Part shown: piece after piece, positions 1 to 38,546 of the stretch
Layout: every line of letters begins with the position of its first letter
Numbering within the stretch: the stretch's first letter is position 1
Origin: a virus
Virus record (IMG/VR): IMGVR_UViG_3300044612_003464
Coordinates: 1 to 38,546 of that record
Reading direction: 5' to 3' (one strand)
Length of the DNA stretch: 38,546 nucleotides
The notes under the pieces: generated by a model
What the model was told of the DNA's origin: nothing
Seen by the model: only the letters and a program-made list of their open reading frames with translations
Database searches by the model: none
Position numbers and translations under genes: made by a program

Positions 1-127
1 GCGAAACGATCTGGGACCCCACCGCCAACCATGGCGTAGGCGCCCAAGTTGAAAAGACCAAGACCGAGTTCTTCGACACGATCGAGAAGCGCGACGCGCG
101 CGCCGCGGTCATCCGTCGCGATCGCAA
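1..127. repeat. Terminal direct repeat (left copy), contig circularisation overlap
   Basis: These 127 bases are identical to 38420-38546. An exact 127-base end overlap equals a common maximum k-mer length of de Bruijn assemblers, so it most likely marks a circular molecule or a circularly permuted or cohesive-ended phage genome rather than a biological terminal repeat. An integrase reading frame passes through it without interruption. Confidence 0.95.
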
Positions 128-1166
128 AAAGGGATCGCTTCGCACCGCCAGCCGCACCGAGGCCGAGGACTGGCGAGCGTTCCAAACCGCCGTCAATGGC
201 ACCCCGTGGCAGGATGTCGTCGCCGGCTGGCGATCCTGGATGATGCAAAGCGGCTTGAAGGAATGCACCGTCACCGTCGACGAAGCCGTCAAGGCCGAGC
301 TCGCTCGCGCGGCGGCTCTCGTCGCTGCCGGGCGCATGAGCCCCGACACGTTCCGACAAAAGGACCACAAGCTGCCGCTGTTCGCCGCGCAGTTCGGTCA
401 TCTGCGGCTCAATCAGGTCACCGCCCCCGATGTCGAGGCGTGGATCGAGGACTTCGACGAAGTTGAATCCGAAGCGACTTTCAACAACTACCGGAAGCAC
501 GCCAGCACGGTCTTCACCGCGTACGTCGCCAGTGGCGTTCTGCTTCGCAATCCCGTCGATAACGTGAAGCTCCGCGACGCGTCCACCGGGGAAGTCGGCA
601 TTTTGACCGTGAAGGAGACGGCGCACCTTTTCCACTTTGCGAATTCGACAGAGAAGTTTCGCGCCATGGTCGGCCGCCTGGCACTCGAAGCGTTCATCGG
701 GCTGCGGTTTTCCAGTGGCTGCCGGCTCGAAAAGAAGGACATCAACTTCGACGACCGCGGCATTCTGCTGCCGAAAAAGAAGCTCAAGACGAAGAAGCGC
801 CACTACATCGACGGGCTTCCGGGTCAGGTCTGGGAGTGGCTCGCCGTCACGCCCGAGGCCTGCTGGGATCTCACGGCGCGCCAGTACATGGAGCTGAAAA
901 GCAGGCTGTTCGTCGAGGCGGGCGTGCCCCACCCGCACAATTGCCTGCGGCACTCGTTCTGCACGTACGATGTCGCCGCGCACAAGAACCCCGGCCGGAC
1001 TGCTTACATTTTGTGTCATCGGAATCAGGATTTGCTTTGGGATCGGTACAAGGGGAACGCCAAGGAGGCGGATGGGGTGAAGTATCAGGCAATCACGCCT
1101 GAGAAAGCTGCGGCGCTGGCCGAGGGGTACGTGCCTCTAAACGCAAACGCGCCTCGGCCGGCGTGA
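1..1166 (+). CDS. int: Tyrosine integrase, C-terminal 388 residues (5' end lies at 38338)
   Basis: Site-specific tyrosine recombinase that would insert and excise the phage genome. Joined across the circular junction, the frame starts at GTG 38338 and encodes 415 residues; position 3 is in frame. The N-terminal DNA-binding and core-binding part includes W-rich and helical segments. In full-length numbering the catalytic residues are Arg263 (GLRFSSG), lysines in the KKLKTKK strand, Arg344 in NCLRHSF, His367 (ILCHR) and nucleophile Tyr377 (DRYKG). The usual first His of the HxxR motif is Asn, with a His one residue earlier; I recall such Asn variants in integrases from planctomycete/verrucomicrobial genomes. 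It converges with the HTH gene ending at 1093, overlapping it by 74 bases. Int is the only plus-strand gene here apart from the RHH regulator. Confidence 0.93.
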   Translation, partial: ETIWDPTANHGVGAQVEKTKTEFFDTIEKRDARAAVIRRDRKKGSLRTASRTEAEDWRAFQTAVNGTPWQDVVAGWRSWMMQSGLKECTVTVDEAVKAELARAAALVAAGRMSPDTFRQKDHKLPLFAAQFGHLRLNQVTAPDVEAWIEDFDEVESEATFNNYRKHASTVFTAYVASGVLLRNPVDNVKLRDASTGEVGILTVKETAHLFHFANSTEKFRAMVGRLALEAFIGLRFSSGCRLEKKDINFDDRGILLPKKKLKTKKRHYIDGLPGQVWEWLAVTPEACWDLTARQYMELKSRLFVEAGVPHPHNCLRHSFCTYDVAAHKNPGRTAYILCHRNQDLLWDRYKGNAKEADGVKYQAITPEKAAALAEGYVPLNANAPRPA

Positions 1167-1404
1167 CGCCGAAAAGCAAAAGCGCCCTCGGCAACAGGCG
1201 CTTGTCGCGCTGGCCGTACACCATTTCCGCCGGGATCTCGCCCACGCGAATCTTTCGGCGCACGGTGTCGGGATGCAGCGCCACTGCAGTCGCGAATTCA
1301 TCGATCGTGAGACGATAGAGGCCTTCGGGAATAGCCGGGAGGGCCGGCGCAACGATCTGCTGCACGGTCTCACGAATCCACTCTTTGTCGTCCCGGGTCA
1401 GCAT
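1093..1404 (-). CDS. Small HTH protein, excisionase/MerR-like
   Basis: Predicted 103-residue DNA-binding protein. The middle of the protein (YRLTIDEFATAVALHPDTVRR followed by KIRVGEIPAEMVYGQRDKR) has the layout of an excisionase/MerR-type helix-turn-helix with a wing: a target-selection helix, then a basic strand. I chose the ATG at 1404 (MLTRDDKEW) rather than the longer frame from 1506, because the longer version would lie over the upstream gene (stop at 1412) and encode low-complexity Arg/Ser. It is convergent with int, and its last 24 codons overlap the int 3' end. Position beside int and size fit a recombination directionality factor or a lysogeny regulator; which of the two cannot be read from sequence. 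Confidence 0.7.
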   Translation of the reverse strand: MLTRDDKEWIRETVQQIVAPALPAIPEGLYRLTIDEFATAVALHPDTVRRKIRVGEIPAEMVYGQRDKRLLPRALLLFGVTPAEARLRLEARTPRPAPQLSQA

Positions 1405-1411
1405 GGCGCCG

Positions 1412-1750
1412 TCAGAGCAAATGGCTGATCGTCTTGTTGTGATCGTTGGCTGCCAGAGCCGCGCCCAGCACAGCGATCGTGACAAGCGAGGCCTCGTTGG
1501 CATCAATCACGCCTGGCGTGACAGAATCAGCCAAGGCAGCGCGTATGGCCAAGCGAGCGCGCTCGACCCGGTTTTCAATTTCAACGGCTTCGGCGGCCAC
1601 GCGCGTGATCAAGAGCTGCTCGCGCTCGATTTGTCGTTGGGCAACATCAAGGGCGATGTCGCAAGCGCCACGAACGGCGCGCTCGCCCTGCAGCCAGGCA
1701 CGCAGCGTGCGCAGCGGACTGGGACGTTTGAGGTGTATCAGTGAGTTCAT
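1412..1750 (-). CDS. Hypothetical 112-residue helical protein
   Basis: Not recognised. The protein is rich in Ala, Arg and Glu. Residues about 35-75 (DIALDVAQRQIEREQLLITR and onwards) could form a long amphipathic helix or short coiled coil, and the C-terminal third is more hydrophobic (SLVTIAVLGAALAANDHNK). It is the middle gene of three minus-strand genes (2053, 1750, 1404) that read towards int. The spacing to the next gene is 7 bases. Upstream of the ATG is a pyrimidine-rich tract (CTACCTCTTTTCCC) with no Shine-Dalgarno sequence. Confidence 0.6.
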   Translation of the reverse strand: MNSLIHLKRPSPLRTLRAWLQGERAVRGACDIALDVAQRQIEREQLLITRVAAEAVEIENRVERARLAIRAALADSVTPGVIDANEASLVTIAVLGAALAANDHNKTISHLL

Positions 1751-1777
1751 GGGAAAAGAGGTAGCGGAAAAAAAATG

Positions 1778-2053
1778 CTAGGCCGCAGATTGCACGAGAG
1801 TTTCAAGCGCATCCGTCAAAACCTTACGCACGTCCAAGCCACGTGCCTGGGCACTCGCTACCAACTGCGCAGTAATGGGATCAACCGCCGGAGCAATCGC
1901 CTGCAGGCGAGCAACCTCAGCCTCAATCCCAGCCCGCATAATCGCGGCGGCTTCACGGCGCCGGCCCTTGCTCAATATGTCGATGGCCTGACAGGTTTCC
2001 TGTCTCAGCCAAAGGTAACGCCGCTCGGTCAGTTTTGTCTCTTCGCTGTCCAC
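1778..2053 (-). CDS. Hypothetical 91-residue protein, first gene of the int-side mini-operon
   Basis: Not recognised. The frame starts at GTG 2053 (MDSEETKLTERRYLWLRQET) and is mostly predicted helix, with charged N-terminus and an Ala-rich C-terminal half (RGLDVRKVLTDALETLVQSAA). It is the first of three minus-strand genes transcribed away from the divergent RHH gene at 2134. The shared intergenic space (2054-2133) holds an inverted repeat whose left arm ends about 9 bases from this start, so expression is probably controlled by a repressor bound there. Confidence 0.6.
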   Translation of the reverse strand: MDSEETKLTERRYLWLRQETCQAIDILSKGRRREAAAIMRAGIEAEVARLQAIAPAVDPITAQLVASAQARGLDVRKVLTDALETLVQSAA

Positions 2054-2061
2054 GCGTCTAG

Positions 2062-2114
2062 AGGTGACTAAAGGTTACCTATGGTGCAAGGAAAAAGTTA
2101 CCCAATCACACCTT
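2062..2114. promoter_or_regulatory. Bipartite inverted repeat, candidate operator between divergent genes
   Basis: Both arms read AGGTG-N6-GGTWAC when taken inwards from opposite strands: 2062-2078 on the plus strand and 2097-2113 on the minus strand, separated by about 18 bases. Eleven of 17 positions agree between arms. The repeat lies in the 80-base gap between gene starts at 2053 (minus) and 2134 (plus). This is where an autoregulating RHH repressor would be expected to bind. No convincing -35/-10 pair is visible. Confidence 0.5.
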
Positions 2115-2133
2115 TTCCGGCTTTGCTGCGCGC

Positions 2134-2487
2134 ATGGCTGAACTCAATCCCGAGCGCTTGACGGTGAGACTACCTGGTGAGCTGAAGCAATCACTGCTCA
2201 AAATCGCTCATGCGCAGCGGCCGCCGGTCGAGCCCGCAGAGCTTTTGCGACGAGCCGGTGTAGCGATCGAGCGTTGCTGGAATGAGCACGGAATGGTCCC
2301 GGCTGATATGGAAATCAGACAACGACGCATGACGGTGCTGCTGGACGAGAGTCACCCGTCGGAACGTTTTGGGGTAAACGAAACCGGCGCACACCCTGCC
2401 CCGCAGGCCGCCGCTACCGCCGCTCTTCGACAATTAGGCAAGGCGGAGCGGGAACCGGAGGGCAAGCGCCCTGCTGTTCACAAATGA
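2134..2487 (+). CDS. Ribbon-helix-helix type regulator
   Basis: Predicted 117-residue small DNA-binding protein. Residues 6-45 (NPERLTVRLPGELKQSLLKI followed by a second helix, EPAELLRRAGVAIERCW) match the plan of Arc/MetJ-type ribbon-helix-helix proteins: a beta strand with alternating polar residues (LTVRLP), helix, turn, helix. The C-terminal half is polar, low in structure and probably a tail. It is one of only two plus-strand genes and is divergent from the 2053-1093 mini-operon, with an inverted repeat in between, as expected of a self-regulating lysogeny switch component. Its 3' end overlaps the convergent gene ending at 2414. The assignment rests on pattern only. Confidence 0.6.
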   Translation: MAELNPERLTVRLPGELKQSLLKIAHAQRPPVEPAELLRRAGVAIERCWNEHGMVPADMEIRQRRMTVLLDESHPSERFGVNETGAHPAPQAAATAALRQLGKAEREPEGKRPAVHK

Positions 2488-2623
2488 GCTCTACTTCCTC
2501 GCGGGCAGCCGCGACTTGATCAGGGGGGATCCGGCGCAGCAAAGCGGCGACGATGGCTGCGGTCAGGAGGTACGTGGCACCCGCGCAAGCGGCGCAGGGA
2601 AGGAGTAAGGCAGGAGTAATCAT
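2414..2623 (-). CDS. Small membrane protein with Cys-rich tail (possible lysis accessory)
   Basis: Predicted 69 residues from ATG 2623 (MITPALLLPCAACAGATYLL); an in-frame TTG at 2653 would add 10. Residues 3-28 are hydrophobic and include AACAG, which could be a lipobox-like or membrane segment. A helix (DQVAAAREEVELICEQQG) and a Pro/Cys-rich end (ACPPVPAPPCLIVEERR) follow. It lies downstream of the lysis-type genes but is separated from them by 109 bases. The function is not known; a spanin-like or holin-accessory role is a guess from position. Confidence 0.5.
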   Translation of the reverse strand: MITPALLLPCAACAGATYLLTAAIVAALLRRIPPDQVAAAREEVELICEQQGACPPVPAPPCLIVEERR

Positions 2624-2732
2624 GTGGGGCAGTGCTGAACGTGATACACTCAACGGGACGTTCAGACAGGGATAATTACCTACGGATTTACCCCCTTCGT
2701 GTTTATACCCACGACGGGGCGCGCGCTGCCTT

Positions 2733-3011
2733 TTACGGCACTGAGGCAGAGGACTGGCGGGCGCTGATTTCAGGCACGACCAGCCCTCGCGGCTGATTCA
2801 CTCGCTCGAGCTGCCTGGCCCACCGCTCCATGTCGTACACCGTCCAGTGATCTGCGCTGGCCTGCCGCACTTCGCGGCGAAGTTCGCGGATCTCTTCTGT
2901 GATATCGCGCAGCGTGTGCGCCGTGTACCAAGATCCCGCTGCGATTAGCATGGCCCCGCTCAGAATGCTGGCGACCGTGGCGGAGAACTTTGTAGACGGG
3001 CTGACGTGCAT
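2733..3011 (-). CDS. Membrane-anchored coiled-coil protein of the lysis cassette
   Basis: 92 residues: a transmembrane segment at about 10-30 (SATVASILSGAMLIAAGSWY), then a charged helix with heptad character (RDITEEIRELRREVRQAS), then a conserved-looking tail (DHWTVYDMERWARQLERVNQ and LVVPEI). The pattern 'W-T-x-x-D-M-x-x-W-x-x-x-L-x-x-x-N...VPE' is familiar to me from phage proteins encoded beside holins. The topology (inner-membrane anchor plus periplasmic coiled coil) would suit an i-spanin, with the adjacent lipoprotein as the outer-membrane partner. That pairing is inference. It begins one base after the lipoprotein stop, indicating translational coupling. Confidence 0.68.
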   Translation of the reverse strand: MHVSPSTKFSATVASILSGAMLIAAGSWYTAHTLRDITEEIRELRREVRQASADHWTVYDMERWARQLERVNQPRGLVVPEISARQSSASVP

Positions 3012-3012
3012 G

Positions 3013-3213
3013 TCATTTCTTCTTCGTCACCGGCTCGGGCAGCGACACGTTCTTTGCCGCCTCGCCCGTCGCGGCCATCCCGATGACCAGCGTGTGCGAG
3101 CCCCAGGGCGTGGTGATCTTGGACTCCACGTCCTGCATGAATGAATTAGCCGGCAGCTTGTGTGACATGCAGGCGGCGCCGAGAAGCGGAATGAGTAGTA
3201 CGAGGCGTTTCAT
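3013..3213 (-). CDS. Small lipoprotein, candidate o-spanin partner
   Basis: 66 residues from ATG 3213, chosen because it overlaps the holin stop codon as ATGA and gives a clean signal (MKRLVLLIPLLGAAC). LGAAC fits a lipobox, so Cys15 would be lipidated and the remaining 52 residues placed in the periplasm. The mature part (MSHKLPANSFMQDVESKITT, then PWGSHTLVIGMAATGE) ends in a basic tail. Lipoproteins of this size directly after holins are common in phage lysis cassettes. The next gene is a membrane coiled-coil protein, giving a plausible two-component spanin set; family membership cannot be shown here. Confidence 0.68.
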   Translation of the reverse strand: MKRLVLLIPLLGAACMSHKLPANSFMQDVESKITTPWGSHTLVIGMAATGEAAKNVSLPEPVTKKK

Positions 3214-3416
3214 AGCTTGGGCGGTTCGGTCGGCGTGGATGCTGGCGACTTGGACTTGAAAGACCAAAGGCCGACCGCGGCGACTACCAGCGTGGTTACA
3301 GCCTCAATCAACAGCGGGTCGGCAATTCCGCGCAGGGCTTCACTCTTGCCCGCAGCTAGGCCGGCGAGGTAGGCGATAAGCGTGCGGATAGCACCTTGCA
3401 GTTGCGACGTGTTCAT
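3210..3416 (-). CDS. Holin, Pam3-gp28-like
   Basis: 68-residue small membrane protein. It has two hydrophobic helices, about residues 10-24 (IRTLIAYLAGLAAGK) and 37-53 (IEAVTTLVVAAVGLWSFKSK), joined by a polar loop, and ends in a basic then Pro-rich tail. The arrangement 'MNTSQ.....RTLIA...G...GK......I....VV..GLWSWKSK' resembles the Pam3-gp28 family of putative holins. It would form the membrane lesion that starts lysis. It starts within the stop region of the pectin-lyase-fold protein (3413) and overlaps the lipoprotein ATG at 3213, so the lysis genes are translationally coupled to the end of the late operon. Confidence 0.75.
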   Translation of the reverse strand: MNTSQLQGAIRTLIAYLAGLAAGKSEALRGIADPLLIEAVTTLVVAAVGLWSFKSKSPASTPTEPPKL

Positions 3417-6043
3417 TGAATATTAAGCGTGCCGACGTTGAGGGTTTGGATCGTACCAGTGCCATTACCTCCACCCACAGATGCCGTGGTCGCGGTCGCC
3501 GTGTTGCTCGCCGTCGAGTCGCCGGAGCCGTTTACAGCGAACACCCGGAAATCATACGTGATCGAAGGCGTCAGCCCGGTGTTGCTGTACGTGATAACGT
3601 TCGCTGCTGTGGTCGCAACCGTGCTCCATCCACCGGAGCCGATCCGGCGCTCAATCCGAAAGCCCGTCTCGTTGCTCGAATTGTCCGCCCACGCGAGGTT
3701 GATCTGCGTGGAACTGACCACGGTGGCCCCCAGAAAAGATGGCGCGGTAGGAACACTGGCGATTGTATAGGTTCCGCTTTGCACAGAACTATCAGCCAAA
3801 CCGGATTTGATCGTGATCGCCTTGAGCGTGGTCGTTGACCCAGGCAGAGTTACCGGAGTGGAATAAACAAGGCTGCTTGCCGTTGGCGTAGTTCCATCAA
3901 TCGTGTAGAAGATCGCATACGGTGCAGCGGAATCCGTCGTGATCGTTACCGTTTGCGCGGTCGCGTATGCTCCGGGCGCAGGCGAAAACTGTGGAGTTGC
4001 CGCTCCGCCGAGGTAGTCCTCATTGTTGTTCAGGAAGCGGTGGCCGGCAGGAAGACGCGCGGGGTCTTGCGTCGCGACGTTGTCTGCGTCGAAGACAGGC
4101 CACGGTTTGTTTCCAAATGCTGTCGGTTTCGATGACCAAATGAGAGAGACGGGAAACGTGTCGCCAGAACTGTTTTGAATGCTGCCCGTGCCGCTTGCGT
4201 TTCCAAAGCGGTTATGCACCACCGTCGCGCTTGCTTGCACGTCGAGGTCAAGCTCTTGGTAACCAGCGAAACCATTGTAGACCTGAAGCGACGTTGCTTG
4301 TGGTGGCAAAACGCCACCGGGAAATGACATGGTCACCTGATTGCCAGAGACCGCAGTCACGGACGAAACTCCGATTGCACCAACTCCTGATTGTTTGTTA
4401 TTCCACCAGATTCGCGGATACAAATCGGCACCAGTTAGCCAGCGTCCACCCGACACCGTGATGACTCCCACCGTGTCACTCACCCGCGTCGTCAGCGTGC
4501 CCGTGGTTTCCCAGTCAGCCCAGAAATCTCCCGAGGCTACGTCACCAGCTTGAATGATATATTCATAGGGACCGTACCCAGGTTGATTATACACGGGTTG
4601 TCCAACCTGATCCGACAACCCCGTTGGTCCGGCAAAACCAATTGCGTTGGTGTTATAATTCTTAAACCCCCACCCAATGCGCGCAGAGGTCTGCCCATCC
4701 TTGCCAAACAAATTCCGAGCTACGACAGTCCTTCGATTAAAAGACCCGATCCAAAGGGAGAAAAACCCACTTTCGCCAGTACCGCCACCGTAGAAGGCGT
4801 TGGAGTAGTAAACAAAATCAGACGAGCTACCGTGGTAAGCGTCGACTTGCGAAAAATACCCGTAGTTGCCTTCAATGATGTTCCGCGTTGGATGCGCGTT
4901 ATGAAACCCGGCAACGTTATCCGACGAGTAATTGTACGCATAGCCGCTGTTATTCGTATTCCCTGAGTCGTAAAGGTGGTACTGGAAAGAACCAACGAAC
5001 ACGTTGTCCCAAAATAGCACGGACGAAAGTCCTCCAGTCTCAATCAAACCGTCACCCGAAGTTCCCGGCAGCGACCGCAAATCACACTTTAGCACCTCGC
5101 ACCGATAGGAGTCCGTGATCTTGATCCACGACCCGTTGCTGGAATTGGTCGCGAAGTTCGACGCCTTGATGTTGGAGAACCAGCAGTACTGCGCGGCTGC
5201 AATGTTGAACGCCTGTGCCGGGTGCGCGGCGGCATCGAACTCGATGGAGAAGTCTTCAAATCCCCAACCAACCAGCTTCGTGGCGGGGTATCCGTAATGA
5301 ACAATTCGCAGCCCGAGATTTGTGGCGTCACCGGTCAGCGCGGGGTCAATCGTGATCGTGGTGGCCGTCTTTGCCATCACTCGGACAGTTTGTTTTCTGG
5401 CTTCCGGCCAGCCGAGACTTGTCCAGACAGGCGGAGCCCCCGCAATGATGCGGGCGTTGTTTACCTCATTCTCGTAGAGGACCCACGCGAATTGACCGCT
5501 CGTGAAATTTGTAGCGGACGCGACGGTGAGGACGCTTGTGTTGGCCGTCTTGGTTCCGGTGATCGTCTGAGATTCGCTGACGATGTACCCGCCGTCATTA
5601 GTCCAAAACACGCCTTGGGTGCCAGCCATCGACATGTAAAGCGTCGTGAGCGCAGGCCCAGCACCACGGATCGTGATGTCGTTTTTGTTCGCGTAAGTAA
5701 GGCCAAGGCGGTTGGTCAGTTTGTATCTGCCGGCTGGCAGGTACACGACGTCACCCGGAGAGGCCGCAGTGACCGCTGACCAGATGGCGGCCGATGTATC
5801 CAGCACACCAGTCTTGTCAGCGTTATGCGGGGATGCGGTAACATCAATCACGTTGCCCGTCACAGCGCGATCGTTCACCTTACCCGCGAGGTACTGTTCA
5901 GCGCCACCTGGCACACCTATGCCGGGCGTGCTGGCGTCAGTCCAAGCCGTCCACCAACCTTGCGCGGTGGCGGGTGGTGCCCAGACGGCGGCGCGAGCGA
6001 CCGCCGCGAACATGAACATGAGAACGAAAAGAAAGTGCTTCAT
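3413..6043 (-). CDS. Secreted pectin-lyase-fold protein with chitobiase-like and FN3 domains
   Basis: 876 residues. A Sec signal peptide (residues 1-18, MKHFLFVLMFMFAAVARA) is followed by a right-handed beta-helix of the pectate-lyase-3 type beginning near residue 64: DKTGVLDTSAAIWSAVTAAS, GDVVYLPAGRYKL, DITIRGAGP. The helix continues as repeated short strands to roughly residue 600. A CHB_HEX_C-like domain follows (FSPAPGAYATAQTVTITTDS ... YTIDGTTPTASS, about 685-755). Next come a fibronectin type III domain (PTAPSFLGATVVSSTQINLA ... TATTA, about 757-850) and a Gly-rich tail ending LNVGTLNIQ. Beta-helices of this class are typical of tailspikes that degrade polysaccharide, but tailspikes do not carry signal peptides, so a lysogenic-conversion enzyme or host-derived surface protein is equally possible. 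It is the last large gene before the holin. Confidence 0.8.
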   Translation of the reverse strand: MKHFLFVLMFMFAAVARAAVWAPPATAQGWWTAWTDASTPGIGVPGGAEQYLAGKVNDRAVTGNVIDVTASPHNADKTGVLDTSAAIWSAVTAASPGDVVYLPAGRYKLTNRLGLTYANKNDITIRGAGPALTTLYMSMAGTQGVFWTNDGGYIVSESQTITGTKTANTSVLTVASATNFTSGQFAWVLYENEVNNARIIAGAPPVWTSLGWPEARKQTVRVMAKTATTITIDPALTGDATNLGLRIVHYGYPATKLVGWGFEDFSIEFDAAAHPAQAFNIAAAQYCWFSNIKASNFATNSSNGSWIKITDSYRCEVLKCDLRSLPGTSGDGLIETGGLSSVLFWDNVFVGSFQYHLYDSGNTNNSGYAYNYSSDNVAGFHNAHPTRNIIEGNYGYFSQVDAYHGSSSDFVYYSNAFYGGGTGESGFFSLWIGSFNRRTVVARNLFGKDGQTSARIGWGFKNYNTNAIGFAGPTGLSDQVGQPVYNQPGYGPYEYIIQAGDVASGDFWADWETTGTLTTRVSDTVGVITVSGGRWLTGADLYPRIWWNNKQSGVGAIGVSSVTAVSGNQVTMSFPGGVLPPQATSLQVYNGFAGYQELDLDVQASATVVHNRFGNASGTGSIQNSSGDTFPVSLIWSSKPTAFGNKPWPVFDADNVATQDPARLPAGHRFLNNNEDYLGGAATPQFSPAPGAYATAQTVTITTDSAAPYAIFYTIDGTTPTASSLVYSTPVTLPGSTTTLKAITIKSGLADSSVQSGTYTIASVPTAPSFLGATVVSSTQINLAWADNSSNETGFRIERRIGSGGWSTVATTAANVITYSNTGLTPSITYDFRVFAVNGSGDSTASNTATATTASVGGGNGTGTIQTLNVGTLNIQ

Positions 6044-6044
6044 G

Positions 6045-7664
6045 TTAGTATTTGTAATTCACGTGCGTCGAAGCACCACGGAGGTACGAAGTGGACGAGG
6101 TCCATTCCGGGTTGATCGTAGTTGTCGCGGTTAATACTTTCCACGCGACGAGAATCCCGACGGAACTGCCTGATACCGGAGCGAGGTCAGCGGCCAAAGT
6201 GTACCCGGTAGGAACTGTAATCGTTCCAGACCCGGAATCATACACCGCCGACGTGACCGAGACCGTGTTGGCTTGCGTCGGGGTGATGCTGCCGGACGGC
6301 AGGGTCGTCCACGCGGTTTCCTCATCTTGAGCGTCTTGGTCCTTTGGCGACGACGCCATCCCACTGTACGCGATTACAGAAAGACTTCCATAGAACTCGG
6401 TGCCAGACAGACCAAACACATGCCCCGACCCAACCGTTCCACCGTGTACAACGTATTGCCGCACATGCCAGGTACCCGCGTTAGATGACGTGGCGGCAGA
6501 TGCTGTCGGCGTGTTGCCCAAGCTGTCTGTTATCGTGGGTTCCGTTGCACCGTACCAAGCCTTCGTATAGACGAGCGTACTGGCTCCTGTTGTGTTTACT
6601 GCGGAAAGAGTGAAGGTGTTTCCGCCAGAACCAGACCCGCCCTCAGTGTCCACTATAACTGCCGGGCCGCCTGCCGTGACCGTGTACGCTGCACTGGCGA
6701 CCGCGCTGTCGATGAGATAGGCGCCGTCCTTGTACGCCATCGACTCAATCGTTTGGTTTGCTGAAATAGTCCAAGTTGCGCCAGCGGTGCCAACCGAACG
6801 GCTAGGATCGGTCGTGTTGTTCGTGGTCATGAACGTTACGCCGCTCGTTCCTGATAAAATGGTAATCGTCGTGCCGCTCGCGACCGCACCAGCCGCAGGC
6901 GAAAACGTGGGCGTCGCTACGGTGCCTGCCATCTTGATGACCGGCTTGTAATCGGCGTCGTGGCCCGTGTACGCCGGGATTCCGTTGACGCCTGTTAGCG
7001 CCCAGCCGGCTGGAACGCTGGCGCTATCGAGGATGAATTTTACGTCACCCGTATCGGCGCCGCTGCCACCCGTCGAGTTGATCGTCATCGAGTTGTTGGT
7101 CGCGTTTCCAACAATTGTTACGCCGTCGCCTGGGTTGATCGTAAAGTTCCCGGTGTTGTTGATCGTCATCGTCGTCCCGTTCGCGATGATACGACGGAGA
7201 ATGTTACCCGTGAGGGTGGTAACATTCATCGTAACCGCGTTGACGGTGGAGAAATTGGCCGAGCCTGTGACGTTGATATTGCCGCCAATCGTATGATCAC
7301 CCGTCGTATTTCCACTTCCGACGATCCGCGTCTCACCAGTACCGCCCGGATCAAGAATGATGTTTTCGTTGGAGGCAGAAGCCAGCGTCACATTGCCGGA
7401 TGAGGCTACAACGTTTCCCGTTACCGTGTAGTTGCCGCCCATGCCGCCGCCACCACCGCCGCCGAGGTTGTTGGCGCTCGAGAAGGTCGCGGCATTGACC
7501 GGGCCCACGATCGCGCCGGTGGTGCGGTTGACGCTCAACGGGACGACCGTGGGAGCGGCGCTGCTTTGCGCGATAGCAGAGGGCGCGAGTGACAGGGGCC
7601 ACGTGACCAGGATCACGAGCCACCATGGAGCGGAGGCGAAAAGCGCGGGGCGAAGAGTCTTCAT
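6045..7664 (-). CDS. Secreted beta-rich protein with chitobiase-like domain
   Basis: 539 residues from ATG 7664, which overlaps the upstream stop (7661) as ATGA and gives a good signal peptide (MKTLRPALFASAPWWLVILV ... APSAIAQ). After a Gly run (GGGGGGGMGG), residues about 75-215 are Asn/Thr-rich short repeats built on 'I-x-G-N-x-T' strands (NITVTG-like), suggesting a repetitive beta-structure such as a fibre stalk. A CHB_HEX_C-like module follows (FSPAAGAVASGTTITILSGT ... MAYKDGAYLIDSAVASAAY). The C-terminal third (KAWYGATEPTITDS ... SVIAYSGM ... VAWKVLTATTTINPEW) resembles phage/surface beta-sandwich domains. It lies one base from the next gene (6043) and is probably a fibre-like partner of it. 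Confidence 0.7.
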   Translation of the reverse strand: MKTLRPALFASAPWWLVILVTWPLSLAPSAIAQSSAAPTVVPLSVNRTTGAIVGPVNAATFSSANNLGGGGGGGMGGNYTVTGNVVASSGNVTLASASNENIILDPGGTGETRIVGSGNTTGDHTIGGNINVTGSANFSTVNAVTMNVTTLTGNILRRIIANGTTMTINNTGNFTINPGDGVTIVGNATNNSMTINSTGGSGADTGDVKFILDSASVPAGWALTGVNGIPAYTGHDADYKPVIKMAGTVATPTFSPAAGAVASGTTITILSGTSGVTFMTTNNTTDPSRSVGTAGATWTISANQTIESMAYKDGAYLIDSAVASAAYTVTAGGPAVIVDTEGGSGSGGNTFTLSAVNTTGASTLVYTKAWYGATEPTITDSLGNTPTASAATSSNAGTWHVRQYVVHGGTVGSGHVFGLSGTEFYGSLSVIAYSGMASSPKDQDAQDEETAWTTLPSGSITPTQANTVSVTSAVYDSGSGTITVPTGYTLAADLAPVSGSSVGILVAWKVLTATTTINPEWTSSTSYLRGASTHVNYKY

Positions 7665-8470
7665 GCGGGCAGGCTGAAACCAGTGAGGAGAGAGGCGGCG
7701 GCGCCGTAGCCAGTGATCGGGCACCAGAGTTGCTGGACTTCGTCCCACGTGCAGGGGAGGCCGTCCTTCCACACGTACTCGAGTTCCCACACGCGGCTCG
7801 TGGCGTAGTCGCACACCACAATCTGGCCGGTGGCGCTCGTATCGACTTCGCCGGTCTCCTTGGCGCGGAGTCGGTACTGGGCCACGCGGCGATTGGTGAA
7901 ACCGAGCTGCAGTCGGGTGCCGTTGCTCAGCTCGGCGAGGGTCGCGGCGGCGAGGCCGTCGAGCTTCACTGCGGTGCCACCGTAGAGGCCCGTGAGGTCG
8001 TGGCGGTTGAGGACGTAGTTGCTCATGTCGGGCGTGGCGGGGGTGAGCGTGCCGGTCGCAGCGTCGAGCCGGGTGATGCAGCCTTCATCGAGCTCCTGCT
8101 CGGCGGCAGCACCAAGGTCGTTGAGGAACGTGCCGCGGAGATTGTCCGGGATGATCACGCGGCCGTCGCTCAAGGTGACGCGCGTGAAGTAGAAGTAGCT
8201 GCCGTACGGGACGGGCTCGGCGGACTGGGCCGCGGTCAGCGCGATCTGGATCTGGCCGGCGAGATCGTCGAGGACGGTGATGCCGGCGCCCTCGGTGAGC
8301 GTCAGATCAGCGTCAGCGTCGGCGGTGGTGGGCGTGCGCTTGAGGATCCACTCGATAGCCGTGGCCAACGTGAGATCGATCGCGGAGCCGTCTTCCGGCT
8401 TCACGATCGTCTGCTGCCAGCGCCCAGAGGCGCCGTGTGGAAGATACAGGGTCGGGCCAAGGCCGCTCAT
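7661..8470 (-). CDS. Virion structural protein, tail-tip/fibre region
   Basis: 269 residues. The N-terminal 110 (WQQTIVKPEDGSAIDLTLAT ... IEWILKR ... VPYGSYFYFTRVTLSDGRVI) have the look of the immunoglobulin-like domain found at the start of many phage baseplate or fibre-associated proteins. The rest mixes short strands with an NYVLNRHDLTGLYGG segment and several Trp/Cys near the end (WELEYVWKDGLPCTWDEVQQ). It is the first gene after a 65-base gap that contains a perfect palindrome (8474-8492) and the TTTGACACC motif 11 bases before the ATG, so it may lead its own transcription unit. It is coupled by ATGA to the secreted protein at 7664. Confidence 0.6.
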   Translation of the reverse strand: MSGLGPTLYLPHGASGRWQQTIVKPEDGSAIDLTLATAIEWILKRTPTTADADADLTLTEGAGITVLDDLAGQIQIALTAAQSAEPVPYGSYFYFTRVTLSDGRVIIPDNLRGTFLNDLGAAAEQELDEGCITRLDAATGTLTPATPDMSNYVLNRHDLTGLYGGTAVKLDGLAAATLAELSNGTRLQLGFTNRRVAQYRLRAKETGEVDTSATGQIVVCDYATSRVWELEYVWKDGLPCTWDEVQQLWCPITGYGAAASLLTGFSLPA

Positions 8471-8473
8471 CGA

Positions 8474-8492
8474 CCTTTGACGGTGTCAAAGG
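8474..8492. promoter_or_regulatory. Perfect palindrome containing TTTGACACC motif
   Basis: CCTTTGAC-GGT-GTCAAAGG is an 8-base perfect inverted repeat with a 3-base centre. It lies in the gap before the minus-strand gene starting at 8470. The minus strand reads TTTGACACC at 8490-8482, eleven bases from the start codon, the same spacing as at 25716-25724. It could be an operator for a dimeric regulator or a late-gene signal. Confidence 0.45.
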
Positions 8493-8535
8493 GAAGGCGA
8501 GAGGCGCGGGGCGAGAGGCGAGAGGGCGGAGGGCG

Positions 8536-9024
8536 TCAGCCGGCAGCCGAGAGCGGGGGCCACTTGCGGAGGGGGCACGTTTCCGTCGCGAGCCAACGCT
8601 TCAGCTTCGTGCAGCCGCAGTTGGGGGCGTTGCACTTACCCAAGCCGGCCCGGGCAGCGCCATCCCAATGGGGACAGCTTTCGCACGCAACGGAGCGAGC
8701 GGCGTATTCATCTTCCGTGACCAGCACCCGCTCGCCGTGCAGCGCGGCGGCAGCGGCACGCCACGCGGCGTACGCGGCGCGGGTGGCGAGGTCGATCACG
8801 GTGGGCTCGGCGGCACGGATAGGGAGCGGACGAAGCGTACTTTCATTCGGCGGCGTGAATTGATCGCAGCGGCCGTAGCGTCCCCAATGATTTGCTGGAC
8901 ACGCGGCGCATGGGGCACCGTGAAACGCCGCGACACGCTGGTGCTCGCACGGCGCGGAGCATCGACCGCAGATTTCAGCGCGGACTTGAACGACCCCCGC
9001 AGGCATGGCCACCGGACCGCTCAT
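8536..9024 (-). CDS. Cys-rich zinc-ribbon-like protein
   Basis: 162 residues from ATG 9024 (overlaps the upstream stop as ATGA); a further in-frame ATG lies at 9036. Three Cys clusters are visible: CGRCSAPCEHQ, CAACPANHWGRYGRCDQ, and CESCPHWDGAARAGLGKCNA followed by CGCTKLKRW and CPLRKWP. These CxxC-type spacings suggest two or more zinc-binding knuckles; a middle Ala-rich helix separates them. The last cluster resembles the 'C..CPHW....LG.C' proteins that occur in phage tail-fibre neighbourhoods, whose role I do not know. It sits between two structural genes and is probably a small virion or assembly protein. Confidence 0.6.
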   Translation of the reverse strand: MSGPVAMPAGVVQVRAEICGRCSAPCEHQRVAAFHGAPCAACPANHWGRYGRCDQFTPPNESTLRPLPIRAAEPTVIDLATRAAYAAWRAAAAALHGERVLVTEDEYAARSVACESCPHWDGAARAGLGKCNAPNCGCTKLKRWLATETCPLRKWPPLSAAG

Positions 9025-9929
9025 GGGCATTCGCACGAAACGGCAATGTCAGTGATCGTGACGGATCCGTTGACTGCCTGCTCATCAATTTCCCACTCGC
9101 CCGTTTCCGATGCCAACCCGTTCCAATCATAGACGCGATTGTTGAGAATATAAGGACTTCCCACGGCAGGCGTAAAAAGTTCGTTCCACGTTATTTTGTA
9201 ACATGTGAAACCTGTCAGGTCGGGCAACTGGAACTTGTATTTGAAGCGCCGAATCGTGTACGTGAGCTCATCTGATTCCAGGTCGCGAAAACTTGAGCAG
9301 GTCCCCACCCAAGTGCCGGGATAGGACGGCAATGCGGCGACGACATCGGAGATCAATTGCGCCGTCGTGTACTCGTCAGAAAGCGTCAGAGTCACAGTTG
9401 ATCCCCCGGCGCCAGCACTGCCGCACGGCGGACTCGCATACTCTTTCACTGTGGTAGAAACGACGGTCGGACCGCTGCAGCCGTAAAGGGCCACTGCTGT
9501 GCTGCCACTGCAATCGACATCCCACATCTGGAGGCCGTTGGGCCCGGCCCCGGCTTCGATTTGCCCTGACGCACCTGTCAGAGAAATACTCGCAGAGCAG
9601 GTGCCTGAGACGGTCACATCGAGTTGACGGGTATCGCTGGAACTGCATCCAGACCGCGAAAATGTGACCGCTCCCGACCAAGTATTCGTGTAGGTATAAC
9701 CCGACAAGTACACGGAATCCGTGAGTCCGCCGCTCTGCGTTTTAACCAGGTACTTCTTGGGTGGGCTCGACGGCGTGCCGAATTCATCGTGGCCACACTT
9801 CGTCGCGCTCGCGCTGATACTGTCGCAGAGGAGCGTTGGAGCGGGAGCCGCCGGCGTGGGCGCACACGGATCATTGGTGCAGCCGGGACAGCCGCCGGAA
9901 CAATCCGTACCTTTGATGAAAGTAGCCAC
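9021..9929 (-). CDS. Cys-rich virion protein
   Basis: 302 residues from GTG 9929. The N-terminal end is a dense Cys motif (DCSGGCPGCTNDPC) followed by a Pro/Ala linker, then a beta-rich body with many isolated cysteines and repeated Ser/Thr strands (VSGTCSASISLTGASGQIEA, STVTLTLSDEYTTAQLISDV). The C-terminal part includes IRRFKYKFQLPDLTGFTCYK and ends CECP. It is not recognised. The number of cysteines is far above that of neighbouring virion proteins, so it may be disulfide-stabilised outside the cell or metal-binding. It lies between a 154-residue structural protein and the zinc-ribbon gene. Confidence 0.6.
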   Translation of the reverse strand: MATFIKGTDCSGGCPGCTNDPCAPTPAAPAPTLLCDSISASATKCGHDEFGTPSSPPKKYLVKTQSGGLTDSVYLSGYTYTNTWSGAVTFSRSGCSSSDTRQLDVTVSGTCSASISLTGASGQIEAGAGPNGLQMWDVDCSGSTAVALYGCSGPTVVSTTVKEYASPPCGSAGAGGSTVTLTLSDEYTTAQLISDVVAALPSYPGTWVGTCSSFRDLESDELTYTIRRFKYKFQLPDLTGFTCYKITWNELFTPAVGSPYILNNRVYDWNGLASETGEWEIDEQAVNGSVTITDIAVSCECP

Positions 9930-9932
9930 CGC

Positions 9933-10397
9933 TTACGGGTCGTACGGGTCGCTGGCTATCACTAGCATCTTCTTGGCGACACCGGCCACGCACACATCAA
10001 TTTCCTTGATGCTCATGTCATGCGAAAGGTCACTCTCGTCGATCGCCAGCGTGTTCGCGCCGACCAACTCAATTCGGCTGTAGGTGATCGCCACGTAGAC
10101 GGTCGCCCCGTTGTTACGAGCCAGGATCTCACTGCCGTCCATCTGGGTGACGTTGGCCCCCGAGGCGCCCACTCGTACCAGCGAGGGATAGGTTGAAGGC
10201 GTCGCCCACGTCGAGTGCTTCGGCACTTTGTTGAGCTTGCCGTCGCTGCCGATGACATCGATCGCCGCGCCCTCGCTGCCGGCACTGGGGCTCTGATTTG
10301 AGGCCCGGGTGCGCACAAGGGTGTTGCCCTTGGCCTTGGCGATGTTGACGCCAGGACCGGCCTGCAGCTTGCCGCGTCGCTTGACGACGATCTTCAT
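9933..10397 (-). CDS. Hypothetical virion protein, 154 residues
   Basis: Not recognised. It has a basic N-terminus (MKIVVKRRGKLQAGPGVNIA) then alternating short strands (GATVYVAITYSRIELVGANT; KKMLVIASDPYDP). Its start overlaps the stop of the upstream 376-residue structural gene as ATGA (10394-10397), so the two are probably made together. Size and position after the tape measure suggest a small tail-tip or baseplate component. Confidence 0.55.
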   Translation of the reverse strand: MKIVVKRRGKLQAGPGVNIAKAKGNTLVRTRASNQSPSAGSEGAAIDVIGSDGKLNKVPKHSTWATPSTYPSLVRVGASGANVTQMDGSEILARNNGATVYVAITYSRIELVGANTLAIDESDLSHDMSIKEIDVCVAGVAKKMLVIASDPYDP

Positions 10398-11524
10398 TGG
10401 GCTTTCACGAGGCGCGTGGAGCGCCGGTAGATGTTGCCGAGATAGCGGCCCAGGGAAGATCCCTCGGCGACGATCTCGCTGCCGTCGACGACGAGGGTCG
10501 CGTACGCACTGCTGGTCGGAATCGTGGTGGCCGAGAGGGTCGTCGTGATGGCGCCGGTGTTGTCGATCGGGCGGAACTGCTGGGTCAGCGGCAGATCGAC
10601 GTCGAGGTTGGCCAGCGACGACAGCGCGTAGTCATTCACGATGCGGCTGCTCACCACGAGGGTCTCGGCATTGGTGCGCCCGATGGCGGTCTCGGCCACC
10701 GTGCCGGATACGCTGCTCGCCGCACCGACGGTGCCTTGCATCGCGCCGGGGATCGTGACGCTCACACCCGATGAGACGGCCGTGGCTTTGCCGAAAAAGC
10801 CCTGCTGATACACCTTGCCGCCGCGGGTGTATTTGACCTGCGCATACACGTTTTCCCCGACGGAGATGCCGGTCGCATTGGTGCCGATGATCACGGTGCC
10901 AGAGCCGGCGTTGGCGATGCTGGAGGCGTTGAAGGAAGTCCCAGGCGTGCCGGGCGGGTACGCGGGGAATTCAAACGCGAACGACTCGGGCTCGCTCCAC
11001 TGGCTGGGCACCGTGGCGAAGAGCCGCTCGTAGCGCACCTGGCCGCCGTCGACATCGCGGAGGGCGCCCTGGCGCACGAAGTACGCGGCCGGGAGCGTGA
11101 TGTCGCAGGTGCCATCAGCGGAGAAGGCAGAGGCCGTGCCGGCGCGCGCGTTGGCGAGCGTGGAGGCGAGCTTGATGACGGTGGCTGAAACGCGGATCGC
11201 GAAGAACGCACCCGCGCTGATGCCGGTCATGCCGGAGACGTTGGCGACGGTGATGGGGCAGCCGGTGAACAGCTTGTGAGCCGCGGCAAAGGTGAGCGAC
11301 TCGTCATCCGCCTCGCCGACCACGCCGGTACGCGTGGAGCCGTCGAAATCGGCGTCGAGCGTGTCGAGGGGCATGGCCTTGTACGTCTCGAGCGAACCTT
11401 CGAACGTACGCTGGACCGTAAAATGATCGGTGCAGCCCTGCTCGTACAAGGGGAAGTCCAACTCGCGCAGCTTCGACTCGTAGTGCGTGCCCCAGCCAGC
11501 GGAAGTGTAAGAAGTGGCTGGCAT
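10394..11524 (-). CDS. Tail structural protein downstream of tape measure
   Basis: 376 residues, beta-rich. Residues about 88-143 (CPITVANVSGMTGISAGAFF ... IRVSATVIKLASTLANARAGTA) form a small module also present in the 19901-21073 protein (IRVSDTTCKLATSYSNAVAGTAI), a type I recognise from phage fibre and virion proteins. Near residues 195-275 is another strand-rich unit (GTVIIGTNATGISVGENVYA). Position directly after the tape measure is where distal-tail and tail-tip proteins are encoded; this is the best candidate for a distal tail protein here, but no family signature is decisive. The upstream leader is TCCTAAACC before ATG, with no Shine-Dalgarno. Confidence 0.6.
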   Translation of the reverse strand: MPATSYTSAGWGTHYESKLRELDFPLYEQGCTDHFTVQRTFEGSLETYKAMPLDTLDADFDGSTRTGVVGEADDESLTFAAAHKLFTGCPITVANVSGMTGISAGAFFAIRVSATVIKLASTLANARAGTASAFSADGTCDITLPAAYFVRQGALRDVDGGQVRYERLFATVPSQWSEPESFAFEFPAYPPGTPGTSFNASSIANAGSGTVIIGTNATGISVGENVYAQVKYTRGGKVYQQGFFGKATAVSSGVSVTIPGAMQGTVGAASSVSGTVAETAIGRTNAETLVVSSRIVNDYALSSLANLDVDLPLTQQFRPIDNTGAITTTLSATTIPTSSAYATLVVDGSEIVAEGSSLGRYLGNIYRRSTRLVKAQ

Positions 11525-11527
11525 GGT

Positions 11528-12751
11528 TTAGGAATCCTCGACCTCGATCTCGATCGTGGCGTTCTTGATCGCAGCGCCCGCTTCCTTCAGCTCGGCGGCT
11601 GCGCTCTTCAGATCGCTGGCAGCATCGTTGCCTTTGGCGTTCTGCATATCGACGAACGATTGCGGCCGCTGGTAGTCGCCACCGTACTTGGCATTGAGGG
11701 CGGCGTTGCGGGCCGCAAGTTCTCCGCCGTACTTGGAATCCCACGTCTGCCCAGCCCCGGCCGCACCTACGCCAGATCCGCCGCCGGCGCCGCCCCGCCG
11801 GATGGCGCCGACAGAACCCTCGGCGTCGCCGAAGCCGTTTTCTCGCGCCTTCGCGACGGCCCGGTCGCGGAAAGATTTAGCCAGGCTGAATCGCCCGCCG
11901 GCCTCCGCGGAGCGGCCGCGCTCTTGCAGTTGCATCACCTCGGCGGCCAGGCGCTCACGCTCTGATCGCCGACCGGGGCCGCGGCGGCTCGCGACTTCCT
12001 CCACGCTCATTCCAAATGCCGTGCGGTTGCCTTTCATCGCCGAAGGATCGATCTGCTCCTTCTTGTCCATCTTGGCGTTCAGTTCGCGGACCTCAGCGAA
12101 TTTCTGCTCGAGCGCCAGAGCTGCTTTTTTCGCCGCCAGAGAGCCGGGTGTGAGGCGCCCGATTTCTACAAACAGCTCGTACTGTTCCTGGGTCAACGCA
12201 TTCATCCGCTCCGCGTCGCTCATCTCCGCGAGACGGTTGGCGCGGCGCGCATCGGACAGTGACTTGTCCGTCGCAGCCATCTCACGATCGATGCGCGCGC
12301 GGTTGTTCTTCAGATCAATTTCGCGCTGCTTCTGATCTTCCTTGTTTTGCTGGATAGCGCCGACCTCTTCGTCGCTTGAGCCAGTGCCGAGCTTTTTCCC
12401 AATCGCACGGCCAGCGGTGGTGAAAAAAGACAGGGCGGCGATACCCGCTTCCTGAATGTTTTCTTTGATCATGTCCCATCGGTCGGCGTAGGCCGCCACC
12501 GAAGCGACACCAGTGCTCACTTCCATGCCGAGCGCCTTCGCTTCCGTACGCGCATCCTGCGCAGCCTGAAGGATGGAACGAAAGCCCTGGACTATGGCGC
12601 CGGCCCCGAGAAGCCCACCAAACCCGCCAAAGCCACCCACTTTGGCGCCGCGCTTGAACGCAGCGAGCATGCCATTGGCCTTTGTCAATCCGGCCGAGAA
12701 GGCGCTGACATCCATCCCGAGGTAAGCCTGCACTCTGGCACGTGTGCTCAT
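11528..12751 (-). CDS. Tape measure protein (short)
   Basis: 407 residues. The N-terminus (ARVQAYLGMDVSAFSAGLTK ... ANGMLAAFKRGAKVGGFGGF) has the pattern seen at the start of tape measure proteins: a short beta segment, amphipathic helix, then a Gly/hydrophobic stretch (GGLLGAGAIVQGFRS). The central 120-270 region is long charged helix/coiled coil (KEDQKQREIDLKNNRARIDR, QLQERGRSAEAG); a Gly-rich linker (GGAGGGSGVGAAGAG) precedes a helical end. At about 0.15 nm per residue this implies a tail of roughly 60 nm, short for a siphophage. Its ATG abuts the stop of the preceding chaperone-like gene, as usual for this pair. Confidence 0.75.
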   Translation of the reverse strand: MSTRARVQAYLGMDVSAFSAGLTKANGMLAAFKRGAKVGGFGGFGGLLGAGAIVQGFRSILQAAQDARTEAKALGMEVSTGVASVAAYADRWDMIKENIQEAGIAALSFFTTAGRAIGKKLGTGSSDEEVGAIQQNKEDQKQREIDLKNNRARIDREMAATDKSLSDARRANRLAEMSDAERMNALTQEQYELFVEIGRLTPGSLAAKKAALALEQKFAEVRELNAKMDKKEQIDPSAMKGNRTAFGMSVEEVASRRGPGRRSERERLAAEVMQLQERGRSAEAGGRFSLAKSFRDRAVAKARENGFGDAEGSVGAIRRGGAGGGSGVGAAGAGQTWDSKYGGELAARNAALNAKYGGDYQRPQSFVDMQNAKGNDAASDLKSAAAELKEAGAAIKNATIEIEVEDS

Positions 12752-13431
12752 CAGGCGCCAGGCGCAGCCAGCGCGTTAATGCGATTCAGTTTATCGGCCC
12801 AGAGCCGCGACACTTCGGCGTCGAATACAATCGGGGCTTTCCCTGCGGCAGCACGGCGCTCGGCAGAGATCAGGCGCAAGTACTGGAAAAGCTCCGGCAA
12901 CGGCAGCGAGCGAATCTCGGCGCGGCTCCATGGAAAACGTGCGGCGAGCGTCGATATCCAGTGAATGGCAAAGCTTACGCCGACCGGGTCCGGCGGCGGC
13001 GCTTCCCCAGGCTCGATCGTCGGACCGCGCGGAGCATCCGCAAAGACCGCGCGCATGTATTCGCCCACGCCTTGGGCACGTTCCACCGGATCGAAGAGGA
13101 CGGCTTGCTTGAAGAACGCGGCCCGGGCAGTGGCTGAGGGCGAGAACTGCGGAGACAGATACCAGATGAGCATCACGTCGTGGGTCGTCCAGAAGCTGGC
13201 GGCGGCTGCTTCGTCTTCGGGCACAGGCAGACCACAGACGTGCGCATTGCCCTGCACGCTGAGCGTCAGATAATCATCGAAGGTCAAGACGCGGATCGGC
13301 ACGCCGCAGATCTCGAAAGGCACGTCGACCAGGATTGCGTCGCGTCGCTCCTCCGTCTCGCGCAGCGCGGCGGCGATGCGACTCTCGTACTCAGCCTCGA
13401 TGGAGGCGATTTGCTCTGGGATGGGCGGCAC
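12751..13431 (-). CDS. Tail assembly chaperone candidate
   Basis: 226 residues from GTG 13431. Mostly helical with an acidic N-terminus; the segment EICGVPIRVLTFDDYLTLSV and the Trp-rich helix SFWTTHDVMLIWYLSPQFSP resemble the globular part of tail assembly chaperones, which bind the tape measure before polymerisation. The gene immediately precedes the tape measure and overlaps it by one base, the classical position. I did not find a programmed frameshift site or a second overlapping product. Directly upstream of the start is a hairpin with a U-tract (13435-13491). Confidence 0.55.
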   Translation of the reverse strand: MPPIPEQIASIEAEYESRIAAALRETEERRDAILVDVPFEICGVPIRVLTFDDYLTLSVQGNAHVCGLPVPEDEAAAASFWTTHDVMLIWYLSPQFSPSATARAAFFKQAVLFDPVERAQGVGEYMRAVFADAPRGPTIEPGEAPPPDPVGVSFAIHWISTLAARFPWSRAEIRSLPLPELFQYLRLISAERRAAAGKAPIVFDAEVSRLWADKLNRINALAAPGA

Positions 13432-13434
13432 AAG

Positions 13435-13491
13435 AAAAAGACCCGGCTCGGTGCGACGCTGCGCGGGGCAGACGGCGGCGCCGGCCGGGTC
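13435..13491 (-). terminator. Hairpin with U-tract before a late gene start
   Basis: On the minus strand, GACCCGGC (13491-13484) pairs with GCCGGGTC (13447-13440) across a GC-rich 36-base loop and is followed by TTTTT (13439-13435). It would act as an intrinsic terminator or attenuator; the GTG of the next gene lies at 13431, only four bases on. Confidence 0.55.
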
Positions 13492-13509
13492 GGAGAAAGG
13501 CGGTGAACG

Positions 13510-13884
13510 TTACGGGAGCTGCGCGAGCGGGGTGACCGAGCGGTAGTCGATCTGGCAGGTCCAGAAGTCACCCTCAGGGCGAGCCGAGGTGGGGCCGAAG
13601 CAGACGTACCGCACGCCATCGACATCGAACTCGGTGAATTCCGGCGGCACGGGCGTGTTGCGGGTCGCGAGCTGAAGCGTGAGGCCGCTCTGCCGGTGCG
13701 GCCCCTTACGCAGCATGAATTCGGCGTCGTCGCCAAATTCATCGGGGCGGCTCACCTCGCGCGTCTCGGCCTTGGGCTCCCAGTTCATGGCCCGGTAGGC
13801 GATGCCGCCGATGTAGATCGTGCGGCCGCCATAGGGAGCAGCCGAGGCGCCGCCGGCGATGTTGCTGTAGTTGGTTTGGCCCAT
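13510..13884 (-). CDS. Virion protein, tail tube/neck region
   Basis: 124 residues, not firmly recognised. It opens with a Gly/Ala/Tyr-rich segment (NYSNIAGGASAAPYGGRTIY) and continues as beta strands with RYVCFGPTSARPEGDFWTCQ near the end. Position between the 137-residue virion protein and the tail chaperone is that of a tail-tube or tail-associated protein. It is followed by a gap with an attenuator-like hairpin, so it could be the last gene of a sub-operon. The leader is TAACCGCCC directly before ATG, reusing the upstream stop. Confidence 0.5.
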   Translation of the reverse strand: MGQTNYSNIAGGASAAPYGGRTIYIGGIAYRAMNWEPKAETREVSRPDEFGDDAEFMLRKGPHRQSGLTLQLATRNTPVPPEFTEFDVDGVRYVCFGPTSARPEGDFWTCQIDYRSVTPLAQLP

Positions 13885-13890
13885 GGGCGG

Positions 13891-14304
13891 TTACATCACG
13901 GCGCCGCTGGCCGTGGGATTGAGGTTCATCTTCGAGGTGGACTTCGCGATGCCGAGAACGACGGGGAAAGCGCCGCTGCTCGGGACATCGTGCGCAATAC
14001 CGCCGGCGGTGTTGGAGGCGAAGACCGCGGTACCGTTGGTCAGCGTGCCGCCCGGGGTGAAATCCGAATCCTTCATGCACACGACGCCGGGCTGACCATT
14101 GGCGCCACCGACGAGCGCGATGCCGCGCCGCCGGGTGGCTTCATAGCCGGTGCCGAGATTGGCATCGTACAGTTGCCAAAGGTTATTGTCGTCGAGAAAC
14201 ACACACTGGCCCGCGGTCACCGTGGCGCCAAAATTGAAGCGGCGTTCGATGTCGGCGGAAGCAGAGGCGAGAACGGATCCAGCAGTGACGGAAATATCAG
14301 CCAT
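13891..14304 (-). CDS. Virion structural/decoration-like protein, 137 residues
   Basis: Compact beta-rich protein (MADISVTAGSVLASASADIE ... GATVTAGQCVFLDDNNLWQL ... GIALVGGANGQPGVVCMKDS ... TNGTAVFASNTAGGI). The layout 'vTaGq.vyld......l........a.giAl..a..GQ.v.v......' is common to small phage capsid-decoration and tail-tube-associated proteins of the kind annotated as DUF2190-like. Its exact role is uncertain. The TTTGACACC motif (14342-14350, minus) lies 37 bases before the ATG and the leader CTAACCACCTCCGCCC runs into the start. Confidence 0.55.
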   Translation of the reverse strand: MADISVTAGSVLASASADIERRFNFGATVTAGQCVFLDDNNLWQLYDANLGTGYEATRRRGIALVGGANGQPGVVCMKDSDFTPGGTLTNGTAVFASNTAGGIAHDVPSSGAFPVVLGIAKSTSKMNLNPTASGAVM

Positions 14305-14341
14305 GGGCGGAGGTGGTTAGCGGAGACGATCGTGGGGCGGG

Positions 14342-14350
14342 GGTGTCAAA
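14342..14350 (-). promoter_or_regulatory. TTTGACACC motif upstream of 14304 gene
   Basis: Minus-strand TTTGACACC followed by CCCGCCC, 37 bases before the start codon. It shares the core with sites before 8470, 18566, 25704 and 28889. It contains TTGACA, the sigma-70 -35 hexamer, but no matching -10 box is evident at the usual distance. Confidence 0.4.
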
Positions 14351-14360
14351 CAGCGGCGGG

Positions 14361-14867
14361 TCAGATCGGCCAAGCGGTGGGGCGGATGTAGAGGTTGAAC
14401 GCCCACACCGTGACCCACTCGCTGAGCAGCTTTTCCGTCTCCTCATCGCGGAAGCGCGCGCGCGCCGACGAGATTTCCGTGAGCGAGCAGACGTCCAGGT
14501 ACGGGAGATTGGTGGCGTTGATCGTCTGCGTCTCCGGGGAGAAGAGCGTGCGCAGCGAGCCGCGCGCCGCGCCCAGGGTCTCGGCCGAGATCTTGAGCTG
14601 ATCGTACACGAGCCGCAGCGCAAGCGTGCCGGAGAAGGCGGTCTGGGCGCCGGTGTCGGCGCGCACGAGGTTGCTCCCTTGCGGGCCCGGGGGATCGCCG
14701 AGCGAGATCTCAAACTCGAGCCGCGGAGTCGTCAGCGGCTGGCTCGAGTCGTGGCCCACCACCTGGAAGCCATAGGGCGCCGACGCGTACGGGAGAAGCA
14801 CGGTCGCGAGGACCGTATCGAGCTGAGTCTCGAAATCACGGAGAGCAGCGAGGGAAGGCGCGGGCAC
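14361..14867 (-). CDS. Tail completion/terminator-like protein
   Basis: 168 residues from GTG 14867. Helical start (LAALRDFETQLDTVLATVLL) followed by strands (GFQVVGHDSSQPLTTPRLEF, TLALRLVYDQLKISAET) and a helical end with Trp (TEKLLSEWVTVWAFNLYIRP). This alpha/beta pattern, the 'R.EF.....' strand and the position after an HK97-gp10-like protein agree with a tail terminator or tail completion protein. The start codon lies directly behind a terminator-like hairpin with U-tract, an unusual setting with no purine-rich ribosome binding site. Confidence 0.55.
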   Translation of the reverse strand: MPAPSLAALRDFETQLDTVLATVLLPYASAPYGFQVVGHDSSQPLTTPRLEFEISLGDPPGPQGSNLVRADTGAQTAFSGTLALRLVYDQLKISAETLGAARGSLRTLFSPETQTINATNLPYLDVCSLTEISSARARFRDEETEKLLSEWVTVWAFNLYIRPTAWPI

Positions 14868-14868
14868 G

Positions 14869-14895
14869 AAAAAGCCCCGCTGTCAAAGGCGGGGC
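14869..14895 (-). terminator. Intrinsic terminator-like hairpin with U-tract
   Basis: Minus strand: GCCCCGC (14895-14889), loop CTTTGACA, GCGGGGC (14880-14874), then TTTTT (14873-14869). A strong short GC stem followed by a U-run fits an intrinsic terminator. It separates the gene ending at 14920 from the GTG at 14867. The loop itself carries the TTTGACA core seen upstream of other late genes. Confidence 0.65.
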
Positions 14896-14919
14896 TTGTG
14901 AGGGTCAGCGCAGCAGCAG

Positions 14920-15636
14920 TTACCCTCGACGAAAACCGCTCTGCCCCGCATCTCGCGAAAGCCGGTACTCGATCTGCCGCTCGAGATTGTTCGTCGCGTA
15001 ACGCAGAGCGTAGGGAACGCGGCGCTCCAATTCCTCCCACGGTGAATTTGCCGGGGCGAAGCACGTCATCTCGACGAAGTAGCGCGGCGCGGCAAAGCTC
15101 ATGCGAATCGTGCCGCGGCTGCCACCGTGCCGGGCGATCCACGCCGGCACAGAGGCGTTGAGCTGACGGGCGCTGGCGACCCAGCCCGAGGCAAGCTTTC
15201 CGACCTGGCGAAACAGGAGGCGGCGCATCGCGACGTACTGGCGCACATCGACAAAGTAGGGCTGGGGCCGATCGCGCCGCGTCTTGGCGCCGGGGCGCTT
15301 GTACGTCGTGAAGTGACGGCGGTGAATCGGCACGGGATCGGGCGGCGGCGGGCCCTTGCCCTTGATGCGCACCGGAGAGAAGATTGTGGCGAGATCGCGA
15401 TTGATCGCACGTTCGCCCTGGCGACGTGCTGCAGAACCGGTGACGCCACGACTGGCGGGCGGGGTGATCTGCAGGAGGCCGGACCCTTGGCGCGGATTGC
15501 TGAGGGTCATCTTGGCCGCCGTGCGCAAGACGTCGGCCTGGCTCTTGCCGGTCAGCCGCGCCCAGCGCTGCGACGCCGCCTGAAACTCGCGGAGCTCGAT
15601 GTCGAGCCGAACGGGACTGCCGACTTGCGTGGCCAC
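14920..15636 (-). CDS. HK97 gp10-like minor tail/connector protein
   Basis: 238 residues if started at GTG 15636, immediately after the upstream stop (15641); the frame stays open further upstream, but that part is low-complexity shadow of the next gene. Residues 1-60 (VRLDIELREFQAASQRWARL ... TGKSQADVLRTAAKMTLSNP) match the amphipathic N-terminal helix pattern of HK97-gp10-type neck/tail proteins. The middle is basic and Pro-rich; the end (WEELERRVPYALRYATNNLE) is helical. Such proteins link the head completion complex to the tail. Confidence 0.55.
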   Translation of the reverse strand: MATQVGSPVRLDIELREFQAASQRWARLTGKSQADVLRTAAKMTLSNPRQGSGLLQITPPASRGVTGSAARRQGERAINRDLATIFSPVRIKGKGPPPPDPVPIHRRHFTTYKRPGAKTRRDRPQPYFVDVRQYVAMRRLLFRQVGKLASGWVASARQLNASVPAWIARHGGSRGTIRMSFAAPRYFVEMTCFAPANSPWEELERRVPYALRYATNNLERQIEYRLSRDAGQSGFRRG

Positions 15637-15640
15637 GGGC

Positions 15641-16009
15641 TCACGCGTCGATGCGCACGACCTCGCACACGATGTCGCCGGAGAATTCCGAGCTTGTCGC
15701 GGTGTTGCAGCGGAAGCGCTCGGAGGTGGCGGTGTTGACGAATTCACTTCCGGCCACGGGCTGCCACGGCGCCGGCTTGAGCACGCGCAGCTCGGCCTTG
15801 TTGACGACGATGTAGCCGGCGGCGTTGTCGGCCAACTCACGCTCGCGCCGGACCGCGCTCAGGAACACCTTCAGCGGGCAGCCCTCGGCCGTGCCAGCGG
15901 GCAGCGAGGGCGCGACGCCGGTGTACGGCTGGATCGTCGCGGGAGACAGGCTGCGGCGAGAGCGGGCGGCCTGGGCGGCGAAGGCGGAGGCGGAGGAGGC
16001 GAAGCTCAT
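15641..16009 (-). CDS. Head-tail connector candidate
   Basis: 122 residues from ATG 16009 (MSFASSASAFAAQAARSRRS); an in-frame TTG at 16036 would add nine residues. The C-terminal two thirds are beta-rich (LKVFLSAVRRERELADNAAG ... YIVVNKAELRVLKPAPWQPV ... GDIVCEVVRIDA). Not assigned to a family; size and position between an HTH protein and an HK97-gp10-like protein fit a head-closure or stopper protein. Confidence 0.5.
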   Translation of the reverse strand: MSFASSASAFAAQAARSRRSLSPATIQPYTGVAPSLPAGTAEGCPLKVFLSAVRRERELADNAAGYIVVNKAELRVLKPAPWQPVAGSEFVNTATSERFRCNTATSSEFSGDIVCEVVRIDA

Positions 16010-16036
16010 CGGGGGAAAGCCAGTGGCGAAGGGCAA

Positions 16037-16504
16037 TCAGGCGGCAGCGGCGGCCTTGGTCGCAGCGAGGGCGGCCTTCATGCTGGCGCTGCCGCCATTC
16101 TTCAAGTGAAAAGCAATCGTGCTGACGTGGAGACCGTAACGCTCCGCCAGCACTGCCCTGCTCTCTCCGCAGCCGGCGGCGTACGCCTGGTGAATCGCGC
16201 GCAGGGTGTCGAAGTCGAGGCCGCACGGGCGCCCGCCGGCGTGCTTCAGCGAAGCGTGCGCGCGGGGGCCAAACTCAAACTCCGCGCGAACGATGGGCGC
16301 GCTGCCGCGGCGGTGGGGCTGCTGCCAGAAGAAGTCGAACGCGCGATCGACGTCATGCAGGCCGACGAAGCGGCCGGCGGAATCGACGCCGCGCATGCGG
16401 ACGGCGGCGCTTTCCGATTCGCGGCGGCGCCGCGGGATGTAGGATCCGGGGCGATGCGTGCTATACACATCGCGACGGCGGGAGGCACTGTTGCGGTAAC
16501 TCAT
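16037..16504 (-). CDS. HTH protein inside the head-tail gene block
   Basis: 155 residues. The first 35 are very basic (RNSASRRRDVYSTHRPGSYI ... PRRRRESES). Residues about 100-135 (DFDTLRAIHQAYAAGCGESR ... AVLAERYGLHVSTIAFHLKNGG) form a helix-turn-helix of the resolvase/homing-endonuclease-associated type (LAERYGLHVSTIAFHL). A DNA-binding protein is unexpected among structural genes. It could be a late regulator, or the remnant of an HNH-type mobile gene whose nuclease part is lost (no HNH motif visible). It is preceded by a strong terminator-like hairpin (16534-16577) and a pyrimidine-rich leader ending GTTTCCCC before ATG. Confidence 0.55.
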   Translation of the reverse strand: MSYRNSASRRRDVYSTHRPGSYIPRRRRESESAAVRMRGVDSAGRFVGLHDVDRAFDFFWQQPHRRGSAPIVRAEFEFGPRAHASLKHAGGRPCGLDFDTLRAIHQAYAAGCGESRAVLAERYGLHVSTIAFHLKNGGSASMKAALAATKAAAAA

Positions 16505-16533
16505 GGGGAAACAGGAAGCGGAAAAGCAGAGCG

Positions 16534-16577
16534 AAAAAAGCCCCGCATACCGGGGAGCGAAGGCCGGTGTGCGGGGC
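16534..16577 (-). terminator. Strong intrinsic terminator between gene blocks
   Basis: Minus strand: 14-base stem GCCCCGCACACCGG (16577-16564) with CCGGTATGCGGGGC (16553-16540), one C-A mismatch, 10-base loop, then six T (16539-16534). It lies between the gene ending at 16615 and the HTH gene starting at 16504, so capsid-gene transcripts may end or attenuate here. Confidence 0.75.
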
Positions 16578-16614
16578 GGAGGATTCCGGGAGGTTAGGCG
16601 CGGAAATCGAAGGA

Positions 16615-17019
16615 TCAGAATCGAAGCGCGATCGTGGCACTGACGCCGCTCTGGTCACCGGTGCCACCGGCGGCCACGAACTTGACGTTGACGTAGCGCG
16701 GGCAGTCCGACGGCAGCCGGAACCGAAGCTCCTGCGCTGCGATCGTCGAGCCCGTGCCGGTGATCACCTTGACCAGATTGAGCGTGGTCGTCGGCGCGGC
16801 GGCGGCGCCGGCCTGCACCGTGATGGTGAGGGTGTCGGCGCTGGGCAGCAGCACGGCGCTGAGCGCCGGAACTTCGATCGAAAGTTCGAAGTTTTCGCCC
16901 TGGTACGAAACGGCGCCGAGATCGATGTCGGAGCTCGTCACCGTACCATCGGCGGTGGGAAGGGCGCGGGTCACGATGTGAGCCGCGTCCTTGATGTTTC
17001 TGGCAAGTTCGTTGGCCAT
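16615..17019 (-). CDS. Minor capsid/decoration-like protein
   Basis: 134 residues from ATG 17019 (MANELARNIKDAAHIVTRAL); the longer open frame upstream is Arg/Ser-rich shadow sequence. The rest is a beta sandwich-like string of strands: DIDLGAVSYQGENFELSIEV, DTLTITVQAGA, TTLNLVKVITGTG, ELRFRLPSDCPRYVNVKFVA. Immediately downstream of the capsid candidate and followed by a terminator, it is a plausible head decoration or major minor-head protein. The pattern 'DLG......e.veleI..P.l......l......i.v....d' is common in phage head proteins of this size. Confidence 0.58.
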   Translation of the reverse strand: MANELARNIKDAAHIVTRALPTADGTVTSSDIDLGAVSYQGENFELSIEVPALSAVLLPSADTLTITVQAGAAAAPTTTLNLVKVITGTGSTIAAQELRFRLPSDCPRYVNVKFVAAGGTGDQSGVSATIALRF

Positions 17020-17062
17020 GACGTGTAGGCTTGGTGCGGTGGTTGGTGATTGGGAGGCGCGA

Positions 17063-17983
17063 TCAGGTGAGCGTCTCGGTGTTGAGGAGCGAGTCGGTGA
17101 CGATGATCGGGATGCCGTTGCTCTCGCTCGGGAGCGGACCCATCGGCTTGCCGGAGTTGCCACTCGTGTTGGAGCCGGCGGCGCGATCGAGCTGGATCTG
17201 GTAGCGGCTGCGCCGCGTCATGAACCAGTAGTCGGGGACCCACTTGAGCTGGCTCAGCAGCTCGGCCAGCTTGGCGTCGGTGCACGTCTTGGTGGAATCG
17301 GCGGTGCAGTCTTTCAGACGGCAGATGGAGTCCTTGTTGACCCACTGGAAGCCGACCCAGCCCTGGATCGAGTTGACCCACGCATCCATTTCTTTCGAGG
17401 AGCGGGTGATGCGCTGCTGGCGCCAGTCGCCGAGGGTGAGCACGGAGTCGCGGCCGAAGATCATCGTGCCATGCTTTTCACCGACGCGCACGCCGTAGAC
17501 GGAAGAGCCCGTGCCCGCACTGGTGCCGCCCGCGTCGAGAACGTATGCGGAATCGACCAGGGACTGGGCGCCAGGGAAGCCTTTGACGTCGTTGCTGGTG
17601 CCGTACCAGACCTGCTTGCCGAGGTGCTGGATCGCGGCTTGAGCGTGACCGTCGGCCTCGATCATCTGGGCGTGCGCGACGCCCTGCTCGTCAGCCTGGG
17701 CGACGGCGACGTCGATCTCCATCTTGCCATCGAGGAAGAAGCACTCGACGAGCTTGTTGATGTACGAGCTTTTCGTCGTCTCGACGCCCTCGTTGGCGTT
17801 GCGAAACTGAGTGGTGGGGAGCCCGGTGCGGTGGAGCGTCTTGAAGCTCGTGCCGTTGATGGTGCGTGCCGGGAAGATGCTGACTTCGGGCGCGAGGTTT
17901 AGGTTCTCTTCGATCAGCCCGACCACGGCGTCGCTGCCGTTGATCTTGGCGATGTCGAGCATCGTGGGATATGCGTTGGGCAT
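17063..17983 (-). CDS. Major capsid protein candidate
   Basis: 306 residues. The sequence shows the length and character of an HK97-fold capsid subunit without a long delta domain: N-terminal helical arm (LDIAKINGSDAVVGLIEENL), APEVSIFPARTINGTSFKTL, then a long central region and a C-terminal beta segment (GIPIIVTDSLLNTETLT) as at the end of many capsid proteins ('giPI...d.i'). NKLVECFFLDGKMEIDVAVA and QAAIQHLGKQVWYGT resemble the spine-helix part of capsids from phages with lambda-type terminase. It is preceded by a scaffold-like gene and followed by a beta-rich minor head protein. The protease that would mature it is encoded at 22604-23800. Confidence 0.72.
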   Translation of the reverse strand: MPNAYPTMLDIAKINGSDAVVGLIEENLNLAPEVSIFPARTINGTSFKTLHRTGLPTTQFRNANEGVETTKSSYINKLVECFFLDGKMEIDVAVAQADEQGVAHAQMIEADGHAQAAIQHLGKQVWYGTSNDVKGFPGAQSLVDSAYVLDAGGTSAGTGSSVYGVRVGEKHGTMIFGRDSVLTLGDWRQQRITRSSKEMDAWVNSIQGWVGFQWVNKDSICRLKDCTADSTKTCTDAKLAELLSQLKWVPDYWFMTRRSRYQIQLDRAAGSNTSGNSGKPMGPLPSESNGIPIIVTDSLLNTETLT

Positions 17984-18026
17984 GGTAGGAGCTTAGTGCG
18001 GTTTGAAAACGGAGTGGAAGCGGGCC

Positions 18027-18566
18027 TCAGTTGTTTTGGATGCGCGCTGCCGCGAGGGATTGGGCGAAGGCAGCCTGGGTGCGGGAAAGACCGGTGAGCT
18101 TGGGCGCGACCGCGGCGGCGGGCTGCGTGGTCGGATCTTTCGAGATCTGCTGCTCGGGGAATTCCGCGAGGCCCCGCTTGGCCAGCTCTTCGCCAGCACG
18201 CATGGAGATGCGGGAATCGAGGGCGGCTTTCAGGGTCTCGGGCGATTCGAACTTGATGCCGGCCGCGGCCAACTGCGCGGTGACCGAGGCGTGCGACGCG
18301 ACAAGCGTGCTCAGGGCCAACATCGGATCTTGCTCGGCCGGCACCGCAAGCACGGTGCGAAGCTCGGTGGCAACCATGCCGGCCGCGGCCAGGGCGGCAT
18401 CCTTTTGCGCCTGCGCACTGAGCGCCGAGACCTGAGCGGCGATGTGCTCCTTGAGGGCCGTGGGAGCGGCAGAGATAAAGTCGGCGACATTGAGGCCGGC
18501 GGCGCTGAACTGCGCGGAAAGCGCTTTGAAGCCGGGCGAGATACTGTCGAGGATCGGTTTGCTCAT
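18027..18566 (-). CDS. Scaffold-like protein
   Basis: 179 residues from ATG 18566 (MSKPILDSISPGFKALSAQF). It is almost wholly helical, Ala/Gln/Glu-rich and free of Cys: ALKEHIAAQVSALSAQAQKD, MVATELRTVLAVPAEQDPML, MRAGEELAKRGLAEFPEQQI, ending in a disordered stretch and a short helix (SRTQAAFAQSLAAARIQ) that could bind capsid subunits. Composition and its place directly before the capsid gene fit an internal scaffolding protein. The TTTGACACG motif lies 27 bases before the start. Confidence 0.58.
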   Translation of the reverse strand: MSKPILDSISPGFKALSAQFSAAGLNVADFISAAPTALKEHIAAQVSALSAQAQKDAALAAAGMVATELRTVLAVPAEQDPMLALSTLVASHASVTAQLAAAGIKFESPETLKAALDSRISMRAGEELAKRGLAEFPEQQISKDPTTQPAAAVAPKLTGLSRTQAAFAQSLAAARIQNN

Positions 18567-18593
18567 GGGCGCGGAAAGCGTATGCGGTGCACG

Positions 18594-18602
18594 CGTGTCA
18601 AA
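18594..18602 (-). promoter_or_regulatory. TTTGACAC motif upstream of scaffold-like gene
   Basis: Minus-strand TTTGACACG, preceded by C, 27 bases before the ATG at 18566. It differs from the other copies only at the last base. It marks the start of the scaffold/capsid unit. Confidence 0.38.
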
Positions 18603-18613
18603 GCGCGGGCTGC

Positions 18614-18955
18614 TCAATCCTCGTCAGCAAGGAGGACGGCAAGGAGGGTCTCGGAGACGCCGCGCCGCGTGCGCGCCCACGGCGTGACGGTAAGTGTGGC
18701 TCGAAGACGTCCGGTTCCGGCAAGGCGCGCGCGCAGTTGCCGGCGGTATAACAGCGCCAGCAGCCGACGGGACAAGACCCTCAGCCCCCCACTGACAAAG
18801 GAGGGCGAATCAGGCGCAGTGCCGGTAAAGGAAAGATTTCCGGAACACGTACCGGAACCGAAAAGCCCGGAAGCCATCGAGCCCGGCGGACCTGAGTCGA
18901 CGGGGCCAAACCATTCGGCGACCCAGTCGCCGACCCATGAGCCGAGCCAGCGCAT
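18614..18955 (-). CDS. Hypothetical small virion-region protein
   Basis: 113 residues, starting MRWLGSWVGDWVAEWFGPVD. The Trp-rich opening 'RWLGSWVGDWVAEWFG' is an amphipathic helix seen in many small phage proteins of virion gene clusters whose function I do not know. A Gly/Ser-rich link (GSMASGLFGSGTCSGNLSFT) and an Arg-rich end (RRLLALLYRRQLRARLAGTG ... VTPWARTRRGVSE) follow. The start is preceded by TTAGTTTTTCCCTCT, including the TAG stop of the 54-residue gene, a pyrimidine leader rather than a Shine-Dalgarno. Confidence 0.5.
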   Translation of the reverse strand: MRWLGSWVGDWVAEWFGPVDSGPPGSMASGLFGSGTCSGNLSFTGTAPDSPSFVSGGLRVLSRRLLALLYRRQLRARLAGTGRLRATLTVTPWARTRRGVSETLLAVLLADED

Positions 18956-18966
18956 AGAGGGAAAAA

Positions 18967-19131
18967 CTAACTTGCCGCGCGAATCGTAGCCGCAAGAGCG
19001 GGCTGACCAGCCGCCTCAGCAAGCTGCGCATCCAGTTCTTTTTGCTCGGCGACAATTTGCGCAGCCAGGTCGTACGGATTGCCGTTTACCTCGAACGCGG
19101 CGACAATTTCCAGAAGGCGGCGGGTGTTCAT
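18967..19131 (-). CDS. Small helical protein, 54 residues
   Basis: A short gene from ATG 19131 to TAG 18967: MNTRRLLEIVAAFEVNGNPY, then DLAAQIVAEQKELDAQLAEA and a short Ala-rich end. It fits between the stop of the repeat-containing protein (19134) and the start at 18955 with almost no spacer, which supports it as real. Predicted as two helices. No family recognised; probably a minor structural or assembly protein. Confidence 0.55.
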   Translation of the reverse strand: MNTRRLLEIVAAFEVNGNPYDLAAQIVAEQKELDAQLAEAAGQPALAATIRAAS

Positions 19132-19133
19132 TT

Positions 19134-19904
19134 TCAGGAGGCGGCGAGCGTGACGGCGGTGCGATTGCCGGAGCCGTCAAGCGTGCCAACGACGCGATCG
19201 GTGGTATCGTTGACGTCGCGGAAAGTCATTTCGGAGCTGCCGACGCCGGACGTTTTGCCAGCGGCGACGGCAAGCAGGATGCGCTGGGCTTCGACGGCGG
19301 TGTAGCCAGATTCCACGAGGTAATTCCACACCGCCTCGCCGACATTGGCCGTGGACAGACCGGTGCCAGTGACCACCAGAGCGGCTTCAAGGCTGCCGAG
19401 AGCCTTGATCGTCGCGTCGACGTTGCCGGTGCCAACGATCGCGGCAACAGCGTGGGCCAACGCGTTGATCGCACCGGCCACATCGCCGGTGCCGGAAAGC
19501 GCAGCGGCCAGCTGGAGGAAAGCTTCGGCTTGAGCGGTGAGCGCCCCAGAACCGGAGAGCGCGGCCTCGAGCAAGATGATCAGTTCGCCCACGCTCGCAA
19601 TTGCGCCGGTGCCTTCAACCGCGGCTTCGATATTGCGGCCAGCCAGGAGCGCAAACGGAACGATGGCGCCAGCACCGGCGATCTCTCGCCGCGCGGCAAG
19701 GCCGCCGGCCGTGAAAGGTGGGATCCATGTAACCGGCGGGCTGTTGCCAGAGGGAATTGCGGCAAGCTTGGTCTGGGCCGTAGTCGCTTCGCCCACTGCA
19801 AAGTTGAGCTGCACAGCCACGTGAAAACTAGCGAACGGGTTGGTCGGGCCCCCAAAGGCTCGGCCGGCGACGTCGTTTGCGAGACTGTAATTGGGACGAA
19901 TCAC
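19134..19904 (-). CDS. Virion protein with tandem 20-residue repeats
   Basis: 256 residues from GTG 19904 (overlaps the upstream stop as GTGA). Residues 94-173 are four repeats of exactly 20 residues, each beginning like AAxxGTGxx (AAVEGTGAI, AALSGSGAL, AALSGTGDV, AAIVGTGNV), with a diverged copy before (73-93) and a partial one after. The C-terminal part (EAVWNYLVESGYTAVEAQRI ... LLAVAAGKTSG, then SEMTFRDVNDTTDRVVGTLD) has the pattern of a domain frequent in phage virion proteins: helix, AGK.SG, then TFRD..DT.DRIV. Function unknown; likely structural. Confidence 0.65.
   Translation of the reverse strand: MIRPNYSLANDVAGRAFGGPTNPFASFHVAVQLNFAVGEATTAQTKLAAIPSGNSPPVTWIPPFTAGGLAARREIAGAGAIVPFALLAGRNIEAAVEGTGAIASVGELIILLEAALSGSGALTAQAEAFLQLAAALSGTGDVAGAINALAHAVAAIVGTGNVDATIKALGSLEAALVVTGTGLSTANVGEAVWNYLVESGYTAVEAQRILLAVAAGKTSGVGSSEMTFRDVNDTTDRVVGTLDGSGNRTAVTLAAS
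19356..19688 (-). repeat. Five to six 60-bp coding repeats
   Basis: The DNA encodes the 20-residue GTG-type repeats of the protein at 19134-19904 with a strict 60-bp period in the four central copies. Copies are diverged at the nucleotide level, so this is an old protein repeat, not a recent slippage. Confidence 0.7.
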
Positions 19905-21073
19905 CGCCAGACAAAGTCGAGATGCCCGGAGAACGCAGAGTTGGCAGGGGTGGCGACACCGGAGCCCACGAGGAAATACAGCGCGGCGCCGTCGTAGATG
20001 CGCGGCAGGCTCGGGGTCTCAAACATGAAGTTGCGTTCGACGGAAAGGCCCAACGTCGAAAGCGGGAAGCGGCCCAGTTCCCGAATGAGCGCGACGGAGT
20101 ATTCTCCCGAGAGGTAGTTCGTGGAGTTTTGGATCGTATTGACCTCAGCGATGCCGGCGTCTCCTGATTGCAGCGGAACAGTGTAATTGTATTTTCCCGC
20201 GCCGGTGGCGCCCGTGTACAGGATATGTGAGTTGCTGGCGGCGGTCTTGCCGACAGGAAGCGTGGTCGGCGTCGCGCGTGAACTGGCCTGCGCGCTGTTG
20301 GTGTAACCGAGGGAGAGGTTGGGCGTGGCAGCGCCAAGGGCGGTGGCGTTGGAGTTGAAGAAGATCGCCTGCACTCCCGCACCGTTGGTGTAGCGAGGGA
20401 GAAGCCACGTCATGGTATGCGTGCCAGTGCCGGCATCCGTGATGTTGATCGCGGTGCCGGCGACGGCGTTGGAGTAGCTGGTCGCAAGCTTGCAGGTGGT
20501 ATCGGAAACGCGGATCAGGTAGTAGTCTGTCGCAGTGGCCAGGCCGCCGGGAAGCGTCGTAGTAGTGGTCAGGCGAAGGCGCGTTCCGGTGAGAAGATTG
20601 CTCGGAAAATTGGCGCTGCTGGTGAAGGTGAGAAGATCGGTGCCAGCATCAGCCGTGAAAGTATCCGATTGCCCAAGCGTGTTGGTGGTGCTTTGGGCGG
20701 TCGTCGTAGTGACGGCGGTGAGGCGGTAGAAGCCGATGACATCGACAAGCGCCAGCGTGCAAGGGACGACCGTAGCCGCTGCGCTGACGGCGGATCCGTT
20801 GAGCAGATGCTTGTATGCCGTGGGCTGCACGTTGCCACCGTGCTGGATCGCGGCCGCACTCGTCGTATTGTCTTTCACCGCTTGAAAAGTGAGCGCGGTG
20901 CCGGTGTTGAAAAGCGCATCGGCCGGAGGGTTGCCGCCACCGCGAAACAACGTGTGCCATTCGTTGGCCACGGCCGCGGCGGTGGCGTTGAAATTTTTCC
21001 CCCAGTTGGCTTTGAAGGTCTGGCCAAGCGCAAGCGCTTCGAGGATCTGGTCGGTAGAGTTAAAACCGGGCAT
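19901..21073 (-). CDS. Virion protein, paralogue of the next upstream gene product
   Basis: 390 residues. The C-terminal 100 residues (PLQSGDAGIAEVNTIQNSTN ... ELGRFPLSTLGLSVERNFMF ... SLPRIYDGAALYFLVGSGVA ... GHLDFVW) align with the end of the 285-residue protein encoded at 21094-21951 (PLQSGDSGVRSIESVTMLGA ... LPLIVDDAFLGFVAL ... GDIHVVWD). Residues about 137-223 are an extra beta module (LTTTTTLPGGLATATDYYLI, RVSDTTCKLATSYSNAVAGT) not present in the paralogue but similar to one in the 10394-11524 tail protein. It probably forms part of the head or neck exterior; no family name can be given. Confidence 0.62.
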   Translation of the reverse strand: MPGFNSTDQILEALALGQTFKANWGKNFNATAAAVANEWHTLFRGGGNPPADALFNTGTALTFQAVKDNTTSAAAIQHGGNVQPTAYKHLLNGSAVSAAATVVPCTLALVDVIGFYRLTAVTTTTAQSTTNTLGQSDTFTADAGTDLLTFTSSANFPSNLLTGTRLRLTTTTTLPGGLATATDYYLIRVSDTTCKLATSYSNAVAGTAINITDAGTGTHTMTWLLPRYTNGAGVQAIFFNSNATALGAATPNLSLGYTNSAQASSRATPTTLPVGKTAASNSHILYTGATGAGKYNYTVPLQSGDAGIAEVNTIQNSTNYLSGEYSVALIRELGRFPLSTLGLSVERNFMFETPSLPRIYDGAALYFLVGSGVATPANSAFSGHLDFVWR

Positions 21074-21093
21074 GGGAGGAAAAAGGTTTAGGG

Positions 21094-21951
21094 TTAATCC
21101 CAGACGACGTGAATGTCGCCGGTCAGAACAGTAGCCGCGAGCGAGCCCTGCGGAAGAGCGACAAAGCCGAGAAAGGCATCATCGACAATCAAGGGGAGGG
21201 CGCCGCCTACGATGAAGAAGTCTTTTTCGACGGCGGCGCCGGGCTCGCGTACGAGCGTGGTCGCGAGCGGCTTCACCAATATCAGCGAGAACAATCCGAT
21301 GTCGGCCCCAAGCATCGTGACCGACTCGATTGAGCGAACGCCGGAGTCGCCAGACTGGAGCGGCAAAAAGGGATTGGCGGCATTGGCCGTGGCGGTAGCA
21401 GAAGAAACGACAGTGCCACTCGCGGCAGTGCTGTTCTGCGTGGTGCCAACAGAGGTACGGCCGGCAACGCCATCCGAATTGGTATAGGAAACGGTGAACT
21501 GCTGCCCACCAGTACGCGCTGCAACAGACACGGGAAGAATCTGTACTCCGGCGCCGTCGGTCCAACGCGGCAGGCTCACGGTGTTATCGAGCGCCTGCGT
21601 ATCCGTCACGGAATCATCGATGCTCGGATAGTAGAGGAGAAAATCGCAGACGATGAGCGTGAGCGGCAGGGCAGTGACAACTGAAGCCTGGGCGGTGATG
21701 CGGCGAAGATATTTCTTGGCTGGGGAAACTGCCGGCCCGTGCCAAAGACCGCCATCGGCAGACTGAGATACAACCCGGGCAATGCCGGGCGGAGCGTCGA
21801 ACCAGTATTTCGGCGGGGGATTGCCGGGCGACATGGAAAAGTCGAACCACAGCCCGGCAGTGGTAACCTGCGAAGGAGTCTTGCGCCACTGGTAGGCGCG
21901 GCGCTGGCCGGACTCGGCCGCACGCGTCATCTGCGCTACGCTGGCGATCAT
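21094..21951 (-). CDS. Virion protein, paralogue of the 390-residue neighbour
   Basis: 285 residues from ATG 21951, which overlaps the stop of the zinc-ribbon gene (21948) as ATGA; the open frame continues upstream but is basic shadow sequence. The N-terminal region (RAYQWRKTPSQVTTAGLWFD ... MSPGNPPPKYWFD) is distinct, while the remainder shares KYLRRITAQ, a 'LPRWTDGAGVQ' segment and the C-terminal SGDSGVRSIESVTM block with its neighbour. The pair lies in tandem with 20 bases between them, so it arose by duplication followed by insertion of a module in the downstream copy. Structural protein of unknown role. Confidence 0.62.
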   Translation of the reverse strand: MIASVAQMTRAAESGQRRAYQWRKTPSQVTTAGLWFDFSMSPGNPPPKYWFDAPPGIARVVSQSADGGLWHGPAVSPAKKYLRRITAQASVVTALPLTLIVCDFLLYYPSIDDSVTDTQALDNTVSLPRWTDGAGVQILPVSVAARTGGQQFTVSYTNSDGVAGRTSVGTTQNSTAASGTVVSSATATANAANPFLPLQSGDSGVRSIESVTMLGADIGLFSLILVKPLATTLVREPGAAVEKDFFIVGGALPLIVDDAFLGFVALPQGSLAATVLTGDIHVVWD

Positions 21952-22148
21952 GCAGAGCGGCGGCGCGCAAAGGCGCTCAAGACGGAACGCAGTAAGGACG
22001 GCGGCGGCGGAGGACAGGCGCCGCCCTCGCCTTTGGCGTGAGCGCGCAGGTGAGCGGTGATGGCTGAAGCACAGGCACACGAGCGCACGACGTCGCCGGC
22101 CGCGAGACGGGCCGGGGCGGCGCAACGGGCACAGGTGTAGGTCGTCAT
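21948..22148 (-). CDS. Small zinc-ribbon-like protein, 66 residues
   Basis: MTTYTCARCAAPARLAAGDV followed by VRSCACASAITAHLRAHAKG. Two CxxC/CxC pairs (CARC and CAC) separated by a short strand suggest a zinc ribbon; a Pro-run and basic helix end the protein. Proteins with the pattern 'TY.C..C.A.A.L..G.VVRSCGC' are familiar in phage structural clusters. It overlaps both neighbours' stop/start codons, so it is translated as part of the operon. Confidence 0.58.
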   Translation of the reverse strand: MTTYTCARCAAPARLAAGDVVRSCACASAITAHLRAHAKGEGGACPPPPPSLLRSVLSAFARRRSA

Positions 22149-22582
22149 CAGCTCTCGGTTACGTCCAGCGCGCCAATGGCGAACTGCGGTTGAATCCCGT
22201 TGGCAACGGCGAGCGCCGACGACAGCGCGCCAGCATAGAGCACCGTGCCGGAGCCGGATGAGCTGGTGCCGATGGCGACATGCGTAATCGTGGCGCCGGT
22301 CACCCCACCCTGCGCAAACTGTACCAGCGCGGCGTTACTGGTAGCGCCCGAGGAAGGCACGGCCCAGCCAGACGTCGTGCGCTCCACAGCGACGCGCGCA
22401 TAATTAGTGTACGCCGTCTCGTTGGTCGTCTGATTATTTCCCACGCCGGGGTCGGCGGTGTGCAGCGACAAATAGAGGTTGGTCGCAGGCGACGACGTCG
22501 CGTTGACGGCGATATTGGCCCACGTCGTCGCGTTGAAGATGAGCGCGAGGACGTTGTTGCAGGTAGCGGTGGACTTGGGCAT
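22148..22582 (-). CDS. Small virion protein, fibre/decoration type
   Basis: 144 residues. The motif SSPATNLYLSLHTADPGVGN followed by QTTNETAYTNYARVAVERTT and SGWAVPSSG is characteristic of a widespread phage virion protein ('lylslhtadPg..g...t.E.sy.gYarv.v.r....w'), which I know as a conserved tail-fibre or head-decoration-like protein of unknown function. The rest is a beta sandwich (GATITHVAIGTSSSGSGTVL ... YAGALSSALAVANG). Located after the protease gene. Leader is GCTTTTTACCACC before ATG. Confidence 0.65.
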   Translation of the reverse strand: MPKSTATCNNVLALIFNATTWANIAVNATSSPATNLYLSLHTADPGVGNNQTTNETAYTNYARVAVERTTSGWAVPSSGATSNAALVQFAQGGVTGATITHVAIGTSSSGSGTVLYAGALSSALAVANGIQPQFAIGALDVTES

Positions 22583-22603
22583 GGTGGTAAAAAGCAGCGA
22601 GAC

Positions 22604-23800
22604 TCAGTTGGCGGCAGCCGTAGGATCAGCGGGGGCCAGTCCAATTGGGCGGCCCTCTGCGTCGCTGATGATTTTCTTGGCGCCGCCCGAGGTCTGGCTC
22701 TGATGCACGGCGATGGAGTCTTTCTCGAGGCGAGAGTCGACGTGCACGTTGACCGGCGGCGCGGCGACATTGACGTGCGGAGCCGCGACAGAGAAAGACG
22801 GGAGCGTGATGTTGAAGGTGAGGTGGTCTTTGATCGCGGCGAGCGGATCGGCCGCCGGGGCCGGCGCGGCGGCGGGTGGCGGCAACGCGGCGGCAGCGCG
22901 CGGCGCCGCGGCCTGGCGGGCCGGCAACGCGGCACTCGGCGCGACAGCGGAGGCGACGATGCCAGCCCCGTGCGCTTCATGCAAAAGCACGATAAGCGAC
23001 TCGAGATTGGCGACGACGGCGTCGGCGAGGCCCACTGCGACAGCCTGCTCGCCGAAGTAGGTGAGACCTTTTTCGAAAACTTCAGGCGCGATTTCCGAGC
23101 GGCCGGCTTCCACATCGCGGCGGAACATGCCGCCCAAATAGTCGACTCGTTGCTGAAGCTCGGTGCTTTCCTCCGGGGTCGGCGCGCGCCAGGGCGAGCC
23201 GATGTCTTTCATCGAGGCGCTCTTGAACGTGAAGCGGCGGACGCCAGCCGCGGCGAGCTGGCCGGAGCGATCTTCGATGCTGAGGATCATACCAATCGAA
23301 CCGATCTCGCTCGAGGACGTGCAGAAAACGGCATCGCACGCGGCCGCGAGGTAGTAAGCGGCCGAGCAGGCACGCGCATCGGTGAAGGCGTACAGCGGCT
23401 TGCCGGCGTGCTGACGAATCTCGCCAAGCCGCGCGTAGGCTTCAGCGCAGCCAGTGGCAGTGCCGCCGGGAGAGTTGAGCGCAAGAACAATGGCGGATAC
23501 GGACGGATCCGCAGCGGCCGTAGCAACCATGGCAGTCACCGCATCGAAATCGCAGCCGCCGCACATCGTCTCCATCATCGAGAGGTGCTTGCCGAGAATG
23601 CCGTGCACAGGCACGACGGCGACAGTCGACTTGACCTGCAGCGATTCCGGCTCAGGCACTTCGCTGGGCTCAGCCGACGGAGCCGGCGACGGCGCCGCGT
23701 GAATCCGCGACTCGAGCAGACTGGCGATCGAAGACAAAGCAGACTCCGTGATCAGCCAGGGCGTACCGGTGAAGCGGGAAAGGATGTGGGCGTAACGCAT
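22604..23800 (-). CDS. S49-family head maturation protease
   Basis: 398 residues from ATG 23800 (MRYAHILSRFTGTPWLITES). The SppA/ClpP-fold protease domain covers about 58-290: VAVVPVHGILGKHLSMME, IVLALNSPGGTATG (oxyanion loop), catalytic Ser146 in RACSAAYYLA, EIGSIGMIL, and Lys198 in SMKDIGSPW. The Ser-Lys spacing of 52 equals that of lambda gpC (as I recall, Ser166/Lys218). The C-terminal 100 residues are a Pro/Ala linker plus a short tail (HVNVAAPPVNVHVDSRLEKD ... KKIISDAEGRPIG) that may act as scaffold attachment. It would cleave scaffold and portal/capsid parts during head maturation. It follows portal after an 84-base gap with a weak hairpin. Confidence 0.88.
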   Translation of the reverse strand: MRYAHILSRFTGTPWLITESALSSIASLLESRIHAAPSPAPSAEPSEVPEPESLQVKSTVAVVPVHGILGKHLSMMETMCGGCDFDAVTAMVATAAADPSVSAIVLALNSPGGTATGCAEAYARLGEIRQHAGKPLYAFTDARACSAAYYLAAACDAVFCTSSSEIGSIGMILSIEDRSGQLAAAGVRRFTFKSASMKDIGSPWRAPTPEESTELQQRVDYLGGMFRRDVEAGRSEIAPEVFEKGLTYFGEQAVAVGLADAVVANLESLIVLLHEAHGAGIVASAVAPSAALPARQAAAPRAAAALPPPAAAPAPAADPLAAIKDHLTFNITLPSFSVAAPHVNVAAPPVNVHVDSRLEKDSIAVHQSQTSGGAKKIISDAEGRPIGLAPADPTAAAN

Positions 23801-23884
23801 GTTTTGGCAATTGGCTGAGGAGATAGCCCTAGAAAAGTGGTGCCGCTCGACGTTGAGCGGAGGTCTTTTCTTGGGGTGTTCCAC

Positions 23885-25402
23885 TCATTGGCTCGGTTGG
23901 TTTGGCGGGCTGTCGGGCGCGGCAGCGGGCAGATTGCCGTTGTTCATCCGCAGTTTATCGGGAGAACCGAGTTCTTCGATGGGGATCCCCTCTTCCTGCG
24001 CGATCTCGGTGCGAAGTTTAAAGTCCTCCGCCTGGGCGCGGTACACGTCTTCCATGGTGCGCCCGTAGCGGCCGACGATGAATTGCAGGGCATCGGTGCC
24101 GGCGAGGACGTTGTCGATGTCGATCTTGGCGGAGCGCCCGCCGTCGACGGTGAACTCAGCCGGCGGAACGTAGCCCCATTGCCACCACTCGTCGTGGTCC
24201 GGCAGATCGCCTCGCTTGATGAGCTTGCGCAGGATGTACATCTCGTCGGCGTACACGTGCGGGACGAGCGCACCCCAGCGGGAGTAGATGCTCGTGTTGA
24301 TCTGATCGCCGAAGCCGCGGGTGGCGGCGCCGCCAAGCGCGGAGGGGTCAAGCATCTCCGCGCGCCAGTCCATGCCGATAAAGGCGCCGGCGATGATGCG
24401 CTGATCGAACTTGAGCCAGCCGTCGCCCGGAGTGGTGTCGGTGTGCGATTGGATCGAACCGAGGCCGGCTTTGACGTAGCGAATAAGGCCGCCACCGAGC
24501 AACTGGATCTTCGGTTCGACCGGGGCGGCCGCGGTGCCTTCGCGCGTGGCCGCGGTGCCACCGCGGAGATCGTTGCCCCACGGATCGCGGTCGGGCGCTT
24601 TGCCGTCGACCGTGCTCTCGACCATGGTGATCGCGGAGTTGACCTTCTGCTTGGTGCGCTGAAAGCCGCGGGCCTCCTTGGCGTCGTACCAATCGAGGAT
24701 CGAGTATGCGATGGTCGGAAAGGGGCGGCCGTCGCTGAACCAGCGCGGGTCGGCCACGTGGTGCATATCCAGCGCGGAGATGTCGCGGTCCTGTTCGACT
24801 GTCTCACCGAGTACGCGGTAGGCGACCTCTCGGCCTTTGCGATTGTAGATGATTCCGTTCAGGATTCGGAGGCCTTTGTACGGGCCACTTTGCACGGTAT
24901 CCTCGATGGACCCATACCGGCTGCCGATCCGGTGAGCCTCGAGAAACTGCAATTGCGGAAACCCGGTTTCGGTCTCGCCGCGGACGACGAAAAAGCCGCC
25001 GTCGATGTCGAGCATCGTGCAGCCAATCTGCCAGTTTTTGTTCCAGTGGAAAAGGCCGCCACGAACATCGATCACCTTGTGCGCCTGAATCAGCGCGGCG
25101 CGCGCGGCGCGGCCCCATGCTTTGTCGCGGCCCGTGAACACGGGGGCGAATCCGGCCTGCGTGACGTACTGGCTCCTCTGCTGTACGCCACCTTGCACCA
25201 TGGGGAAGGTGCTGGCGATGTAGCGCGAATCGGAAATGAGGGCGCGGTGCTTGACGCGGGAGAGCAGCGTCGCGATGTCCTGCGTAAGCGTGGGCCGATC
25301 AAGTCGCGTGCCGTCGTCCTGCGCAGATTCGTAGAGCCCGCGGCTGCTGGTGCCGAAACCGGCGATCGGCCGGCTGAAGGAGTCGAAGAGCTGAACGGCC
25401 AT
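23885..25402 (-). CDS. Portal protein, lambda-type
   Basis: 505 residues forming the dodecameric ring through which DNA enters the head. Supporting segments are typical of the lambda gpB group: N-terminal RALISDSRYIASTFPMVQGG, the stretch WNKNWQIGCTMLDIDGGFFV ('...q.....l..dGe.fv'), LQFLEAHRIGSRYGS (binding to the 'lq.iea.ri..p' pattern), YRVLGETVEQDRDISALDMH, HHVADPRWFSDGRP, DWYDAKEARGFQRTKQKVNS, and the C-terminal GAFIGMDWRAEMLDP region. It overlaps none of its neighbours but lies two bases from the 99-residue gene upstream. Confidence 0.9.
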   Translation of the reverse strand: MAVQLFDSFSRPIAGFGTSSRGLYESAQDDGTRLDRPTLTQDIATLLSRVKHRALISDSRYIASTFPMVQGGVQQRSQYVTQAGFAPVFTGRDKAWGRAARAALIQAHKVIDVRGGLFHWNKNWQIGCTMLDIDGGFFVVRGETETGFPQLQFLEAHRIGSRYGSIEDTVQSGPYKGLRILNGIIYNRKGREVAYRVLGETVEQDRDISALDMHHVADPRWFSDGRPFPTIAYSILDWYDAKEARGFQRTKQKVNSAITMVESTVDGKAPDRDPWGNDLRGGTAATREGTAAAPVEPKIQLLGGGLIRYVKAGLGSIQSHTDTTPGDGWLKFDQRIIAGAFIGMDWRAEMLDPSALGGAATRGFGDQINTSIYSRWGALVPHVYADEMYILRKLIKRGDLPDHDEWWQWGYVPPAEFTVDGGRSAKIDIDNVLAGTDALQFIVGRYGRTMEDVYRAQAEDFKLRTEIAQEEGIPIEELGSPDKLRMNNGNLPAAAPDSPPNQPSQ

Positions 25403-25404
25403 GG

Positions 25405-25704
25405 TCAGGACGTGGTGGAGCCGGCACTGAAGCGGAAGTACGCGTAGTTGGGCCGCTCCATCGGGGTCGCGGTGGGATCCAGTTCCGCCAGGACGGTCAT
25501 GGCTGCCTTGAGCTTCAGGAGCGGCTCGAGCACGAGTTGACCGGCCGCGCTGCCGTCGACGAAGCCGTGGCTGTTGATCACGACCGAGTCGGAGGCCTCA
25601 CCGTCGCCCAACTCGCGGATGAATTTCTTGAGGCCGACGAGGTCGTCGCTGTAACGCACGCGCAGCCATTGCGTGTAGGTCTCCAGGCGAGAGGCTTCGT
25701 CCAT
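25405..25704 (-). CDS. Small protein between terminase and portal (gpW position)
   Basis: 99 residues: helical start (MDEASRLETYTQWLRVRYSD ... LVGLKKFIRELGDGEASDSV), short middle, then LVLEPLLKLKAAMTVLAELD and a Tyr/Phe-rich tail. In lambda-type genomes a small head-tail joining protein (gpW) is encoded between terminase and portal; this occupies that slot, but sequence similarity is not obvious to me. The upstream TTTGACACC motif ends 11 bases before the ATG. Confidence 0.5.
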   Translation of the reverse strand: MDEASRLETYTQWLRVRYSDDLVGLKKFIRELGDGEASDSVVINSHGFVDGSAAGQLVLEPLLKLKAAMTVLAELDPTATPMERPNYAYFRFSAGSTTS

Positions 25705-25715
25705 GCGCTGGGCGG

Positions 25716-25724
25716 GGTGTCAAA
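25716..25724 (-). promoter_or_regulatory. TTTGACACC motif before the portal-side unit
   Basis: Minus-strand TTTGACACC (with a preceding C) followed by CCGCCC, 11 bases before ATG 25704. Same core and same spacing as at 8482-8490. Confidence 0.42.
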
Positions 25725-25759
25725 GCCCAGGCTGGGAGCCGCGGCGAGCGGAAAGCAGA

Positions 25760-25788
25760 ACGCCCGCCGGCACGAGGCCGACGGGCGT
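25760..25788. terminator. Long GC hairpin in the terminase-portal gap
   Basis: Twelve-base stem with one mismatch (25760-25771 with 25777-25788) and a 5-base loop, in the 129-base gap between genes ending at 25834 and starting at 25704. The minus strand continues TTCTGCTTTCC, a poor U-tract, so termination is possible but not certain; it could instead protect or process mRNA. Confidence 0.45.
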
Positions 25789-25833
25789 CTATTCCCCAAA
25801 CAATGAACTCATGCAGTCACGAACGGTGGCTTG

Positions 25834-28092
25834 TCAAAGAGGCTTGGAGTCGGGCGTCGCCGCCTTTTTTGCCGCGGCCGCTTCGGCATCGGCTTTGCCG
25901 GCGGCGACGGCGGCGAGACGGAAATCGAGGGTGGCGTAGCACTCTTTGAGGGCGTCGCCAAAATCGTTGCGGTGACCGTCAACGTTGACCCACTCGCCGG
26001 CGTCGTTGAGGCGCTCGCCCTGAAGTTCGGAAAGGAGTTCGGAGAGCGGGGTCTCCTTGGCGTCGACGCCGGCCGTGGCGACGGGCGGCGGGCCGCTGCG
26101 GGGCGCGCCCGGGAGCCACAAGCGGGGCGGTAGGTTAAAGGCGGCGGGATCGAGGCCGCGCTGGTCGATGATCTCGCGGATCTTCCGAACCTCGCGGATT
26201 GATCCGAGGTAGAGCTTCTTTTTCCAGAAGTCGTCCCAGTAGTAGCAGATGTTGAAGGTGAGGCCGCGCCAGCCTTCAGAGAGTGGTCGGGCCCAAGTGG
26301 GGCGCAGCTCGGCGTGTTTGTCGCCGCGACCGTAGGACGGGAAGAGTACGCGATGCGTATCGTAGTGCAGCTCGTAAACCTCGTCGGTGCGATGGCCGCC
26401 GGCGTCGATCAGGCCGGCGGTGACTTGGAAGGTGCGCGACGGGTCGGAGGCGAGCGGGATCGGGACGGCGATCTGCGCCAGGACGTCGTCCTTGATCATG
26501 GCGTAGCCCCAGTGCACGACGGCGATGTCGCGCCAGCCGCGGCGCGCGGAATCGAGGCGCGCAACGGCGATCACAAATTTCCAGTAAGCGTCCTGGGTAT
26601 CGAAGCCGGCGACGACGATGTCCGGCACGAAGGGCGCAGTGCCGCGAGCGTACGGCACGAGGCACTCGTGCAACTGCTCTTCGCTGACATCAGCGGCGCG
26701 CTCGCGATGCGGGATGCCGACGTGATTGTTGTGGAAGAAGCGAAGTCCGTCGGGCTGGCTTTTGCGCTCGAGGAAAATGCGGCCGAGATCACCCCACGTC
26801 ATGTCATCGTGGAGCGAGTAGAGGTCGCTGATGTGCTGCGTGACCTTGAAAGGATGCGGCCGCGGATTGGTGCGGAGCCACTGGCCGGCGTTGGTCATGG
26901 CCCATTTCGTCGTCGTGCGGATGCCGGCATCGAGACGGCGCACCACTTCAGCGGCGCCAGAGAAGCCGTCGAGCCGGTGTCGTGGGCGCGCCGGCGTCGA
27001 TCCGGTGCCGGCGTAGAGCGGCGAGCCATCGAGCGCGGCTGCGGCGGCGAACACCTCGCGTTGAGCAAGCGTGAGCGGCGCCTCTTGGTCGATGATGCAG
27101 CCGGACACGCACTCGTACACGGTCTCGCGCTGGACGCGCTCGAGGTCCCACGAGCCGTCGAGGAGGCGGCACTGGTCGAACTTCACTTTGCCGAGCCGGA
27201 TCGCGATCGGACGGGAAGCCTTTTTGATCTGGATAAACTCTGTCGGCGAGGTGCCGTCGAAGCTGAGTTCCTGGAACGTGCCGCAGTGCGGGCACGGAAC
27301 GAGAAAGGCCTCGAGGGTGCCACTCGCGACCTCGACGTGGTGCGGAGACGACCACTCGCGGGCCTTCGAGAGCGTCATCACCTTGGCGCCATCGACGCCG
27401 GTGACGCGGGAGCGAGCGAGGTTGTGCAGCGTGCCGGCACCGGCGATCGAGCCGTTTTCCTCGACCTCGTCGACGAGCTCGAGCATGGAGCCTTCGCCGC
27501 GAAACGCGCTTTCCCGGGCGGAGCCGGTGACGCGGATCACCATGTTGCGCAGCCGAACGATGCGGCCGGTGATGTCGTCGGGGTCGGTGTCCTCGCTCGC
27601 GAACACGCGGCGGAGCGTGGGCAGGATCCGGTCCTTGTTGGCGTCGATGGCTTTTTGCTGGGACGTGATCGCGAAGTGCGCGGGGCCGGGCTTGTGCTCC
27701 GGCATGTAGCGGATGACGTTGAAGCCGGCCTCCGTCATGCCGACGCGCGACGACTTCAACTCGTGCGCCTCGCGGATCTCGGGGTCGATAAAAACGTCTT
27801 GGAAGCGCCGCGTCCACGGCGTGAAGGAGGAACGGTAGCGACCGCCCTTGCCGGTACCGGCGGCGTGAAGGGTGACGTTGGCATCGGCCCAGCGCCAGAC
27901 GGAGAGGCGCGCGATGCGCGGCCGGAAGATCGGGAGTAGGACTTCGTCGACGAACCAGTCGCGGAACGTGCGCGGGGTGATCGGCGGGGCCACCGGCACG
28001 GGCGGCGATGACAGCGCGGAGCGAGCCGCCTGCGGCTCCCGCGCGGCGGCATCGATCGGCGCGAGCGTGAGCTGGTCTGAAGGCTCGGTCAT
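25834..28092 (-). CDS. Terminase large subunit, lambda gpA type
   Basis: 752 residues; ATP-driven DNA translocase and genome-cutting nuclease. The ATPase has the gpA-style Walker A variant KSSRVGMTE (113-121) and Walker B MLELVDEVEE (203-212). Two Cys pairs, C267/C270 (PCPHCG) and C328/C332, form the zinc-binding insertion seen in GpA proteins. The nuclease domain begins near VVAGFDTQDAYWKF, with Asp498 as the probable first metal ligand. The N-terminal 40 residues are a Pro/Ala tail that may contact the small subunit. Lambda-type terminases cut at cos sites, which predicts cohesive-end packaging. The start overlaps the stop of the preceding gene (28089). Confidence 0.92.
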   Translation of the reverse strand: MTEPSDQLTLAPIDAAAREPQAARSALSSPPVPVAPPITPRTFRDWFVDEVLLPIFRPRIARLSVWRWADANVTLHAAGTGKGGRYRSSFTPWTRRFQDVFIDPEIREAHELKSSRVGMTEAGFNVIRYMPEHKPGPAHFAITSQQKAIDANKDRILPTLRRVFASEDTDPDDITGRIVRLRNMVIRVTGSARESAFRGEGSMLELVDEVEENGSIAGAGTLHNLARSRVTGVDGAKVMTLSKAREWSSPHHVEVASGTLEAFLVPCPHCGTFQELSFDGTSPTEFIQIKKASRPIAIRLGKVKFDQCRLLDGSWDLERVQRETVYECVSGCIIDQEAPLTLAQREVFAAAAALDGSPLYAGTGSTPARPRHRLDGFSGAAEVVRRLDAGIRTTTKWAMTNAGQWLRTNPRPHPFKVTQHISDLYSLHDDMTWGDLGRIFLERKSQPDGLRFFHNNHVGIPHRERAADVSEEQLHECLVPYARGTAPFVPDIVVAGFDTQDAYWKFVIAVARLDSARRGWRDIAVVHWGYAMIKDDVLAQIAVPIPLASDPSRTFQVTAGLIDAGGHRTDEVYELHYDTHRVLFPSYGRGDKHAELRPTWARPLSEGWRGLTFNICYYWDDFWKKKLYLGSIREVRKIREIIDQRGLDPAAFNLPPRLWLPGAPRSGPPPVATAGVDAKETPLSELLSELQGERLNDAGEWVNVDGHRNDFGDALKECYATLDFRLAAVAAGKADAEAAAAKKAATPDSKPL

Positions 28093-28889
28093 GCGGCCGC
28101 CGTCGTCGGGGCGTGACTCGGCACGACGGTCCCGGCGAACCGAGAGTCACGCAGGGCGCCGAACCACTGGTCGACAAAGTGTGTCGCCTGGGCCCGCGGC
28201 GTGCCGAAGGTCTCGATCAGGGACGCGACGAGCGAATCAGCCATCGCGGACAGGAGCGGCGCGAGGTCGTCGCGCACGGCGTCGCGGTGGACCAGGTCAC
28301 CGTTCTCGCGCTGGTACTTGGCGAGCGTGCTCTCCATTGTGCGCAGCCGCTCCATGGCGTCATCGACGCGCTTCGCCCGAAGCGTGATGGTGGCCTCGGC
28401 AGCCGTGGTATCGGCGAGCGCCGCGCGGTGTTCCTCCATCGCCGCCGACAGCACTTGCCGCTGATGGACCACGGCGCCCTCGAGGTTGGTTGGCGCGGTC
28501 GTGCCCAGGTGGATCGCGACCCGCGTGGCTGGCGCGGCAGGAGAAACGGAAGACTGTGGCGAAGTGGCAGCGGCCGGAGCCTGCGTGGAGACTGGCCCAG
28601 CGGCCTTGCCGGCAAGCGCGTACAACTCCGCGCCCGGCGCGTGAGTCATGTGCGCGATCCACCAGTCGAGCATCTTCGGCGGCTGATCGAACGGAGGGAA
28701 ATCCGGGCCGCCTTCGGGGCAACCCGCGGCGATCCAGTCGCGGCGGGCTTTCTCGATCCATTTCTTCAAGCCGCGCTCCTTGACCTGGTAGGCCGCGAAA
28801 TAGGCGCCGAGCGACTTCTCGTAATTTGGTCGGTGTTTCAGCGCCGCAGACCACGCGGCGCCATCAGGCTTTGTGCCCCTCTTGGCCAC
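28089..28889 (-). CDS. Terminase small subunit candidate
   Basis: 266 residues if started at GTG 28889 (VAKRGTKPDGAAWSAALKHR). The frame also contains a TTG at 28910, but GTG 28889 leaves the upstream TTTGACACC motif at 13 bases, like the 11 bases before two other late genes. The N-terminal part is helical and Trp/Lys-rich (LKKWIEKARRDWIAAGCPEG ... FDQPPKMLDWWIAHM), then a low-complexity Ala/Pro linker, a long coiled-coil-like helix (DDAMERLRTMESTLAKYQRE) and a C-terminal helical domain. Location next to the large subunit and a coiled-coil plus DNA-binding layout fit a Nu1-like small subunit, but no signature is decisive. Confidence 0.62.
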   Translation of the reverse strand: MAKRGTKPDGAAWSAALKHRPNYEKSLGAYFAAYQVKERGLKKWIEKARRDWIAAGCPEGGPDFPPFDQPPKMLDWWIAHMTHAPGAELYALAGKAAGPVSTQAPAAATSPQSSVSPAAPATRVAIHLGTTAPTNLEGAVVHQRQVLSAAMEEHRAALADTTAAEATITLRAKRVDDAMERLRTMESTLAKYQRENGDLVHRDAVRDDLAPLLSAMADSLVASLIETFGTPRAQATHFVDQWFGALRDSRFAGTVVPSHAPTTAAA

Positions 28890-28902
28890 GCTCTCAAGGG
28901 CA

Positions 28903-28911
28903 GGTGTCAAA
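28903..28911 (-). promoter_or_regulatory. TTTGACACC motif before terminase genes
   Basis: Minus-strand TTTGACACC (preceded by C) followed by TGCCC, 13 bases before GTG 28889. It is the first copy of this motif in the late region. Confidence 0.42.
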
Positions 28912-29342
28912 GTGCACGAAAGGGAAACGGAGGTGCCCGCGAAGATCGGTCAAGGGACGCCTCAACCCTACAGTTCAGTCTAAAAGGGAAAGAGATTCCT
29001 TTGGGGAGGGGGTCTGGGGAACACGTGGGCACATATCACGTAGCCTTCTGCCCTTCTCTCCCTTCAATAGTAGTCTGTTAGACCCTCAACCCAGAGTAAC
29101 CCACCACTACCCTACAGTAGTAAAGCACCGAAGCCCCATGATTTACCGAGGACTATGTTCCCCGATTCTAGGTGCCTTTGGGTATAGGTCTGCGCAGCTT
29201 TTAATCTGAGAGAGCGCGAGAGAGCGCCGCCGAGCGGCCCAGAAAGGTCAGAACCGGCGGTGCTCGCGTGCTGACGTGTACCCGCGAGGACTACGTCCGA
29301 GCGGACATGACACCGAGGGGTCGACGTTCGAACCGCCGGCAC

Positions 29343-29373
29343 AAACGAAAAGAGCCGGCCCGAAGGCCGGCTC
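29343..29373 (-). terminator. Intrinsic terminator of the early operon
   Basis: Minus strand: GAGCCGGCC (29373-29365), loop TTCG, GGCCGGCTC (29360-29352), then TTTT followed by CGTTTG. A 9-base perfect GC stem with a UUCG-type loop and U-tract, 15 bases after the helicase stop. It would end early transcription before the packaging region. Confidence 0.88.
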
Positions 29374-29387
29374 AACGTTGGGTAGGG

Positions 29388-31100
29388 TCACTTGCCCTGC
29401 TCGATAATCTCGACGGTGTATCGTCGGTGTCGATTGCGCCCACGCTGGCCGAAGCGCACGCGTGAGCCGGTCTTCACCCGCATCACCTGGCCGCCAAACT
29501 TCTCCGAGAACATGCGCCCGAGCGCGCTCTTGCTCTTCTGGTTGAGCTCAAGCCACTCCTCGCCGCTCTCCCGATCCTTCTTCCACGTGCCCTCCATCGC
29601 CCACGAGAAGGCGTCGCACTCCTGGCATTCGTCGACCAGTTCCTGAAACGTGAACTCACGTTTGCTCAGCGGCGTCTCCTTGCCGTCCTCGAAGCGCACC
29701 ATCCGCTTCGTGACGAGCACCTCGACCAGCGCGAGCATGTCGGAAAGCTCGTTCGAACCCGAGTTGTCGTCACGCGGTGGCGCCTCACAGGGGTCACCGA
29801 AGCCAGCAGCCATGACGATGCCGCCGAAGATCTCACACCAGCGCTCGAACCCCTTGAGCACTCGCCCACCCTTGGGCCGGCCTTTGGCGTCCCAATCTCT
29901 GATCAGGGCCCACAAGGCGGAGAGCACATCCACGCGCACCTCTGGCCGGCAAAGCCACTCCTCGTCGATGGGCCGCCTCACCTCTCGCTCCTGTACGTCG
30001 AACTGCTCCGTGTAGAGCGACACACGCAGCGTACGGCGTTCGATGTCTTGGCTCAGCTTGAGGTTGTTGCCGGTGATGAAGACGATGCACTGCTTCTCCA
30101 CCGAGAATCCGGTGAGGCCTCCCAGCATGCGACCGCTCACGGTGGAGGCGGTCATGAACGCGTTAAGCTCCTGGCTCTTCAGCAAGCCGTCGAGATCGTC
30201 GAGGAAGAGATACATGTTTCCGTCGAGCGCGGCCGTGCTGAGCGTCTTCCGCAACTCTTCCGAGTTATCCCCCTTCAGCGCGACATTGGCGGTCCCGGTG
30301 ACTGCCACCAGCGGGATCTTCGCGAGAAGGGATTTGCCGCTTCCTACGGTGTTTGCCGTCATCACGTAGTGCAGACGCGGCGCCTTGGGCCCGAGCAGGC
30401 CCATCCCAAACAGACTCACCAAACTTGAGATGCACACCGCCAGGCTGCGGCTCGTGCCATCGTCACGCCGATCGCCAAATGGAAACTCCACAAAAAGATC
30501 ACGCAGGAAGGCCACGGCCTCAGCGATTGGCATGTCCGGCCGAACCACCACCTCCGTAGGCATCGTGAAAATTCGCGACGCGGGATCATATCCCGGCTGC
30601 AGCAGTTCGATGCGCCCACCCTTCTCTCCGCCCTCGCGCCAGACCGGCATCGGAACGGAATGCACCCGGAGAAGCTCACGCTGCTGATCCATAAACGCCG
30701 GGCTCTCGAGTACTCCTTTCGCGACGTCCGGTGACATCGTCATCGGCTTCCAAATCGGTTGATTGGTGTCCTGGTCCATGCCCTTCAGGCGCGCCGGGAC
30801 CATGTAGTCCTCGATGTACGTCCGAAAGCGCTGCGCGCTCATCGCCTTCCATCCTCCCTTTTTCCGGTCGATCGTCACCGCAATGTCCTCGCGCCTAAAA
30901 ACCCCGTTGGTCTTCAACAAGCCACCGATCTCGCGCGCCGTCCTGCTGAGCAGGTAGTTCTCACACGGCAAACGCACGAACGGAACGGATTTCTTCGCCT
31001 CACTGGGCGGCGCCGCAGACACGCCCACAGATGCGGCGTCGACTTTTCCGCCGGCCAAGGCGCGCGCCGTTGCGTTCGCGATTTCAGCTTGGTCGCTCAT
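29388..31100 (-). CDS. AAA+ replicative helicase / primase-associated ATPase
   Basis: 570 residues. The central NTPase has Walker A TVGSGKSLL (251-259), Walker B MYLFLDDLDG (296-305), a sensor region FITGNNLKLSQDIERRTLRV with Asn345 and candidate arginine fingers Arg355/356, and GKTLSTAALDG-like alpha segments. The arrangement matches phage/plasmid helicases that follow AEP-type primases (D5/SF3-like, DUF927-like group). The N-terminal 240 residues carry an unassigned domain (ENYLLSRTAREIGGLLKTNG); the C-terminal 100 are basic and may bind DNA (SRVRFGQRGRNRHRRYTVEI). It overlaps the primase stop (31097) by four bases and ends the early operon at an intrinsic terminator. Confidence 0.82.
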   Translation of the reverse strand: MSDQAEIANATARALAGGKVDAASVGVSAAPPSEAKKSVPFVRLPCENYLLSRTAREIGGLLKTNGVFRREDIAVTIDRKKGGWKAMSAQRFRTYIEDYMVPARLKGMDQDTNQPIWKPMTMSPDVAKGVLESPAFMDQQRELLRVHSVPMPVWREGGEKGGRIELLQPGYDPASRIFTMPTEVVVRPDMPIAEAVAFLRDLFVEFPFGDRRDDGTSRSLAVCISSLVSLFGMGLLGPKAPRLHYVMTANTVGSGKSLLAKIPLVAVTGTANVALKGDNSEELRKTLSTAALDGNMYLFLDDLDGLLKSQELNAFMTASTVSGRMLGGLTGFSVEKQCIVFITGNNLKLSQDIERRTLRVSLYTEQFDVQEREVRRPIDEEWLCRPEVRVDVLSALWALIRDWDAKGRPKGGRVLKGFERWCEIFGGIVMAAGFGDPCEAPPRDDNSGSNELSDMLALVEVLVTKRMVRFEDGKETPLSKREFTFQELVDECQECDAFSWAMEGTWKKDRESGEEWLELNQKSKSALGRMFSEKFGGQVMRVKTGSRVRFGQRGRNRHRRYTVEIIEQGK

Positions 31101-32395
31101 ACGGCAGGCGCCTTTAATCCCTCGCGCACTTGAACCAGCGCGTCGCGGACTCGATCGCTTACGTTCGCGTAATAGCTCAGGCCACCGAGCAACCAGGCCG
31201 CCCCGTCTCCCTCGTCGGCGTCACCAATACCGACCTTGGCCATTCCGCACCAGAACCCTTCGACGTCACGCGTGGTGGCGATGTCCTTCAAAGCGCGCAG
31301 CGGCGCATTCGGTCGGAGATACAGCAGTTTCTGGAGCTGCGGCGGGGTGAAGCGCACGTACCGGTCTTCCTTGTCTCGCTTTCCCAATCGCATGGCACCT
31401 GGCAGCCGAGTCAAACGCACGCAGGAAAGGGCTCCCGGATCGTTCCCGCCCAAGTGCAGCAAGTTGAGCGTCGGTTCCAGTGCTTTGCGCTCCTCATCCC
31501 ATTGGCGCCGCGTCGCGCAGTCGATTCTGACCAGCACGTGAATGCTTCGGCCGCCGCTCGTGTAAATCGCCTCGATTCGAAGCGGGATCTGCACGAGCAG
31601 CCCGAGCCAGTCGCGCATGTCTGCCGTGTCGCTCTCGAGCACCAAATAGCGAAACGCAGTGACGCTTTCCTCGCTGCGCCGACTCAGCTTCGGCTGCCCG
31701 GCCTTGTCGAGATTTCGAGGGTTGGGATGATATTTTCCATCGATCGGCTGCGCGAGAAACCATACTCCCTCGGGGCCTTCCGTTGGCACCTTGTCTGCCG
31801 GCCATACCGCCTGGCCCTGACTCTTCCATGTCGTGAAGCACAGCACTTTCTCGGTCGGCGCGTAAAGGGACTGAAGAAAACGCTGCGCGGTGACCTGAGC
31901 GGGGTCCATCGTTGAGCGATTGGCCAGCCAACACAAGTCGACGACCTCGCGCCACGAACCTGCCATTGAACGCAGCTTGGAGGGATCAAATTCCGGACGT
32001 TCAACGCGGGGCGCCGGGGCGATGTACTTTCCAACCCGCGCGCCCTTCTCATCGGTCGCGATGGGCCTTCCGACGTCGAAGTGACCGCCGCCTCCCTGAT
32101 CGCGCAAGAAACCGCGCGGCTTCACCCCTTCACGCGTCTGCAACCCAGGCGCCTTCTCAGCCCCATTGATCTTGTGGGCTAATTCGCTTTCGCTCCAAGG
32201 CGGATCGCAGCGGAGGTTATACTCGCGCAAAAGGGGCAGCGCCTCAGACCCGGAAAGCCCAAAACCCTGAACTAAAACACAGGCGACGTGAAACGTTGCC
32301 GCGTGCCCGCCGGCTCCGGCAACTGCAGCGTCGAGTTTGGCGACATATCTCCGGGCCCTTTCATCGAGAGAGAGCCGTTTTCCATCGTTGTTCAT
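31097..32395 (-). CDS. Archaeo-eukaryotic-type primase with N-terminal PriCT-like domain
   Basis: 432 residues. Residues 33-80 (ATFHVACVLVQGFGLSGSEA ... LPLLREYNLRCDPPWSESEL ... AHKINGA) match PriCT_1, the helical domain usually attached to phage/plasmid primases. The catalytic AEP part has the acidic metal-binding strand LVLESDTADM (Glu254, Asp256), SGGRSIHVLVRID (280-292, the sxH nucleotide motif with His286) and the conserved RLTRLPGAMRLGK strand near 330-341. It would synthesise primers for phage DNA replication with the adjoining helicase. PriCT is more often C-terminal, so the domain order is slightly unusual. The leader before ATG is CCCACAAAAC, with no Shine-Dalgarno. Confidence 0.82.
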   Translation of the reverse strand: MNNDGKRLSLDERARRYVAKLDAAVAGAGGHAATFHVACVLVQGFGLSGSEALPLLREYNLRCDPPWSESELAHKINGAEKAPGLQTREGVKPRGFLRDQGGGGHFDVGRPIATDEKGARVGKYIAPAPRVERPEFDPSKLRSMAGSWREVVDLCWLANRSTMDPAQVTAQRFLQSLYAPTEKVLCFTTWKSQGQAVWPADKVPTEGPEGVWFLAQPIDGKYHPNPRNLDKAGQPKLSRRSEESVTAFRYLVLESDTADMRDWLGLLVQIPLRIEAIYTSGGRSIHVLVRIDCATRRQWDEERKALEPTLNLLHLGGNDPGALSCVRLTRLPGAMRLGKRDKEDRYVRFTPPQLQKLLYLRPNAPLRALKDIATTRDVEGFWCGMAKVGIGDADEGDGAAWLLGGLSYYANVSDRVRDALVQVREGLKAPAV

Positions 32396-32405
32396 GTTTT
32401 GTGGG

Positions 32406-33308
32406 CTACGCTGTGACAGACTCTCTTGAGATCTGTGCGCGTAGTGGGAAAGCTAGTACGTTGCCGCCGGCGAGATCGTCGAGCGGACTGCCAACGCCGG
32501 CGACTTCTTTGGGAAGAACGTGCAGGTAAATCTCCGTCGTCGAAATATCATTGTGCCCGAGCAAATCTCGGAGCTTGTGCAGCGGCACGCCGCGCTCGAG
32601 CTGATGCGTTGCGTACGAGTGCCTGAGCACGTGCATCGTCACGCGCTTACTGATCCCTGCGCGCCGAACCGCGCTTCGGAGGGCTTTAGAGAAACCATCC
32701 TCGTGTGTGTGGTGCCTTCTCACGATCCCGCTGCGCGGATCCTGAGAAAGATTCCGACCCGGGAAGGCCCAGAACCAAGCCCACTCGCTCCCGGCGGTGG
32801 GATACTTTCGCTCAAGGGTACCCGGCAACTGCACCGGCGGCCGTCCTTGTGCTCGATCGCCCTCCCACAACGAGCGTACTCGCTGCAGATGATCGCCAAA
32901 CACACCCCGCAGCGACTCGGGCAAGCCCACCGCGCGGTCCTTGTCGCCCTTGGCTCCACGGATTGTCACCACGCGGCGTTCAAGATCGACATCCTTCACC
33001 CGCAGCCGCACGCACTCCATCAAGCGCATCCCGCAGCCATAGGTGAGCTGAAGCATCAGTTGATGGGTGCCCGAGGCCAGGCTCAGAACCCGACGCATCT
33101 CATCGACCGTCAGCCAGACCGGGGGGTAGCCGAGTTCGGCGATGTCCACGCCGACGCATTTCCAGCCGCGTGCCGCGAAGCATTTCGACCAGCCTCCGAC
33201 TCCGCAGAAAAGATCAAGCAGACGCAGAGGCGAACCAGACGCCAGAGCCAACGGCGCGGAAACGTCCATCCGGCTTTCCAAAGCTGAGAGTGTCGCGCCG
33301 TGGCTCAT
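32406..33308 (-). CDS. Chimera: DNA cytosine methyltransferase N-terminus fused to integron-integrase catalytic domain
   Basis: 300 residues in one open frame. Residues 28-63 are the SAM-binding start of a phage-type DNA cytosine methyltransferase: motif I LLDLFCGVGGW (30-40), GWKCVGVDIAELGYPP with acidic Asp55. The methyltransferase catalytic (PCQ) and target-recognition parts are absent. From residue 65 (VWLTVDEMRRVL) the protein is an IntI-type tyrosine recombinase catalytic domain: Arg95 (GCGMRLMECVRLRVKDVD), lysine in RGAKGDKDRA, the integron-specific insert LERKYPTAGSEWAW ... DPRSGIVRRHH (about 165-200), His226-Arg229 in HVLRHSYATH, His252 in LLGHNDISTTEIY and nucleophile Tyr261. The N-terminal core-binding domain of IntI is missing. 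The join lies at a run of six C (33121-33126). All catalytic residues are kept, so the recombinase half may be active; alternatively it is a degraded fusion. Confidence 0.85.
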   Translation of the reverse strand: MSHGATLSALESRMDVSAPLALASGSPLRLLDLFCGVGGWSKCFAARGWKCVGVDIAELGYPPVWLTVDEMRRVLSLASGTHQLMLQLTYGCGMRLMECVRLRVKDVDLERRVVTIRGAKGDKDRAVGLPESLRGVFGDHLQRVRSLWEGDRAQGRPPVQLPGTLERKYPTAGSEWAWFWAFPGRNLSQDPRSGIVRRHHTHEDGFSKALRSAVRRAGISKRVTMHVLRHSYATHQLERGVPLHKLRDLLGHNDISTTEIYLHVLPKEVAGVGSPLDDLAGGNVLAFPLRAQISRESVTA

Positions 33309-33317
33309 CGTTGGTCG

Positions 33318-34493
33318 TTAGCGAAGCAAAGCCATCATGGCGGTTTGAGTTGATCCGTCCGGCGCAACGTTCTCGAACGGCGTGCTGGCGACCGGCTCAC
33401 TTCCGTCCCAGCCGCGAGGCCACGTCTGCGCGTCGATCAGCTCCATGATCTTCGCCTCTTCCTCGGCGTTGATGAGGTCGACACCGGCGCGCGCCTGGAT
33501 GTCCTTCACGCGATCTAAGGCCCACCGCCGAGCGTCAAACGTCAGTGGCCCCATCCGGCACGGATTGGCCACGAGCGAGCCATCTTTGCGCGTTTCGCTT
33601 CCATCTTTCCGCAGGCGGTTCGCCGGCTTCTTCAACTCGGCGTAGAGCGGCCTCAGTTCCATCAGCGGTGCATATTGCGCCCACTGCGGGCGCTTGATGA
33701 TTTGTTCGAGTGCGAAGTCGCGGCTCGCAAGATTGCAGCCGACGCAGCCGGTACGGGCGTGCGTTTCGAGGTCTTGATCCTGCCCATACACGGCCGCAAT
33801 CAGCTTTGTCGAGAAGCCGTGCTCTAGTCCTTCCGGCACGAGTCCCGTGAGCCAGTCCCAGACGTGGCAGAGGCGCCAATGCAGCAGCGGCGCAAGGGTG
33901 TCGGCAACCGCGTCAGGCGTGGCTTCCTGAAACCAGCCTTGTCCGCACTCGGAGTTGTTTTTCCCGCACGAGAGCGCGATACGCCCGTCACGCGCAGCGC
34001 TCTCCCCAATCCTCACACCGGTCAGCATCAGAAATTTCTTTCCGGCCTGGTCGCGTAGCGCCTTCAGCGCGGCGACCATCGGCTCGATCTTCAGTTGGGC
34101 AGTGCACCAGCGGAAGGTGTTCGACGGCGGCGGCACACCGCGGCCAAGCATGTAAACGAAGAAGCGATCTTCCATCGTGGGCATCACGACCTGCGTCTTC
34201 ACGCCGCGCGCACGCAGTTCGGCGAGGATCGTCATCGCAGTAGTGAAGAGCGGCGGCAGCTCCATGCGCGTGTCGGACATCAGTACCGTCAGCGACTGCG
34301 GCGCGCGCACACGGCCAGTTTCGATTAGGTGCACCACTGCTGCCACGGTGGCGGACGAGTCCTTGCCGCCGCTGAAGGCGATGGCCCAGTGATCGTAAAG
34401 CGCGCCGTACGCGTTGAGGCTCTGCGCTGTGAGTTCGAGCGCGTCCGGAAGCAACAGCCGTGCTCCATCGAAAAGTGTGGGTTGTCTTTGCAT
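33318..34493 (-). CDS. DndC-like sulfurtransferase (PAPS-reductase fold)
   Basis: 391 residues. The ATP-pyrophosphatase loop is SGGKDSSAT (41-49). GRGVPPPSNTFRWCTAQLKI (118-136), LTGVRIGESAARD, the HWRLCHVWDWL segment and GCVGCNLASRDFALEQIIK (249-267) correspond in order and spacing to DndC, the phosphorothioation enzyme (as I recall, GRGYPAP..FRWCT.RLKI, ESSARA, GCWVC). Cys130, Cys176, Cys183, Cys250 and Cys253 could hold an Fe-S cluster. DndC partners (DndA/B/D/E) and Ssp genes are not in this genome. It may modify DNA or a nucleotide with sulfur, counter a host sulfur-dependent defence, or act like IbrA, which pairs with a ParB-like protein; a ParB-like gene is encoded just upstream. Confidence 0.82.
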   Translation of the reverse strand: MQRQPTLFDGARLLLPDALELTAQSLNAYGALYDHWAIAFSGGKDSSATVAAVVHLIETGRVRAPQSLTVLMSDTRMELPPLFTTAMTILAELRARGVKTQVVMPTMEDRFFVYMLGRGVPPPSNTFRWCTAQLKIEPMVAALKALRDQAGKKFLMLTGVRIGESAARDGRIALSCGKNNSECGQGWFQEATPDAVADTLAPLLHWRLCHVWDWLTGLVPEGLEHGFSTKLIAAVYGQDQDLETHARTGCVGCNLASRDFALEQIIKRPQWAQYAPLMELRPLYAELKKPANRLRKDGSETRKDGSLVANPCRMGPLTFDARRWALDRVKDIQARAGVDLINAEEEAKIMELIDAQTWPRGWDGSEPVASTPFENVAPDGSTQTAMMALLR

Positions 34494-34550
34494 TCGGAAA
34501 ATCGCTAACCTTTCGTCAGAGAAAACGCGGCGCCTCCTTCGACTCAGTGT

Positions 34551-34856
34551 TCAAAGTAGCACCGCGCAAAGTACCACTACCCCGACGACCGCTACGCAAA
34601 CGACAAAGCGTAAAGCGAGGCGCCGGCTAGAACCTTCTACACGCCACGCAATGAACTCGTCAGGGCCACCACTGAGCACGACATTTGCAGGATCTGTTTC
34701 AAGATGAGCTGAGGCAGCAGCCATCGCCGCATTTTCTGCGCTATCGTCATCGGCGGCAGCTCGGAGAACATCGGTTGCCAAAGACCTTTCACCGATGGCT
34801 TCCGTTCTAGCTGTGTAGCCCAGGGAGGTTTTATATACAAAGACACGAATTTTCAT
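34551..34856 (-). CDS. Hypothetical small protein with C-terminal membrane anchor
   Basis: 101 residues. N-terminal 70 are polar and could be a small alpha/beta domain (MKIRVFVYKTSLGYTARTEA ... DSAENAAMAAASAHLETDPA); residues 78-101 (RLALRFVVCVAVVGVVVLCA) are a single membrane-spanning tail. A tail-anchored protein in the early operon, between DndC-like and ParB-like genes. Function unknown; superinfection exclusion or another membrane role would be possible. Confidence 0.55.
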   Translation of the reverse strand: MKIRVFVYKTSLGYTARTEAIGERSLATDVLRAAADDDSAENAAMAAASAHLETDPANVVLSGGPDEFIAWRVEGSSRRLALRFVVCVAVVGVVVLCAVLL

Positions 34857-34891
34857 GAGTTCTAGTTGGGGAAATCTTTGGGGGATGTTTT

Positions 34892-35134
34892 TTAGCCACC
34901 GGTCAGCCGTTTGAGCACCGCATCACGCACCGACTCTTCCGCGAACTCGGTCGCGTTACCTGGCAAGGCCAAGTGCATCCATTGATTGGTCACGAGCGAT
35001 TTGATCTCGATTGCAAAGCCTCGCTGGCCACGGGCTGCCCGCAGCGCAAAGCCATCACGCTCCACAATGGTTCGCCGATCCGTGATCCACTCATCCGGGA
35101 TCTGCGTCACCGTCACTGGCTCAATTCTGCTCAT
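34892..35134 (-). CDS. Hypothetical small protein, 80 residues
   Basis: MSRIEPVTVTQIPDEWITDR followed by strands (DGFALRAARGQRGFAIEIKS, NQWMHLALPG) and a short C-terminal helix (EESVRDAVLKRLTGG). Not recognised. Unlike late genes it has a clear Shine-Dalgarno (AAAGGAG, seven bases before ATG). It is 18 bases from the ParB-like stop, so co-transcribed. Confidence 0.55.
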   Translation of the reverse strand: MSRIEPVTVTQIPDEWITDRRTIVERDGFALRAARGQRGFAIEIKSLVTNQWMHLALPGNATEFAEESVRDAVLKRLTGG

Positions 35135-35152
35135 CGCTCGCTCCTTTCTCCG

Positions 35153-36652
35153 TCATTCGCGTTCTGCGCCAACTTCCGGAGGCCCGGAGGAGACACGGCT
35201 TTTGAGCATTCGCAGCAACGCATTGAACTGGGAGACGCTGTTTAACGCGTCGAATGCAGACACGCCACATACCAGTGTAGATGCCCCGATCTCTCGCAAT
35301 AGCTGCAATCCATTGGTGCGGAGCAGTGGGGGGAGCGTCGGAGCGGCCTCTAGTGTCGCTGCAATCCATGCGGCCGCGCGCGGCTGCCAATCTGTGAGCC
35401 TCACGTTCGTATCGCGGGCATCTGCTGTAGGATTGACGGGAGCAGGTTCCGCTGCCTTCGACTGCTTTCGCTCCGGCGGCGAGGCCACGACACCGCCTTG
35501 CTTCTTGCGATCAATCAGATGTCGCCGCGTCACGCTCTCAGAAAAAATGGAGAGTTCATTCTTGGGCACCGCCAGCAGCGCATCGCTCAGCTTGACCAGG
35601 TCGACGGGATGCCCGCTCTGATTCACGCCAACATACACCGTCACCACATCGCCATCGCACAGTTCCGACCAGGCGGGCACGCTGCCGACCTCTGTCTTCA
35701 GAAGATCCCGGGGCGGAGGCTGTTTCCATGCGACGTATGCGCTCTTGTAGTGCATGCTCTTCTCTCCGGGCGGGAAGACCGACGCGTTCTCCTCTGGCGA
35801 TAGCTCCACTTTGCCGCCGCGCGTCTCTTCTTTGAGAACGCGCCGGCGCGCCGCCTCAGCTTTCTGCTCATAGCACGTGGGGTTCATGCACGTGTTTGGA
35901 TTCTTCACATCGCCGTACGTGCCTTTGTCGTTACCAGCTCGAAAGCGGCATACCGAACAGGGCCCGGCCTCTGGAATGAGCAACGGATCGTCGACCTTAA
36001 ACGCGGCGGACCCAAGCGAGCGGCAAACCTGAGTGTCGATGAAAAGCTTGGCGGCGCGATAGGGCATCACTCCACCGTGCACATCGCTATGCAGAACTGC
36101 TTTCACAGTCTTTGCCCGAATCTCATTTCCCGGAATTCGCGCCAGTTCGGCCGCTGTTGAGAATGGCAAATCGCCTTTCTCAATCGCCCGCTTTGCTTCA
36201 TCAGGAAGCTGCAGCAAAGCGAGGCAGCGAGACACTCGAGTCCGATCCCTGGAAAAACCTTCCGCGAGGGCTTCGATGCTCAGGTTGAGACGCTTCATCG
36301 CCTCTTCGTATGCCAATGCCTCCTCAAACGGAGTCAGCGGATCCACGTTCCCGACGATCCCTTTCCCAAGAATGATCGCGTACATCTCCGCGTCGGTCAG
36401 GTCACAGATCTTGGCCACCAGCGAAGGCATGGCGGCCAGCTTTGCAGCGCGGAAGCGACGAGCACCGTCGGCGAGCTCGTAGCGGCCCGCTTTGACAGGA
36501 CTCGGCCGCACAATAATCGGCTCTAGTTGCTCCCGCTTGAGACTTGCCGCCAACTCATCGAGCGCGTGCCAATGCCTCCGCGGGTTGAGTATAGACTCGT
36601 CGATGAGAGCAATACTGATCGCTTCGGTAGGAAATGATACGAGGGCAACCAT
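35153..36652 (-). CDS. ParB/Spo0J-like protein with zinc-binding insert
   Basis: 499 residues. The CTP-binding fold of ParB is visible: LNPRRHWHALDELAASLKRE, IIVRPSPVKAGRYELADGAR, the GARRFRAAK motif (63-71) and GIVGNVDPLTPFEEALAYEE (98-117, equivalent to the ENIQR...L.P.EEA segment). A helix-turn-helix follows (LSIEALAEGFSRDRTRVSRC ... LALLQLPDEAK). Residues 232-260 have four cysteines (PCSVCRFRAG ... NTCMNPTCYEQK), a zinc motif common in plasmid/phage ParB relatives. The C-terminal 200 residues are unassigned. No ParA is encoded, so simple partition is unlikely; this could be a DNA-sliding clamp, a replication or packaging factor, or a nuclease-like ParB linked to the DndC-like enzyme. Confidence 0.8.
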   Translation of the reverse strand: MVALVSFPTEAISIALIDESILNPRRHWHALDELAASLKREQLEPIIVRPSPVKAGRYELADGARRFRAAKLAAMPSLVAKICDLTDAEMYAIILGKGIVGNVDPLTPFEEALAYEEAMKRLNLSIEALAEGFSRDRTRVSRCLALLQLPDEAKRAIEKGDLPFSTAAELARIPGNEIRAKTVKAVLHSDVHGGVMPYRAAKLFIDTQVCRSLGSAAFKVDDPLLIPEAGPCSVCRFRAGNDKGTYGDVKNPNTCMNPTCYEQKAEAARRRVLKEETRGGKVELSPEENASVFPPGEKSMHYKSAYVAWKQPPPRDLLKTEVGSVPAWSELCDGDVVTVYVGVNQSGHPVDLVKLSDALLAVPKNELSIFSESVTRRHLIDRKKQGGVVASPPERKQSKAAEPAPVNPTADARDTNVRLTDWQPRAAAWIAATLEAAPTLPPLLRTNGLQLLREIGASTLVCGVSAFDALNSVSQFNALLRMLKSRVSSGPPEVGAERE

Positions 36653-36660
36653 GGTAAAAG

Positions 36661-37437
36661 TTAGGCGGCGAGAGCCGTTCGGCCCTTCACGCGGTTAGAG
36701 TTCCCGCGCTGCACTCGCGCGTAAGTTCGGCAAGCCGTCTGGCTTTTTTGATGCCGCAACTGCGGGTTTCGAAACCCAGCACGCGCGAGAACATCATTGA
36801 CGCGGTGTTTGACCCGCCAGCTTTCCGACGCTCTGCCCTGGCCAAACAAAGCCGCGATCTCTTCCCCGGTCATGTTCAGCAAAAGTTCCGGCGCAAAGGC
36901 ACGCACGTCCGTCAAAAGATGCTTCAAAGCGTCCGAGAAATTCACCCCCGATTCCCAAATCCGGCGCAGCCACAGCTCCACGGCACGCGCACGTAGGAGG
37001 CTTTCGTCAGACTCCATGGAGTCTTCTCGGGACGTCATCACGTCGAGAGACGTCGGCTCTGTCAGAGGATCCCACGTGCGACCTTTTCGACGATAGGCTT
37101 TCGCCAGCGCGTCATGTACCTCATTCATCGAAACCCCGAGCACCTTCAGGCATTCGCGCTCACCCCCCACCACGCTGACGGCCGCCCGCTCGGCCGATGT
37201 CAGAACTGGCGTCAGCACAGGCCCAAGGCCAAAGGCAGTCGCCGTGCACGAAACCAGCCTCTTCATGACAAGATGGGGGCGCGGTCCGGCTTCGAATATC
37301 CAAGCCATCCAATCGCGAACCGCTTCGAGCGCGCACAACATTTGATCGTCGCGGCCGCCGTCATCTTCGCGGATGAGAGCAGAGCGCCAATCGCGGAGCG
37401 CCAGCGCATCGGTGGCAGGTGAATCGGAGAGGCTCAT
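36661..37437 (-). CDS. Hypothetical 258-residue early protein
   Basis: Not recognised. Two segments look alike: CALEAVRDWMAWIFEAGPRP near 35-55 and RARAVELWLRRIWESGVNFS near 150-170, each followed by a helix (HLVMKRLVSCTATAFGL; DALKHLLTDVRAFAPELLL), suggesting an internal duplication. The end (NMTGEEIAALFGQGRASESW ... RVKHRVNDVLARAGFRNPQL) resembles a helix-turn-helix of sigma/terminase type and is followed by a basic tail. A DNA-binding replication or regulatory protein is likely. The start overlaps the membrane-peptide stop as ATGA; the downstream gene begins after CTAACTTTTACC. Confidence 0.58.
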   Translation of the reverse strand: MSLSDSPATDALALRDWRSALIREDDGGRDDQMLCALEAVRDWMAWIFEAGPRPHLVMKRLVSCTATAFGLGPVLTPVLTSAERAAVSVVGGERECLKVLGVSMNEVHDALAKAYRRKGRTWDPLTEPTSLDVMTSREDSMESDESLLRARAVELWLRRIWESGVNFSDALKHLLTDVRAFAPELLLNMTGEEIAALFGQGRASESWRVKHRVNDVLARAGFRNPQLRHQKSQTACRTYARVQRGNSNRVKGRTALAA

Positions 37438-37571
37438 TGCTGGCGCTTCCGAATTGGGTCCATGGCCAGGCGCACATGCAGAGCATGCCGCCGCCGGCGC
37501 CTTACGATCGCATTCGTTGCAGCGACTGCGATGATCAGAAAAAGCCCGGCAAAAATGAGGATCGTGAGCAT
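37434..37571 (-). CDS. Small membrane peptide, 45 residues
   Basis: A short gene from ATG 37571 to TGA 37434. Residues 2-23 (LTILIFAGLFLIIAVAATNA) span the membrane; RRRRRHALHVRLAMDPIRKR follows, so the basic C-terminus stays in the cytoplasm. The start overlaps the upstream stop as TGATG and the stop overlaps the next start as ATGA, and AAAGGAAGG precedes it, which together support a real gene. Function unknown; peptides of this shape in early phage operons may alter membrane or exclusion functions. Confidence 0.65.
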   Translation of the reverse strand: MLTILIFAGLFLIIAVAATNAIVRRRRRHALHVRLAMDPIRKRQQ

Positions 37572-38086
37572 CACAGCGCCTTCCTTTCTGCCGCCAGCCG
37601 CTGTTCTGAGCGCTCGATCAGCCAGGTCATCAACTCGCGCGCGGCACTTTTGCGGCCGCTGACCGAGAATTGCCCAGTTAGATCAGGGAGCGCTCCGATC
37701 AGTAGCTCAAAGCCTCCATCACCCGGGAGACCCCGATAGTGACGACCGAGGAGCCAGTGCTCCGGCCGGAGGTGCGCGATGATTTCAAAACCATCAACTC
37801 CGCAGATCCGAGCCACCTCGTGCAGAGGAATGAAGTCGACCCAAGCGGCCCCGGCCGTAGGCGTACTCGCCGCCGCAGCCTGAGCGGGGGCGCCGTGGCT
37901 GTGCTCACTTACGTGAGCCGTGCTTGAGTCGAAAGTCGCGCGACATTCGTCGCAAATCCCATGCGTGACCCCGAGCCCGCACTCCCTGGCCCGGCGCTCG
38001 GCGGCAACGGCGTCTGCACACCATGAGCAAATGACCGCGTGCTTCTTTTCGGTCCGCAACCAAGCAGTGTTGAAGACGGCACTCAT
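37571..38086 (-). CDS. Zinc-ribbon protein, first gene of the early operon
   Basis: 171 residues. Two Cys pairs (AVICSWCADAVAAERRAREC and GICDECRATF) about 20 residues apart suggest a zinc ribbon in residues 18-52. A His/Ala-rich linker follows. The C-terminal domain (FIPLHEVARICGVDGFEIIA ... HLRPEHWLLGRHYRGLPGDG) looks like an AlpA/KilA-type or other small DNA-binding unit, ending in a helix (MTWLIERSEQRLAAERK). It has a textbook Shine-Dalgarno, AGGAGGTGG, before the ATG at 38086 and is the promoter-proximal early gene. Confidence 0.62.
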   Translation of the reverse strand: MSAVFNTAWLRTEKKHAVICSWCADAVAAERRARECGLGVTHGICDECRATFDSSTAHVSEHSHGAPAQAAAASTPTAGAAWVDFIPLHEVARICGVDGFEIIAHLRPEHWLLGRHYRGLPGDGGFELLIGALPDLTGQFSVSGRKSAARELMTWLIERSEQRLAAERKAL

Positions 38087-38114
38087 GCGGCCACCTCCTG
38101 ACCATTGAACCCTT

Positions 38115-38308
38115 GGTTGACCCAGAGTTCACAGTCCGGTTGACGACCGGTTGACGAACCAAAGTAATTTAGCGTCGTTTGCCGTCTTACAACGTCACGC
38201 TGGTTGACTCCTAAACCGGAGTTTTCCGGGTTCTCAGAGGCAAAATGGTGGACCTTACTGGGCCTCACCCCGCCCTCGGAGGGTGCTGCCGGTTGACTCG
38301 CAGTTGAC
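38115..38308. repeat. GGTTGAC repeat cluster between integrase and early operon
   Basis: Exact GGTTGAC copies on the plus strand lie at 38115, 38138, 38149, 38202 and 38291, with an AGTTGAC relative at 38302-38308. The second and third are in tandem as two perfect 11-base units CCGGTTGACGA (38136-38146 and 38147-38157). All point the same way. The cluster lies in the gap between the divergent integrase (GTG 38338) and early operon (ATG 38086). Integrase arm-type sites of attP, or operators for a regulator of both promoters, are the likeliest uses. Confidence 0.7.
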
Positions 38309-38337
38309 GAACGGGCGGGAGACCGGTCCTCTCGAGC

Positions 38338-38546
38338 GTGCCGAAGAAATCCAACTACGGCGGCGTATGGCCGCTCAAGCCAAGACTCGAGCGTCCGCAC
38401 CCGTACGGTGTCCAATGGCGCGAAACGATCTGGGACCCCACCGCCAACCATGGCGTAGGCGCCCAAGTTGAAAAGACCAAGACCGAGTTCTTCGACACGA
38501 TCGAGAAGCGCGACGCGCGCGCCGCGGTCATCCGTCGCGATCGCAA
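38338..38546 (+). CDS. int: Tyrosine integrase, N-terminal part (continues at 1-1166)
   Basis: The upstream in-frame stop is TGA at 38305 and no ATG occurs in the segment, so GTG 38338 is the start (MPKKSNYGGVWPLKPRLERP when read with Met). The residues HPYGVQWRETIWDP and KTKTEFFDTIEKRDARAAVI are the beginning of the N-terminal domain and continue in frame into position 3 of the window. A weak CGGGAG purine run lies upstream. Circular joining gives one 415-residue protein; there is no frame disturbance at the join. Confidence 0.9.
   Translation, partial: MPKKSNYGGVWPLKPRLERPHPYGVQWRETIWDPTANHGVGAQVEKTKTEFFDTIEKRDARAAVIRRDR
38420..38546. repeat. Terminal direct repeat (right copy)
   Basis: Identical to bases 1-127. 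See the left copy for interpretation. The non-redundant genome is 38,419 bases. Confidence 0.95.

Follow-up and report, generated by a model that had tools for sequence, protein, structure and literature searches.

An integron-integrase catalytic domain fused in frame to a methyltransferase stub in a tailed phage, probably the product of a deletion between neighbouring genes

One gene of an uncultivated tailed phage joins the first 62 codons of a small DNA methyltransferase to the catalytic domain of an integron integrase (IntI). The window, which is the entire virus record of 38,546 bases, carries this gene on its minus strand as a frame of 300 codons running without interruption from an ATG at 33308 to 32406; a sequence-only reading of the same DNA had reported the frame correctly, leaving its strand unstated. 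The protein has two parentages, each parent is represented by one half, the catalytic residues of the recombinase are intact, and relatives carry the two parental genes in the matching order. It is reasonably likely that the fusion arose by an in-frame deletion and does not represent a novel type of enzyme. The surrounding genes are those of a tailed phage (major capsid, portal, head maturation protease, terminase, AAA ATPase, primase-like, PAPS reductase and ParB), and the fusion lies among them with operon-tight spacing (Table 1).

Table 1. Parts of the fusion gene and its neighbours in the window
Feature	Coordinates	Strand	Evidence
Methyltransferase-derived 5' part, residues 1-62 (motif I LLDLFCGVGGW)	33123..33308	-	83% to L004 methyltransferase over residues 21-62, 82% to L005
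IntI catalytic domain part, residues 63-300 and stop	32406..33122	-	TIGR02249 271.5 bits over residues 63-279; catalytic residues; 77% to L002 IntI
Junction, six-C run on coding strand, codons TAC CCC CCG GTC	33121..33126	-	
Upstream neighbour, PAPS reductase-like gene	33318..34493	-	PF01507 1.1e-8, phrog_12882 1.8e-147; ends 9 bp before fusion start
Downstream neighbour, primase-like gene	31097..32395	-	phrog_2597 5.4e-11; 43-46% to L126; starts 10 bp after fusion
AAA ATPase gene, after primase in window and L126	29388..31100	-	PF00004 2.7e-4; 39-41% to L126

The recombinase half is assigned by several concordant comparisons. In a profile search it covers positions 99-315 of the 315 in TIGR02249, and its score exceeds the curated cutoff of 265 bits despite the absence of the N-terminal third of the model. 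Pfam Phage_integrase matches residues 65-266 (4.6e-32), and residues 63-277 align with Vibrio cholerae IntI4 (PDB 2a3v) at 4e-53. This alignment is unbroken across the integron-specific insert (I2 region, LERKYP..DPRSG..RRHH), whose presence the TIGR02249 score also indicates. The RKHRH catalytic residues and the nucleophilic tyrosine are all present (Arg95, Lys120, His226, Arg229, His252 and Tyr261). AlphaFold2 models the catalytic domain at high confidence, and a fold comparison covering residues 56-279 of the fusion places it on IntI4 with a Z score of 26.9 and 1.4 A over 204 residues at 42% identity. Its nearest kin are the IntI proteins of two phage contigs, L002 (IMGVR_UViG_3300017747_005062) and, at 60% identity, L126 (IMGVR_UViG_3300049823_000642). 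Profile, residue check and structural alignment therefore bear out the original identification of an IntI-type catalytic domain with its insert and active site. Positions 1-98 of TIGR02249, the core-binding domain, are unmatched, and no remnant of that domain was found anywhere in the window.

The N-terminal stub has a different source. It matches the intact 207-aa methyltransferase of contig L004, and searched alone against profiles it gives weak methyltransferase matches (PF13489, 3.7e-4; phrog_363, 6.4e-4). Separate searches of the two halves, as had been recommended, thus lead to phage methyltransferases for the first and to the IntI catalytic domain for the second. The SAM-binding motif I is conserved with the intact relatives, which match phrog_363 and continue beyond GYP to motif IV (SPPC) and the C-terminal half. 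After GYP the fusion departs from this family, and no remnant of motif IV or the C-terminal half was found elsewhere in the window, so that both losses noted earlier, of the IntI core-binding domain and of the methyltransferase catalytic half, are confirmed. Motif I together with SPPC in the relatives makes a cytosine methyltransferase plausible as the parent, with a PF00145 score below its cutoff; the earlier description of a DNA cytosine methyltransferase start consequently stands for methyltransferase origin and is only plausible for cytosine.

Half a Rossmann fold is not expected to bind SAM. In the AlphaFold2 model of the fusion the stub has a pLDDT of about 40 and no strands, whereas the same residues in a model of the intact methyltransferase form a strand-helix-strand at about 60-74. 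Both models drew on shallow alignments of the same few relatives for that part, and the intact control is itself of low confidence (mean pLDDT 54.6 for the whole protein), so the comparison is weak evidence, suggestive only of a stub that may be disordered in the fusion. Because the rest of the Rossmann fold is absent and the stub is modelled as disordered, SAM sensing by the fusion is unlikely, and the proposal of a SAM-sensing recombinase finds no support.

The window reads GGC TAC CCC CCG GTC TGG at the join. Methyltransferase relatives read GGC TAC CCG, GGC TAC CCT or GGC TAT CCT at this point, and IntI relatives read CTC CCT GTG TGG or CTG CCC GTG TGG. Comparison of the codons of both parent families therefore places the crossover within shared C residues; Pro62 is best read as methyltransferase sequence and Pro63 as IntI sequence, in good agreement with the initial estimate of about residue 64. 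The other two frames past the six-C run stop after 4 and 7 codons, so that the number of C residues determines whether the two parts are read in frame. A degenerate DNA pattern for the junction peptide found no second copy in viral contigs; a match in L008 is due to chance and lies in an unrelated frame. L003, which matched inside a 2284-aa protein, was set aside as a chance hit. No second fusion was found in the viral contigs, bacterial genomes, phages or plasmids searched, no genome there shares the junction, and no paper on such a fusion was found in the literature. The view that the architecture is without precedent accordingly holds for these collections.

These features also bear on whether the gene is real. 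Two unrelated molecules might have been joined at C-rich microhomology during assembly or amplification, as would fit a join inside a homopolymer, a single metagenomic contig, no second copy in the collections searched and two halves that both look freshly conserved. Such a chimera is nevertheless unlikely, although worth taking seriously. The window contains no N and GC3 is alike on both sides; neither tetranucleotide nor GC3 usage breaks at the join (0.852, compared with 0.67-0.89 for other split points). The parents have just a few C residues in common, too little for a k-mer assembler, and the order methyltransferase, IntI, primase matches that of real relatives.

That order argues for deletion. 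L126 is part of a phage contig of 28 kb that is collinear with the window through capsid protease, portal, terminase, AAA, primase and IntI. Its IntI is full length (338 aa) and comes right before the primase-like orthologue; an intact N6/N4 methyltransferase gene lies ahead of it, ending at a distance of 27 bp. In L206/L207 a methyltransferase of the window's type (80% to L004 in L207) is followed by two small genes, a full-length IntI and a primase/helicase, and in L002 a Dcm-type methyltransferase gene directly precedes an intact IntI. A deletion between adjacent genes is favoured because relatives keep methyltransferase, full-length IntI and primase adjoining on one strand. The sequence-only reading had offered a capture scar, in which a fragment of an integron integrase inserted from outside into a methyltransferase gene. 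The methyltransferase is indeed interrupted at IntI sequence; however, its 3' half is absent downstream, which favours deletion over insertion, and IntI is native at the same place in the collinear L126. Capture from outside is therefore highly improbable, and what survives of the earlier proposal is the scar itself, attributed to deletion between neighbours and not to an integrase landing in the gene.

Other observations point the same way. The open frame preceding the junction position is short in just 2 of 115 IntI relatives from phages and bacteria (L204 and L119; in nine others of the 115 the contig ends there). The window retains neither missing half, both neighbours are tightly spaced, no other viral contig has the junction peptide apart from the chance match in L008, and the stub lacks the strands modelled in the intact methyltransferase. 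L204 was considered as a second IntI without a core-binding domain and rejected, as its core-binding part is visible in another frame; L204:1-1079 is a phage IntI broken by a frameshift and a short loss in that part, which reflects either decay of phage IntI genes or sequencing error.

Against deletion, L126 has a different type of methyltransferase upstream of its IntI, the fusion is a single instance, and the pre-deletion state of the exact lineage was not found. Peptide patterns from the window primase gave no close relatives. Alignment of the primase gave 22 relatives, some on contigs that end near the primase, and an IntI match lies beside the primase only in L126 (= L237); none of the 76 loci of PAPS reductase relatives has the fusion or an IntI match. 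When named phages were compared with the whole fusion region, PAPS reductase alone gave similarity, and an Rfam search of the window gave no match. Among named phages, Akkermansia phage Moulinsart has the nearest primase (35% identity), a weak hint that the host might be verrucomicrobial.

Under the deletion account, the ancestor would have carried a small DNA methyltransferase gene upstream of a full-length IntI gene, both on one strand, with the primase immediately following. The deletion would have taken out the final two thirds of the methyltransferase gene together with the ~100 codons at the start of IntI, the ends probably meeting within the few shared C residues. From the lengths of the relatives, the loss would be at least some 0.7 kb, made up of about 145 methyltransferase and about 100 IntI codons. 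The IntI catalytic domain would thereby have come to stand behind 62 methyltransferase codons and the methyltransferase start signals.

The fusion protein probably retains a folded tyrosine-recombinase catalytic domain whose active site is intact. In tyrosine recombinases, the core-binding and catalytic domains jointly form a clamp around DNA. Since the core-binding half of this clamp is gone, efficient site-specific recombination is unlikely and normal activity has probably been lost, with residual cleavage possible. A recombination-defective remnant is probably the best description, and it is the most likely reading. The phage may use a different recombinase instead, for example that encoded at 240-1166 on the plus strand, which has HNCLRH and RY motifs. 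The earlier statement that the phage has its own integrase is correct as to its presence; the profile match is weak, with 26.3 bits for Phage_integrase under the cutoff of 27.1, and phrog_1 at 5e-16.

Conservation of the fusion leaves room for a second interpretation. In the IntI half, 0 of 53 columns invariant among relatives are broken, private changes number 11 in the window against 17 in L002, and the end branch in the tree is 0.063 against 0.27 for L002. The methyltransferase half, compared with L004 and L207 over 35 codons, has a pS of about 0.5 and a pN of about 0.1, so that synonymous changes per site far outnumber those that alter the protein. With no sign of decay in the recombinase half, the fusion is either recent, of continuing use, or artefactual; the lack of constraint loss, which fits a recent deletion, fits a working protein too. 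The in-frame join is a one-in-three chance, although a deletion scar need not be in frame.

The fusion may be a retargeted recombinase: a working, domain-swapped enzyme kept by selection, in which a methyltransferase-derived tail replaces the core-binding domain and which acts on phage or host DNA. Intact catalytic residues, unrelaxed constraint with a short end branch, and the in-frame join within a tightly spaced operon would suit such an enzyme. Yet the conservation figures may reflect mainly what preceded the fusion, the stub comes out disordered in the model, a core-binding domain is retained in nearly all relatives, and only one instance is known, so that this interpretation is quite unlikely. 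Its more specific form, a phage-maintained IntI with a methyltransferase tail acting on folded single-stranded or junction DNA, is very doubtful. If the protein were functional, an integron-integrase active site could work without its core-binding domain. If it is only a scar, as the deletion account holds, it offers a clear example of how deletion in packed phage operons makes chimeric proteins, and a caution against inferring function from one lone fusion.

Full-length IntI-type recombinases with the integron insert occur in many uncultivated phage contigs (L126-L204, L206-L207); 92 relatives in viral contigs were confirmed and 80 kept. These proteins may work as phage integrases or may act on cassettes. 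A quick tree of 83 catalytic domains, its bacterial rows picked by similarity to the window protein, contains groups made up solely of phage sequences, with 19 and 13 rows and support of 99. Upstream neighbours of phage IntI genes include methyltransferases, Mom and PAPS reductase. Among same-strand downstream neighbours, 14 of 55 are a second, different tyrosine integrase just downstream (e.g. in L128, with the integrase at 5600-6775, L133, L139, L142, L143, L144, L145, L164 and L201). Several of these downstream integrases are mutually related, and the arrangement suggests that IntI and its neighbour may form a recombinase pair. A viral origin of integrons has been speculated (PMC4792948); phage-only IntI clades, widespread in uncultivated contigs, bear on this idea and outweigh the fusion in interest.

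The fusion can be set beside several known systems. Integrons, and hence IntI genes, have already been described in phage genomes (Qi et al. 2023, PMC9892861). These resemble the window in placing IntI in a phage, and differ in having attI/attC sites and cassettes; the passages of that account consulted contain no methyltransferase fusion. The small phage methyltransferases of L004, L005/L209 and L206/L207 (phrog_363) share 74-85% identity with the stub over 33-43 residues; at about 168-263 aa, they include motif IV SPPC and the C-terminal half, whereas the window retains 62 residues. IntI as defined by TIGR02249 and represented by V. cholerae IntI4 has the same catalytic domain, integron insert and RKHRH residues with tyrosine, while the fusion bears a methyltransferase stub in place of the core-binding domain and its gene sits in a phage replication operon. 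The closest counterparts are the full-length IntI proteins of L126 and L002, the former also in the same place before the primase; unlike the fusion, each of them retains its core-binding domain and is encoded separately from the methyltransferase gene upstream.
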